A DNA stretch of 64,000 bases from Lepisosteus oculatus (Eukaryota; Chordata; Actinopteri; Semionotiformes; Lepisosteidae), in contig NC_090718.1 in NCBI RefSeq assembly GCF_040954835.1, positions 14,151,532 to 14,215,531 of the forward strand, read 5' to 3'. The position numbers were made by a program, and so were the translations under genes. Shown here one piece after another: positions 1 through 64,000 of the stretch. The notes beneath the pieces were generated by a model, which worked only from the letters and a program-made list of their open reading frames with translations, had not been told where the DNA came from and searched no databases. Position 1 is the stretch's first letter. Each line of letters begins with the position of its first letter.

Positions 1-1501
1 TGATATTACTGCCCTTGAATTCTATGAATTGTGCTACAAAGGTCCTCCTTCATCGGAGTGAGAAGGATGGAAACAGTTAGCCAGTAAGGTTTTGTTTCAC
101 TGCACAGCCAGTCCTGAATTAGGTTAGCTAATACCCATGTTCTCAAGAGCTATGTCATAAAAATACTTTGCATACAAGCTTTTCAGCCAATTCCAACAAT
201 GAACTTACCTGTCAATCTCTTAGTCAATAGATGACTTTTTCCTAACCTGCAGGAGGAGTCTGGTCTCCTGTATAGCCACTTATAGACTGAGTGTTATAGA
301 CACTCACTTCCAATCACAGACACCTGGGAAGCATAGGAAGAGCAATCAGTATTATCTCCCTGCAGGTAGGACAATTATGTGTCTGTGCAAGTGTTAATGT
401 GTAGTAGCTGTCTGTCTATACTTGAGTCTGTGTCTATAGAAAATAAAAGAAATTTTAGTGCTCTACAATAAAGAAAGAAATTACTGTTTTTTAATATTGT
501 TAATATTGTTTTTTTGTGATTTGGATCTGGTAATCTTGCGAACATTTGTTAGTAAAAGTTACAAATGGGAGGAGGTCTCATGCTTGTAAAACAGTATTTA
601 TGTCTATGACTTGTTTAGTTTTTAGCTCCTGGGTAGGTTATTTCACTCTTTAATAAGTACCGCTTCTCCGATCTGTTTATGAACAGCACTTTCCAAGAAA
701 CACCTTTTCCAAGAGACCAATGAGAGCTTTGTCTGTTATCTGGATTTTAAACAGTTATTACAGCTGCCTTTTTTCTAGTTCCACCCAGAGAGAATTTTGA
801 CCTTTTCCAAAATGAAGATACTGGTGCCTTTGTTGAGTGAGTACAATTCACCTTTTCTATCCTGGCGATCATCAAAACCCCTACATGGGATTTGTGCTCA
901 TGAGAAATTGCTTTGCCCTCTATAATAAGCACTTGGTGCTGCAGGAGGTACATCTGCACCCCTGAAAGTTTCCTATTGTAGACTGCTGGAACTCAAATAA
1001 TAATATTCCCATTATTTCAGTATAATGAAGTACAGATCTGCCACTTTCAATACGACAAAATTGTTGTGCTGAAGTGCAGTTATGTTAAATAGTTTATAAA
1101 GAATGGATGGTAAAATTGTTATACTGTAAAATCTGTATATGTAAGAACTGACAGCAGCGTTGATGCATTGATTAAAGTGCAGATTATTGCTGAAAATTAA
1201 CAGATTTGCTTGCCTGTATTTTCCGATGAGACAATACCAATAACATGTAAAATACATGTTTCCGTCAACCAAGAGGGGATTTTCTTTGACTGGTTATGCA
1301 CCAGCTGCAGTGAATTTCCAGTGCTCTGTCCCGAAAGGAAACTGTCTTAATGACTGTGTTAATTTCTTAATTTACAATCTACTTTGCATTCCTCAGCAAT
1401 GGACATATACAAGTGTAGATATTCTGGGATAAGAAATATGATGCTCATACGTATAGAAGCAGATGGACAATATCAATGTGACCATTTTTTGTTTTAATTA
1501 A

Positions 1502-1685
1502 ACATGGTGGCATAGTGGGTAGCATTACAGCTATGGGTTCCTGTGTCTCCTTCTTTGTGGAGTCTGCATGTTCTCCCTGTCTCCTCCCACAGTCCAAATA
1601 CATTGCAGGGCTAGGCTTTGGCTCACTGCAACATCTTAGGATGAAGAGGGTGCTGAAAACGGGAGGATGAATATGAACGATTGAT
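1502..1685 (+). repeat. tRNA-derived SINE, partial
   Basis: The stretch begins with a box-A-like string (TGGCATAGTGGGTAGC) and continues into the phrase 'gtctgcatgttctccctgt..cctcccacagtcc', which recurs in the copies at 30.08 kb and, more degenerate, at 27.05 kb. The tail ('gaggatgaatatgaacga') resembles the 3' end of the family. The middle is deleted relative to the 30 kb copy. Confidence 0.6.
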
Positions 1686-2570
1686 TCAAGGGAGTTCTGT
1701 TGACTTTGGCTCCACCTGCTGGAAAGTTTAGATTTTTTCCACTTTTTAAAGCTTTGGAAAATACTGAAGCTTACTTAATAAAGTGATGTTGTTGTTGTTA
1801 TTATTATTATTAAATCAGTGGTTCCCAATCCTGGTCCAGGTGACTCACACCAGGTTGGCATTCCAGCCCACCTTCATTAGATAGCTGAAGCCTTACTTGA
1901 TCTTAGAAGTTGCTGCAATTGAATATTTGCATGTTGTTTCAAGTCACAAGTTTGGGATTTTATTTCACTTACATAATACAATAATTAAAGCTACACCTTG
2001 TTTAAGAGGTGGGAGTTAACAGTTCAATCTTATTATGATCAAGTCAATGAATTGTGGCACCGAGGGCTCGGCTGGAACATAAAACAACAGGTGTTTGGAT
2101 CACGAGGACGAGGATTGGGAATCAGTGGCTTAAACCTTATAGCTACCTTGCTTTTCCATACTTCTTTGTGGGACCTTGTTATTATTTTGGTTTATCGCAC
2201 TATGCTATAGTGCCGTGTTAGAAGGGCTGATCACCGGGGATGCTGCCGAAACCACAAAGCCTTTTGAACAAGACTGCAAAGCATGGTCAGTCACCCATGG
2301 GGCTTGACGCCAAGTTAGCTGGCTGTGAAGAAATTGTGCTTCAAGGCTGGGAGATGGAGAGGCCCTGCTTTGTTTTAAGTCGTTTGTTTGTCCTCCCTGT
2401 GTTTTAAGAGGCTGTACTGCCTTACATGAGGAGTTTTGCATGAGAAAATCCAAGGGGACTGGTAATTCATTCCAACTGGATTGTTTCCGGCCCCATCAGG
2501 ACTCTCCTTCTCTCCCTGTGGGATCATTCTCCTGCTATTTTCAAGACAGGAAGAAAATGATTACTACGTC

Positions 2571-2640
2571 TCCTTAGGTGTGGAGTTTGCATGTTCTCCC
2601 TGTTTCCTCCCACAGTCCGAATACATACTTGAGTGTTACA
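2571..2640 (+). repeat. Fragment of the same tRNA-derived SINE family
   Basis: Only the central 'gtggagtttgcatgttct' and 'cctcccacagtccgaa' block shared with the 1.5 kb and 30 kb copies is present. No box A or box B remains. Confidence 0.45.
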
Positions 2641-3239
2641 TACTCATATTCTCTCTAGGAAGAAAATAAAGCAGAGCTAAAGGAGAAACCCTCTCTTTCA
2701 CAGTGCTGCCCATCATTCTTTCTTCATTTGTATAAAGAGGCAACATCTTTCAGCTGAGCAAAGAGGGTCCAGTTAAAGGGGCTTCTGGACCTCTTGCTGG
2801 AGTTAATTGTAGGGGGGATGCTATGGAGACATACAGTAATACCCATAAACAAATAATGACTCCTGACGAATAGCTAATGACATCGCTTCAAGTGAAATGG
2901 CTTTTCTTTAAGAAACCAACTTGACAGAGCAGAAAAAGAATGTAGCTGGGAGCACTTCATACATGTAGGAATACGAGCTAGGGAGTTTTTTGTGTGTGTA
3001 GTATGTTGCCTGTAGAGAGGAAGGAGACTGCTTGCTGTAAAATTTAGGAACCTGAGACAGCTCATAACGAGGGGGTCATGTCCAGCAATAATCTACATCT
3101 GCTGGACTGGGAATACATGTTGCTCCCTGAGAAATTTAACTGCGTCCTTCCCAGATGACTAGAGCACGAATCCTTCCTCTGCTCTCCTTCAGCATCCTCC
3201 CTGAGGATTCATCTCATTCTCTCTCTCTGTCTTCCCCAG

Positions 3240-5087
3240 CATCCCTGTTTTCCTATGTTTTGAAGCTGGGATTTCTTACCCCGGAAATGGAGGCGATCAG
3301 TAAGTATAACATCTCATTTCAGCAGCTGCTTTTTATCCTTGGCTGGTGGTGGAGAACTGGGGCCTTACTGGAAAGGCACAGGACACAGGGCTGGACTGCA
3401 CCCCAGATGGGACGTCAGTGTGTCACAGGACACAGGGCTGGACTGCACCCCAGATGGGACGTCAGTGTGTCACAGGACATGCACACATGCAGGGGACAAT
3501 CTAGAGGTGCCAGTTAACCTAGCCAATATGTTGTTAGACTGTTAGAGGAAACCATGCAGCCACAGTAGAACGTGCAAACTCCACACAGAAGGTGCCCCCA
3601 GTCTCAAACCCAGGTCCCAAAAACTGTGAAACAGCAGTGCTAATCCATTACCCTATCATGACTACCTGTAACATAGTAGTTCAGGTGGGTAGCTGCGTCA
3701 GCATGCGTAGGCTGCAAAGGTACAAGTACTAGGTTTATTAATAGGTTTGGAATAAACCTATTACCTGTAACATATCCACACATCTTTTCAGATCGCTTCT
3801 CTTTTTATAACAAAGTAGCACAAAATGAGGTTTCACCAACACTAAGATCGATTTTCGCTTAGATCACCACTAGAGTGATTTTTTGCTGCTGGTGCTGGTG
3901 GATGTTTTCCCCTCTCATCCAGAAGGTTTAAACGGGGGAGTGAAGATATTTTTACTATACATATACTTCTCCCCAGCCTTGAGTTTCCTCTCCTGATCTG
4001 ATCTTTATTTTTCCCTTGCAGGTCTGCACAACTGGACAGGGTTTCTGCCCATAGCGCCTGGGATCACAGAGAATCCTGAGCCAAGCAAATCAGAACCAGA
4101 CAGTGAGTAGCATAGCCCCCCAGTCCTGTCAGTGTCCCTCAGAAGTGATGCCTTCTACAACCACTGGAAGAGCAAATATCGGCTCTCTGCTTCTTGTCAC
4201 AGTCTCGCCATTTAACACTGACAGGTGGTTTATCACATCAAACATTCACAAAAGAAACCAAAACACGCAGCTTTCTTGTGCTTTGCGGAGAAAGTTGAGG
4301 GTATCCTGTCATTCAGTTCTCCTTGAGAAGTCACTGCCCTTACTCCAGCTTTCTCACAGTACATTTGTAGACAGGAGTGTTGAGGGTGCTGGACTCATGA
4401 CTGAAAGGTGAGACCCTGCTGTTTACCACTGAGCGCAGTACTACACCCACAGTGTTCCAGTAAAATACACAGCTGGAGCAAATGTAAGTCATTTTGAAAA
4501 AGTGTCAATCAAATAAATTAGTATGTTATGAAACAGTACACTGGTATTTATAGACACACATTGCTGGACTCATTACAAATGTAGCTACTGCCAAATAAGA
4601 AGGATTTGCATTTACATGTTTTTTCCACAGACTCCCTAGTGCTTTACCTGACATTTGATGTCACCACAAATTGTACCACTGAGCCAAACACCCACAACAT
4701 TGTTAAAGCCATTGTGCAAGAGGTAAGTGATAAGAAAACATAACCATTTTCTAAAAGGTGCACCATACTAATTCGAGGACATTATGATTCGTATTTGATT
4801 TGGATGAGAAATTACGTACAGTAAGCATCGCAGTCCAGACAACAACTGCAAAAATCTATAAACCCGTATACTGTATTCAGCTGTAAATCTTACACAACAC
4901 TGAAACGCTCCACAGCAAGCGCTAATTTGGTTATTACAGTGATTGACTCACAAATGTGCATTCTCTTTCAACACAGATAAAGAACATCTTGAAGGCAGTC
5001 CTGAAGACAGAAGACTTTCAGCTGGAATACTTTGAAAGCGGAAAAGAGAATCCAGACACTAAAGCCGTAAAATGGTCAACCCTTTAA
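3240..5087 (+). CDS. Unrecognised spliced gene, 3' part (four candidate exons)
   Basis: Four segments join with matching phases: 3240-3299 (acceptor after a CT-rich tract, donor GTAAGTA), 4022-4102 (donor GTGAGTA), 4631-4722 (donor GTAAGTG) and 4977-5087, ending in TAA. The joined frame has no internal stop and encodes about 114 residues. Visible features are two or three N-glycosylation sequons (NWT, NCT, and possibly NTH, which is not a sequon), a hydrophobic strand-like run (SLVLYLTFDVTT) and a helical lysine-rich segment (IKNILKAVLKTED). That pattern suggests an extracellular or lumenal domain, possibly SEA-like, but I recognise no family. No start or signal peptide was found, so upstream exons are probably missing. 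The last exon could instead splice on at GCC|GTAAAA. It lies upstream of ccdc15 on the same strand and does not resemble the genes flanking human CCDC15. Confidence 0.4.
3375..3662 (-). repeat. tRNA-derived SINE with internal 47-bp tandem duplication
   Basis: On the minus strand this reads as the SINE family seen at 30.08 kb: cytosine-rich 'agtttgcacgttc' block, then the 'gtcccatctggggtgcagtcc' tail. The tail segment is present twice in tandem (3377-3423 and 3424-3470, 47-bp period, nearly identical). It lies in the intron after the exon ending at 3299. Confidence 0.6.
3663..3774 (+). mobile_element. Short snapback SINE-like retroelement, copy 1
   Basis: An insert of about 86 bp (3676-3761) is flanked by a perfect 13-bp direct repeat, TACCTGTAACATA, at 3663-3675 and 3762-3774. 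The insert begins GTAGTTCAGGTGGGTAGC, which resembles a tRNA box A, and contains 'gcatgcgtaggctgcaaagg'. Its 3' half folds back on itself (AGGTTTATT at about 3731 against AATAAACCT at about 3751). The long target duplication indicates LINE-type target-primed integration. Related copies lie at 41.6 and 52.7 kb. Confidence 0.7.
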
Positions 5088-5093
5088 AATAAA
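5088..5093 (+). terminator. Candidate polyadenylation signal AATAAA
   Basis: AATAAA starts immediately after the TAA that ends the unrecognised spliced gene. It would give an extremely short 3' UTR, so it may be fortuitous. Confidence 0.3.
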
Positions 5094-5665
5094 ACGTTGT
5101 TTGTTCTTATAGGCATTTTGCTTAACATTAGCTTATTACAAGAAAATAATAGATTCCAACGCTCAGTGACAAATAATAACTTCTCTGCTACCTGTAACAA
5201 TACTGTGAGCAGCTTTGACAGCTTTGGGATATTTCAAATGTCTCACCAGTCTCTTCTTTAAAATGAAAGGCAAAGACAGGGTCTCTGCCTGATTGAGCCT
5301 ATAACAAAACAGAATCCTGTAGGACCAAAAACAATATTTTTATAAAGCATATGTTCCAATTGCAAGCCATTTGCTTCAGAATTTCAAGTTTAAAATGCGG
5401 TAAATTAATTCCCTGTCCAAACTGACTTAAAACATACACACATATTAAGACATACACACTATGGGTGAGTACTTGTTCACATGAAAAACAACTTGCCTGA
5501 CCTGTCGCAAACATAGCTTTAGAAGTCCAGGTCCTTAATAACTGCACTGCAGTACCCCTGTAGCTAAAGCAGCAGCTCTGCAATTTGAAAGGTTGCCTGA
5601 AAACAAAACGGCAATGCTTTTAAACAGGGACTCTATATGAACTTGCAGGTCTTCCTCCTGAATAC

Positions 5666-5928
5666 TGTAGCGCCCTCGCCCGGTGGTGAACAGGAAGTGC
5701 ACCTAGGCGCTGAGGGTAAGTGTTCTCTGAAGCTTAGTGCCCTATAAATCAGTGTGCAGTGTCTGTTAAAGAGTGACCACCCTAAACCTGTGTACGTGTT
5801 CTGTTGGTTCACAATGTGTGTGTAAATCCTGTGGCTGGTGCTCTTGTAAAGGAGAATAAAAGCTGGTGCTTGTGTGCCTTCTTCATCTCTGCTTGTCCTT
5901 TGTCCTGCACGAACCCGTAAGCGTTATA
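5666..5928 (+). repeat. 5' LTR, internally deleted
   Basis: The 263-bp LTR starts TGTAGCGCC and ends GCGTTATA. It aligns with the 3' LTR but lacks about 100 bp (present at about 6890-6990 in the 3' copy), which contain the TATA-like 'tctataagatg' region. It keeps the AATAAA polyadenylation signal near 5855. Confidence 0.85.
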
Positions 5929-6855
5929 TTGGTGTCAGAAGCGGGCAGGATGGACACCCCATGGCAGATGCTAGTGGACTCTGTCAAGCACAGGCTGACC
6001 CTAAAGGAGACCAGACCCAGTGGCAGCGAACACCCGGAGCCTGAGCAACTTCTGGGTGCGTCGGACGGTGCTGGCCTGCATCCGCCATGCTGGCCTGAGG
6101 TTTAACCCCAGCAAGTGGGAGCTCCTGCAGTGGGGGGTGACCTTCCTGGGGCACGCTGGGGCACCGTGAGGGGTGGCTACAGACCCAGGTAAGGTCGCTG
6201 CAGTGAGGGGCTGGCCGACACCCCGCACCGTCGCAGAGCTGCGCAGCTTTCTGGGGTTGGCCTCGTATAACCAGAGGTTCGTCCCGGACTTCGCCAGCAT
6301 CGCCAACCCTGCTTCTCCGCCTCACTCAAAAGGGCCGCCGTTTTGGCTGTGAGACGGCCTTCTGCTGGCTACGTGAAGCTGTGGTGGGGTGCCCCGACCC
6401 ACGGTTACCGTATATTCCAGATACCGACGCAAGTGACTCGGGGGTGGCCGCGATGTTGGCGCAGGAGGGGCCAGAGGGCCTGTCTTCCAGCCCAGGGACT
6501 TACTGTAGTTTGGGTGTACAGCCCTAAGCTGGCGCTGTCGTGGGAGGGGCCCGCTGTGGTCCACGGGGTGGTGGGACAGGTCTGCTGCCAGGGCCGGTTG
6601 CGAAACCGGGGGAGAGTGGTGGTCCTACACCGAGACCGCCTGGCACCCTACTGGGTCCGGGAGGACGAGCCCCGCAGGGAGACTCCAGAGGGGCAGCCGG
6701 GGCCGGAGCCGGCCGACAACGGGGTGACCGCGGATCGCCAGCTACCACCGCGGCGGTCCCTCGCGCAGGGCTCCACAGCCATTAGCTGACTTTGAGTACA
6801 GCCTGAGGGGAGTGTTCGACGTCTGCGGGACGCCAGGCACTTCAGGTGGGGGCAG

Positions 6856-7198
6856 TGAAGCGGGAGGAAGTGCACCTAGGCGCCGAGGGAACAGCAAAGC
6901 AGGCTGGGAGTTGTAGCTGGGGGGGAGTCCGAAGGTCTATAAGATGACCAGCAGCTGACCTTGCTCATGTAAATAGAACTGTGTTCGTTTAAGTGTTCTC
7001 TGAAGCTTAGTGCAACACAAGTGTGTAGTGTCTGTTAAAGAGTTACCACCCTAAAACTGTGTACGTGTTCCGTCGATTCCCTGATGTGTGTGAAAATCCT
7101 GTGGTTGGTGCTCTTGTAAAGGAGGATAAAAGCTGGTGCTTGTGTGCCTACTTTGTCTCCGCTTGCCCTTTCTCCTGCACGAACCCGAGAGCGTTACA
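6856..7198 (+). repeat. 3' LTR
   Basis: This LTR of about 343 bp ends GCGTTACA and is preceded by a purine-rich tract (AGGTGGGGG near 6845). It retains the central promoter-like region missing from the 5' LTR but has lost about 20 bp near its own start, where the 5' copy reads 'cctcgcccggtggtgaac'. Confidence 0.8.
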
Positions 7199-7202
7199 AT
7201 AC

Positions 7203-8048
7203 TACAATATTTAAGGAGGGTGAAAAAGATGTTTTGCATTTTCCCGACAGATTATTTTTCGTGCGTGTTGCTCTGATTAAAATGTACGCTTGAACACAGT
7301 TTTAATTTATATTACATTTAACACATTTCATTTAAAAATTATTTGCAATGTTTTCGTCCAGTAAATGGCTTTTCTTAGTGCCGCTGACCTTATGTTTGAT
7401 ACTGTAAATCGGTTTTCTGGATAATCCACTTGGAAAATAACATAGTATCATAAAGCAAGCGCTTTGCTTATGTCACATGTATGCTTAATTCACTGGCATT
7501 GGTTTAAACATAAGACAACGACTCTCCTTTCCAGTGATTTTAAACCGCGACATTATTTTTTGTACGTTCTTCTGATCAATAAAGCCCTGACCTCAACGTG
7601 GCTGTTCAGTTATTTCAGTCATTTAAACAAAATTATTTTTCTTTTGTTATATTTTTGGACAAAAAATGCTTAATCATCTTACGACTATCAATTTCATATT
7701 CGAGTTATCTATACGTAACAACACAAAACTATTAAAGTAGTTCTCCGGAACTAAGTTCAATCAACAAGCGTTTCTTTCGAGAAGAGCTCAAGGACGCAAT
7801 GTAGGCGTGGTTTTTAGACGCTTGATTTTGATTGGCACAAATGAAAACGTATGGACAGGCAGGATGGCTGAGCTGTAACCAATGGGGCGTTAGGAGGTGG
7901 GCTCTATGCCCGTTGCGAAGGCGGTGGCGTCCTTCCCTGCAGAAGTTTGAACTGTTAGTCTGGGAGGAGCGCCGATTCGTCGGACGTTGGTTCAGTGTAA
8001 CCGGCTAGGAGGCTGCTTTACCTTCGTGTGAGTTTAGAGGACCGGACG
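7203..8048 (+). promoter_or_regulatory. ccdc15 upstream region and 5' UTR
   Basis: About 850 bp without a gene. The distal half is AT-rich and featureless. The proximal 250 bp is richer in CpG and has two CCAAT boxes in opposite orientation (ATTGG at 7831-7835 and CCAAT at 7879-7883), about 170-220 bp ahead of the ccdc15 ATG. No TATA box is evident. The transcription start cannot be placed from sequence alone. Confidence 0.5.
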
Positions 8049-11000
8049 ATGAGTCCTGCCGAGAAGCGAGCCACGGGCCCTGTCAGGGCATCAGTACACA
8101 GCCGCAAAAGCGAGAACCAGCCCGCCTCGATGAGACCCAAAGCCCTGAGACTGGTCGTGAACCAGAAGGTGCTTGCCGAGAGGAACCAGGCAGTGATGCC
8201 CGTGGGAGCCTGGGTGGAGATCGGCCAAGACTACCAGGAGCACCCCGCTGTAAGTACTGCAACGCCTTTGGGCACCTGTGGGACCAGGAGATTAGGCATC
8301 GATGTGTGAGACCCGTCAGAGTGGTGTCGAAACCACTACATTCAACACGATTTAACATCCCGTAGCTCAGTGCTGTGCTGTAAATGTTGTCGGTATTCCG
8401 TGCTTGGGTTGTCACGTTTTGTATCGGGGTTTGTGATCGTACTGCATGTGAAAACAAACTAATGTAGTATTAAAAAGACTTGCACAGAGTAATGCGCATT
8501 CATACTGTCTCTGCAGTTCTCTGGCAAGATACTGGATGTTGACGTTTGACCGGTGGGTTGTCCTACACTCATACAGAACGCGTTCTTGTCGGGATATTAG
8601 GACATCATGGGAAAAGTGGCGTTCAGCGGTTCCGAAGAGACGTGTTTAGTGACTTAATCGGCTTTCATTTCACTAGTCAATAATAATAAACCCCGATGTG
8701 TCTATACTGGTCAGTTCTGTAGAGTCTATTCTACATGAGAAGTCGTCGACAGGTGGTGCTATAAGAGCATGCTACTGTTTTCATTGTTATCATCAGAACA
8801 AATGAACAATTAATAATAATAATTGCTTCAAGTTCAAGTTTATTGTCATTACACTCATATACATGGTATATGGTATAACGAAATGCTATTTAGCTAGCTC
8901 TCGGACATAAGTAGTACAAAGAGAAAAAAACGCAACAACAACAAAAATACAATTGTGTAGCAAAAAAAAGACAGAGACAACAGGCAGTGTGCAAAAAACA
9001 ACAACAGATGATGTGCAAAAAAGAACAACAGATGATGTGCAAAAAAAACAACAGGCAATGTGCAAAAAACAACAACAGGCAATGTGCAAAACAACAAAAA
9101 AGTAACAGGTTATGTGCAAAAATGCTTACACTTATATAGCGCTTTTCTGGACTCCCCTCCACCACCACCTGGATGATGCACCAGAACTCTCCCCACACAT
9201 CAGCTATCAGTGGGGAGGAGAACAGGCCGTGATTGGTACAGGCCAGGGAGAAGTTTATCCAGAAAACTGGGGTAACACCCCCAGAAGCAACCTTAGCTTA
9301 CCCAGGAGTCTCCCTTCCTGGTACTGACCAGGCTCATACCTGCTGAGCTTCAGCAGGTTGTCAGTTGTGAATTGCAGGGTGATGTGGCTGCTGGCAATAT
9401 CATATAAAGCCCATTAGACATTTTTTCTTTCTTCAGGCGCCAATGTCTCTGTTTAATTTATAAACATTTCTCTGGAATGTATCATTTTCATGAAGAAATA
9501 CTGCTTCTGGTGGTAATGTTACAAGGAATCGTTTGAAACAGCACAAAGATACTAGGTTGCGTTCTGGAATCAGTATTTGGACATTTTCTGAGTCGGGTTA
9601 CAACAACATCTTCTTAAGCAGAGAAATTTGGGTTGAGGAATCTGGCCCGTCCGGCTCCGGTTTTGTAGCCTTAAGTCATCCTGGGAACTGAGACCCAGTG
9701 AGATGCAGCTGCTCCCGGGTGGGTGAGACCGAGAGCTGTGCCTCGGAGAAAAGGGCTGGCGCAGCTGGGCGCGCGGTGATGCCTGCCCCCCCCCGCCCGA
9801 CAGATTCAGGCCGTGCTGCTGGAGGAGATGCTGTCGGAAGTGAGCCGGGAGAAGACGGAGAGCCTGCGCAGGTTCCAGGCCGAGGTGCGGCGCCGCGTGG
9901 CCCAGCAGGCCCAGGCGCGGAAAAGGCGCCAGCTGCAGAAGTCCTACGAAGTGGTAAGACCACCCACATACAGTATCGATTAATGAATAGGTAACATCCT
10001 CCTATTAGCAGTTAATTAGCTGTCATTTCTATGTAACCTGCGAAACGCTGCAGGCTCTGTTGTTCACACACCTTTCCAACAAACACCGATTCCACAGGCA
10101 CTGGGCAGTGTTCCTTCAGCTGTTCTCTGATACTTGTATTTCTTGGCTGAAACATGGATCAAAACGCACAAATACACAGGGAATTAATGGAATACCCAAA
10201 AGTATGGAATACCATTACCCAAAAATATGTTTTTACCATGTCTTATGTAGTGCCTTTGCTCTGGTTTATTTAAACCTCAAACCTCTGCAGGAGAATTAAG
10301 GCCTGAGGCCTGGAAGCAGGCTGGCAGGGATGTGTTTCAGACTCTCTGTCCTTGCCTCGTAGGCGGAGCATGAAGGAAGAGTTGTCCAGCAGTCATGTGA
10401 TGCTGCCCAGCGCCTGACCACCCGCAAGAACATGTGTACCTCCGACCACCAGGGGGAGCTGGCCATCTGCGGCCCTGGTTCCCGCTGGGTGAGCGCCCAG
10501 GGCCTGGGGGCTGGCGACACAGACAGTGGTGCCTTCCAGCAACAAGAACACCAGGTGAGAGCAGAGAGGGAATATGTCAGGGTTTGGACTCCTGGGGCAA
10601 ATTCTGATCCTGGGAAGTATCAATAATGAACCTGAAGGGTACCTCTGTACCACCACATGTGGCTTGCAGCATTTATGTTGAATGCATTGTAACTCGGCAA
10701 ATGGTACTCATAAATTTGTCTGAGTGAGATGCACAATGATAAAATCAGGACAGAATACGCGGTGTAATGAAGTGATTCATCTGTTTAAGAATCGCAGCGA
10801 ATGCTGTGCTGCAAAAATCTCTTGTGAAGATGTGATCTGAAGGAAATTTGATGTGTTTTTGTGTCTCTCTCAGCTCGGCAAAGTGCTGAAGCAGGTCAGG
10901 CGCAGACTGGCTTCCTGTCAGACCATCTCTGCCGGGAAGCTAACATCAGAACTCCCAGGAGGCATCTGGAGGGTTTCGCCAACCAGGGATGTAAGTCTAC

Positions 11001-14000
11001 ACCCTGAAACCTTTCTGTCATGCTGGGTGCCAACTCTTTGTTTTGAATTAAGGGCACAGAATTAGTTCTGCATTCTCTTTCATCGTCTGGTATTATGCAA
11101 CTAAACATAGAGCAAGAATCACCATTGCAGAAACATCAGCTCAGTGCAGTGCAGCTTTTTTATATGCTTTCCCCCTAAAGATTTTCCTGAGTAAGCATAT
11201 TAGCAAACATCTGCAAAGAGTTTTTGATAAAGTGCTGGCCAATTGCCCTATCAGAGCACTCTCATGTGATCGTCTCATTTCTTAATCTTTGCTCTTGAGC
11301 CGAAGTTTTCATTTCCTTGTAACTTTCTCTCCCCTGACCTGGATTAGAGAAGTGTTCTTCTGTTGTGGTGTTTCTTTTAATCTAACAGTAATCTAACAGC
11401 TCACCTTCAGTCCTTCTTAGATTTTGCTGTGTGTGCAAAAAAACACAGATCTCTTTTGCAGTGGTCTGTTGAGGTCTTTTCATATTAATTAATATAACTG
11501 ACCAGCTGATTAGATTGTTTCTTTAGTTTAATCTTACTTTCAAATGAGATGTAAAGACCTTTTCTAAGAATTAAATACAGCGACCATGATTTTAATAATG
11601 CTGCTCCTGGTTAACCCACTTGACCTATGCTTCTACTGTCGCAATACTCTTTTTGTTGTTTTTTTTGAGTTGAAATTCAGCCAAAGTGCAGCTCCAAGGA
11701 GATTTTAAGTTTTCAGTCTGGTAAATTGAGTGTAGCTGTAGAAAATGCCTTGCAAGAAGCTTATACCTGCTGGCATCTTTCTCGCACTGTCTAGAAGCCA
11801 GTATCCCGTCTGCTGCCCCCTGCTGGAGAAGGGGAGGAGGAGCCAGAGGAGGAGGTCCCACTGAGTGGCCAGCATGATCTCCCTTTGGGCCTAGAGGAGG
11901 CAGGGCCCCCTGAGGGCCACAGTGGCAAGACGGTCACCTTCCAGAGCCAGCAGGTGAGTGGACAGGGCTGCTGTCTGGGTCCCCTGAGGCTCTGTGCCAG
12001 CAGACACACATGCCTTTCAGTTCACACAATGTTCCTAATTATTTTTTGGGTTTAATGCGCCTCGGCAGTTTATATAGTTTGCTATTAGAACACACTTGAT
12101 AAACTTGGGCACGGCTACCAACAGCAACGTGACAGGGTGTTCGAGTCCATATGCACTGCGACTTACAAACTGCAATTCTAAAAACCTTTCAGAAATAAGT
12201 GTGAGATTTGTTTTTATCTGCTCAATCCTCGGGTTGGAAGGGCTCCCAGAACACAGCACCACCAGCAGAGGCTAAAATATTTGCCTCTTCCCTTTGTGCG
12301 GTAAATAAGTCACTTTCAAATGCATGCTGTAGGTGACCCGGCTTTAATAAAAAGGGAAAGTTTCAAATTTAAATGCATGGGTTTCAAAGCTCTCAGAGAA
12401 GCTGGAAAACTAACACTGGTCTCTAAACAGAATTCAGTTTTTAAACATTTAGACTCGCCACCTTTCTCTCTTGTGCAGTGCATGGTGTTGCTAGTTGCCA
12501 GTCCTGTTTGTGACCCCTCGAGTTTGCTCTCCTCTGTCTCTTAGCTATGTGAGCGGATGTTGAGAGAGCCCTATCCCACTGGTCCCAGCCCGGGATTCAG
12601 CACAGACTACAGAGCGACCCAGGTCCTCTGGCCCAGAGAGGATCAGGAGGAGCTCAAGAGACAGGTAAATACAGGCAGGCTCCACTCCTTACTCTGGACT
12701 GACAGAGTGGGTTTGAATTGGACACTGCTGTTGTACTCTCTCTAACCTGACTACTCCAGCTCCCCATCACTCACAAAAAGGGGCTCAGTCTGAGTCTGAA
12801 AGGTGAGTATTCCCGACTGTGGCTATGCGGACAGCAGTGCTGGGATAACCCTGCATTGGAACACAGGGTCCCATCCAAGGGACGTATCGTGCTCTCAGTC
12901 CTCTTAACACCAGAGGACAAGCTCTATATATTCCTGTCCAGTCATTCAGCCTAGGAAAGTCATATAAACTAGATCTCAATTGAAGGGTTTTGACATTTGC
13001 CTTAATATGTGTGCTGCTGAATGCATATAAAAAAATAACGAGAGATCATCTATTTCGGTTCCTTCTCCTATGTGCATGAGTAACGAAAGGCACAGATGTT
13101 TTTTTAATAATTGAGTTGTTTCAGTTCCTCCTCTGAGTATCAGTAAAGTTATGTGTGTGCTGTAAAGCTAAAGAAATGACAATTCTTTTTCCATTATGCC
13201 TGCAGGTCACAAGTAAATACTAAAGCAAGGAAATACTAAATAATAAAGCACCTACAGAATTTAGTATGCTCTGGCTTTAATACTGTAGTCTCTTTGCATC
13301 TTTTTTTACATGGATGTTCTGTAAAATGTTTATATTTACTTAATCTTTACTTAAACACACCTACTTCAGAGGGGCAAACAAAGCCCTGGTGTCAATGAAA
13401 GCGTTGCATGTCCTGTTTGTCACAGTGTCATGTATGATGACAGCTGTATTTCTTTGCGGCCAGGCCATGTGTGCCATGCATACTGCTTGGGATATAAAAA
13501 GGCAAAAGCTGAAGGAAAAGTTTTGAAAACAAAGCCCCGATCGTCCCTCAGCAGCAGATCTCTGGTTCTTCCAGCGTCAGTCTCAGTTCCTGATGTACCG
13601 CCGCCTCTTCATGGACATGGAGAGGGAGCAGGTGAAGGAGCAGAGGCGCCACAGGGAGCACCTGCAGAGAATTGCCAGGTGGGGTCATCCACAGTTGTTT
13701 CAACGTTTCCCCCTTCAACAGCAGTGTCGTACTTGCACAACAATCTGTCCTACATCTTCCACTGAATTGGACAGGTTCGGTATTACAGAGGCTCAGACAT
13801 GGACAGGTCTAAGGAGCAAGGAAAAACATTAGCCAGTCATCCTGCAACTCACAACCCACTGAAGCTCAGCAGGTGTAAGGCTGGTCAGTACCTGGATGAG
13901 GGACTCCTGGGAAAGCTAAGGCTGCTGCTGGAATTGGTGTTAGTGAGGCCAGTAGGGAGTGCTCGCTGTGTGGTCTGTGTGGATCCTAATGCCCCAGTTT

Positions 14001-17000
14001 AGTGATGGAGACACTATACTGTAAAAAAGACGCCGAACTTTACATGAGATGTTAAACTGAGGTCCTAACTCTCCATGTTTATTAAAAATCCCAGGTCATT
14101 TCTTGAGAGTAGGGGTGTTATCCTGGTCTTCTGCCCAAATTTCCTCCTCGCCCTTACCAATCATGGCCTCCTAATAATCCCCATCAATGAATTGGCTTCA
14201 TCATTATGTTCTCCTCCCTACTGATAGCAGCACTTTGGCTGCCTTCGTATCCTCCAGGTGGAGGCTAGTCATTGGTGGTGGTGGAGGGGAGTCCCCATTA
14301 CCTGTGAAGTGCTTTAAGTGGAGTGTCCAGAGAAGCACTATAAAATTGTAAGGAATTATTATTAAACACATCCCAGAGACTCGTGTCCACTCCCTCCCCT
14401 GCATTTTATCAGCTTCTGCAATGAGCCCTGTTTATCTTTTGCTCTCTTCACCCTTTCTCTTAGAGGGAAGGAGTGACGATCAGTGTGATAAATTATGCTG
14501 CCTTTTTACATAGATGAATGCTAGAGCTGCATGCAATATATACTGTATATATGGTGGAACTGAAAAGAAAACCTTTAAAGAGATATAGTTTATTAAATCT
14601 TAAACTGTACAGTGACACGAGTCACAAGTAAAACTGAGAAATATATACTAAATGCAGACAGTTAAAGTAAGTCATATTAATGGTTGCTGCATATTAATAG
14701 TCCATTTGAAAATGGTTTTGATTGTGATATATACCGCACTAAAAATAGGGGTTTGATTCTTATTTTTTGTGTAAGTTGCTTTGTCTCTCACCATCTAGCT
14801 ACATGGGCAAATCATCACCCTGGCCCCTCGATCTGAAGTGTGAACTTCAAGTCAAGACTTTGTGTTGCTTCAGTTATAATTAACAAATGTCTGTGAAAAG
14901 TATCTCAGCATGAGCCTCTTCTCTGCTCCTGCAGGATCAAGGCAGACAAGGAGCGACAGAGGAGGGAGGAGGAGAGGCGAATGGAGAGACTGACAGAGCC
15001 GGAAGGAGAGGGGAGAGACCCCACAGAGAGGGAGTGCGAGGTCCTGGAGCGACTCAGGCTGGAGGAAGAGGAGGCCCAGGAGGAGAAGGAGAGGAGGGAG
15101 AAAGCGCAGAAAGACAGGGAGGTCACCAGGTACCCCTTCACACAGTCACAGGAGATGAGCAGTCACAGGAGATGCCATAGTCCTGTTGTTGGGCATGGGG
15201 AGGATCAGTACTACCTCCTGGTCAGTCCCTGCCTGCAGAAAACTCTGATTATTACTCACCCCGGTGTCCTGGCCAAACCTCCCCCTGGCCTTTCCCAATC
15301 ATAGCCTCCTAATGATCCCCATCTCTGAACTGGCTTCGTCATTCTGATCTCCTCCCCACTGAGAGCTGGTGTGTGGGGAGAGTTCTGGTGCATCATCCAG
15401 GTGGGGCTGCACACTGGTGGTGGTGGAGGGGATCCCCATTACCTGTAAAGCACTTTGAGTGGAGTGTCCAGAAAAGCGCTATATAAGTGTAAGGAATTTT
15501 TTTTATTATTATTCACCTAGAGAATTTATTTAAAATTAGTTACAGCAACCTTTCATATTCTTCTTAAGAGGACAGTATCAAGTGTGCTATAAAATAAGTT
15601 GAGTATGCACTTATTTAACCTTTAAATACCTGAGAAGTGAAATCAGTTATGGAAAATTGATGTGTCATCAACTTAACGCATAAAACTGTCTTTATCAAAT
15701 GTTTTATTAGGGGAAAAATGCAGAGGGATATTTGCAGAGCACAAGATTATAGGGAAGCAAATCCCATTTTTATAGGAGACTATTAATGCTTTATTATTAG
15801 GCTTTAATCTGTGTCTCTATTGCCTTAACGTACTACTAGTGGTTAGGAAATCCACAGCTTCAGATGATTTCCCCATTATAACCTCATGAACAACTCAACG
15901 TCTGTCTCAAGAAAACAGCTTTATCTTTGCTTTCATTGAGCTCCAAAGGCCTTTAGTATTTGATTTGTGCTGGCAGCTGATAAGTTAAATCAAGTCATGA
16001 AGTTATCAGTTAACATTGATTTTACCTCAGCAGTCCTCCAAAACTTTAACTTTACATACTTGAAGGAGGTACAATGAGTTCTTTATCCTTTTAATTAAAA
16101 AAGCACTCAAGTGCTCGGTATCGGATGTATGCAGTAGCCTTGCTTGAGCAGTTTACTTGAGGTCAACTGGGAGTCCTTCAGGCTGATACCACAAAGGCTG
16201 AGCGTGGTTTCTAGGGATTCTCAGTTAAAACCACAAATGGTATGCTTTAGCCATCTGAAAGTGAATGGCACTGTGCTTGATAATGGCACTGTGCAATGAT
16301 AATGCATTACCCCCTGCATCTGAAGCAAAGCTGTGCACTAATTTATTAATGCTGACATGGTAAGTTGAGCTACATGTCAACTGCACCTCTTCTTTGATTA
16401 TTGAGCACTCGCTCTTTCTAACAAGTGGCCATTAAAGATGTTGTAATAAATGAACTAATTCAAAAGGTAACAAACTGACATCTGCTGTTTAGTCTTGGGT
16501 GATGGGTCATCTTAGACTGTTAAATCAAAACTAAATATTGGGAAGCTGTTCCAGATTGGTGGAGGTTATAAAGGAATTGTCATTGGCATCTTTTATAATA
16601 AATCCAGAAAGTAAAATTGGTTTAGTAAGAGTCCACTTCTGCTCTGGCACAGGTTCATGGAGGCTCTGCGGGCTCAGATGAGTGAGAAGATGAAGCTCGA
16701 GAAGGCTGAGCTGCCCCCTCTCTGCTGTTGTGGAGACGGCTTCTGGGATACACACCCCGACACCTGTGCCAACAACTGTGTCTTCTACAGGAACCCCAGA
16801 GGTACAGTCAGGGCCAAGGACAGTCCTGCCCGTTGTCATTTGGAGCAGGGAGGGACGAACCCCACCCGCCAGCTGGGCTGAAATCCGAAAACAGGAGGAC
16901 CCCCTCCCCTCTCTCTATTTCTCAAGGTCTTTCTCATGCTCGTTTGAGCATGGGGAACAAATCAACCCCATGTGAGCTGTCTTGAGGTGTTTAAAAATCC

Positions 17001-18534
17001 TTGCCTTTCCTGGAATGTGGATTCTGTAGTTCTCGCTGGAGCTTCACAAAGCCTGCCGTAGTCAGAGGAAATACCTGAGGGTCTCTGTCAGGTGTTTGTG
17101 GGATCTATGATGATCGTCAAATCATTGCTAGCATGACATTTAGTACAGAAGTCATTTAAACGTAAAACCTGTAAGGGAGAATAAGGCAATAACAGATTTT
17201 TGGGATTGTATTTTTAATAATAATAATAATTGCTTACAATTATATAGTGCTTTTCTGGACACTCCACTCAAAGCTCTTTACAGGTAATGGGGATCCCCTC
17301 CACCACCACCAGTGTGCAGCCCCACCTGGATGATGCGACGGCAGCCATAGTGCGCCAGAACGCTCCCCACACATCAGCTATCAGTGGGGAGGAGAGCAGA
17401 GTAATGAAGCCAGTTCATAGATGGGGATTATTAGGAGGCCATAATTGGTAAGGGCCAATGGGAAATTTGACCAGGAGGCCGGTGTTACACCCCTACTCTT
17501 TTTAAGAAATGCCCTGGGATTTTTAATGACCACAGAGAGTCAGGACCTTGGTTTTACGTCTCATCTGAAGGACGGCGCCTGTTTTCAGTATAGTATACCT
17601 ATCTTATACTGGGGCATTAGGACCCACGTGGACCACAGGGTGAGCACCCCCTGCTATCTCCACTAACACCTCTTCCAGCAGCAACCTTAGTTTTTCCCAG
17701 GAGTCTCCCATCCAGGTACTGACCCGGCTCACACCTGCTTCAGTGGGTTGCTACCATTAACGCCTCTTCCAATTTAAATTGTCAGGTTCCCGTCACACAG
17801 CTTGTATCGTATTGCACGGCTGAGCTACTGAAACTGCAGCCCTTCCAGTCCAGTATACTGCACTACTTTGATACAACCGGCTCCTCAGTGGCTCTTCCTA
17901 AATTTCGATTGAGCTACAAGGTCTGAGCTGGCTGTAGCCACATTTAATCACGGAGTAGATTGGATGGGCTGCAATTTGAGTATCCCCGTTGTGCTGCGCT
18001 GCTGTTTTAATTAAGCGGATCTGTTTCCTCCTTACATTTGGTCACTCCTTACATTTGGTCACTGTGACAACATACTGTAATTCCGTAAAACACATGAATG
18101 CTGTAAATTAGCCCCACTTGGAAATGGATTTCAGGATTCACAGAACACAAAAACATCGATCTGAATTCAGGCACTATTACACACAGAATCATACAAGTGC
18201 ACCTCTCCAAACTCATTTTGCCTTAAGAAACCCATTTAAATCTTAAGGGCATCTCCAGGCTTACATGTGTGGTAAGTGAAAGCCTACATTTGCATGGAAC
18301 CCATCAGAAGCAATGGATTCCCTCTCTCATGAGTAGGTCCCAAAACAGACCCGTGTCGTCGACCCCCCCCCACAGCAGCTAACCTGCACCTCTCTCCCCC
18401 CCCCCTCCCTTCCAGCTTATGCCCGCGCGCTGCAGTCGGTGCTGTCCTGCTGTGATCTGTGGGAGGCGAACCCAGGCCAGCGAGCGTCTGCAAGGAGGAT
18501 CGCTTCCGCGCAAACACAGCCCCCCAGGAAGTAG
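8049..18534 (+). CDS. ccdc15: Coiled-coil domain-containing protein 15 (CCDC15)
   Basis: Ten coding exons join without a frame break: 8049-8249, 9804-9953, 10363-10554, 10874-10990, 11795-11953, 12545-12664, 13575-13678, 14935-15129, 16653-16801 and 18416-18534. Together they give 1506 nt, 501 aa. The family is recognised from the VLAERNQAVMPVGAWVE motif (residues about 42-58), the following Arg/Gln-rich helix (REKTESLRRFQAEVRRRV), the charged coiled coil in exons 7-8 and the C-terminal cysteine motif (LPPLCCCGDGFWDTHPDTC). CCDC15 is a poorly studied coiled-coil protein linked in the literature to centrioles/centrosomes; that role is not visible in the sequence. The human protein is much longer (about 950 aa), so this version lacks most of the middle or has unfound exons. 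The first ATG of the open frame is chosen as start. Exon 3 has an alternative in-phase donor (TGG|GTGAGC near 10488). The 3' neighbour is slc37a2, as in human. Confidence 0.9.
8826..8976 (-). repeat. Probable LINE 3' tail fragment
   Basis: The string 'caagtttattgtcattacactcatatac' reads on the minus strand as the kind of 3' UTR end common in fish L2-like LINEs. No coding part is attached. It leads directly into the minisatellite that follows. It lies in ccdc15 intron 1. Confidence 0.35.
8977..9122. repeat. Minisatellite, about six units of roughly 24 bp
   Basis: Six imperfect units share the core ACAACAGRYRATGTGCAAAAA with variable A-runs between them. Translations of this tract give cysteine-rich repetitive open frames on the minus strand that are not genes. 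Confidence 0.75.
9124..9389 (-). mobile_element. 5S rRNA-derived SINE, copy A (internally deleted)
   Basis: On the minus strand the 5' end (9389 downwards) reads through AAGCTCAGCAGGTATGAGCC and GGTCAGTACCAGGAAGGGAG, matching the internal promoter half of 5S rRNA (box A region AAGCTAAGCAGG and box C region TTAGTACTTGGATGGGAG). The 3' end (9124) is the 'gcgctatataagtgtaag' tail shared with copies B, C and D. The central body is shortened. It lies in ccdc15 intron 1. Confidence 0.75.
13831..14366 (+). mobile_element. 5S rRNA-derived SINE, copy B (near full length)
   Basis: The head at 13855-13915 contains GAAGCTCAGCAGGTGTAAGG and TGGTCAGTACCTGGATGAGG, corresponding to 5S rRNA positions carrying the RNA polymerase III internal control region. 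The body of about 450 bp ends in 'agcactataaaattgtaag' followed by ATT repeats. This is the SINE3 type of organisation (5S head, unrelated body, short-repeat tail). It lies in ccdc15 intron 7. Confidence 0.85.
15257..15513 (+). mobile_element. 5S rRNA-derived SINE, copy C (5'-truncated)
   Basis: Only the 3' half is present. It shares 'ccaatcatagcctcctaat' and 'ccccattacctgtaaagcac' with copies B and D and ends in the same ATT-rich tail. The 5S head is absent, as expected for incomplete reverse transcription. It lies in ccdc15 intron 8. Confidence 0.8.
17213..17760 (-). mobile_element. 5S rRNA-derived SINE, copy D (near full length)
   Basis: The minus strand begins near 17760 with a 5S-like head (GGGTCAGTACCTGGATGGGAG at 17707-17727, very close to 5S box C) and ends at 17213 in an ATT-repeat tail. 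The body matches copy B throughout. The box A part of the head carries a small deletion. It lies in ccdc15 intron 9, opposite in orientation to copy C. Confidence 0.85.
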
Positions 18535-21500
18535 GCTCTGGAGCAGGGACGGGGCTGCAGCCCGTCTCAGTAAAAACCGGCCTGTGGCAAGCGCGCAGGA
18601 CACAGCACTTCGGCTCCCTTCTTTTTTTTTTTGGTAATCTGAACCATTTCTTTAACGATTTTGAGGTTCCTGCTCCCAACACGTGTTGGGACATGTGACA
18701 CGTGTACAACACGCGTACGTGAAAGCACGTACGTTTTCAGGGCAGTGAATGGGTCCGACGGCAGAGCATTGTCCTTGTGACCCCCTGTTGGCCCCAACTC
18801 TCCTGGGGAAAGGTGGTACGTCATGGTCAGCTCCGTCATTGAGAAGGGACAAAGACTGTCGGACGCGTATTAATGAAGCAGTTCCTCTTAGTTTAGTTGT
18901 TTTTGCATCCAGTTGTACTTTTTCCTTGTTCCTGTTTTCTAGGATGATTAATAGGAGACTCGTGTATCTCAAGAGGACGTTTTTTGATGCTACTAGCTGA
19001 GGAGGAATGACACCAATTAGCTAGACTGATCGTGGAGCACCCACACTATGTGAAGAAGTACCTACAGAGAGACAGTTGTTTAGTCTCTTAGTTCCGGTGG
19101 CCAGTTGTGTAGAAAACTCCTCAAGTTTCCCCTTAACTGCTTTTGGAGTAAATTTCACAGAGCATCTGAACACTAATGGTCAATGTGCTTGTTAAGGAAA
19201 AGGTTCTCCATGCTTAATATGTAATATAATCACTTTCATACCAAAATGTAAAAGGAAGGGAAAAGCCCACATTATGTCCCATTGTTTCTGAGGGCTGTAA
19301 CGTAGTAGGAGATCAGGCCATTTCCTCAGTGTGCTGCGCTGTGGGATAGAAGATGTTAGTGTTGGTGCCTGTGCCTCTGGTATGCTGATGAAAGCAACAG
19401 CATATCTGGCTAACATGTCACTTCAGACAGCCTCAAACGGTTCACATGCAATAACTGGTAGATAAAAAATTAAATCAACAAAAGGAAATGTGAATCAGGC
19501 CACAAATAGCAGCAAAAAACTACCTGCATTTTATGGGTTGGTTGAGATGTCCATAACCGTGTGAACTGACCATCTGTTAGGACAATGCTCTAGTTTTGTA
19601 GTAGAGTGGTATATAATTACCTGTTTATTTATGTGTTTCATGTAACAGCCACAGAACCTGAAAACATTCATAAACCTGTTAAGGAAACTAAGATGCAGAT
19701 AAATTCTGTGTTATCACTGAACCTTTTACAACACCTTTGTTTGGTGACCAAAGTCTGCTGTTGATTGCTAAACTAAACAGACTGCAACTAAAAGTGCAAA
19801 CTACTGTAAACCTGATATGTGTTGTGAATGTGGTGGATTAGAAATTCTGAATTCTGACTATGGGCGCGTGACATGTAGCAGAAATGAATTTAATACTCCG
19901 TGTTTCTTTCATGCTGGTCGTTTTGTGTTTGGTCCAGTGAAATGGACTGGTGAGCACAAGAATACAATCTCAAAAACAATTCACATGTATCAACACCTCC
20001 TGTTACGAGAGTGAAACGCTGCATCTGCACACTTGCAGCTATATGAAACTATGAGACTCATTTTAATGAAGAAATTCCCATCATTAATGAATGTTTAAAA
20101 TCAGGGTGGTGTTCTTTGCTTGTTGTGTTTTGTGAAATAGTTGCCAAAGCTTTTGTGTTGTTGGTTTTGTTTAAATCTTCAAAAATTCAATATCAATTAA
20201 AAAGAAGATCATTTTTATAGAAGTGTTTTTTTGTGAAAACAGATAATGCCGTTCTGCCCTCTTTTAGCAATGATAATATTTTGTCATTTTTTTTCTGTTC
20301 TCTTAGCTGTTAGCCTTGTAGACTCATGTTGGCTCCTTTTGCTTAATTTTTATTTTTCTTTTATTGCAGAAATCTGACAGAGCAATATCTCAAATTTACT
20401 CTGTGCCTCTTACTTTTCCCATATTCTGAAAAATATTATTATAAATGTGGGGGTTACGAAACTGGTGAAATTCAGGATTTGACCAAGTGGTTTAGTCAGT
20501 CAGTGAAACAATTATTCATAACCCCCAACTTGTACCTGATTTCTAACCATATACCTGAGCGGCTTTTTTAACTAGAGGCACGTGAATTCTTTATTCTCTG
20601 GCACAGCTTTGTTGAGAGGAGTAATAATAAAAGTTACATTATATACAGTATTTACAGACAAGGTGTTTCAGAGGCCTATCATTCTGGTCACCCAGAAAGC
20701 CCCAGACTGCTACTAAGCACTAAATTCTTAATATGCCTACAGAGGCCACATAAGAGATGAGCTGCCTTCTAACTAAATACAATGCAACCTACAGTGAGAT
20801 CTCTTTATGCACCCTGGATGCCACAAAATAAATGGGAGCTTATATCCCTATCCATAAAATGCACCTTAATCAGGAAAGACGTTTCTATCTGAGGTATCTT
20901 TTACACAGGAAACCCAAGTTCCCTAAAAACACAGAATAGCACCCTCTAATAAGGTTCAAATACTTTGCTCCAGTCAGGTTTGGTTTTGGATGATCAAGAA
21001 GTAGGGGCTCTCGCCTGGCGCAAGCTTCAAGTCCCAACTCCTCTGGATTCCTGTTCCTTTTTCCTGCTCTCCATGTTTCTTCTTTTTTCATTCCCTCTTT
21101 CTCTCTCCTACTACTCGCTTAATGTGAACTTTTACTGAGTCTTTCTGCCCTGCTCATTTGCAGTCTTTAATCCACAACTTCACTAGGCATTCGAAGATCA
21201 ACTTTACAATTGTTTCTGCTCAAGGGACCCCCAGACCTCGGCACACATCTTCTCTGCTTTGAAGCTAGAAGTGTTTACTCTCCCAGTGTCACAAACTTTA
21301 TCTGAAAATCTAAGTCACACTTCTCAGTCAACCAAAGCAATATTTACAAAACAGCTGATGTATTTTACATAGAACTAACACAGTTCAAGATTTGGAACTA
21401 CTCCCATTACTGCAGACACCCTGGGGCTGTGAGACAGGTCAGATTTTACAGAAGGTAAATCTAAAATGCAAATTGAGAACAGGCATATACAGTAAAGTAC

Positions 21501-22899
21501 ATCTACTTTGTTTCGGCAAACCTAGGGATATTTAAGGTAAAGCTAAAAAAGTGTTTGAAAATTAAAACATGCATTATTCTGTCTTTTTATTCTATAGGCA
21601 AGATATAACTTAGATCTTAATAACTAAGCTGCCACAACCTTTGTCATGTAGGGATGCAAGAACAGATGTTGAAAACCAAATGGGTATAGCTGCAGTTATG
21701 ATTTAGAACCGCTGCTTTACTGAAAAGTTAAGATTCCAAGCTTGCTGATTGTGAAACAACCAGTTCCAGCACACCATTCAGATGTGTCTTATTTCATACG
21801 GAATGGTTTTGCTCTTTCTTCTTAATGAGAGAAGGAAAGCTACACCCAGATTGTACGTCTCAACACAGAGCTACATCTCCTGCTGAGCTCTCCAGCATCA
21901 GATGACCCAGGGCAGTGGGCGACACCTGATCGTGCACCAGCTGTCTGTGTCCCGCTTACTGGCCTTGTCTGGTGGAAAATATGAAGCAGTTCTTATCTGA
22001 GCAGTTTTAGTTCCCTAAGTCAAAATGGGAAATCATGTCACGTTCTCCTCTCCTTACCTCTAATTCTATAATTATGTGGTTCTTACAGGAACTGCAATTG
22101 GTGTGTGTTTCTCAGAGCCTCTACATCCAGGTGACTCAGACTGGGGTGAGAGGGACTCAGAATACTTCAGTATTGTTCACTGTTGTCCACAAATCTGATG
22201 GATTACCATAAATAGCAGTCTGGTCCTTGCAGAGGTTGTGGGATTATGCATGTCCTGTTGCAGGAGCTTCAGATAACCAGCGCTTAAGGGTCAGGTTTAG
22301 CTTTTTGCTTTTTGTTTTAGCATCCTGTGCATTTACCTGCTCGTTCGACAAAGAAACAGTTTTTTTTAACTGTAATAAAACCGGACATTTCACAGCCCAG
22401 ATACTGTACGTTCACAGCATAATAAAGAGAGCAATAGAATAACAGGCAGCTCTGTTCAAGATGCCGTTTAAGAGAGTAAAACTACCAAAACCTGCATAAA
22501 AATAGGAGGCCATGACATTTATATTTTATCGAAGCTGGGCATCATAAGAAATAATGCTTGATTGTGCATCTGTATATAGAGTGCGCCATGTCACGGTTTC
22601 CCCTAAACCAACTCGTTAAGTGCATTTCTGTATGTTTCAATAACCTCCTGCGAATGTGATGGATTTCAGACTTCTGCTTCTCTAGGCTCTCTATTTGGCA
22701 TTTGGATTTTTTTCCTAAGTCTGCGTAGCAAAGACAATGACGTTTTTAACTGCGTTGGCAAAGCAGTTTCCTCCTGTGAATTAAAGTACTTGAGCCTATC
22801 GGGTCTGAAATGCAATCGAATCCCTTTCTGCTGACAACACGGGCGACGTCTTTCATTGCATCCCTCGCGGAGCCCTGTCTTCGTCATGGACCTACCAGG
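18535..22899. other. Intergenic region between ccdc15 and slc37a2 (includes ccdc15 3' UTR)
   Basis: Apart from the E-box palindromes near 18.7 kb, I see no exon, RNA gene or well-defined repeat. The sequence is AT-rich with homopolymer runs. A possible polyadenylation signal for ccdc15 is ATTAAA at 19469-19474, which is weak evidence. Short open frames on both strands lack splice sites or known motifs. Confidence 0.55.
18675..18733. promoter_or_regulatory. Cluster of E-box palindromes
   Basis: A perfect 16-bp palindrome centred on CACGTG (CCCAACACGTGTTGGG, 18675-18690) is followed by a second ACACGTGT (18698-18705) and by an 8-bp inverted repeat CGTACGTG-aaag-CACGTACG (18714-18733). It lies about 140 bp after the ccdc15 stop, so it may be in the 3' UTR or be an intergenic site for bHLH-type factors. 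Function is not established. Confidence 0.5.
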
Positions 22900-23686
22900 C
22901 TGCGATCTCAACTCGCTGCAGGGGCCGAGGGGGTTAACCGGGCCTGGGGGTGACGTCACCGTCACATGCTAGTCTGCTCACCCAGCCCGTAGCCTGCGGT
23001 AGCCCGGAGCCGGGGCTTTGTGGAAAAAATACGCGGAGCCGGTGAACGTTTTTAGCGAAGAATAACAATCATGTGATGGCGAAAAGGAAAATATAGCGGT
23101 AGAATTAAGCTTGCCGACCCCCTCAGGTGACTTTCCAGACCACGGTCATGGGACGAGATAAATTCATCATGGAAATTTGAGGCATTTTCTCCATAAGTCT
23201 TTTTTTTTTGGTGCTGGATAAAGGGAAGAGGACCAAGGACCTCCTCTTTGCTTTTTAAATGGCTATGCCGTTCTTCGTTTATTTATTGTAGCTGTGGATC
23301 GCCGCACAAATGGTGCAGTTGTGATCTCAGGTCTGCTTTGACACAAACAGCAGGGATTTTAAAACCGCCAAGGGAAAAGCCGGTGTTGAAACTTAAACGC
23401 TTTTGTTTACATCAACAACACTAAGTCGACACAGTTTGCCGTTACCAGTTTCTCCTTCCCGTGCAATTTTATTTACGCACAATATCAACTTAAAAGTTTT
23501 GTATCAAAACTAAATTACCTGTAAATTTCTGTGTTATTCCCTCTTTTCCTGGGCGAGCTTGTGCCTCATTGGTAACAATTTGCTTTTGGACTGTAAGGAT
23601 ACTGTGTTTCTACTGACGCGCTTAAATGTCACCGGGATGGTATTTTTTTCATTCTGAAGAAAACTGACAAAGCACATCGAGTGACA
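22900..23686 (+). promoter_or_regulatory. slc37a2 promoter region and 5' UTR
   Basis: The 22.9-23.06 kb stretch is clearly richer in GC and CpG than its surroundings and contains a full CRE palindrome, TGACGTCA (22951-22958), immediately before a second CRE-like half site (CGTCA). No TATA box stands out. Downstream sequence to 23686 is probably 5' UTR because it runs uninterrupted to the slc37a2 ATG, but the start site is not known. Confidence 0.55.
22951..22958. promoter_or_regulatory. Consensus cAMP response element TGACGTCA
   Basis: The perfect 8-bp palindrome bound by CREB/ATF factors lies in the GC-rich block about 730 bp upstream of the slc37a2 start codon. Site identity is seen directly; use in vivo is inferred. 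Confidence 0.5.
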
Positions 23687-26600
23687 ATGAGGTCTTCGCT
23701 GGCGCCTGGGATCAGGCTCATCACGTCTTTTTCAAGAGAGAGCTGGTAAGAGATCCTTTATATTTGAAGGAGGAAAGGTAATTATTGTCAGATTATCTTA
23801 ACTGGGGCTGCAAGGGGTTTATTGCAACGCCATAGAGCTAACAAGTACATTTTTTTTTACTGATAATTCGAAGATCTGCAGAACAAAACGTCATCCGTGC
23901 AGGTTTGATAAGGATTGGCTAAATCAATACCGCAAATCACTACTAACCGAGAGATTTCGTAAACATACACCCCCTGCTCCAAAACCAGCGTTGCAACACT
24001 GTTCCGCGCCCGAGAGATTGCAGTCGGGCTTTGGGTTGGTGCTGGAAATTGGATTACAATTAAATGCTTTTAAAATAAGTGAAGTAAACGCTGTTTTCAT
24101 AGTTTTTTTTATTGTAATTGTTTTACAAGTTATCAGCGTCAGACGAGGATGAATAAATGATACGAGATCTTTTGGATGTGAAAATGAAGTTCAAGCTATT
24201 ACTAATCTACTGTCGTAATACTTTACTCTGTTCAGTGCACGTCATGAATCACGAAGTCCCATCTCAGGGCATTTCTTCACAGTTACAGACAAGAGCAGAC
24301 CTGAGAACCTGCCGACGTCTGTAGATAAGATCTGTAAATCTTTGTGCGCCTCCAAGAAGACTTGACACTGTAACCCAGCGTAATTTCGAATATCTTTCCC
24401 GTAGAAGTATATAATACTTTAAGTTGAATATAGGCTGTGTTTAAGGTTCCCCATAGCACGGTGTAATACAAAGAACGCATCTGTTCGTCTCTCCTTGCTT
24501 ACTCTGCTCAGGCAGACTGGCACCTTGTTTCCAGAATTGAGCTGTGAAGAAAGCAGTGTGGGTCCCTCTCTTGGGACTGTAGCCGCAGAGTAAAGCCCAG
24601 CTCTGAGTGAGGAGAGGGCGGGAGGGTAGGATAGTACCAGCTTAAAGGGTGTTAGAACAGGTCTGGTTTATAAGCCAGGGCCTCCTGGTCTTGCAGGGGT
24701 GTCTTTGTAAGAGTTTCTGTCGGGGTGGAGTGGTTTGCCTCTCTCAGGAAGTCAAAAACAGGTCAACAACGCAGAAGAGCTTGGGTCTGTTCTGTTCGTC
24801 ACCTGCCTTCCTGTTATCTGAGGGGAAACCCACAGTGTGTGGACTGGCTCTGAGAGGGAGAGCTACTGAAGGCCACTCAAATACAGACTCCATGAGCACA
24901 GTGTCTCTGCTTGAGGCTTTTTTTGTTTTTCAGATTGATTTTTGTTTTAACCAAGCAGCAAAAAATAAATCTTTCTGAGGCCAGCTCGGTACTTAAGACA
25001 GCCACCTTATCAGTTTCCTCCCCACTAAACTTGCGACATACAGTACAAGGAGTATTCATTGCACTTAAAATATGAATGAATAGTTTTGTTTCAGTGCTAT
25101 GATAAAAAGCAAGCATGTATACAAGTTTATATCAACTTTAACCCCAGAACTGGGTTTTCAGCTTCATTGCATTTCCTGTAGCAGAAACCCTGCAGCGAAG
25201 GTGCAGATACGGCCAACTGCAGCGTGCTATCTGGTATTGGGTGACCTCACTCCTGTTGTGCGTGCAGCCCAGTTTGGTTTGGGGGTGGCATGTGACTTCA
25301 TCCAGGAGAGAAAAGACTTCAGTCTTTGCAAATGCTTTATATGTCGAGTAATATTTAAACTAAAGGCAAATCAAGTTTGGGATGCAAAAACTCAGCTGCT
25401 CTCTGTTGTCAGTCTGCCAGCATGTTGTTTTAACAAGTTGTCTTTCAACATTTTAAATGTACTGAAAGTCCCTTAATAACATAAGCAGTCCTGCTTTTAG
25501 GCAGGCATTCTTGTTTATAGCCCTAAGCCCAACGTTAGACTAGTACAATTGAAGAGCTGCTCTGTGAAATTTAGTCATGTAGAGGAAGGCATAGGAAAAA
25601 AAAAACTTCATTCCAGGCCTATTCATATCTTGTAACGTCTGCTGTTCAGCAGGTTGTTTATTGCTTGTGTTTTAAACAAGATCTTTATCATCGCTTTTCC
25701 CTGTTGCATTAGATAAATGTACAAATAGCATCGTCTTAGGTACTTTTATATAATCATGAAAACCACTATTTCCTGTTGTTAGTCTGTAGAGTAGAGACGT
25801 GAGATAGAAGTCTTAGTAGTACTTTGCTGTGCTTTATCGTTCTTTCGTAACTCAAAATGGAATAATTGCCTGGAGTTATGCTCTTCAGAAGAAGAAAAAA
25901 GTCCCATGAAGCCAAAGTGCAGCTTTAAACGCAGCTCTGAGGCCTGAGCAAATTTTTGACTAGTCCTGCAGCATTTGTGCAGTGTTTTTACAGTATAACT
26001 ATATTTCAGCTGTACGGAGTCCTGTATTTCCAGTACTTCCTGTCTGCCATACTGTCAGATAATTGCAAGAAATCCTATATCAGGTATGTGGAATTTAGCC
26101 TGCAGCAAGTGCAGTCTGCAAGCCACTGTGCAGTTTAATAACCCGTGAGCTGTGGCAGTGCACAGGCTTGGAAAGTTACTGCTGTTATTGATAGTGGATT
26201 TTGCATCCAGAAGTGTTAACACTTGTACTTTCACGTATAAATATCCCTGTATTGTGAGAGTGGCTTCATTTTAACACCCGTGAAGTCCTCCTTGTGCCCG
26301 AACCCCCAGCCGACCCACTTCGTGTCCCACTAGAGTATGAGGGATTGCTTTTTTCCTTTTGTGGATTTCAGACAGAGCAGCGTGAACAAAGCAGGTGCGA
26401 AAGGTTGCTGGAGTTTGACACGCCCTCTCCCCCTCTCTGTGCGCAGGTACCGCGGCTTCGCTCTGTTCCTGACGTTCCTCTTCTACACCAGCTACCACCT
26501 GTCCCGAAAGCCCATCAGCATCGTCAAGGTAACGAGGCCCCGCCGGACTAGCCCGCAGTTTCTTGGCCTTGTGAGAGACCAGCTCTAGGCGGGAGCAGCA

Positions 26601-29600
26601 GGGGCACTCCGAGAGCCGTTTCTTGCGTGCCGTGTCGCCGGGCTTAACTCCCCTTCTCTCCCCTTGTCCCTCAGAGCGAGCTCCACAGGAACTGCTCCTT
26701 TGTCATCCGTCCGCCAGACTTCAACGCCTCCAACAATGAGACGTGGTGCGACTGGGCGCCGTTCGGTAAGGCTGGCCTCCAACCCGCACCTCCTAACGCG
26801 GCATGACAGGGTGATTTCAGGCTGGTGTTGTGAGTGTCGTTCACCTGGTTACTGGGGGGCTCCCTCAGCAAGGCCGGGTGTGTCCTGAGAACTGCAGGCT
26901 TCAGCGTCTCCTGTTCCTTCTCCCCAGAAGTTTCCCTGACTTGACCTGGGTTTTTACTGTTCAGAATTTAGCGTCCAGCTCTGACCTTGCATTGAACGTC
27001 AGCATCCTCACCTATTGGTCCTGCTTGTAGTTTCCCACACATTTGTGCTGCCAATGGGCCCTGCCTCACAGCTCTGGGGGCCTGGTTTTAATTCTGGACC
27101 TAGGGTGCTGTCTATGTGAAGTTGTATGTTCTCGTGTCTGTGTGGGCTTCTCTGGGTGCTCTGGTTTCCTCCCACAGTCCAGAGATATACTGGAAGGTAA
27201 ACCGGGCTCTGGGAAGACTGGCCCTGGTGCGAGTGTGTGCATGTTTGTGTCTGTGTGCCCTGTGATGGACTGGCGTCCTGTGAAGCGGTCAGAAAATAGA
27301 TGGATGGTTTTTGCAGCTACCCCGTACCTCAGTATCAGTGGGCCATCCGTTGGAGTTTTTCTTGTAGCAGGTTTATTTCATTTTATTCAAGCATTTCACA
27401 GCTGTCCAAGCCCTCAGTGTTGCAGATTTTCTATAAAGATCGTCACGTGATGAGTAACCTCCCTTTCCCTTTTCCTCCCCCAGACCAGGACAACTACCAG
27501 AAGCTGTTCGGGGCTCTGGACAACTCCTTCCTGGTGGCCTACGCCATTGGGATGTTCATAAGGTATGGGGGGGAGGTGCTAAGAGAGTAGGGTGGAGAGC
27601 TCTTGCCCCCTGTGGGCTCTCAGTCCTTGCCCGGCGTGCAGCGGGCACTAGTGGTGTTGCCCCTGCGGGTGGCTGCGCTCGGCTTCACCCTGCCCATCTG
27701 TCTCCCCGGCAGCGGGATCTTCGGGGAGCGTCTGCCCCTGCGCTACTACCTCTCCTCGGGGATGCTCCTCAGCGGCTTCTTCACGGCCCTCTTCGGCCTG
27801 GGCTTCTACTGGAACATCCACAGCATCTGGTTCTACGTCTTCGCCCAGGTGAGGGTCTGGAGGCGAGGACGCCCACAGGGCTGGAGGGCCCTTGCCCCCC
27901 GCTGTCCAGCCCTGCGTCATGCACAGGCATCACGTGCTTGTGACGGCTTTGTGACGGCTGCCGCGACACAGGCTGGGTATCTGGATCGCACATCCTGCTC
28001 ATTTCCATGGTGCAGGGCCCTGCCTAGAGATGCAGTGGAGAAGTATGGAAAGGCTGTGTCGGTTTGCTTGCTCTCTTTAGCGAGAGGCGACGAGGGCGCG
28101 GTACAGGTCCTCATGCCTGCTGCCTCTCCCTCCAGGTGATGAACGGGCTGGTGCAGACGACCGGCTGGCCGGCAGTGGTGACCTGTGTGGGAAACTGGTT
28201 CGGAAAGGGGAAGTAAGTAAGAAGGAGCCCAGCTGAGTCAGCATCTCTCTCTCCGTCTCCGTGTCCATAAATGCTGCACGAGCAGGAGGCTGGTTTCGCA
28301 ACAGGGCCGGCCCAGGCTGTCGGGAACTCCGTGCTTCTCTTTTTCGGTCATCGGCAGTGTCGTCACCTCAGACACGTTTAAGACAGCCGTGGTGATTGCA
28401 GTGATTGAAGGAACAGTACTGTAAACACAGACCTCTGGAATTATTTTAGCGCAGTGGCACTGTCTGTGTCAGTACAAGTACTTGGGCTGCGTATTTGACA
28501 CAAACTAATTTTATTAAAATAGAAAATATGAAAACCCGTCTCTGAAGCCAATGAAGTAAATTACAGATTAAAAATGTAATTATTTTAAATTCCCAATTTT
28601 TCAGTACACACAACAGATTTCCAGGGTCTTCTGGCATACCACCTGGGGGCACTCCACATACCACCAGTGGTACGCGTACCACAGTTTGAGAACCACTGTT
28701 ATATAGCGATAGCACAGAAATAGCACTACTGGTCTTTGGCAGGCAAAAAGAGAAGGTAGCTCACCTCACACCTGTCCCATGCCGTTTCCTGCTCACCTAT
28801 AATTTTGGAGTTAAATTGTGCATGCTGGAAAACCCTCAAGGAGCTGTTCAGTGAGCTTCTTCTGATATCTGGCAGGTGGCATGGGCCCTGTCTCCCTAGG
28901 GGATAGTGAAGAAGAAACGTTCAGGGGATAAGCAGCTCTGCCTTTTACTTTGTCTGCAGGCGAGGGCTGATCATGGGCATCTGGAACTCTCACACATCCG
29001 TGGGCAACATTTTGGGGTCCTTGATTGCAGGGGTCTTTGTGTCCTCAGCCTGGGGGATGTCCTTCATCGTGCCTGGCATCATCATCGGCTTCATGGGCCT
29101 GGTCTGCTTCTTCTTCCTGGTGGAAAGTGAGTTCTCCTCAATATCCTGTCTGCATCCCGGCACCCTTAGACCGTCTACCCTTAGGGATTTTGCTTCTAAA
29201 CAAATGGAATGGAAACCTGGAATGTCTCCAGGGAACTCCTTGTTCCTGCATGAATGAGAGTTTTTGTAACCAGAAAACATTACAGTAAAGTTGCATAACT
29301 AGAAACTTAGGTTTGTGATGTACTGTCTGAACTTTTTTCCGGTACTATAAAACTAAACTTTTCAACCCTTTTACATCTTGTTAAATGTTGTGACCAACGT
29401 TTAGTTTAGGTCCAGTTATGACACTTTGAAATATCTGTGCGACCGGCAATGGAAATCCGTTTTATTATTTCTAATACCTGTTTGTCTTGTTCATTTCCAG
29501 AGCCCGAGGATGTGAATTGTGACCCTCCTCAGCATCATGTGAGTGTTGAGAGAGCGTCACTCGTCTGAGGGCGTCGTCGTGTGTGACAATAAAAGGGCGA

Positions 29601-32600
29601 TGGCAGCAGTTTTTCACTTTGATTCTCAAGAGCGCTAACTGACCTCCAGTTGAAGTCATTCCAAGGGCGATGTCGTTTGGTTGGAAGCTGTGACGAAAAC
29701 CACTTTAACTGTAAAAGTTTGACTTGTTCCTTTGAAGTACCAGACATACACTCTTTAACTTTCCTTGAGGTGCTGACCCAAAGATGGAGAACGTGCTTTT
29801 ACAAAGTCCTTTGGTTTGTCTGTGTTTACCCAGGACAGCCCAGAGCAGGAGCCGCTGCTTCAGAGCTGCTGCAGCAATGAAGAGATTTTCGGGAGCCCAA
29901 CACATAGCCCAGTGAACGGGCCAGTCACCCCCGAATCCACGTACGAGGAGCCAGAGGCTATCAGCTTCATGGGTGCACTCAGAATTCCAGTGAGTCGGCT
30001 CTCCCGGGACCTGCACAGTGCTGGTTTCATTCTATATGCAAAAACGGGTGAAACATTAATCATGTTATTTAGGTAGTTTGAGGGCAGCACAGTGGCGCAG
30101 TGGGTAGCATTGATGCCTTGTAGCACTGGGGTCCTGGGTTCAATTCCTGGGGTGCTGTCTGAATGGAGTTTGTATGTTCTCCCCCTGTTTGTGTGGGTTT
30201 CCTCTGGGTGCTCCAGTTCCCCACCCCCACCCCCACAGTTCAGAAGTACACTGGTAGGTTAATTCACTTCTAAGAAAATTGTACCTGGTGGGTGTGTCTG
30301 CCCTGTGATGGACTGGCGTCCCGTCCAGGATGTACCCCGCCTCGCGTCCGTTACTTGCCAGGAAAGGCTCCGGCACCCCCGGCAATCCTGAATTGGATAA
30401 AGTGGTACAAAAGTGGAAGGATGGCTAGTTAGTCTAATCTCTTGTAGAAGAGAAGGGACACCCGCTGATATGGTGGCTTTTCCTCAGAAGCAGATGAAAC
30501 CAGTAACGCCACAGAATGAGACCAAGTCTCCAGCTCTTCATCTTGTCACTGTGTGCATTTTAGTGATCACCGTGGTTTGGGCAGGTTCTGTCGATTAACT
30601 TTTGATCAGTTTCTCGAGCCTGCGTGATTTGTTAAAGACTGGCTGGAAAGGTAATCTTTCGTTCTTAATAGGCGCTACACCACTGATAGCTGCAGTGTGA
30701 CGTTTTCTGTTCTTGTATTTCCAGGGGGTGGTGGAGTTTTCCTTGTGTCTGCTGTTCGCCAAGCTGGTCAGCTACACTTTCCTCTACTGGCTGCCCCTCT
30801 ACATTGCTAACGTTGGTAAGGACAGCTTGCAGAGTGAGATCTGACTGTTTCTTCATGATCAGCAGAAGAAAAGTTTCTTGTTTAACTGGAAGAAAACGGC
30901 AGTAGCTCACGGTACCCATCGTCTCATTCCAGCTCACTTTGAAGCCAAGGCTGCAGGAGACATGTCCACACTGTTTGACGTGGGAGGAATTCTGGGTAAG
31001 CTGTTGTGCAACGGCAGAAGTTCCTGCAAATCTGTGCTGTATCTCACCTGGTTATCCTGTATCATGCTGTATCTCTCCCAGCATGTACCCGTGTCTTGTG
31101 GGTTTGAATATTAATTAAATCTTGTAGTAATAACAATATTAATTTAGCTCTAGCCACAATCATAATTCATACTGACTGTCTTTAAAAGACAACGTTACCC
31201 TGAAAGGTGGTTTTTGTTTGATATATGCATAGTGTGAGTACGTTATATGCTAAAAAAGCTTTACTAATTTGGGTTTGGTTTAAAAAAGGCCACTTGGAAA
31301 CCCTTTTTTCTGAATGGAAGAAGATTTCTCGCTGACGTCATGTTTCTCTTTCAAAAGCTTAAACGTCCCAAGCTGTCTCCAGTGGTTGTCTTAACTGTGA
31401 GCTCTGTGGGTGCCGTCCCGCCCCTCTGTGAAGACCCTAGAGGACGGGGTAGCTCGGCTCGTGCCTGCCCCCACCTCGAGGTTTCAGAGGGTCTGTTCCT
31501 GTTTCCACAGGGGGCATCTTGGCCGGCGTCGTCTCGGACTACACGGGGGGTCGGGCCACGACCTGCTGTGTCATGCTCATCGTGGCCGCGCCCATGGTGA
31601 GTCATGTTGAGAGCTGCGCTGCCGCGGCTCGCCCGCAAATAAGCTCCTGTCGAGCAGCCGAGAGGCCTGCTGACATCCTGATGGCCTTGTCCGGATATAT
31701 TCCCTGTGTGTTGCTGGTCTGTTCAGGGCGCAGTGTGAAATACGCAGATGAGATGTATCTGCCTCTTCTTAAAATAGAGCTCTGGTCTTGACACAGGTAT
31801 TTAGTTACCATGTTTGATTTTTCCCAGGTTTCTCTGTTGATATCTCATTCTCCTTGTCAAATTGGCCCTGTCCTTCAGGAAAGAGAACAGTCTGAGGGAT
31901 TGACTTTCCTCTGCTTTTGGAACCATATGAGAGCCTTAGCTTGGAGCTGCTGTCAGTCTGTATTCTCCTAAATAGAACTGTAGATGTAGCTTGTCTATTG
32001 ACAAAAAATATAAGATTTAAAAGTTCAGCACTTTGAAATTTCTGTTGCTAAGGGCTGGCAAGAATGTAAGTTTCCTTCTTTATTTCTTCCAGTTATTCCT
32101 GTACAATCATGTGGGACAGAATGGTCTGGGGACAACAATAGGTAAGAGACTAGTTCGTGTGACAAAGACTTTGCGTCCTTAAAAAAACACGGTCTTCTCA
32201 TTTCTCACCTCGGATGTCTGTAACTGTGAGTTCAGGACAGGACTGCGTTGTCGCCTTCTTGTTTAGCCACAGCCAAGTGGGACTCTGTGCTAGTGAATTC
32301 GTTCGTGTTTTTTGGGTCTTTTCTTTTGGTAGCAAAAGAAAAGATTGTTCCGGCAGTTGATGGAAAGGCGGGTTTGCTCAGAGGCTAGCCAGTCTCTTGG
32401 TCTGGTTTCTACAAGCGCCACCGAGTCTGGTGCTCCGCTGTGAGAACAGCGACGCCTAGTGGTGCGCCTGAGGGCGCTGGAGGTCGTTCCTCGTACCTCC
32501 GTTCGTGTGCAGCTGCAGTGTCCCCCACCCAGAGCCGTCTTGTTTCCGTCATGCGAGGGAGACTGAGTACTGGCATGGCGATCTTTCTTGCTGTGAGCTG

Positions 32601-35449
32601 CGGTGCTGCAGTGGTGTCAGTATGAAAGTGTGTCCTTCTGCAGGGATGCTGATGCTGTGTGGTGGGCTGGTGAACGGCCCCTATGCCCTGATCACCACTG
32701 CCGTGTCCGCGGACCTGGTGAGTTCTGCTGATAAAGGGCACTACCTTGATGCATCACTGTTTTTTTTTTCTTGCCTGCAATATCTATAGAGATGTGCATT
32801 TTGTTGACCAGAAATATTTCTTATACAGTATCTCTCCTGAAAGGAAAAGTTCAGGTGCTCTACTTCACAAGAGAACCACCTGAGTGATTTTATAAATACG
32901 GAGGAAGAATGAAAAGATAATGTGGCATTCTCTGCAAGCAATCCAAGTTAGAAGTGATTCACCACAAAGAAAAGAAATTTTATAGAAGTGGGTTTACAAA
33001 GAGGATTACAACAGTTGACAGAGTCAAAAAATCCAGCACTCTGGCAGCCACAGATGATTAACAGTGGCTTGTGAAGGAAAAGCACACTTAAAAGTGTCCC
33101 GTCCTGACTGCATTCCTGCATTCAGCTCAGACAGCGATGGCTTCACTTAACCACTGTTAGATGCTCAGTTTCTTTCTTTACTTTCTCCTCCAGGGAACTC
33201 ATGAAAGCCTGAGAGGGAACTCCAAAGCATTGTCGACGGTAACCGCTATCATCGATGGAACTGGTTCCATAGGTCAGTGGATTTTGCATTGGCACAAAGG
33301 GCTGAATATCGCAAATTTAATACCCTTCGTTCGCAGGGACACAGGCCTACAACTTGGGTTTCATTTCTGACTGTCATTGTCGCTCACTGGATTGAGGGCT
33401 GCTTGAATTGTAGGCTGTTTGCCTCAGTGTGTTCCTCTGCTTTGTGGCTTAGCTTTCAGTTTCAGAGACACTTCAGTCAGCTGTCTGAAGTGTCCCTGTG
33501 TTTCACCAGTTTCATGGAGCTGACCTGCTGGCTGTATCTGCACCCAGGTGAAACTGCTGGCTTACTTGAGTTCTCTGAGGCAGGTGGAGTTAAGGTTGTT
33601 GTGCTTGTTGGATAAACAGCGTTTATTTTAAAATAAAGTTGAGCATAACACAGGAAAAGGGATTTTTTATCTGCTGGAAAGTTACAAGCTTATTCTTGTT
33701 TAATTGCTTCTGAATGGGCAAGTTGCCCAGAAGTCAGAACCAGGATGTCGTTTCAAAGGGAACTGTTTGTTTGTGATCTGTTGATATATTGCAGCGCTGA
33801 ACTGAAATGCAGTTCCCTTGTTTTACTGCAGGAGCTGCTCTGGGACCTCTGTTAGCAGGACTGATCTCTCCTACCGGCTGGAACAACGTGTTCTACATGT
33901 TAATTACTGCCGATATCTTGGCCTGCCTGGTAGGTTACTAGAGTGTGCTGCTCCATCTTTTCTCTGAGGGTAAAGTGTTTTAAATAATCAGGGCATTGGG
34001 AAGGGCTAAAATCGAGAACTGTTCCGTTAGGAAGTTGTTCTTGATGTGTATCGGAGCCCCACAGGTCAGCTTTCCCCTACAGAGAGGTAGTTGTGTGAAG
34101 CTGTGCTAATAGTATGTTGTGTATTCATTTCCTTTGTGATCATATTTGATATGAGAACTTGCATTGACAGGTATTTGCACCTGTTTATCCATCTGCATAT
34201 TTTACTGTACCAATCTGAGTGACAGCACCTTGCTCACAGGTACAGCAGCGGTGCCACTTGAGATCTAACCCTTTCAGTGATGCATACCGAGCGCTGACCA
34301 CACCTCCTCAGTGCTGCCCAGTGTTTTTGTATCGATAAGTACTAAAACATCGCTCTCTTTCCAGCTGCTCAGTAGACTCGTGTTCAAGGAGGTGAGAGGC
34401 TGGTGTGGCAGCAACGCGAGACAGAGAGGGTAAGTTTCTCCTGCCATCTGTCTGGGGAATTTGGGGTTCAGACCTTTCATAAGATCGTTGGCAGGGTTCA
34501 CACTGGCAGTGTTGCAGAGGAATGTTTTTTTTACAGACCGTATTGCTGTAGAATTTACATGGTTTCTCCACAATTCACATGCATGCAATTTGCATGTAAA
34601 TGTTACTCCTTTGGCATATTCAAGTGAGGGGCCATTTGAATATTTTAAAAGTAACATCCACTGAATGCAGGCTTGTATTCCCCTTAACCTGGTTGGTTGA
34701 ACAGTAACAAAAACCGTTTACTTTTTTAACTTATTGTTACTGTAACGTTTTTTAAACCTTGTTTGCAATTTTGAGATAAGCCATGAAAACGTGTTTTTCA
34801 CTGAAAATCCGTACTGTACTGACAAGGGAAAACTCTGCTGCTATCTGAAACTGTACCACCAAGACTTTTACAACATCTGTAAAGCCCCTTCACATCCATT
34901 GCTGTTTTTAACCTGTCGGTCAGTCTTGGCCTCTGCAGATTAAGAAAAGTTAACATCAGTTATCCTTCTAAGGCGAATAAATAAAATGACTTCACTTTTT
35001 TGATAAAGGAAACTGAACCTATGTCATACTAGTACAGTGCCCAGAAATAGAACATTTCAGTCTGAGCAATTATCCAGGTTCTGTTTATAGAAGCTCTCTA
35101 ATCAGCCTGGCGAGGGAAAGAGTTTGAACAACCTGTGCTTTACATGGAGAGAGGGGCAAAATCAGCGCCATTAGAGCCGACCAACAATGGAAACATAGGT
35201 TACCGGTTTAAAAATAGAGATGCCTCCCTTTCAGCTTGAGCTACAGACTCCACATTTCAAAATAGGAACATTTAATAGACGGGGCTCTGGATCGAGAGTG
35301 AGGCACAAGTTTCACAGAATGAGTCGCCTGTCCTCCGTCTCAGGGTGGGTAGGAACCCCCAGACTGATTTTTTTTGGAGAAACAAAAATACAAAGTAGTA
35401 GCTTTTCTCTCCCCCCCCATTTATTTCTCGTAGGTTTAAAGAAATCTGA
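23687..35449 (+). CDS. slc37a2: Glucose-6-phosphate/phosphate exchanger SLC37A2
   Basis: Eighteen coding exons join in frame to 1506 nt, 501 aa: 23687-23745, 26447-26528, 26675-26765, 27484-27562, 27713-27848, 28136-28212, 28960-29126, 29501-29538, 29834-29989, 30725-30815, 30933-30995, 31511-31596, 32093-32141, 32644-32717, 33194-33272, 33832-33929, 34365-34429 and 35434-35449. The length equals that of mammalian SLC37A2. The product is a 12-helix major facilitator family antiporter that exchanges sugar phosphate for phosphate, mainly at the ER membrane. Visible signatures are SYHLSRKPISIVK after helix 1, a lumenal loop with sequons NCS, NAS and NET, GERLPLRYYL, TTGWPAVVTCVGNWFGKGK, IMGIWNSHTSVGNILGS, an acidic cytoplasmic loop in exons 8-9, and STVTAIIDGTGSIGAALGP. 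The start MRSSLAPG, the CDPPQHH loop and the 3' end match SLC37A2 better than SLC37A1. The last coding exon holds only 16 coding bases (end GFKEI). Confidence 0.95.
27050..27310 (+). repeat. tRNA-derived SINE in slc37a2 intron 3
   Basis: The copy contains 'cctcccacagtccagaga', then 'tgccctgtgatggactggcgtcc' and 'atggatgg', in the same order as the 30.08 kb copy. The box A/box B head is degenerate. Confidence 0.6.
28453..28698. mobile_element. Possible hAT-type non-autonomous DNA element
   Basis: The right end reads GAGAACCACTG and the left end CAGTGGCACTG, giving short imperfect terminal inverted repeats of the CAGTGG type seen in hAT elements. An 8-bp target duplication is not exact. The internal part has no coding signal. 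It lies in slc37a2 intron 6. Confidence 0.35.
30083..30425 (+). mobile_element. tRNA-derived SINE, best-preserved copy
   Basis: RNA polymerase III promoter boxes are visible: box A TGGCGCAGTGGGTAGC at 30093-30108 and box B GGTTCAATTCC at 30137-30147, a normal tRNA-like spacing of about 30-40 bp. The body carries 'gtttgtatgttctccccc' and 'gtgatggactggcgtcccgt', ending near 'gtggaaggatgg'. It lies in slc37a2 intron 9. Related copies are at 1.5, 3.4, 27.1 and 51.1 kb. Confidence 0.75.
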
Positions 35450-36083
35450 TGGCTGGATCAGTGGAGGAATAAGCTTCGCTAACTCACACGGAACAATGAA
35501 ACGACAGCAAAAAAAGAACATGTGGGAAAATAAAGGGACCGGGGAGGCATCTACTGTAGCTTTGATGCCAGCCCCTTCTCTACAGGATATCCTTTGAGGT
35601 ACAGAGGACAAGCAGATAAATGACCAAATAAGGGACTTTCATCACTCAGCTGGGGCGAAAAAACATCAATGGTACAAAGAGAAGACGGGATGAGATTAAA
35701 GGAGCCAAAGAAGAAACCATCAATATTGTCATCCCCCAGTTGTCAGGGACTGTCCACGTGGTGACAAAGCTTTCCTAATTAACACTTGAGTGCTCTAATG
35801 ACTAATGTCTCTCTGATCTCGCCTTGTATTTCTTTTATCATTAAAATTGTACTAAAAATGTGTTTCTCTGTCTCTTGATTAATCCGCGCAGTCAGCCCTG
35901 TTTTCGGAAGGTGAAATGCATTCATTGCTTGTGTAGATAACCCACCGCTCTGCCTCTCTGGCTCTGGCTTCAGAACCTGTCCAGGAACAGGAAGCCAGGG
36001 CGCAGGACGTGTGTGGTGGTGGCACCCCGTCCAGTATTCTTGTAGAATCACTGGGGTTTGTCCCGAAAGAACTGTCCTGTTCT

Positions 36084-36089
36084 AATAAA
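36084..36089 (+). terminator. Candidate polyadenylation signal AATAAA for slc37a2
   Basis: First AATAAA after the slc37a2 stop at 35449 that would give a 3' UTR of about 650 bp. A variant ATTAAA at 35840-35845 is an alternative. The cleavage site itself is not identifiable. Confidence 0.35.
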
Positions 36090-38099
36090 AGCATAAACAG
36101 CAGTAGAAAATGAAACCCATCGGTAAATGCATACATGTGGATGTATATGTTTAGTACGCACATACTGTTATTGCATACATCTGTATGATTCTGTTTATGC
36201 TGCCTTATCTAAATATTAATGAATAACCCTTTTAGCAGGAGGACGGGAACTGCTTCTGCTGGTACAGCCTTCAGGCTGTCCGACTTGGTGTGCTTGTGCA
36301 CTTGGCTTCCCTGGTGCACCAGGGAACATGTGCCAAGGATCATGCCTCCTGCAAGGTCACTTGGCATCAGTCTTTCCTGTAGCGCGGCAGGAATCATGGG
36401 ATATACCCCATAGTGGATTAGACAGAACGGCTCAGACCCCCAGAAGGTACATTTCTGCATTGATTCTGGTAGGGCAAGGTTTGTGTGCATTATGAGGATT
36501 GTCTTGTAGATGACTATGTTCATAACATTTTGTAGTCTTGTAATTATGCCCTAGGGAGTATAACAACTGTTCTATTTATGTCCTAGGCTTTGTTTTCAAT
36601 TACATGGTGCTGCTTCTGAATAAGGATGAAGGAAGTTTTTGCTGTTGTTCTCCTCTGCACTTAATTAAAGAGGCTTGTATTAAGCGCGAAGGTTTTCAAT
36701 TAAACTCTCAGGACAAGCTTTCTCTTGCCCCTGCATGCTTACAGGTGCAGAGGGCTTCTGCTACATTGCCTCAGACGGTCTTGGGGGAATTTCTTTGCAT
36801 AGCTGTTTTTTTTTCAGTCCCGGTCTGTAAACCACTGTCATATTATCATGGGAGTAATGTTGCAGTTGGGCAAGTACTCGGTTTGCATTCTGTGCCAATT
36901 TGCTATCTGGGTTAATGGTACATAGCAGTGTGAACTGACGAAAGTCACAGCACAATCTAAAATAATATCGGAAGTGGCAAAACTGGAAATTGGTATCAAT
37001 GAGTCCTTGAAGAACTCTTGCTTACAGACAAACGTTCTTAAGCTCATCTTCCTTACAGTCTTCATCAATCATTATCGGCGAATCTCATTTTTTTTGGCGT
37101 TGTCATTGTTTTCAGATAGTTCATGGAACTACACAAAGCGTGCGAGAGCTGCACAGGTGGTCAGCTCAATGATGATCTCAACGCAGGGCCGAGGGGAAAC
37201 GGAATCCAGCTCTCTCTGGTCTCCCGGTCTCAGGGATTCTCCTAACGTGTTGCTGGCGCACGTGTGTCAGAGCCAGACTGTGCGCTGCTCCCTGCATGCG
37301 TGCGGCACTTTTGTTAAAAAAATGTTTTCAAGATATCTCTGTTCCAATACAAGCCTGGAGTGGCGTCTCCAGTTACCCCAGTGAGGCTGGCTGGCTGGCT
37401 GGGGGCGGCGCGTTCTTTCAAGAGCCCCGCTGACGGCCTCTCTCTGACTGAACCATCTGTGGCCCCGAGCTCTCCGCGGGCTCTTGTCCTTCGTCGGGAG
37501 GTGACAGTAATCGGCCTGACCCGATTATCACCCATCCAGTGTCGTGTGCAGGTACCATTCTTTCAGGCCCTGCAGAAGAGCGCTTGAGAGAGGCTTCTGC
37601 GGGCGCGGAACTGTGCTTTCATGCAGCCCCCGGCACACAAAGAAAAACACAGGCGCAAATGAATTTGGTATCGATGAAAGGCCGTTATACGGTTTTATTC
37701 AACCTTTAATTGCAAATCACAGCATGCCAGAGCCCAGCGGCGTGTTGCTCGTCTGTGGGCACGTTGATATTTTTGATTTTCACTTAAAAAAAAGCGTTAC
37801 TTCAGAGAACCCCTGAACTTAGAAAATGTAGCGCGGTCAGCAAATGTCAACTCCATTCCAGCAGCAGAACTGTGGGAGTTTTATTTTTTATTTGTTTCCA
37901 AGTTTAGAATACTCTTATCCTCACATGCAGTGCGAATTTGCTTATTTTTACAAAATGATTACTGTAACAAGTGTCAGAACGGTTACAAATGAGAGGTCAT
38001 TTGGCCGATCTAGCGAGTTTCATCGTTAGTTGCTTTGACAACACTGTAATTTACTGGTCATGCCAATAAAGTGGTTTGAGTTTGAATTTGGTAACTAAC

Positions 38100-38460
38100 T
38101 GTTCCATGAATTTCATGCAGCCGTTGCTTTTTCAGGTATCGGCTTTAGCGAGGTAGCTCGTTCCATACCCCCACAACCCTTTGTGTAAAGAAGTGCCTCC
38201 TGATCTTGGTTTTCAATACAGTTCCATATGGTCCACTTTGGCCATCTGTTTCATGTTTCACTGTTAATTCTGAAGAAGTCTGCTAGGTTGACTGCATCTG
38301 TGTTTTGAGTGCATGAAACAGGTCCCCTCACAAAGTTCTATATAGTCTAAAAAGGTTCAATTTTTTAGCCTGTCAAAGAAGGACATTCCTTTAAGTTCTA
38401 GAATGCATCTGGTTGGTCTTCCATGGATTAATTCTAGAGGAGCAACACATTCTGGAGAAC
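38100..38460 (+). repeat. Unclassified dispersed repeat, copy 1
   Basis: The block around 38181-38200 (TTGTGTAAAG followed by AAGTGCCTCC) and its flanks recur in the same orientation near 54171-54190, where they read TTGTGTAAAA then TGGTGCCTCT. Neither copy has coding potential or clear termini. Confidence 0.45.
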
Positions 38461-39249
38461 ACCTCTTTCTTCCCAAATGCTGAAATGCCATTGGCATAAA
38501 TACATCAATAAGAACACCTCTGTTTACCTGATCCAAACCAGTCTCTTCACATTTTCCAAGTTGGTCTTCATTGTCAGATAGTCCCCAATTCCGTGTTCCT
38601 CGGTCGGTCCTGCTCCTGCACTGCATGGCTGGTACAAGACTTGCTTGTGGCTTCAAGACTGTTGGTCACTGTAAGAAAAGGGCAGGGATGTGTCAAAAAG
38701 AACAGAGGAGCTATGGTAGGAGCCCTTCAAAGCAGAGAAAGGCACAGCAGTCGAGCGATTCCTTTGATAAACCGATACACAGCACAGTTACGGTACTGGA
38801 CTTTCATCAGGGAGCCCTTGTATAATAAAGACCCAGAAGGAGTCTCTTTCAACTCGACACATATTAGATATCCAGAGCTTCAGTGTGCCGCTGTAGTGTG
38901 CTGGGGTCCAGGATTATAACTCATTATAATGGTATTTCAGGCCAACAGTTTGTTAAGAGGATTATAGCTGTGTTGTTTTGTTGTGTCATACACAGCTGGA
39001 TGAATGACTTATTAATAATAATCCTTAATTTGACGAGATCAAATATAAAGCAGCAGAGAAATCAGGGGACCACAAATTCTCATTTTCAGCAACAACCTGG
39101 CCTGCCAGCTTGCGAACAAGAAAGTCTCCAGTGCCCGTATTTTGAAGCGGTTTAATGATTTAAAATCAAATGTCATACGCATGCAGACACCTGGAACTGT
39201 TTGCGAGGTATTTCTGTAGGTGCATATTCAACCACGCTGTGCTTGGCTC

Positions 39250-39449
39250 ACAGTAATCCAAGGATAATGAGCGAGAGGCAGGTCTCTTCCTTCACCGTGG
39301 CAACCGTGCCTTGGCAACGTCCCAACATGGCCATCACATTCAAATTCTGCCAGGCTCTCCCTTCACTCCCTCTCGCATGTGTCGCCGGGCATCAGCTGCA
39401 CCTGGTGAGCCGCAGGACAAAGCCGGACAAAGACAGCAGCACAGACGCA
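39250..39449 (+). other. Possible non-coding exon with splice donor
   Basis: A GC-richer stretch inside AT-rich intergenic DNA contains two RFX-like half sites (GTGGCAAC at 39297-39304 and TTGGCAAC at 39311-39318) and ends at a consensus donor, GCA|GTAAGTAA at 39449/39450. It could be an upstream untranslated exon of the PDE9 gene 2 kb downstream. There is no homology support. Confidence 0.25.
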
Positions 39450-41514
39450 GTAAGTAATGAAGGACAAAGTTTTTTTTTTAGGTAAAGCTACAAAAAGGCA
39501 GATCGTGTCATTTCACAATGGGCTTGTTAAGTTAATTACCCAGCAGTATCAAAAAGCAGACTCCTTGTGATCAGAAATGAATGGAAAAGCTGGCTAAAAA
39601 GTTAGCTTTGCATGTCTAAGGTCAGGATGCTTTCTTTCCACCTGCTCTGCTTCACACTGAACTTTTTTTTTTTGGTCCGTCCAGCTTTTGTATTCAGTTA
39701 ATGCATTCTAAGATTTAAAACTGCTTTGTGCATGAAGCCTTCAACAGCTGGTGATCCCAGGCTCTGCCGTGCATTGTCTTTGGGAATAAGGAAGGTTTCT
39801 TAGAAAACACAGGTATGCATAACACCTCCAGTGACAGTCATTCATTGGGTTACACTAGGTTTAGGAGCAGAAACGTAGGTGAGTAATCAAATATATAAAA
39901 AATACTGTACTGAATCTACCAGGTGATAGTGTTTTAATTGTTCATTAATTGGAAAAGTTTCGTAGGTGAAATGCAACATAAATTAGGCATGCGATGCAAA
40001 TTCTATTTTTATGGTGCAGTTTTGTGTCCTTATATCCATGACGTTATAAGACATAAAAGAGCTAAACTCATTATAATTTATTCTCCAGTGCTATCTTGGA
40101 CACAAGCAGGAGCTAATATATATGCGTGTTATGAGCATCAGCAATTGACTAAAAATATCAGAAATCCCCTCCATATCTACATAAAGCTGAAAGTCTAATT
40201 CTTGAACTGTTATCTTTAAACAAAAACAATAGAAGTACCTGTAGAATATGACCTTTCTATATGAGAAAGGAAAACACTGAAAAGAGTCGAACAACTACAA
40301 AAAGATTACAACCTTTTCACACAAGAATATAAATAAAAAACACTAGTTTTTCATTCTGACAACAATGCAAAAGCAACAATGTATTGGCTGATTTATTAAA
40401 AGTAATAAACAGTTTGTTCTGATATTATTTTTTTTGTGTGTGTTTATTTAAAGTGAATTAATTTTAAACAAAGAGTGAAAGTATTTGCATCTTGAACTCT
40501 ATGGGCTGTATGATGCCATGACTTTGGGCTCACTCCATGACTTTGTTAAGAAGGTGCATCGCTCTGATTAGAGGTGAGGGATGCTGTGCTGTCAGGTGGG
40601 ACAAATCAAGTGACAAAGAATTTGCAATCTGGGCTCTCTGTTTGTTTGTCAAAGCCCATACCCTGGGTTCTTTCAGGAAACTCCCAGGGAAGGTCATCAC
40701 ATCACTCCACTTACAAGCAACAGTGATCCAGGTGAGACGATTTATCGATTTTCAACTTGGATTCTTACGGTCTCACCCCAATTACTCTTGTTTGTACTTT
40801 TCAAAAATTCGGCAAATACTGTGGGTGGGGGAGAGGCTAGACATTAGCAAACGAAAAGCTCAACAAGGATTACAAGGATTTTGTCTTGTTTCTCTTACTT
40901 TGCTGGAGATACCTCTCAATCTCTCCGCCTAGCTGGGAGATGTATTTTTGCTGTTTGTGGCACTCTGGAGAATTCAAGTGCTGGCATGGTAACCTGTGAC
41001 CCTGTTTGAAAGCAGTTTGCTAAATCACCTCTCCAAGCCAAGCACCCAATTAACCTGCTTGTCTCCCGCACAGCGAGCACGATTCCCAGACTCTTCCAGC
41101 ACTGCAGAGCTACCCAGTGTCCGCCCATCAACTGAATACATGCATATCTAGAGTTTCCTTTTCTTTATCCTCTCTCACTGCTCTTTAGAAAGACCTCCAT
41201 CTCAGTCAGACAAGGGCAAGCCCAAATTCCTGACCTTTTCTCTTAGACTTTAGCAAATTGTTTGTTTGCTCTATTTGAGAAAAACGGTTTGCATTGAATC
41301 ATGCCCTTTAAAATTTGGAGTAAAGAGCCACTTGCAGTGCTCTGACAGAGGTAGACACTGTCGTTCCTGTTCTCCGAAGCTTTTCCGAGATCTGCGGACC
41401 TGGGTCAGGCCGTGCGTCTGAGATCCTGATTCGAAAAACCTCCCCCGGTGATCGCTTCTGTGTGGGCAGAGGAGGCTCAGGACATTCCCCAGGCTGGAAC
41501 AGGAAACAGAGGAG

Positions 41515-44500
41515 ATGGGATCTGGATCTTCCTCCTACGCACCCAAAACCGTCTATCTGGATGTAGACGGTAAAATCCAGAAGGTAATGTAGTTCAAGTA
41601 GGGAGCTGCAGCAGTAAAGGGACAAGTTAAGGTTTATTCCATGCTGAAAAGAGAAGAAAAGAAACACAATGTTTCGTCTGTGGAGCCTTCTTCGGCACAT
41701 CAACCCGGAGAACTCCCTTCTTGTCCATTCCCTTCAGGAGTCACCAGAAGAAGGCTCCACAGCCGGTTTCTTTTCTTCTCTTTTTCAGCATGGAATAAAC
41801 CTTTACATGTTCCTTTCCAGAAGGTAATTGCCATTAACCAGCTCTCCTGTGGACGGTGTAAGAATTTGTTTTTCCTGTGGTTGGTGCTGCACACTTTAAA
41901 CTTATGCTGCCGCTGTCTTTGCCAAATCCACGGATACTATGCAGCCATTTTAAAAAGCGAGCGTCGTGCATGACACATGGAGCCATCAGCGTGGTGTCTA
42001 AGCAAAGCAGTGCAGATCCTTTTGAAGCCAAAAGGGAGGTATTTTTCAGAACACTTTATTTTACACTGGAGGTCCTGTGCTAAGAAGTACCGTACAGGTT
42101 ATGGCAAACTTTAAATTATGAATGCACAAAAGCTGGAACTATCAGAATAACGGACAGGGCGCAATCTCTCGAGAAATGAAGTTTGCATTGTGGCCGAGAA
42201 TCATTGTGTCCCCCGATTAGAACATAAGTGCAGGCAGCTGTGTGGAGGAACTTGACAATGGGATTAAAGATGTTCTCTGCAGGCCAGTGGAAGGAGGGTA
42301 GCAATACAGGAGAGTGCACTGCGTCTGCTCACTTTTGTGGAAGTGCCTTGTTCAATTACTGTGTCTGTGGGCACTGAGACTCCTAGCTGATGCGCAGCAG
42401 CTTCACTGAGATGCAGAACACAGAGAATCTTGCGGAAACTACAGACAGCTGGCTTCTCTTTAAAACTATTAAATATTTTGTTCATTTAACATTTCTGTTC
42501 TCCCTGGCGGTTTCTGCCCCTGAAAAGCTCAGTTATTTCCAAAATGCCCGCTGCAGTACCACAATATGAATATCTTGTTTCAAATTTTTTTGTGTGTAAA
42601 TATCATATTCCCTCATCACTCTTTTTTTTCCTGCTGCTCACATGCGACTGTTTCTTACTAAAGCATTTGCTTCAGAAGAAATGTGTCTACAAAAGGTATT
42701 CAAATACACAGCAAGTCTGTTACTGCAGGTATGTCTGTGAACTAAGAGCACAACGTTTCCTTGAAAGTTAGCAAGATCTGAGATTTTTATCATCACACTC
42801 TGCTCATAGCTGTGTAAAGACATTAGACTAAGGTATAGTGCAGTAAATGTAATGCTAATTTTAAGGAAAGCATTCTTTTAAAGACATGCTTCACTTTTTT
42901 TCGTTTTAGGTTGTTCTCCTTTCCTTTCCTCACTTTATAAGTTCTATTTCTTATTTCACCTGCTGTGGGAAACTGATGGAAGTTGCACATTGCATGACAA
43001 TTGTAGTATCAGTGCTTTAAAAATAAACCAGGGGGAGCATGAGTCACAGGTGCTGCTGACATGAGTTGGGGTCTGTGACACCTGCTGCTAGCATGTGCAT
43101 GTTTGTCTTAGCTGAGCCCATTGTTTGTCTCAAGCTTCCTTCTCCCATAGGTGTATTCAAGCATCTGTGTACTTCTTCAGACTCTGCTGTCTTTGACCAG
43201 AGAATTGAATGTTTATTTCCATGAAACAAATTGCACAAACCTGCCTTCCGTGAACGGTTACCGTTAGAAGCGTCATAGACCTAGAAAAAACAAGCTTGTT
43301 GGTTGCTAAATTAAAATGACCCGGCTTCAAAGGAACTTCTAACAGCCCGACAGTTTAATTTGGATCTGCCAGTGAATGGTTATCAAGTTCAGGACAAAAG
43401 CATCAATTTCCATGCAAGGTGCTTTTTCACACATTCGGCATTCCATCCAATGGGGAATGAATTAGAAATCAATTGGCGCTGTTTGGCAGCCAGGTGTTTC
43501 TGTTCGATTGATATGGATATGGTAGAGTTTATGACTAATTCATTTTGTCGTTCTGCGCCTACTGATGTTATTGATGTTGTTTGCTTCAGTAAAATAACAG
43601 CGCTAGACGGGACTCTATTCCTCATCTAGTGTTAGTGCTGGGATGTCCAACAGTGGTCCTGGAAAGTCTCTTGCAGGTCATCTTTTTTAAAGATTGGCAA
43701 CACTTGTGTGCAAGGTATCTGTTCAATCAAGGGAACTCTAGTCCTCGTGAACATGCTTAGATTTTGGTCCCAGATGAATTCCACATTACATAATATACCC
43801 ACTGGAGTATTCACAATGAGATCATGAGAAACCGATGATGTAGCAATTAACCTTTAACCCCTGGTGGACTAGGGCTCTCTAGGAGCAGAGCTGAGAACCC
43901 TAAAACTGGACTAGAGGTACGAGACCTTCCCTCTTATTTCTGCAGAGCTGAGCAAAGCCTTTAATCATTGGTTTGCTGGAAGTTCTACCTCTGATCACCA
44001 GCAAGGAGGAAGAATCTTGCAGCCTTGGAGAGAGTGCGGGCTTATGTGTAGTACTGTCACAGCTGTGGTTTAACCCTTCACACTCACTCCAGCTGTTAGT
44101 TCTGTCTCATGTTGTCACAGTGACTCGCTCAAGCTATGATGTTGTAAGTGTGTGGTGCACCTCTGTAGATCACATTGTGGTGTGGTGTGCTGTGCCTTTT
44201 CAGCTATGGACTTTTTTCAGTGGTGTATTGCTGTTTTAGTGCAGGTTTGAGATCAACCCTACCACACTATCTAATATCCTTTCAGCCACTTCAATATCAA
44301 GGGCACGAGGGTCTTGGGCATGTCTCAGCAGCAGGCAGATTAATGCTTCTCTGTTCTGTCTGTTCAGGTTGTTTTCAGTCGGCACTGCAGCCCCTGTGAC
44401 ATCAAGGAGCTGCTCTGTTCCTCTTCCAATATCCCCAGGTCAGTGTCATTTCTCTGACCGAGCGCAGGTATGGACTTGTGAGGCAAAAAAGTAGACTGCT

Positions 44501-47500
44501 GAGTGCTTTAGCACTAGTCTTCACGGAAAATTTGTGGAACTTTTAAAAAATCTCCACATGAGGGAGTCTACATCCTTCATGGAAGGCTCAAATATGGTGT
44601 CTCTGGAAGACAACCATAGAGGCAACATTGTGCATGTACAGATAATAATGACACTTACTTTGGAATAGAATCTAGCTGATAGATGGGTGAAAGGGCCCTT
44701 TTATAACATTCCTCCATGAACATTTGTCACATTATTCATTTAGTGTCTCAGTAGCAACTATGGTTTTGAAGTCTGTATGATCTGAGCCTGACCTCACAGG
44801 TACTGTAGGTTCAAAGTTGTGAGTATGGAGTAAACACAAGGACTGTGCAGCAATTGTGAAAGATCACAGATCGATTTTGATCTGGCTCATGGAAAATGGC
44901 CTCTTGGTTCAGCAGACTGGCAATTGGATGGATACCTGCACTGAACTGGGCTGTTTCTCTTCACAGGAACACAGCGATCATGCTGGTGGACCAGGAAGGA
45001 GCCATTGTCTCCATCGACCCCACGATGCCCACTAACTCTCAGAGGTATGGGGTCGCTAGTTTGTCACGAAACACGGTTCTCAGATTTTTCTAAAAATGAG
45101 CTGGTAACAGCCGTTTTTCTTTGTGCAGCATTTTTCTTCTGTAAAATTTAATAGAAATAAACAGTACAGGAACCTCTGCAGCAAACAGCTGTGAATACAT
45201 CTGACCAACTGCATGCATCAGATTTATATCAAAGTGGATGTGGCACTGACTGTTTTACATTTTAACACATTTGCTCAAGAGAAAAGTGTAATTTCATTTA
45301 CTTACATTTACAAGAAGTTACAAGCATTTTTGAACGTGTCACTCTTCAGAATTAAAATTGTACTGATTCTGGGATTTCATTTGTCTTTTTCCAGCTCTCT
45401 GTACAAAGTTGTTCCTTTATCTGGTGGTCAGCTGGGAGGTAATTCTTTACCAATGCTTGTTCTCCTCAGGTACACGTGTAGGAAGAATCTCACACATGCT
45501 CTTTAAAATTTAAAATGAGTCCCGTGAAGAGTTTTTAACAAAATAAAGTTTTGATTAAAAAAATAAACACTACATATGCATGTTTACAATGAATTCACAG
45601 AACTTTCTGTTGGAACTTTTTTGGAATGTAATTCTGGGTTCTTACCATTGGTTTCGCAGAGAAGGAGGACATGTTTCAGAACGTACTGTCTCAGGTGGCC
45701 GAGCAGTTCAGCAGGTAATTCGTTCTTCTGTTGGGAGCTTCAAGGCAGAAATCGGCAACGTATGAGGGGATAAAATCTTACCCTTCTCATCCCCTGCTAC
45801 CCTCTCCTGCAAAATGCCGATGGCCTCAGTGCAGTTTCCTGCTTAATTAAAGGCTAAATCCTTGTCAGTCAAACACTGGAACTTACAACCTACTACACTG
45901 CAAGGTATTATCACCACCAATCCCAGTCGTGTGATTCATTGTTAATTGCCTCAGTTACTGTAGGTAAAGCAGGGTCTGGTTTTACTGAAGAGCTGGGGTG
46001 GACGTGCTGACTGGAGTGGAGCAATCTTGGGCTCTGTAAATCTGAGGCTTCTGTGATCTGTGTCACTGAGTGTAGTCCACTTGAGTTACTTAATTGGCCC
46101 AAAGTGGTGAAGGCTAATTTCAAAGTATCAGCTAAAGCCTTGACTTGGAGATAAATGTGAGATGTAGAAGCATGTAACCAGTGAATAAGGTATTTATCCT
46201 GATGACTCTGAAATCCCCTCATACACATCAGTCAATCAATCAATCAAAGTTTATTTAGCAAATGCACAACAATACAGCGTGCAGCAGTAATTGCTGGCAA
46301 TGAAATGTCTTTTCTGCGAGCTCACCAGGGGGAAATAAAAATAAAAGCCACAAAATTAAAAGTTACAGAGTAAGGTTACGTAATAATAGTGCAATAAAAA
46401 TTGAATTTAAAAAAACTCAATATAAATAGAATTGCTGCATATTCAGGGTGTATGGAATACATTATGTCCAAACAGTGCAATATGCAGTGTGCCAAATACA
46501 ATGGAAAACTGTATGTCCATATAACCTGCCCATTTAACAAAGATCATTAGGGTGGTTGCTGAATGTGACTGCAGCTTGGCTGTTTAGCAGTCTTATTGCC
46601 TGGAGGTAGAAGCTGTTCAGTAATCTGTTGATCTTTGACTGAATGCTTTGATACCGTTTACCGGATGGTAGGAGAGAAAACAATTTATGACTGGGATGAC
46701 TGGGGTCCTTGCTGAGTAGATATCTTGGATGTTTGGTAGCTCACAGCCTTATTGAGCTGTCCTGACTTCACCACTCTCTGCAGTACTTTGGGATCCAGGG
46801 CGGAGCAGCTCCCATACCAGACAGAGATGCAGCCAGTCAGGATACCTTCAATAGCGCACCTGTAGAAGTTGGTTTGGATATGTGACAGCATGACAAACTT
46901 CTTTAGCCTGCGGAGATAGAATAGACACTGCCGTGCTGTTTTGACCACAATGTTGACGTGGTGAGACCAGGTTAAGTCCTCTGTGCTAACTCCAGGGAAC
47001 TTAAAACTGCTGACCCTCTCCACTGCAGTCCTGTTGATGCAGAAAGGTGTGTGACCTCCTTCCTGATGTTTCCTATAATCCACAATCATCTCCTTAGTCT
47101 TACTGATGCTCAGAGAGAGGTTGTTCTCCTGGCACCATGCTGCCAGGGTTTCAACCTTCTCCCTGTACGCAGACTCCTCACCATCTGTGATCAGGCCTGT
47201 TATATCGTCCGCAGACTTAAGATAGAGTTTGAGTTATGTCTGGCAACACATGAGTAAATAAGGAGTAGAGGAGAGGGCTAACTACACAGCCTCGGGGGGG
47301 CTCCAGTGTTTGGAGTCAGCATAGAGGATATGTTGGTGCCCAGCCTCACCACTTGTGGACTACACATTCCCTGTGTCATAGTTCATATTGGTACTTTTCA
47401 GGCACAGGGCTGCTTTTCCTCTCTTTCTGTTTCAGAATCTGCACCCAACTCCTTTTTGAACCCAATTCCAGCACAATTAAAGCGTTTCTCATTTCTCTGG

Positions 47501-50500
47501 TTAATCTAAATCCAGCCTTACAAGTAAAACAAAACAGAATTGAAATTAAGACTAACACAGGGGCTGCTGGCATTGTGGATGCTTCCTAGATAAGGCTGGG
47601 TCTGTCTTGCAGGGCTTTTCGGATCAACGAGCTGAAGACAGAGGTGACTAACAGGTTGGCGATGCTGGAGAAGAGAGTGGAGTGTGAGTTTTTCTTCATT
47701 GCATAGCAGCAAAAGATTCAGCGCCGTCGGTGTACGACTGAATTGTTAACGTGTGATGTTAAGATTTCCAGCTGCAGTTAAATCCTCAGTGCATTATACT
47801 GCAAATTATCTTTGCCACAGATTCTTGTGTACTGTATTGTATTACGGATTTCCCACACTGTCTGTGTTTTTCCCCAGTTTCTGAGTGATTTACTAGACTT
47901 ACTCTAATTTTGCTGTGGCGACATCAGTGAGTGTGCTTGGCAATTAACGCACAGTAAGACTCGGGTGGACGTGGGGCAGTGAGACCAAGTGGTCAAGGCG
48001 GCGGACTCAGCATCGTGCGCCAATGCTTGTGTTTCAGTGGAGGGGCTGAAGGTGGTGGAGATCGAGAAGTGTAAGAACGACCTGAAGAAGCTGCGGGACG
48101 AGATGACGTCCAGGGGCGGGGGCAGGTGAGACCGCAGTAACCCTGGGATAGTAAGAGTGTAAGGAAGGCCATAGGCCATTCCCCGGCCACCCAGGGACCT
48201 TCTCCAGCCACTTCCTGAAAGAAAGCTGATCCAACCAGACATGCATCTATGGACTCTTGTTTGAACTCTGTCCACTGCAGTGATTTTCTTCTTGTAGCAC
48301 AGGGATCACACCTGTTTGCGATATCCTTCTTGAAGCCTGACAGGCAGGTAGTCTGCAGTAGGGACTCGACATCCGCAAATTTGCTTACTGATGAACGGGT
48401 CTGAGATGAAAGAAGAGCAGTGTGGGTTGAAACCTAGCCGGAGGTGGGCCACCCCAGATTTCCCTTTAGCTGCACAGCAGATTAGGATCCTGAGACAAAC
48501 CTGGCTAGAAAATGAGCATCTGCCCGCCATCGGCCCAAGTTCAGCTGGTCAAGCTGGTCTTGTTTTTATATTATAATGAACACTCCAGGTTCTGTGTTGG
48601 CAGAATGACAGGCTGGAGACACCTTTACAGGCTCCCTGTCAGTATTTTTGCTCTTTTAAATACAGTGGGACGTGTTAATAATAGAGGCAGAGTGAAAGTG
48701 CAAGCTGGATGCAGAGGAAAAATTTGTGTTGTTTTTATTAACTGATTGCTATACGTCTGTGATTATTGCTATTTCTTTTGGTTGATCAATGTTATTGTAA
48801 TTAACATAAAGCCAATTAAGCATTAGTACTTAAATATTCACATAAGGGAGGGTAACTCATGTTTTTTAGCCATACGTACTATATACTGTAGTACATTGAG
48901 ATGATATAGAGATGGATTGGACATATAAGAATTTGGCTATTCGCAACAGATCTCTGCAGCAAGCCCTTCCGAATGTTGAGACCCTGTTGGATTTTTAGAG
49001 TAGCTTCCATTGATTTTACTTCCATGCTTTTTGGAAAAAGCTTTCTGTTGGCTTTTTCCAACACTTTGTTACATTTGCCTGGGGAGGGGGAGGGGCTGCC
49101 AGGGTTCAAATATGACAAGGATCTCCTTGAACAGACGGGTCCCTCTCAGCAAAACCACTCACCTGGGATTCCTGCTGTTACCCCAGGACTTCCTTCTTCT
49201 GCAGGGAGCCTACAGCTGCCGTGAAGGTTGCCAAAGTTGTTAGGCACATTAGCAAATACTATAACCTATAGAGAGAAGCACATTTTCTACAACTGATTAG
49301 AAGAAACACTTCTTAAAACAAAGCGTGGTGGGAGTATGGACCAAACTGTCCATCCCTGTCGTTAAAAGCTGATACCTTCTCTTCTTTTAACAAGTGAATG
49401 AGATCCTTAGCTCACTGACTGTAGCTACTCAGACTAAACGAGGCATTAATGGACTCCTCACTCATGTAAAGATCATGGTCCATGTCGCAGGCATTTCTCA
49501 AATCTCTCAGGATCTCAGGATCATAGTGTGCTTATTCCAAAAGGACATGATTGACAACATGGATAGTTACTGCAGGAAGCAGGTGCTGTGCTTGGAGTCT
49601 TAGCACGGTCACACGCCGTTTAACTCATCGATCCCACAACTTCTCCAAGATGCTCCTAAAGGATTCCAATGAATCAGGTTTCAGAACATCGACAGAGCAT
49701 TTCTGACACATATCTTTCGCTGTATGGCCGACAGAATGCCCCCTCCCCTCTCCCCATTTCCTATGCTAATATACCTTTCATCTGGTTGTACTTATTGTAG
49801 AAAAAAAAGCTTGAGATGAAATTTTGTTGCATCATCCAAACAATTGCATGTACTGTAACTATGGTTTCCTTTGCTTCAGAGTAAACTGCCCTTGCAAATA
49901 CAACTTTTCCGACGATGGCAAGAAAATGACCCCCAGAAGAGATGTCCCCAGTTACCCCAAGGTAACATGAACTTGGGGTGTTTCTTGTGTGCCTGCTTTG
50001 TCTTGTACATAGAAAAATATAATGTATATAATGTGTGTGACTAACTGTGAATCACTGATCTGTGAGGGAAATGTTTGTGACATTCGTTTTCTTTTGGAAT
50101 TGGGCAGAAATAAATCAATACTTTGGCTCACCCTGTCCAACATGGTATTTGATTAGACTGCGGGGGTTAAGTGGCCACTGACAAGAAAAATTGTTGCAGG
50201 GGTTCGGATGTCTTGTAGACTCCTGGTCTACAAGGGCATTTCAAAGTTTGAAACAGTTACTGTCGTGAGAAGTTTAGACTCCTTCTCTAAACCAAAGGAA
50301 TGATCCACTACAGCCAGTGCTGAGCGTGCAGGAGCTCAGCTCCAGTAGCTCTCCGTATGACACTATCCATTACCTCTGACCACGGTGCCTGCACCTAATA
50401 GTGACCTGAAGAACTCAACAGGCGCGTTTACAATTTCAAAACACGGCCCCCTGTTTCCTCTCCTTGACTCCAAGGTTACATTTCCACACAAAAAAAAGAT

Positions 50501-53500
50501 CTGATCAGTTGCTCACAGTGTACCTTGAAAGTAGACTTGAAGAGTAAAACAAAGAGGACGCAGGATCTTGTGTTTGGCCAGTGTAGACTGTCAGGAGCTG
50601 AGTGGGATTAACAGGGGATGGATTTTGCATCCAAGTGTTGCAAGTGCTCAGACATTCTGAGCTCAGACTTCCTCAGAGATGAGGAGAAACAAGTTTGAGA
50701 AAGCAGTACCTTACACTCCTAAAACCCGGCTAGCAGTGGAAGAGCCTGTACCATGAACAAAGAAGAAGGTCTTGTTGACTCTTACAATTCTTCCTTTCAA
50801 AGTAGAATCACAAAAAAAACAGGTGGTCCTTTACTCTCGGAACTTGGTGCTAATTCTAGGTTCTAGGTTTTAATTTAAACTCTCTTTCATCTCTGTAAAT
50901 TCAGCTTTAATTGTGATGAACACCATTCTGCTTGAAGACCTCCTTTCCTCTTTATTCCGACAGTACACTTTATCCCAGGAAACCATCGAAGCGCTGAAGA
51001 AGCCAACATTTGACGTGTGGCACTGGGAGCACAATGAGGTGAGAATCCAGATTTCTGATCTGTCTACGATTTTGTCACTTGTGTCTTTAGTTGAACCCAT
51101 TCATGAGTGGGCAGGAGGGCTCATTTACCTAAAGTATTGTCCCATCCATCAATTCCCTAACCACTTAATCCAATTCAGGGCTGCTGGCAAGCTGAACCAT
51201 ATCCCCAGAAGGGATGGGTACCAGTCAGGATACATTATAGTGGAGACGCCAGTCCATCACAGGTCACACACACTCACACCTGTTCACCTGGGCCTGTTCA
51301 CTAACCAGTGTGTCTTTGGACTGTGAGATGAAACCAGAACACATGGAGGACACTCACTTGAAACACAGACAGAACATAAAAACTCCACACAGATAGCACC
51401 CCAGGTCCAGAGTTGAGCCCACAGCCCAGAGTGCTAGAATGCAACAATGCTAACCACTGTGCCACCATGCTGCACTTAAAGCAGTGACCCCTTTTTTAAA
51501 AAAGTTCCCTGCACCTGTTTCAAATAAATTCCCTTGAGAAAGACGGGCTTTGTCCTTGCCCTTATATTGTATGAGACCCTAATAGCACACCCCAACTCCC
51601 CTCTTTGTAATTTCCATGAGTGGCTAAAAAAACACAGAGATCCTCCTGTCGCTAATAGGGGTGTCATGTATTGTAGTGTTAGAGTTATGCTCTCCATTTT
51701 TGTTTTCAGAAGAGGAGGAGAAAAGGGGAGCTTTCTCTACGTATCTGGCACGTTTTGTGCCTTCTCTTTTGCTAGTGAAGTTTGGCTAAGATAGGACATT
51801 TGTTTCTTTTTTCCCTTTTGACATTATGGCACGGCGCTCCCCACTGGCTTGGACCCTGCGGCTCAGATGCTGAGCTGTCTGGAGTACATGTATCACGACC
51901 TGGGCCTGGTGAAGGAGTTCAACATGAACCCCATCACGCTCAAACGCTGGCTGGTAAGGAGCTGAGAGGCGATTTCAGAATTTGCGTAAGTTTAACGCGC
52001 CAGTACTGTGTGAGCTCTGAATTGCAAACCCTGCCAGAAGAACGAGGGACTTTGGTCATGGAAGCAGGGGTCTTTCATGTTGATCCAACAGCAGGAGCCC
52101 GGTCCCACTGTTGAAGATTGCTTTCTTACACTTACAGTATGCGCCTTCATCTTCAGCAGAGAGCGGTTTAACTGGTCCTGAGAACTAAAGAGAAAAAATA
52201 TGCATTTTTCTGTCATTAAGCCTTTGAGGCAACAGAACACCAAAGCAAGTGAAAGAATCTTGTTAAAATGTTCTCGATCTGCGAGATTCATTGATAGTAG
52301 CCTCTGTGACGTCTAATTCCTCAGGGTCTTGGACTTCAAAGAATAAATATGCCTATAGGTGCACAAACCACTTCTTTCGCCCATGTTTTTTTATTTGAAG
52401 CTGAGAGGAAAGGACTCATTGCAAGGGGGAAATGCTGGGAGGCTCACTGTGCTCTGCTCTGTGTCTTTGCTGTTCCAGATCAGCATTCAGGAGAATTACC
52501 GCAACAACCCCTTCCACAACTTCAGACACTGCTTCTGCGTCAGCCAGATGATGTATGGCATGATCCACCTGTGCAATCTTCAGGTGAGAGCCTGACTAGG
52601 GCTGTCACATGACATGTACTCCCCAAAACACAGAAAGATAGTTCTGCTCTCCTGCTGTTTTTTTATTTTTCTTTCAATACTGGTGGATTTCATAAGAGAA
52701 AACGTCCCTGGCTTTGCACCTGACTAGCCTCTGGTATTGAAGTAGTTCAAGCAGGGAGCTGTGTGAGCATGTGCAGGCCTCAAAGGAACAAGTAAAGGTT
52801 TATTACATGCTGAAAAAAGAAGAAGATAAGTTTTCGGTTGCCGAAGTGTTGTGTTTTTTTCCTTTGCTTTTCCTTTGTAACCTCTGGTATTGTCAGGCAA
52901 CTTTTTTCTTGTGGATATGCAGAAACAAAGCACCAAAAGTTCCTCAACGACCCAACCCTAATCTCAGCAGCCCTGCTAAAGGCAGCCATTCTCAGACTGT
53001 CTTTAGCACTATATCTTTAATAAGCAGAAACTCAAGCCCAGACTTCGCTGTTAGAAAGTGTCTGTTAGAAGCAGAAAATGTGTCATTTGTTTAAGGTCAT
53101 TGCGTGCATCAGATTCCAGATATGTCTGGAGCGCACAAAAAAACAAAACAAGCCTTGTTTGCACTGTCCAGGAGAAGCTGACCTTGACAGACATGGGCAT
53201 CCTCATGACCGCAGCAGTGTGCCATGACCTGGATCATCCAGGCTACAACAACACGTGAGTGGGCCTGACAGTACAGGGAGCCGTGCCCGTGCTCTGTTGA
53301 CCAGCATGAGGATGTGAGCCCTGTTCCCCAGAGGTATCCATAATAGAGCAACAGAGTAAGAGCCACTCCTTCCAGCAGTGATGTAGACATGTGCTTTACA
53401 TAGTGTGCATTGAAAAGCACATCCACATAGGATAGGTCATCATGCTGACTTCACTACATGTATTTTTTGGAAAGGCAAAATCACTCTCCTTATTTTGCAA

Positions 53501-56500
53501 AACTGCAGAGGGACTGTCGTAGATGAGTATCATAAATGGAAGATCCATGTGATCTGGCAACTTTGCACTGCTGTTGTCATATAAAGGCGAACAGACCGAA
53601 GGTCCCTGCATTGGCGACACGCCCACCCGTTGGCTCTCTGTCTCTAGTTACCAGATCAATGCCCGGACAGAGCTGGCCGTGCGCTACAATGACATCTCCC
53701 CCCTGGAGAACCACCACTGCGCTGTGGCCTTCCAGATCCTCTCCCAGCCTGAGTGCAACATCTTCGCCAACGTGGAGCCCGAGGTCTTCAAGCAGATCCG
53801 CCAGGTGAGGGCAGCCGTCTTTCCACAAGCCTCTCCATCCCGGGACAACGGATCCCATCGCCGGCTCGCTCGCATGCTCATCCAGGGAGGGACCTACCTG
53901 GGAACGGACGAGAGCCCCACCATTCGGAACTGGCACAGCACCTTATTGATCACTGCCCTTCTCATTCACATTACCAATAATGGGCAATCATTCGTTTTCC
54001 TAAGATTCCCTTGATGGAAACATGACATTAAATCTTAAGAATAGCTACAAGCTTGAGGCTATTTGGCCCCTCTAGCCCTTTTAGTAGTTAGTAGATGATT
54101 GTTCCAAGAATCTCATTCAATAGGATTCACCAACATGGCTGGGCAGCTTGTTACATACTCCCATCACTCTTTGTGTAAAATGGTGCCTCTTTGTAGAGTT
54201 TCTAACAAAGCTTTGGGTGGGATGGTAACAACCAAGTTCAATTAGACTGTCAGTCATTTGTAATAAATCTTGACGTAATTTCCTCGCCTAAACACTATAA
54301 ATACTACACACAATCCCCTTCTCTCCCTCACATACTGTACATTATTTTGCAACCCTCCTCTGACCCAGCTCCTCCTCTGCAGCTGCCCCTTAGTCACTCC
54401 TCACTCTGCAGGGGGGTCCCAGCCAGGAGGTCAGCTCACAGCCAAGTGGGCTCAGCCAAATTTTCACTAAATACTCCATAATCTTTTCAGGACACCTTAT
54501 TCTCGCACTTTCAAAATGCACTTCCCCGTAATTTTCATTTGTGTCCTCTTCGGGGTCCACTTTGTCAGTGGTTTGTTTGTGTATCAGGTCCCCTTTTGCA
54601 GTCTTCTAAAATAAGTAGATGTTAAATTAAAGAAGATGAACAGTTTGATCTTCTCATAATTTATTCTGTGACAAATGTTTACACCACCTGGGAAAGAAAG
54701 GAATTGAGAATAATTCCTCAAAGATCTCCAAGATTTGTGGATAATATTCTGCTTTTGATTTGATTTATTTTTGTTATAGAACAGCACAATGAAACGCACA
54801 TGTATAAAAGCTTACTGATTTATTTGCCCTCGCAGGCCATAATCACGCTGATCTTGGCCACTGACATGGCCCGGCACGGCGAGATACTGGACTCCTTCAA
54901 ACAGAAGGTCGACAACTTTGACTTCACCAACGAGGAGCACGTGACCTGCGTACGTACAGCACAGGACTCAGTGTTTATTGTATCCAGTACTGACAGCTGG
55001 TGTTATTATGTGGGTCAAACAGAATCTCATTGAAGGACATTTTGCAATATCTTTACCTCTTGCAGTTACGGCCCAGATCCTTTATTTCAACTCTGTCTTT
55101 GTGTAACAGTTAAAAGGAGGTAGCACTGGACTCCCAGTTGGTATTAGTCATGGGACACTGAGTGCTGCATCATGACGTGTTTTCTATTTAGGACTGTTTT
55201 CTTGGTGGTTGTTCTTGTAACAGAAAAGTGGGATGCCGAACATGCCAGACATATTCTGGCAGGGGGTGGTACGCAGGTGAGGGCAGGGGGCGGAGGCAGT
55301 GCCTGGCTGGGTTGAAAAGGTCGGTTGTGCTTCTCCCCCGTCCAGCTGAAGATGGTGCTCATCAAGTGCTGTGACATCTCCAACGAGGTGAGGCCGACGG
55401 AGGTGGCCGAGCCCTGGGTGGACTGCCTGCTGGAGGAGTACTTCATGCAGGTCAGTGCGTCCCGACGGACCTTCCTTCCTGCGGCCTCTCTCTTCCGAGC
55501 ACTTTCAAAACCAGGAATGGGACAGAGCCGAAATCCTAACCGGCCGTGGCATCAAGACGAAATCGTGCTCTCTAAGGAGAGTGGGTGCTCAGGATCTGAA
55601 GTCTGTTTTGGGAGATTTTTTTTCATTGTGCTACTTGTTAGGTGACCTATGTGGCATCTTGACAGCCTCTATTTCTACACACTGCCTTCTGTACAGAGTG
55701 AGTATTAGGATTCTATAGTGTGTGTTTCAATGCCTTGGTTGTGTGCTGCTCAGGGCATTTCAACAAAAATGCTTTTAAAAGCTCTTCTGGCACAGAACTC
55801 TGACCATGAACATCTGCTGCAGACCCGGAGTTTTCCGCATCAGCAATATTTATGTCTTACTACTTAGTTGGTGTACGCAGAGGCTCACAACACCTTGGCT
55901 GTTCTGGGCCTCATCTCGGGGTATCGTCTGTATGCATCTCACTCTGTTTTCCTGATTTGCGGCAGAGTGACCGGGAAAAGTCAGAGGGGCTCCCAGTGGC
56001 TCCCTTCATGGACCGGGATAAGGTGACCAAGCCCACAGCGCAGATCGGCTTCATCAAGTTTGTCCTGATCCCCATGTTCGAAACTGTCATGAAGGTGCGT
56101 GGCGTGAAAGACAGTGGGATACCTCTTTCGCTGCTGCACACTACCCAGAGTGCTGCAGCAAGAGCTGGCAGGGACAGATGCTGACGTCACTCTCGCACTA
56201 TGGAAGAAAATACTGATTGGACTCGTTGGCCTGGTTTAGCTTTACCCATCCTAGCAGCGGCACCAGCATTAAGTCAAAAATACTTTTCTTTACAAGTGAA
56301 ACACCTTCACCAGAGAAACGTCAGACGCAGACTGCCGGGCGTTTCTGCTGGCTGTAACTGGCAGTAAACGCTTCCATGTGCTTCCCACGGTTTTAAGAAA
56401 AAACTCCTCAAAACATTTGAGCAAACGGCTCCTCCGGCCCCTGCTCACCGCGTCCTTTCTGTCCCGCCTGCTCCCGGGCAGCTGTTCCCGCAGATCGAGG

Positions 56501-57536
56501 AGATCATGGTGCAGCCCCTGCGCGACTCCCGCGACCACTACGAGGAGCTGAAGCAGATCGACGACGCCATGACCGAGGTAGCCCCCCCTCCTCGCCACCG
56601 CCGTCGCCCTCCTCCGTACTGCAGTGAGGCCAACGGCTCCACTGCCCGCCCCTTCTGTGTAGCATTGCGACCCATAGAGAGTGGAGGGATTTTTTATGTG
56701 CTCTATGTACATGTACATTGGGATTATTCACACTGTTCTCTCAGGCAGTACAATAAACACCACTTTCACACAATGTGCACAGGACAGAAAACTGTAATAA
56801 ATAATGATCGCGCACAACGTAGCACAACGACACACAGCGGGTATTCCAGAGCAATAAGCACAATGAACACCAAGGACAACAGATATGTGGCAAAGTGCAG
56901 AGTGCAGAAGTGCACTGAATTCTGAAGATCTGTGCAATTAGCTGCTCCTGACGTGTACTGCCATAGGACAGACACTGTTCTTAAGCCTAGTGGTCCGTGC
57001 TTTAGTGGTAGTGATACAGCTTTCTAGAGCTCATGGGGGGAGAACAGTTTGTGACTGGGATGGCTGGGATCCTGACTGATGGATCAGGCTTTATTGTGAC
57101 AGCAGATGCTGTGGATCTTGCTGATTAATGGTAAGTCAGTTTGCAGGGCTTCTGCTATTACTTTTATAACGTAACATCGTCAATGCGGTGACATGTTCCA
57201 AAAAAACCTTGTTTGTCACATCCTGACATCAGCACGCGTAGCGGAGGTGAACTGCATTGTGGGTGCACTTCAGGTCCAGCCTGACATTTGTAAACAGGTG
57301 GTAAAACGTTTTCTTCCTTCACAGTAACGGTTCTTTATGCCCACTTTCAATGCACTCACATTTCCATGTCTGAGCCAACAACCTGACCGTGTCTCTCCTG
57401 GCCTGAACTGAAAGAACAGGCTGAAAGAACAGGTAATGTGAGTGACCCACATGCTAACATAAAGGTGTGTCTTTTGTTCTACGAGGCGCAGAAGAAAAAA
57501 ACTGAAAATATGTCATTAGGAGGGAAGAAGAAGTAG
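41515..57536 (+). CDS. pde9a: PDE9-type high-affinity cGMP phosphodiesterase
   Basis: Eighteen coding exons join to 1560 nt, 519 aa: 41515-41583, 44368-44438, 44967-45044, 45395-45438, 45660-45714, 47613-47683, 48038-48125, 49880-49961, 50964-51038, 51867-51953, 52479-52583, 53172-53254, 53648-53804, 54836-54949, 55346-55450, 55966-56094, 56482-56577 and 57486-57536. The enzyme hydrolyses cGMP to GMP. The start [19 protein letters not shown] is typical of PDE9A. The catalytic domain (about residues 200-500) shows HNFRHCFC, the metal-binding [19 protein letters not shown] with the second metal aspartate, EEYFMQ (PDE9 pocket tyrosine) and TAQIGFIKF with the nucleotide-binding glutamine. All expected active-site residues are present. 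Exons 5-7 form a helical linker. The N-terminal exons 2-4 differ noticeably from mammalian PDE9A, and the C-terminus is short and ends in three lysines. It may be PDE9A itself or a retained ohnolog. Confidence 0.93.
41576..41828. mobile_element. Snapback retroelement inserted at the PDE9 exon 1 splice donor, copy 2
   Basis: A 227-bp insert (41589-41815) is flanked by a perfect 13-bp direct repeat TCCAGAAGGTAAT at 41576-41588 and 41816-41828. The first repeat spans the end of coding exon 1 and its donor (CAGAAG|GTAAT). The insert starts GTAGTTCAAGTAGGGAGC like copies 1 and 3. It then consists of two arms of about 65 bp in inverted orientation: 'ggtttattccatgctgaaaa' to 'gtggagccttcttc' on the left, and their reverse complement from about 41742 to 41806. 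A loop of roughly 45 bp separates them. RNA from it should form a long hairpin. Confidence 0.8.
46229..47320 (-). mobile_element. L2-like LINE, 3' portion, degenerate
   Basis: Reading the minus strand from about 47320, the translation gives the C-terminal half of a non-LTR reverse transcriptase: a degenerate ADD catalytic box ([14 protein letters not shown]), then [33 protein letters not shown] and [20 protein letters not shown] frame break occurs near the end. The 3' UTR finishes in an ATTG-type microsatellite (AATCAATCAATCAA on the + strand, 46231 on). The 5' part is absent. It lies in PDE9 intron 5. Confidence 0.85.
51138..51477 (-). mobile_element. tRNA-derived SINE in PDE9 intron 9
   Basis: The minus strand begins at 'gcagcatggtggcacagtgg' (box A type) near 51477, passes through a central 'gtgtggagtttttatgttct' block and ends in 'gtgatggactggcgtctcca' and 'ggattaagtggttaggga'. 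Order and content match the 30.08 kb copy. Confidence 0.7.
52728..52892 (+). mobile_element. Snapback SINE-like retroelement family, copy 3
   Basis: An insert of 141 bp lies between perfect 12-bp direct repeats CCTCTGGTATTG (52728-52739 and 52881-52892). It starts AAGTAGTTCAAGCAGGGAGC, contains 'gagcatgtgcaggcctcaaa' and 'aaaggtttattacatgctga' as in copies 1 and 2, and has a purine-rich then pyrimidine-rich 3' part with weaker inverted symmetry. It lies in PDE9 intron 11. Confidence 0.7.
54030..54270 (+). repeat. Unclassified dispersed repeat, copy 2
   Basis: It shares the 'ctttgtgtaaaa..tgcctct' block and flanking pattern with the repeat at 38.1 kb in the same orientation. No terminal structure was found. 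It lies in PDE9 intron 13. Confidence 0.4.
56690..57125 (-). mobile_element. LINE 3'-end fragment related to the 46 kb copy
   Basis: The phrase 'acagtttgtgactgggatgg' followed by 'ctgggatcctgactgat' matches 'acaatttatgactgggatga' and 'ctggggtccttgctgag' in the 46.2-47.3 kb element. The remainder is a long AT-rich 3' UTR. It sits in the last intron of the PDE9 gene. Confidence 0.6.
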
Positions 57537-60500
57537 GCAAACCCACGGGCCAGCGTGGTGCTGTGTAAGTACGCGATTCCCTGGCTGTAGCTCTAGCGCC
57601 ACGCACCCACCCTCTCACCTGCCCGAAGAGCCCTCTCTCACAGCCCGCTGTGGCAGAATAACGCTGCCCCAGAGAGACCCAGCTCCTTCACTTCTGCAGC
57701 AGCACAACGTTTTCATCCCGTTTTCCTCCGGGTTGACACGCCTCCACTCACAGAAGTGTTCAAGAACAATTCAGCTGGTTAAAGTGTCCTCACTTAAGTC
57801 AAGTCAAAAAGTTTAGAAGATGGCCCCTGACGCGAAAATGCTGTGACAAAGCATCATGCAACCCCTTGCTGCCTGGGTCTGCCTGGGTAGGGGTGTGTTC
57901 GTGTTTGTGCTTGTAAAGATTTAAAAATATTACTTCTGCACTCCTCTAACAATAATCGATCTTTAATTGAGGAAGACCAAGCCATTGTGCAATCCTAGGC
58001 ACACGTTCTACATTAGATATTCTAAAACATGACTATTTTCACCTTCTCACTTGCTTGATTTACCACTAGCAGATATTTCTGTTCCTACTCATTGATTGGA
58101 GTACGGCAGGGTATCATTCTTGACTTGAGCAGTGCACAGCTGGATTTAGAGGCATGATATTTGCTCACTCAACCCCTGCCTGTTCTGGTACTGCTCTGTG
58201 CTTCACTGTTCTCTCAGCTCTGGCCGACACAGCTTCTGCAAGGCTCTCATTTCACCCTTTGCTTTAGCAGACCCTCAAGAGGCCAGATTGCTTGTGTGAT
58301 GCAAACAGGTTTGAAGAGCTCCTCTTGAGGTGCTGGAGCGTCACTTTCTTTCGCTGCCTAGGTGCTGCTCACGCGTCTATGCTTTAGTCCTCCTGCTGAT
58401 TAGTGTGATCAATTGATAAAGGCCAGACAGTGTTTTTGTTTGAGAAGAAATGTTTTACTGTATTCTGATTTTTTAAGAGCTTGCTGAGATTCTCAGCTGT
58501 GCTCATGATTCTCGCCTGCTTCCACAGGTTAAGATATTTCTTTGGGAATGGTTAATCTTCATGACTGAATACATCTTAGGAACATGCCCATGTCCGCTTT
58601 TAAAAAGAACAAATGTTTTTTTTGGCACATCTTCCTAAAAAATGTAGAAAGCGACTTTTTTGAACAATGAAACCAAATTCATTTTTTTGAATCTGAAATC
58701 TTCCAGCTCAGATTCTTGAGCTGTATCTGTCTGTTCCAGTGAAGAACCCACAACATTTTCTCACTCTAGGCTTTAAAGTTCTCCACCAGCTATCATCCAC
58801 CTACTTCACCTTAATCATCTGTGTATTCTCTGGTTCCTTTTTCCTCTTTGCTGTCCTTCGAAATGTCTTGAGATGTGGAAGAATTAGCCAGGAATTGTCA
58901 TCTTTTAAGGACGGGGTATGGTGACCAGGGATTCAGGGGTTCAAGTCTGTGTCTCATTGTTTGCTCATTTTCACAGGGATCCCATCTGGTGATCCGATTT
59001 GGGAATTTTAAGCAGACCATCTAGAGTGGGGCTTATGCTGTGCAGGCCGTGGGATTTAATGTCCAGAGCGAAGGGGGCGACTGTCTGTAAGCGTACTTCC
59101 TCAGTCTTCAGCCACGTCGTGCTGGTTCGCCCCTCCTTCCTGCTGAGACAAAACCAGGCATGCTCTGAGCGGCCTCACTTCCTCTGCTCCTGCCCTCCCA
59201 CGGACGCACAGGAGCTCCGACGCCCTGAGCAGATGTCTTCGAGAGGACTTTCGTGGCAAAAAAGAATTCAACGATTCACCTTTGTCTCCTTCGGTGGCTT
59301 TTAAAGATGCCAAACGACGCGTCAACACTAGAAGAAAATCCTCCATTTTTGAAAAGGCTTTTCTTCGTGTCTGCTTCTGTCCCCCAGCGTCTGCGGTTCT
59401 GTATCACTTTCTGGAAGGTGAATGTCATTTTTAGGAACTTCTTGAGGATGTTTTTGACACTGAGGATAGAAAATATCGATTCAGGTGAATTTCATGGGGT
59501 GATTTCTTTCTTATTTTACTCCTTGAATGATTTGATTTGTTTGAGTCGCCGTGCTTCATGTGTTGTTATAGAGAAGAGTGCTGTTTGTCCTGGACTGTGT
59601 GTCACTCCCCGTATCCTACCTACCTCAGTCCAGGTGAGACCAAATGTGGGAAAGGAAGCTGTCAGGTCAGTTTATTAAGGCTGAGTGGCCTGTGGCTGTG
59701 AACACAGGTCCTAGCACTCTGGTCCTTTGTGGACAGAGGGCTGTAGATGTCTGGTTTGAGCAGGACCGTCCTGATTTGGCTGCCTGCTTCTACCTGCTTC
59801 TACTGCTTCTAGCCTTCAGGGACCTTATATTTTTTTCTGACTTTAACCTTTCATTGTTTCCATATGTGCTGATAATGAGAACAGGATCCATCAGATACTG
59901 GTCAGGTGAAAGGTTTAACACAGCTTTAAGATTGTGCCTTCACTAGTCAACCACAGGAATGATCCTCCATGGCTTTGTGGTGGAGAGTTAGAAATGAGCT
60001 CTGCATCCTGGAATTGGGACTGCAGCAATTTCACTGATCCACACCAGGACATTTTTATATATATATTGTAGCTGACTTTATCAAACGGTTTAGTCTGATA
60101 AAAAAGAGAGGGTTGTTGTTGTTGTTTTTTGGTGAAATCTTCTCATTTTAATCTTTCTTGTATCTAGAAATGTTTTTTCTTGTTTTTAAATATTGGACAT
60201 GTTTTAAAACCACATGACAAAAATGATCTGGGCAGTCTAAGCAGAGTCCTGCAGAAGTGTCACAGTGCGTGATTTGCGCCCCCGTGTGGGGATTGGAGCA
60301 AACTGCTTGAGCTCTGCTACTCCACGTCTTTCTCTTGAACCACGAACAGACTCCACTTCCTTTCATACCTAAACAGATCTGAAGAGTGCAGAGAAGAAAG
60401 AGGAGGATGACTGTTCATCTCAAGCCTGCTCCAGCTACTTTATAATATTTTTTTAAACTCAGGAAGAATACCGAAGCAGGGATATAATTTTCATTTAGCA

Positions 60501-63500
60501 TGTGTTTTTTTTCTGCACGTGTGCATTGAGTCTAGTTTTGTTGTCTTAATCCTTGCTATTTTGTGTTATAATGTTAATCTGTTAGTTTACAGGATTCTGA
60601 TCTTGAAACCTTAAATGGACCTCACCTTGTTCTCTGTTTTGTTTGATGCTTGTGAACATTTGTATGTTCAAATTGTATAGTACTAATCAGGGGCACGTTT
60701 CTATAGGCAAAATACAAATCTGTAATAAATTAACTCAAACTAAATTGAACTGTATGACATAATGACAGCCCATGTAGGTCCTTGTCCCTATTACATATTG
60801 ATTGATATTGATCTATGTTTTTGTCAAAGAATGTTTTACACTCTTCCACTGCATAATCTAAGACGTTATGAATAAAGAGTAAAATGTACAGAATAGAACA
60901 TTCAAAGTTCAGATGAGAAAACATTCAAATTCCATTTTCATGTTCCAAAACACTGTCATTTTCATACATCTTGTATTACTTTGTAAATCCTGCACAATCC
61001 AGGTTAATAACTAAAGCATGTGAGTAACACATAGTGCAGTGTTTATTGGATTATAGTTTGAAACTTCTTTTTAACACCCTTTGCACAGAACATGATTCTT
61101 CAAACCTGCTTGTGAGCTGCGAGTTTGTGATTAAGTCCTCAAGCTGCTTACCTACAGACTCAATGCCAGTGTGTGACATTTACATGGATATGAAGACATT
61201 AGCTTGATATATAGCCAAATACATCACAAGAAATGAAAGGTTTTATTTTAGCTCCCAGGCACAGATTCTGAGGCTCTTTATCGGAAAAGTTCATAATAAA
61301 AATCTGTAGATGTCATAAAGAGCATGAGCGAGGGGGCAACATCTGCTTTTGCTCATGAAAAGAAACCTATCTTTTTGCTAATTGTGTAAAATAAGCCGTG
61401 ATTAAAGGATGCACGCCCCCAGGCACTTGAAAACGCAGACAGACACCCCTACCTTTGACAAGGAATGTGAGCTGTCAAAACAGACCTGTGTAGTCAGGAG
61501 GCACTTCAACTTTGTCTGTTTGGAAGATTGAACCAACCTCATTTGTTTTCTATTTTTTAAGCTTCCGAGCAAAAAGGCTCAGGTAAGGTTTTTGTTTTTA
61601 AAAAGAGATCCAGGTATTTCGTTCTACTTTTACCTTCCTTTGGGAACTAAATTTGTTTCCCAACGAGATGTCCTAGGTCACCGCAGCTCCATTGAGATCA
61701 TTAAGGAATCGTAAATAGGAAGCAAGTGCTCGCCAGAGTGGAACAACCATGTCCAGCGTCCTAATAATACCGAACATCGAAGAACACGTTAATCATGACT
61801 TACCTAAAGAGGAGAAAAAAAATCAGCATAGACCTCATATTAAAATAATTTGTTTCACTCTTTATCCCTGCTTCATTCTTCTTTGTGTTGGGTGCCAGGT
61901 ATTACATAGGTAGCTTTAAGGCACTGAGTCGTAATTAACAGTCACATTTTTCTAGCAGTGCAGACAATGCTGGAGTTTCCCTAATTCCAGATCAAGTTCG
62001 GCTCACTGCCGGTATGTTCTTTATATCTCACGTTCAGTGATAGTCTTCCCAAAGCTTAGAGCAAGACTTAGTGCCAATCCCTGATTAAGTGACAATTCTG
62101 CATTTTCTATAGCCCATCTTATTGACAGACTGCAGAATTTCACCATTTCACCTTAGGAGTTGAGAAGACACAAGACAAGCTGAACTTTTACATTTTACAT
62201 CACAGATAGTGTGCCAGTGTGTGTCTCTCCAAAGTGTATTTTAGAACCCTTTAATCTTTGTTCACACAAACAAAGACCTTTTTCAGGAGAGGAGAATTTT
62301 CTTTGAAGTGCCTGGCATTTCAGCTGAACTGGGGCATGAAGGGGAACTGAAATGCTTTTTTTTATATTTCTGGGTTAGAAAGAATCCGCATTGATCAGTG
62401 CATTTCAAACCACAATAAAAGTAAAATGTACACAGTAAAGTGTCAAACCTCCAATTTACATCACAAAACAGATTACATTTCCAGGTCTGCAGAGAGCCAC
62501 ATTCTGAGATTCAGAACGAGGCAACAGAACTTCTGGTGCTGTGAAGCAGCCTTGTTACACTGTAAACAAGCAGGCTTGTGAGCACATCTCTTTCTTACTT
62601 TTTTGTAATAGAATAATGTTCAATGTTTTTATTTTTTTTTTGTTTGCATTATATTTAAATGTACAGGAGTGCTGTGTGTCCATAAAAAAAATTCCCTCAG
62701 GGGACAATAAAAATCTAGTCTTAATCCAATAGAAATATCGATCATGACTTCAACATGGTATTGCCCACAAATACAACTTAAAATCTGCATACGGATCATG
62801 TTGGAACTTTTCTGCAGTGAAATATCTACTGCACAACCTGGACTTATCTGCTCCTCCATCGCATGGACTAGTGAGCAGGAACGGCCCCTTCACGACACCA
62901 TTCTCACAAACTCTCACTCTCGCCCGTGGTGAGACCATGGTTTTGCGACAACATGGTGACTTACGGTACTTTCACGAAGTCACGATTTTGTGCTTAATTC
63001 GGAATTTGTCGGATTGACCACTACCATCATTTATTTTGTTACAGAGATGTAATAACCGGTCTGAGAGGTTGGGACTGCAGTTCCCCTTGAAGAAGAGATT
63101 CAGCCCCTGGATGGTAGTCAGGGAGATTCTAGGCCACAGAGAAAGGGACTGGGCATGAGAAACACATGTTACAATTCTGCATTGTAGTCCTTTTGTGACA
63201 ATCCCTGCTGGGACTGTCGCTTAGCCACTCTCAGCCAAGTGTCAGACAAACGCCAAGAGGCCAGGCCTCCTGTCACAGGAAATACAGCTCTTCCAAGTTC
63301 CAAGGAGACATCACCTTCTGCAGCCCCCTGTCACATTCACCTCTGGACCGCTCTACTGGAGACTTTTAAGCACTGTTTAACCAGGTTTGAAGATGCTGCA
63401 CACCTAAAAAAAAGTATCACATTATTTTTCTTTTTGTAATCAGATATTACAAAGCCATTCCTGTCTGCATTTCCTGAAGTTGGGAGACCGACCCTTCTGC

Positions 63501-64000
63501 AAGACTGAAACACTATATCTCCTGTACCTCTAGTAGTGTTTTAGTTCAGATTAGTCACACACAACGACCCTGCATTACCACCGGAGAGACTAGGATCCAA
63601 ATGTTTAACAGAATTTGGAATTATGGGAACAGGTGCAAAGGTCTTGACCATAATTTCTTTATGGCTCTGCCCATTTCGGATGAAAGTTGGACCTCCTCAA
63701 GCCTGAGTCATGCAAACAGCATCAACGTGACACTTCCCTGCCGTCTCACTGTTTATTAGGGTGTAGAGATCGTCCAGCAGACGTATACAATTAAAGTTGC
63801 CTGCTCTGAACACAAAGGTTACGGCTCGTGTGTTCTCTCCGGTTCCAGCAGGGTGATGCTGCACTAACCAGATCCCCACACATGGGGGCAGTGGTCTCCC
63901 AGTCCAGCAAGCTCCATCAGTTCATAGGCAGAGAGACCTGAACCAAAGCGACAAGAGAAAATTCACAGGCTCACTGAGGTGCAGGAGGCGGAAAAGAAAC
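57537..64000. other. PDE9 gene 3' flank, no further gene recognised
   Basis: About 6.5 kb follows the PDE9 stop. The first part is probably 3' UTR. AATAAA motifs occur near 60724 but nothing ties them to the gene. A fragment at about 62640-62730 ends 'aattccctcaggggacaataaa', which resembles a fish LINE 3' end. I found no exons of the genes that flank SLC37A2 or PDE9A in human. Microsatellite-like runs (for example GTT repeats near 60115) are the only other structure seen. Confidence 0.5.
62640..62735 (+). repeat. Possible LINE 3' tail
   Basis: The phrase 'ttccctcaggggacaataaa' followed by an A-rich stretch is typical of the last bases of fish non-LTR elements. No coding sequence precedes it, so the call rests on this short similarity. 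Confidence 0.3.

What the first reader, a model, noticed from the sequence alone, without database searches (positions are those of the whole stretch)
41576..41828. A retroelement inserted exactly at the PDE9 exon 1 splice donor and duplicated it
The 13-bp target duplication TCCAGAAGGTAAT contains the last five coding bases of exon 1 plus the GTAAT of the donor. The gene therefore has two donor copies 240 bp apart (41584 and 41824) with the element between them. The upstream donor now continues into element sequence (GTAATG), while the downstream copy keeps what was probably the ancestral GTAATT. If the downstream donor were used, the frame would hit TAG three codons after exon 1, so the upstream donor must dominate for a functional protein. 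A transposon that copies a splice site and supplies the new intron start is a clear case of intron-boundary remodelling.
Basis: partly seen in the sequence, partly recalled or inferred. Interest (0 to 1): 0.75.

Follow-up and report, generated by a model that had tools for sequence, protein, structure and literature searches.

The report
Retroelement duplicated a gene's splice donor
In this fish-like genome a short hairpin-shaped piece of a common jumping element landed on the end of the first exon of the PDE9A gene and copied the splice signal there; this is a tidy example of a known kind of event, and sequence alone does not show which of the two copies the cell uses.

Summary
TCCAGAAGGTAAT lies at 41576-41588 and 41816-41828, flanking a 227-bp insert across the end of PDE9A exon 1 (41515-41583) and its GT donor. 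PDE9A is otherwise readable; exon 2 (44368) joins in phase 0. The insert belongs to a high-copy family: 40 scored places of 3395 candidates. Flanking duplications score at least 10 in 12 of 33 copies, against 0 of 132 swapped controls. 29 of 42 copies are head-to-head inverted; 23 of those 29 have a ~40-bp tail on exactly one arm. Penelope-like elements (PLEs) are described with this anatomy; the coding evidence is only a motif. Use of the upstream donor is probable, since retention gives V-M-stop, but unproven. Corrections: GT and +1 to +5 are host sequence, the element supplies +6 onwards. An acceptor inside the insert offers a third route (35-nt microexon, frameshift), though it is paired in the predicted hairpin, which also partly pairs the donors. 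No empty site was found: one copy of the locus in the assembly, no related fish held. Ordinary in kind.

The parts
41515..41583 (+). PDE9A exon 1 coding part, [23 protein letters not shown], ends in phase 0
41576..41588 (+). target-site duplication, upstream copy, holds donor AAG|GTAAT (GT at 41584)
41589..41815 (-). 227-bp palindromic Penelope-like insert; the family's fixed end (read as the 3' end of the element) lies at 41589, so its sense strand would be the window's minus strand
41589..41615 (-). 'tail' part of the tailed arm (unit positions 1-40, with 13 bp missing in this copy)
41616..41695 (-). rest of the tailed arm (pseudo-LTR-like unit)
41696..41741 (.). 46-bp spacer at the head-to-head junction
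41742..41815 (+). inverted arm without tail
41766..41788 (+). pyrimidine-rich tract plus CAG inside the insert, possible cryptic acceptor; 22 of 23 bases paired in the predicted hairpin
41789..41823 (+). 35-nt microexon that would result from the internal acceptor and the downstream donor (frameshift); holds AATAAA at 41794-41799
41816..41828 (+). target-site duplication, downstream copy, holds donor AAG|GTAATT (GT at 41824), the inferred ancestral donor context
44368..44438 (+). PDE9A exon 2, [24 protein letters not shown], joins exon 1 in phase 0

Best explanation
A truncated, snap-back (head-to-head inverted) copy of a Penelope-like retroelement inserted into the ancestral exon 1/intron 1 junction of PDE9A (TCCAGAAG|GTAATTGCC), in antisense orientation to the gene, and made a 13-bp target-site duplication. 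Shown by sequence: the duplication, the element's anatomy and family, and an otherwise readable PDE9A. Inferred: that the empty site carried one donor; that the upstream host-derived donor (AAG|GTAATG) is now used, so that the insert and the second donor are simply the first part of intron 1; and that the hairpin hides the insert's own acceptor and AATAAA. Use of the downstream donor alone would give V-M-stop and probably decay of the transcript.
For: Exact 13-bp repeat at the ends of the insert. The insert's left end is the fixed end GTAGTTCAAG of a family with 3395 first-look candidates in the host genome, of which 40 places were scored and gave 101 matching pieces, many of them the same place on both strands. 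12 of 33 copies have flanking duplications scoring at least 10 (10 to 16 bp) against 0 of 132 controls; the two other copies in the window each have a 12-bp one (by eye). 29 of 42 copies head-to-head inverted, 0 of 42 tail-to-tail, 13 of 42 single arms; 23 of 29 with one tailed and one tail-less arm. PLEs are described with inverted pseudo-LTRs, most often head-to-head, palindromes at the junction, duplications of 8, 9 or 10 bp in named cases, and an optional 31-bp tail on one of the inverted pseudo-LTRs (PMC3846280, passages); in Anolis the tail corresponds to the stretch between two reverse-transcription start sites (PMC11167929, main-text section read). A decayed frame beside the unit in L049 reads NLIYSCRKCPAIYFGETGKRLGDHFREL; 25 residues of its C-terminal part recur at 56% in L050. 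PDE9A segments found from 41515 to 56580 on +, one exon matched to PDE9A structures at 1.6e-12. Read-through stop.
Against: No empty site seen; no RNA. The GIY-YIG-like fragment found no Pfam or NCBIfam family, only chance-level PDB matches (E 0.38 and up) and a weak PHROGs family of unknown function (E 0.23); its naming rests on motif recall. Rfam found no hammerhead ribozyme, which PLEs often carry. 21 of 33 copies scored under 10 in the duplication test, and 8 of 41 could not be tested. The copies were the best matches to a palindromic query, so the share of inverted ones is biased upwards, and the limits for 'tail' and 'no tail' were set after seeing the data. Some published PLE copies lack a duplication (PMC3846280). 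By +6 identity (T commoner than G, recalled) the downstream donor is slightly the better; by simple U1 pairing the upstream one is (-8.4 against -6.6 kcal/mol). In the predicted fold the upstream donor is paired at 6 of 8 bases, mean pairing probability 0.59 against 0.39 for the downstream one.
Confidence: 0.85

Rival explanations
1. The insert is a SINE or a DNA-type miniature (MITE/foldback) and not a Penelope-like fragment; the donor duplication is the same.
For: Short, non-coding, high-copy, palindromic; Pfam does not name the adjoining frame.
Against: Duplication length varies from 10 to 16 bp among the 12 clear cases, which does not suit DNA transposons; the two arms differ by an optional tail in 23 of 29 inverted copies; junction spacers differ between copies, which suggests that inversions arose separately; no tRNA or other Rfam family at gathering score in the window.
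Confidence: 0.1
2. The downstream donor, or both donors with the internal acceptor, is used: exon 1 is followed by the 35-nt microexon in some transcripts, giving a frameshifted or poison isoform of PDE9A.
For: The internal tract has 20 of 22 pyrimidines against 17 of 22 at the exon 2 acceptor; the downstream donor keeps GTAATT and is less paired in the predicted fold than the upstream one (0.39 against 0.59).
Against: 22 of 23 bases of the acceptor tract are paired in a hairpin of -119.7 kcal/mol, z -12; retention gives V-M-stop and the microexon shifts the frame.
Confidence: 0.15
3. The two 13-mers are a chance or older tandem repeat and the element entered between them.
For: No empty site is available to exclude it.
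Against: The repeat abuts the family's fixed end with no gap, and 0 of 132 swapped controls give even 10.
Confidence: 0.02

Closest known systems
Penelope-like elements with inverted pseudo-LTRs (Adineta vaga Pen2, PMC3846280; Anolis Poseidon PAc, PMC11167929)
   Same: Head-to-head inverted terminal units, palindromic junction, target duplications, optional tail of 30-40 bp on one arm, AC-rich element end (CTACTTGAACTAC here, by eye).
   Different: Here mainly short non-coding snap-back copies were examined; tail near 40 bp; duplications 10-16 bp against 8, 9 and 10 bp in the cases named; no hammerhead match; reverse transcriptase not found in the DNA held.
Introners (PMC9860276, passages)
   Same: A splice donor recruited from a target-site duplication, with the mobile element lying in the intron.
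   Different: No new intron: intron 1 of PDE9A evidently existed, its acceptor lies 2.8 kb away, and the element extends it. Single event here; a retroelement, whereas most introner families described look DNA-based.
Canine Merle (PMEL) SINE insertion at an intron/exon boundary (PMC7349775, start of abstract in listings)
   Same: Retroelement at a splice boundary.
   Different: At the boundary of an intron with the next exon, different element, visible phenotype.

Membership tests
Penelope-like element (PLE) | short target-site duplication | tested here: met
   13 bp here; 12 of 33 copies score at least 10, 0 of 132 controls
Penelope-like element (PLE) | pseudo-LTR units, often in head-to-head inversion | tested here: met
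   29 of 42 inverted head-to-head, 0 tail-to-tail, 13 single; sample biased towards palindromes
Penelope-like element (PLE) | optional 30-40-bp tail at one arm | tested here: met
   23 of 29 inverted copies have one tailed and one tail-less arm (limits set); 6 of 29 do not fit
Penelope-like element (PLE) | GIY-YIG endonuclease coding part | tested here: inconclusive
   motif-like decayed frame in L049, 25 residues shared with L050; no Pfam or NCBIfam match
Penelope-like element (PLE) | telomerase-like reverse transcriptase | not tested
   genome searches for longer copies did not complete
Penelope-like element (PLE) | hammerhead ribozyme (frequent, not universal, so not counted as defining) | tested here: not met
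   no Rfam hammerhead match in 41400-42000 up to E 10, in the window at gathering score, or in 17 loci up to E 1; some copies show CTGAAGA..GAAAC, a likeness seen by eye only
Introner | insertion creates a new intron within an exon | tested here: not met
   the junction is the exon 1/exon 2 boundary expected from human PDE9A (boundary recalled) and the acceptor is 2.8 kb downstream
tRNA-derived SINE | tRNA-like head | tested here: not met
   no tRNA match by Rfam; ARAGORN not run

The most novel reading that the evidence does not exclude
The insert is a ready-made but self-silenced gene trap: on the gene's strand it carries an acceptor and an AATAAA folded into its own hairpin, between two copies of the donor, while the element's first bases (GTAG) give the upstream donor a bulged but stronger pairing with U1. 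PDE9A would then have a structure-controlled poison exon in this lineage, and other copies of the family could do the same in other genes. Against it: the donors are themselves partly paired in the predicted fold and nothing is known of the RNA.
Probability: 0.08. Interest if true: 0.6.

Novelty: new member of a known kind. Interest (0 to 1): 0.3.

Why it matters
It is a clean natural experiment in donor choice: two donors with identical bases from -8 to +5, 240 bp apart, differing from +6 on, with a stop between them. It also shows that a Penelope-like insertion can straddle a splice junction without evident loss of the gene. Such events are expected now and then: with roughly 200,000 donors (recalled figure), about 8 suitable positions each (my estimate) and 1.2 Gb, about 0.13% of insertions would do this, that is about 5 for the 3395 candidates before selection.

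Tried and rejected
Hammerhead ribozyme at the unit: Rfam gave none; the microRNA-family and other matches listed there (MIR6024, MIR848, MIR529, sraA, MEG8_1 and others) are all below gathering score, the microRNA ones being what a long hairpin gives, and were set aside. Naming the GIY-YIG-like frame by profiles or solved structures: no useful match. Empty site: the exon-1 peptide and the 289-bp upstream flank each have one match in the assembly, the window itself, so neither a second haplotype nor a paralogue with this exon was seen. A paper on bulged U1 pairing, PMC3360564, is not held; the review PMC9311317 (passages) says such registers exist and go with alternative donor use. Of the 40 loci fetched by place, L048 holds no copy (fetched in error) and was dropped; 8 of 41 copies had no recognisable GTAG end and were left out of the duplication test. 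Two minus-strand matches of the PDE9A search (E 0.80 each) were set aside; several acceptor positions typed and donor positions were not true exon ends and are not used. In print: no paper on a PLE at a splice donor was seen among the rows listed (searches showed 10 of 15 and 12 of 16); one search found none.

Full report
The repeat and the gene. The 13-mer TCCAGAAGGTAAT occurs at 41576-41588 and 41816-41828. Exon 1 of PDE9A runs from the ATG at 41515 to AAG at 41583, and each 13-mer holds AAG|GTAAT. The only stop in them lies where one alignment ran past its exon, and two minus-strand matches at E 0.80 were set aside. One catalytic exon (52500-52583) matches PDE9A structures at E 1.6e-12. Exon 2 starts at 44368 after CAG and ends at 44438; exons 1, 2 and 3 join to an open, human-like N-terminus. 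The peptide of exon 1 and the upstream flank each gave one match in the 1.2-Gb assembly.

The insert. The search with 41576-41828 had 3395 first-look candidates in the host genome; 40 places were scored and gave 101 matching pieces, many on both strands of one place. I fetched the 39 scored places outside the window and added three copies in the window: this one, 52740-52880 and 3676-3762. In 33 of 41 copies with a recognisable GTAGTTCAAG end (the 3676 copy was not in this test), 12 have a flanking repeat scoring at least 10; 0 of 132 pairs with swapped flanks do. Those 12 run from 10 to 16 bp. The copy in PDE9A differs from the majority sequence of the unit at 7 of 105 aligned positions and lacks 13 more, so it is unlikely to be recent; the two 13-mers are still identical.

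What the element is. Of 42 copies, 29 consist of two arms in head-to-head inversion, none tail-to-tail, and 13 of one arm. The query was itself palindromic, so the proportion is biased. Junction spacers range from -5 to 108 bases (the 108 of L035 may join two elements), which suggests that inversions arose separately. Arms mostly end at one of two places: of 58 arms, 27 at unit position 1-7, 26 at 33-47, 5 elsewhere. In 23 of 29 inverted copies one arm ends at the first and the other at the second; 6 do not fit (limits set after seeing the data). This resembles the optional tail of Penelope-like elements. In Adineta vaga a 31-bp tail is optionally present on one of two inverted pseudo-LTRs; copies with 8-, 9- and 10-bp target duplications, and some with none, are described; the arrangement is most often head-to-head with palindromes at the junction (PMC3846280, passages). 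In Anolis the tail corresponds to the stretch between two reverse-transcription start sites (PMC11167929, main-text section). Beside the unit in L049 a decayed frame reads NLIYSCRKCPAIYFGETGKRLGDHFREL...GHDHTDLSVYVLK, which by recall looks like a PLE GIY-YIG endonuclease; 25 residues of it recur in L050 at 56%. Pfam and NCBIfam had no match, so this is a lead. No hammerhead was matched.

What it did to the splice site. By the logic of target duplication the empty site read TCCAGAAG|GTAATTGCC. After insertion the upstream donor reads AAG|GTAATGTAG and the downstream one AAG|GTAATTGCC. GT and +1 to +5 are host bases in both; the element contributes from +6. Reading from exon 1 into the insert gives V-M-stop, so the upstream donor is the likelier to be used if the gene makes protein from this exon. 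Donor strength does not decide: T at +6 favours the downstream site (recalled frequencies), while a simple U1 duplex favours the upstream one, -8.4 against -6.6 kcal/mol, through a bulged U at +5 and GTA from the element. Bulged registers are known and go with alternative donor use (PMC9311317, passages). In the predicted fold the upstream donor is paired with bases beside the downstream one (6 of 8 bases; mean pairing probability 0.59 against 0.39), which speaks mildly against the upstream site.

The inverted arm holds GTTTCTTTTCTTCTCTTTTTCAG (41766-41788), with 20 of 22 pyrimidines against 17 of 22 at the exon 2 acceptor, followed by AATAAA at 41794. From there to the downstream donor is a 35-nt microexon that would shift the frame. 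The RNA of 41570-41840 folds into a hairpin of -119.7 kcal/mol, z -12, none of 200 shuffles reaching it, with 22 of 23 bases of that tract and all of AATAAA paired. Whether the hairpin silences them is untested.

Verdict. A real donor duplication by what is most likely a Penelope-like snap-back insertion. The kind of event is known: donors recruited from target duplications are described for introners (PMC9860276, passages), though here no new intron arose. A rough estimate gives several such insertions per genome before selection. What is open is which donor is used.

Noticed in passing
window 52740-52880 +: Second copy of the same element in PDE9A, about 160 bp downstream of a catalytic exon, with 12-bp duplication CCTCTGGTATTG on both sides.
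   Followed up: partly
window 3676-3762 +: Third, very short snap-back copy with 12-bp duplication ACCTGTAACATA at 3664-3675 and 3763-3774 (read by eye; part of the second copy also resembles the element's arm).
   Followed up: partly
window 27603-28139 +: A 43-residue piece of this frame matches the sugar-phosphate exchanger SLC37A2 structure (E 2e-17); upstream of PDE9A on the same strand, so probably SLC37A1, the neighbour in human (recalled).
   Followed up: partly
window 46685-47089 -: Frame that looks like the end of a LINE reverse transcriptase (by recall); Pfam gives ALKBH8_N, E 1.9e-5.
   Followed up: no
unit of the family, e.g. window 41766-41799: The unit carries a pyrimidine tract with CAG followed by AATAAA (this copy and the majority sequence), so palindromic copies can offer an acceptor and a polyadenylation signal on both strands.
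   Followed up: partly
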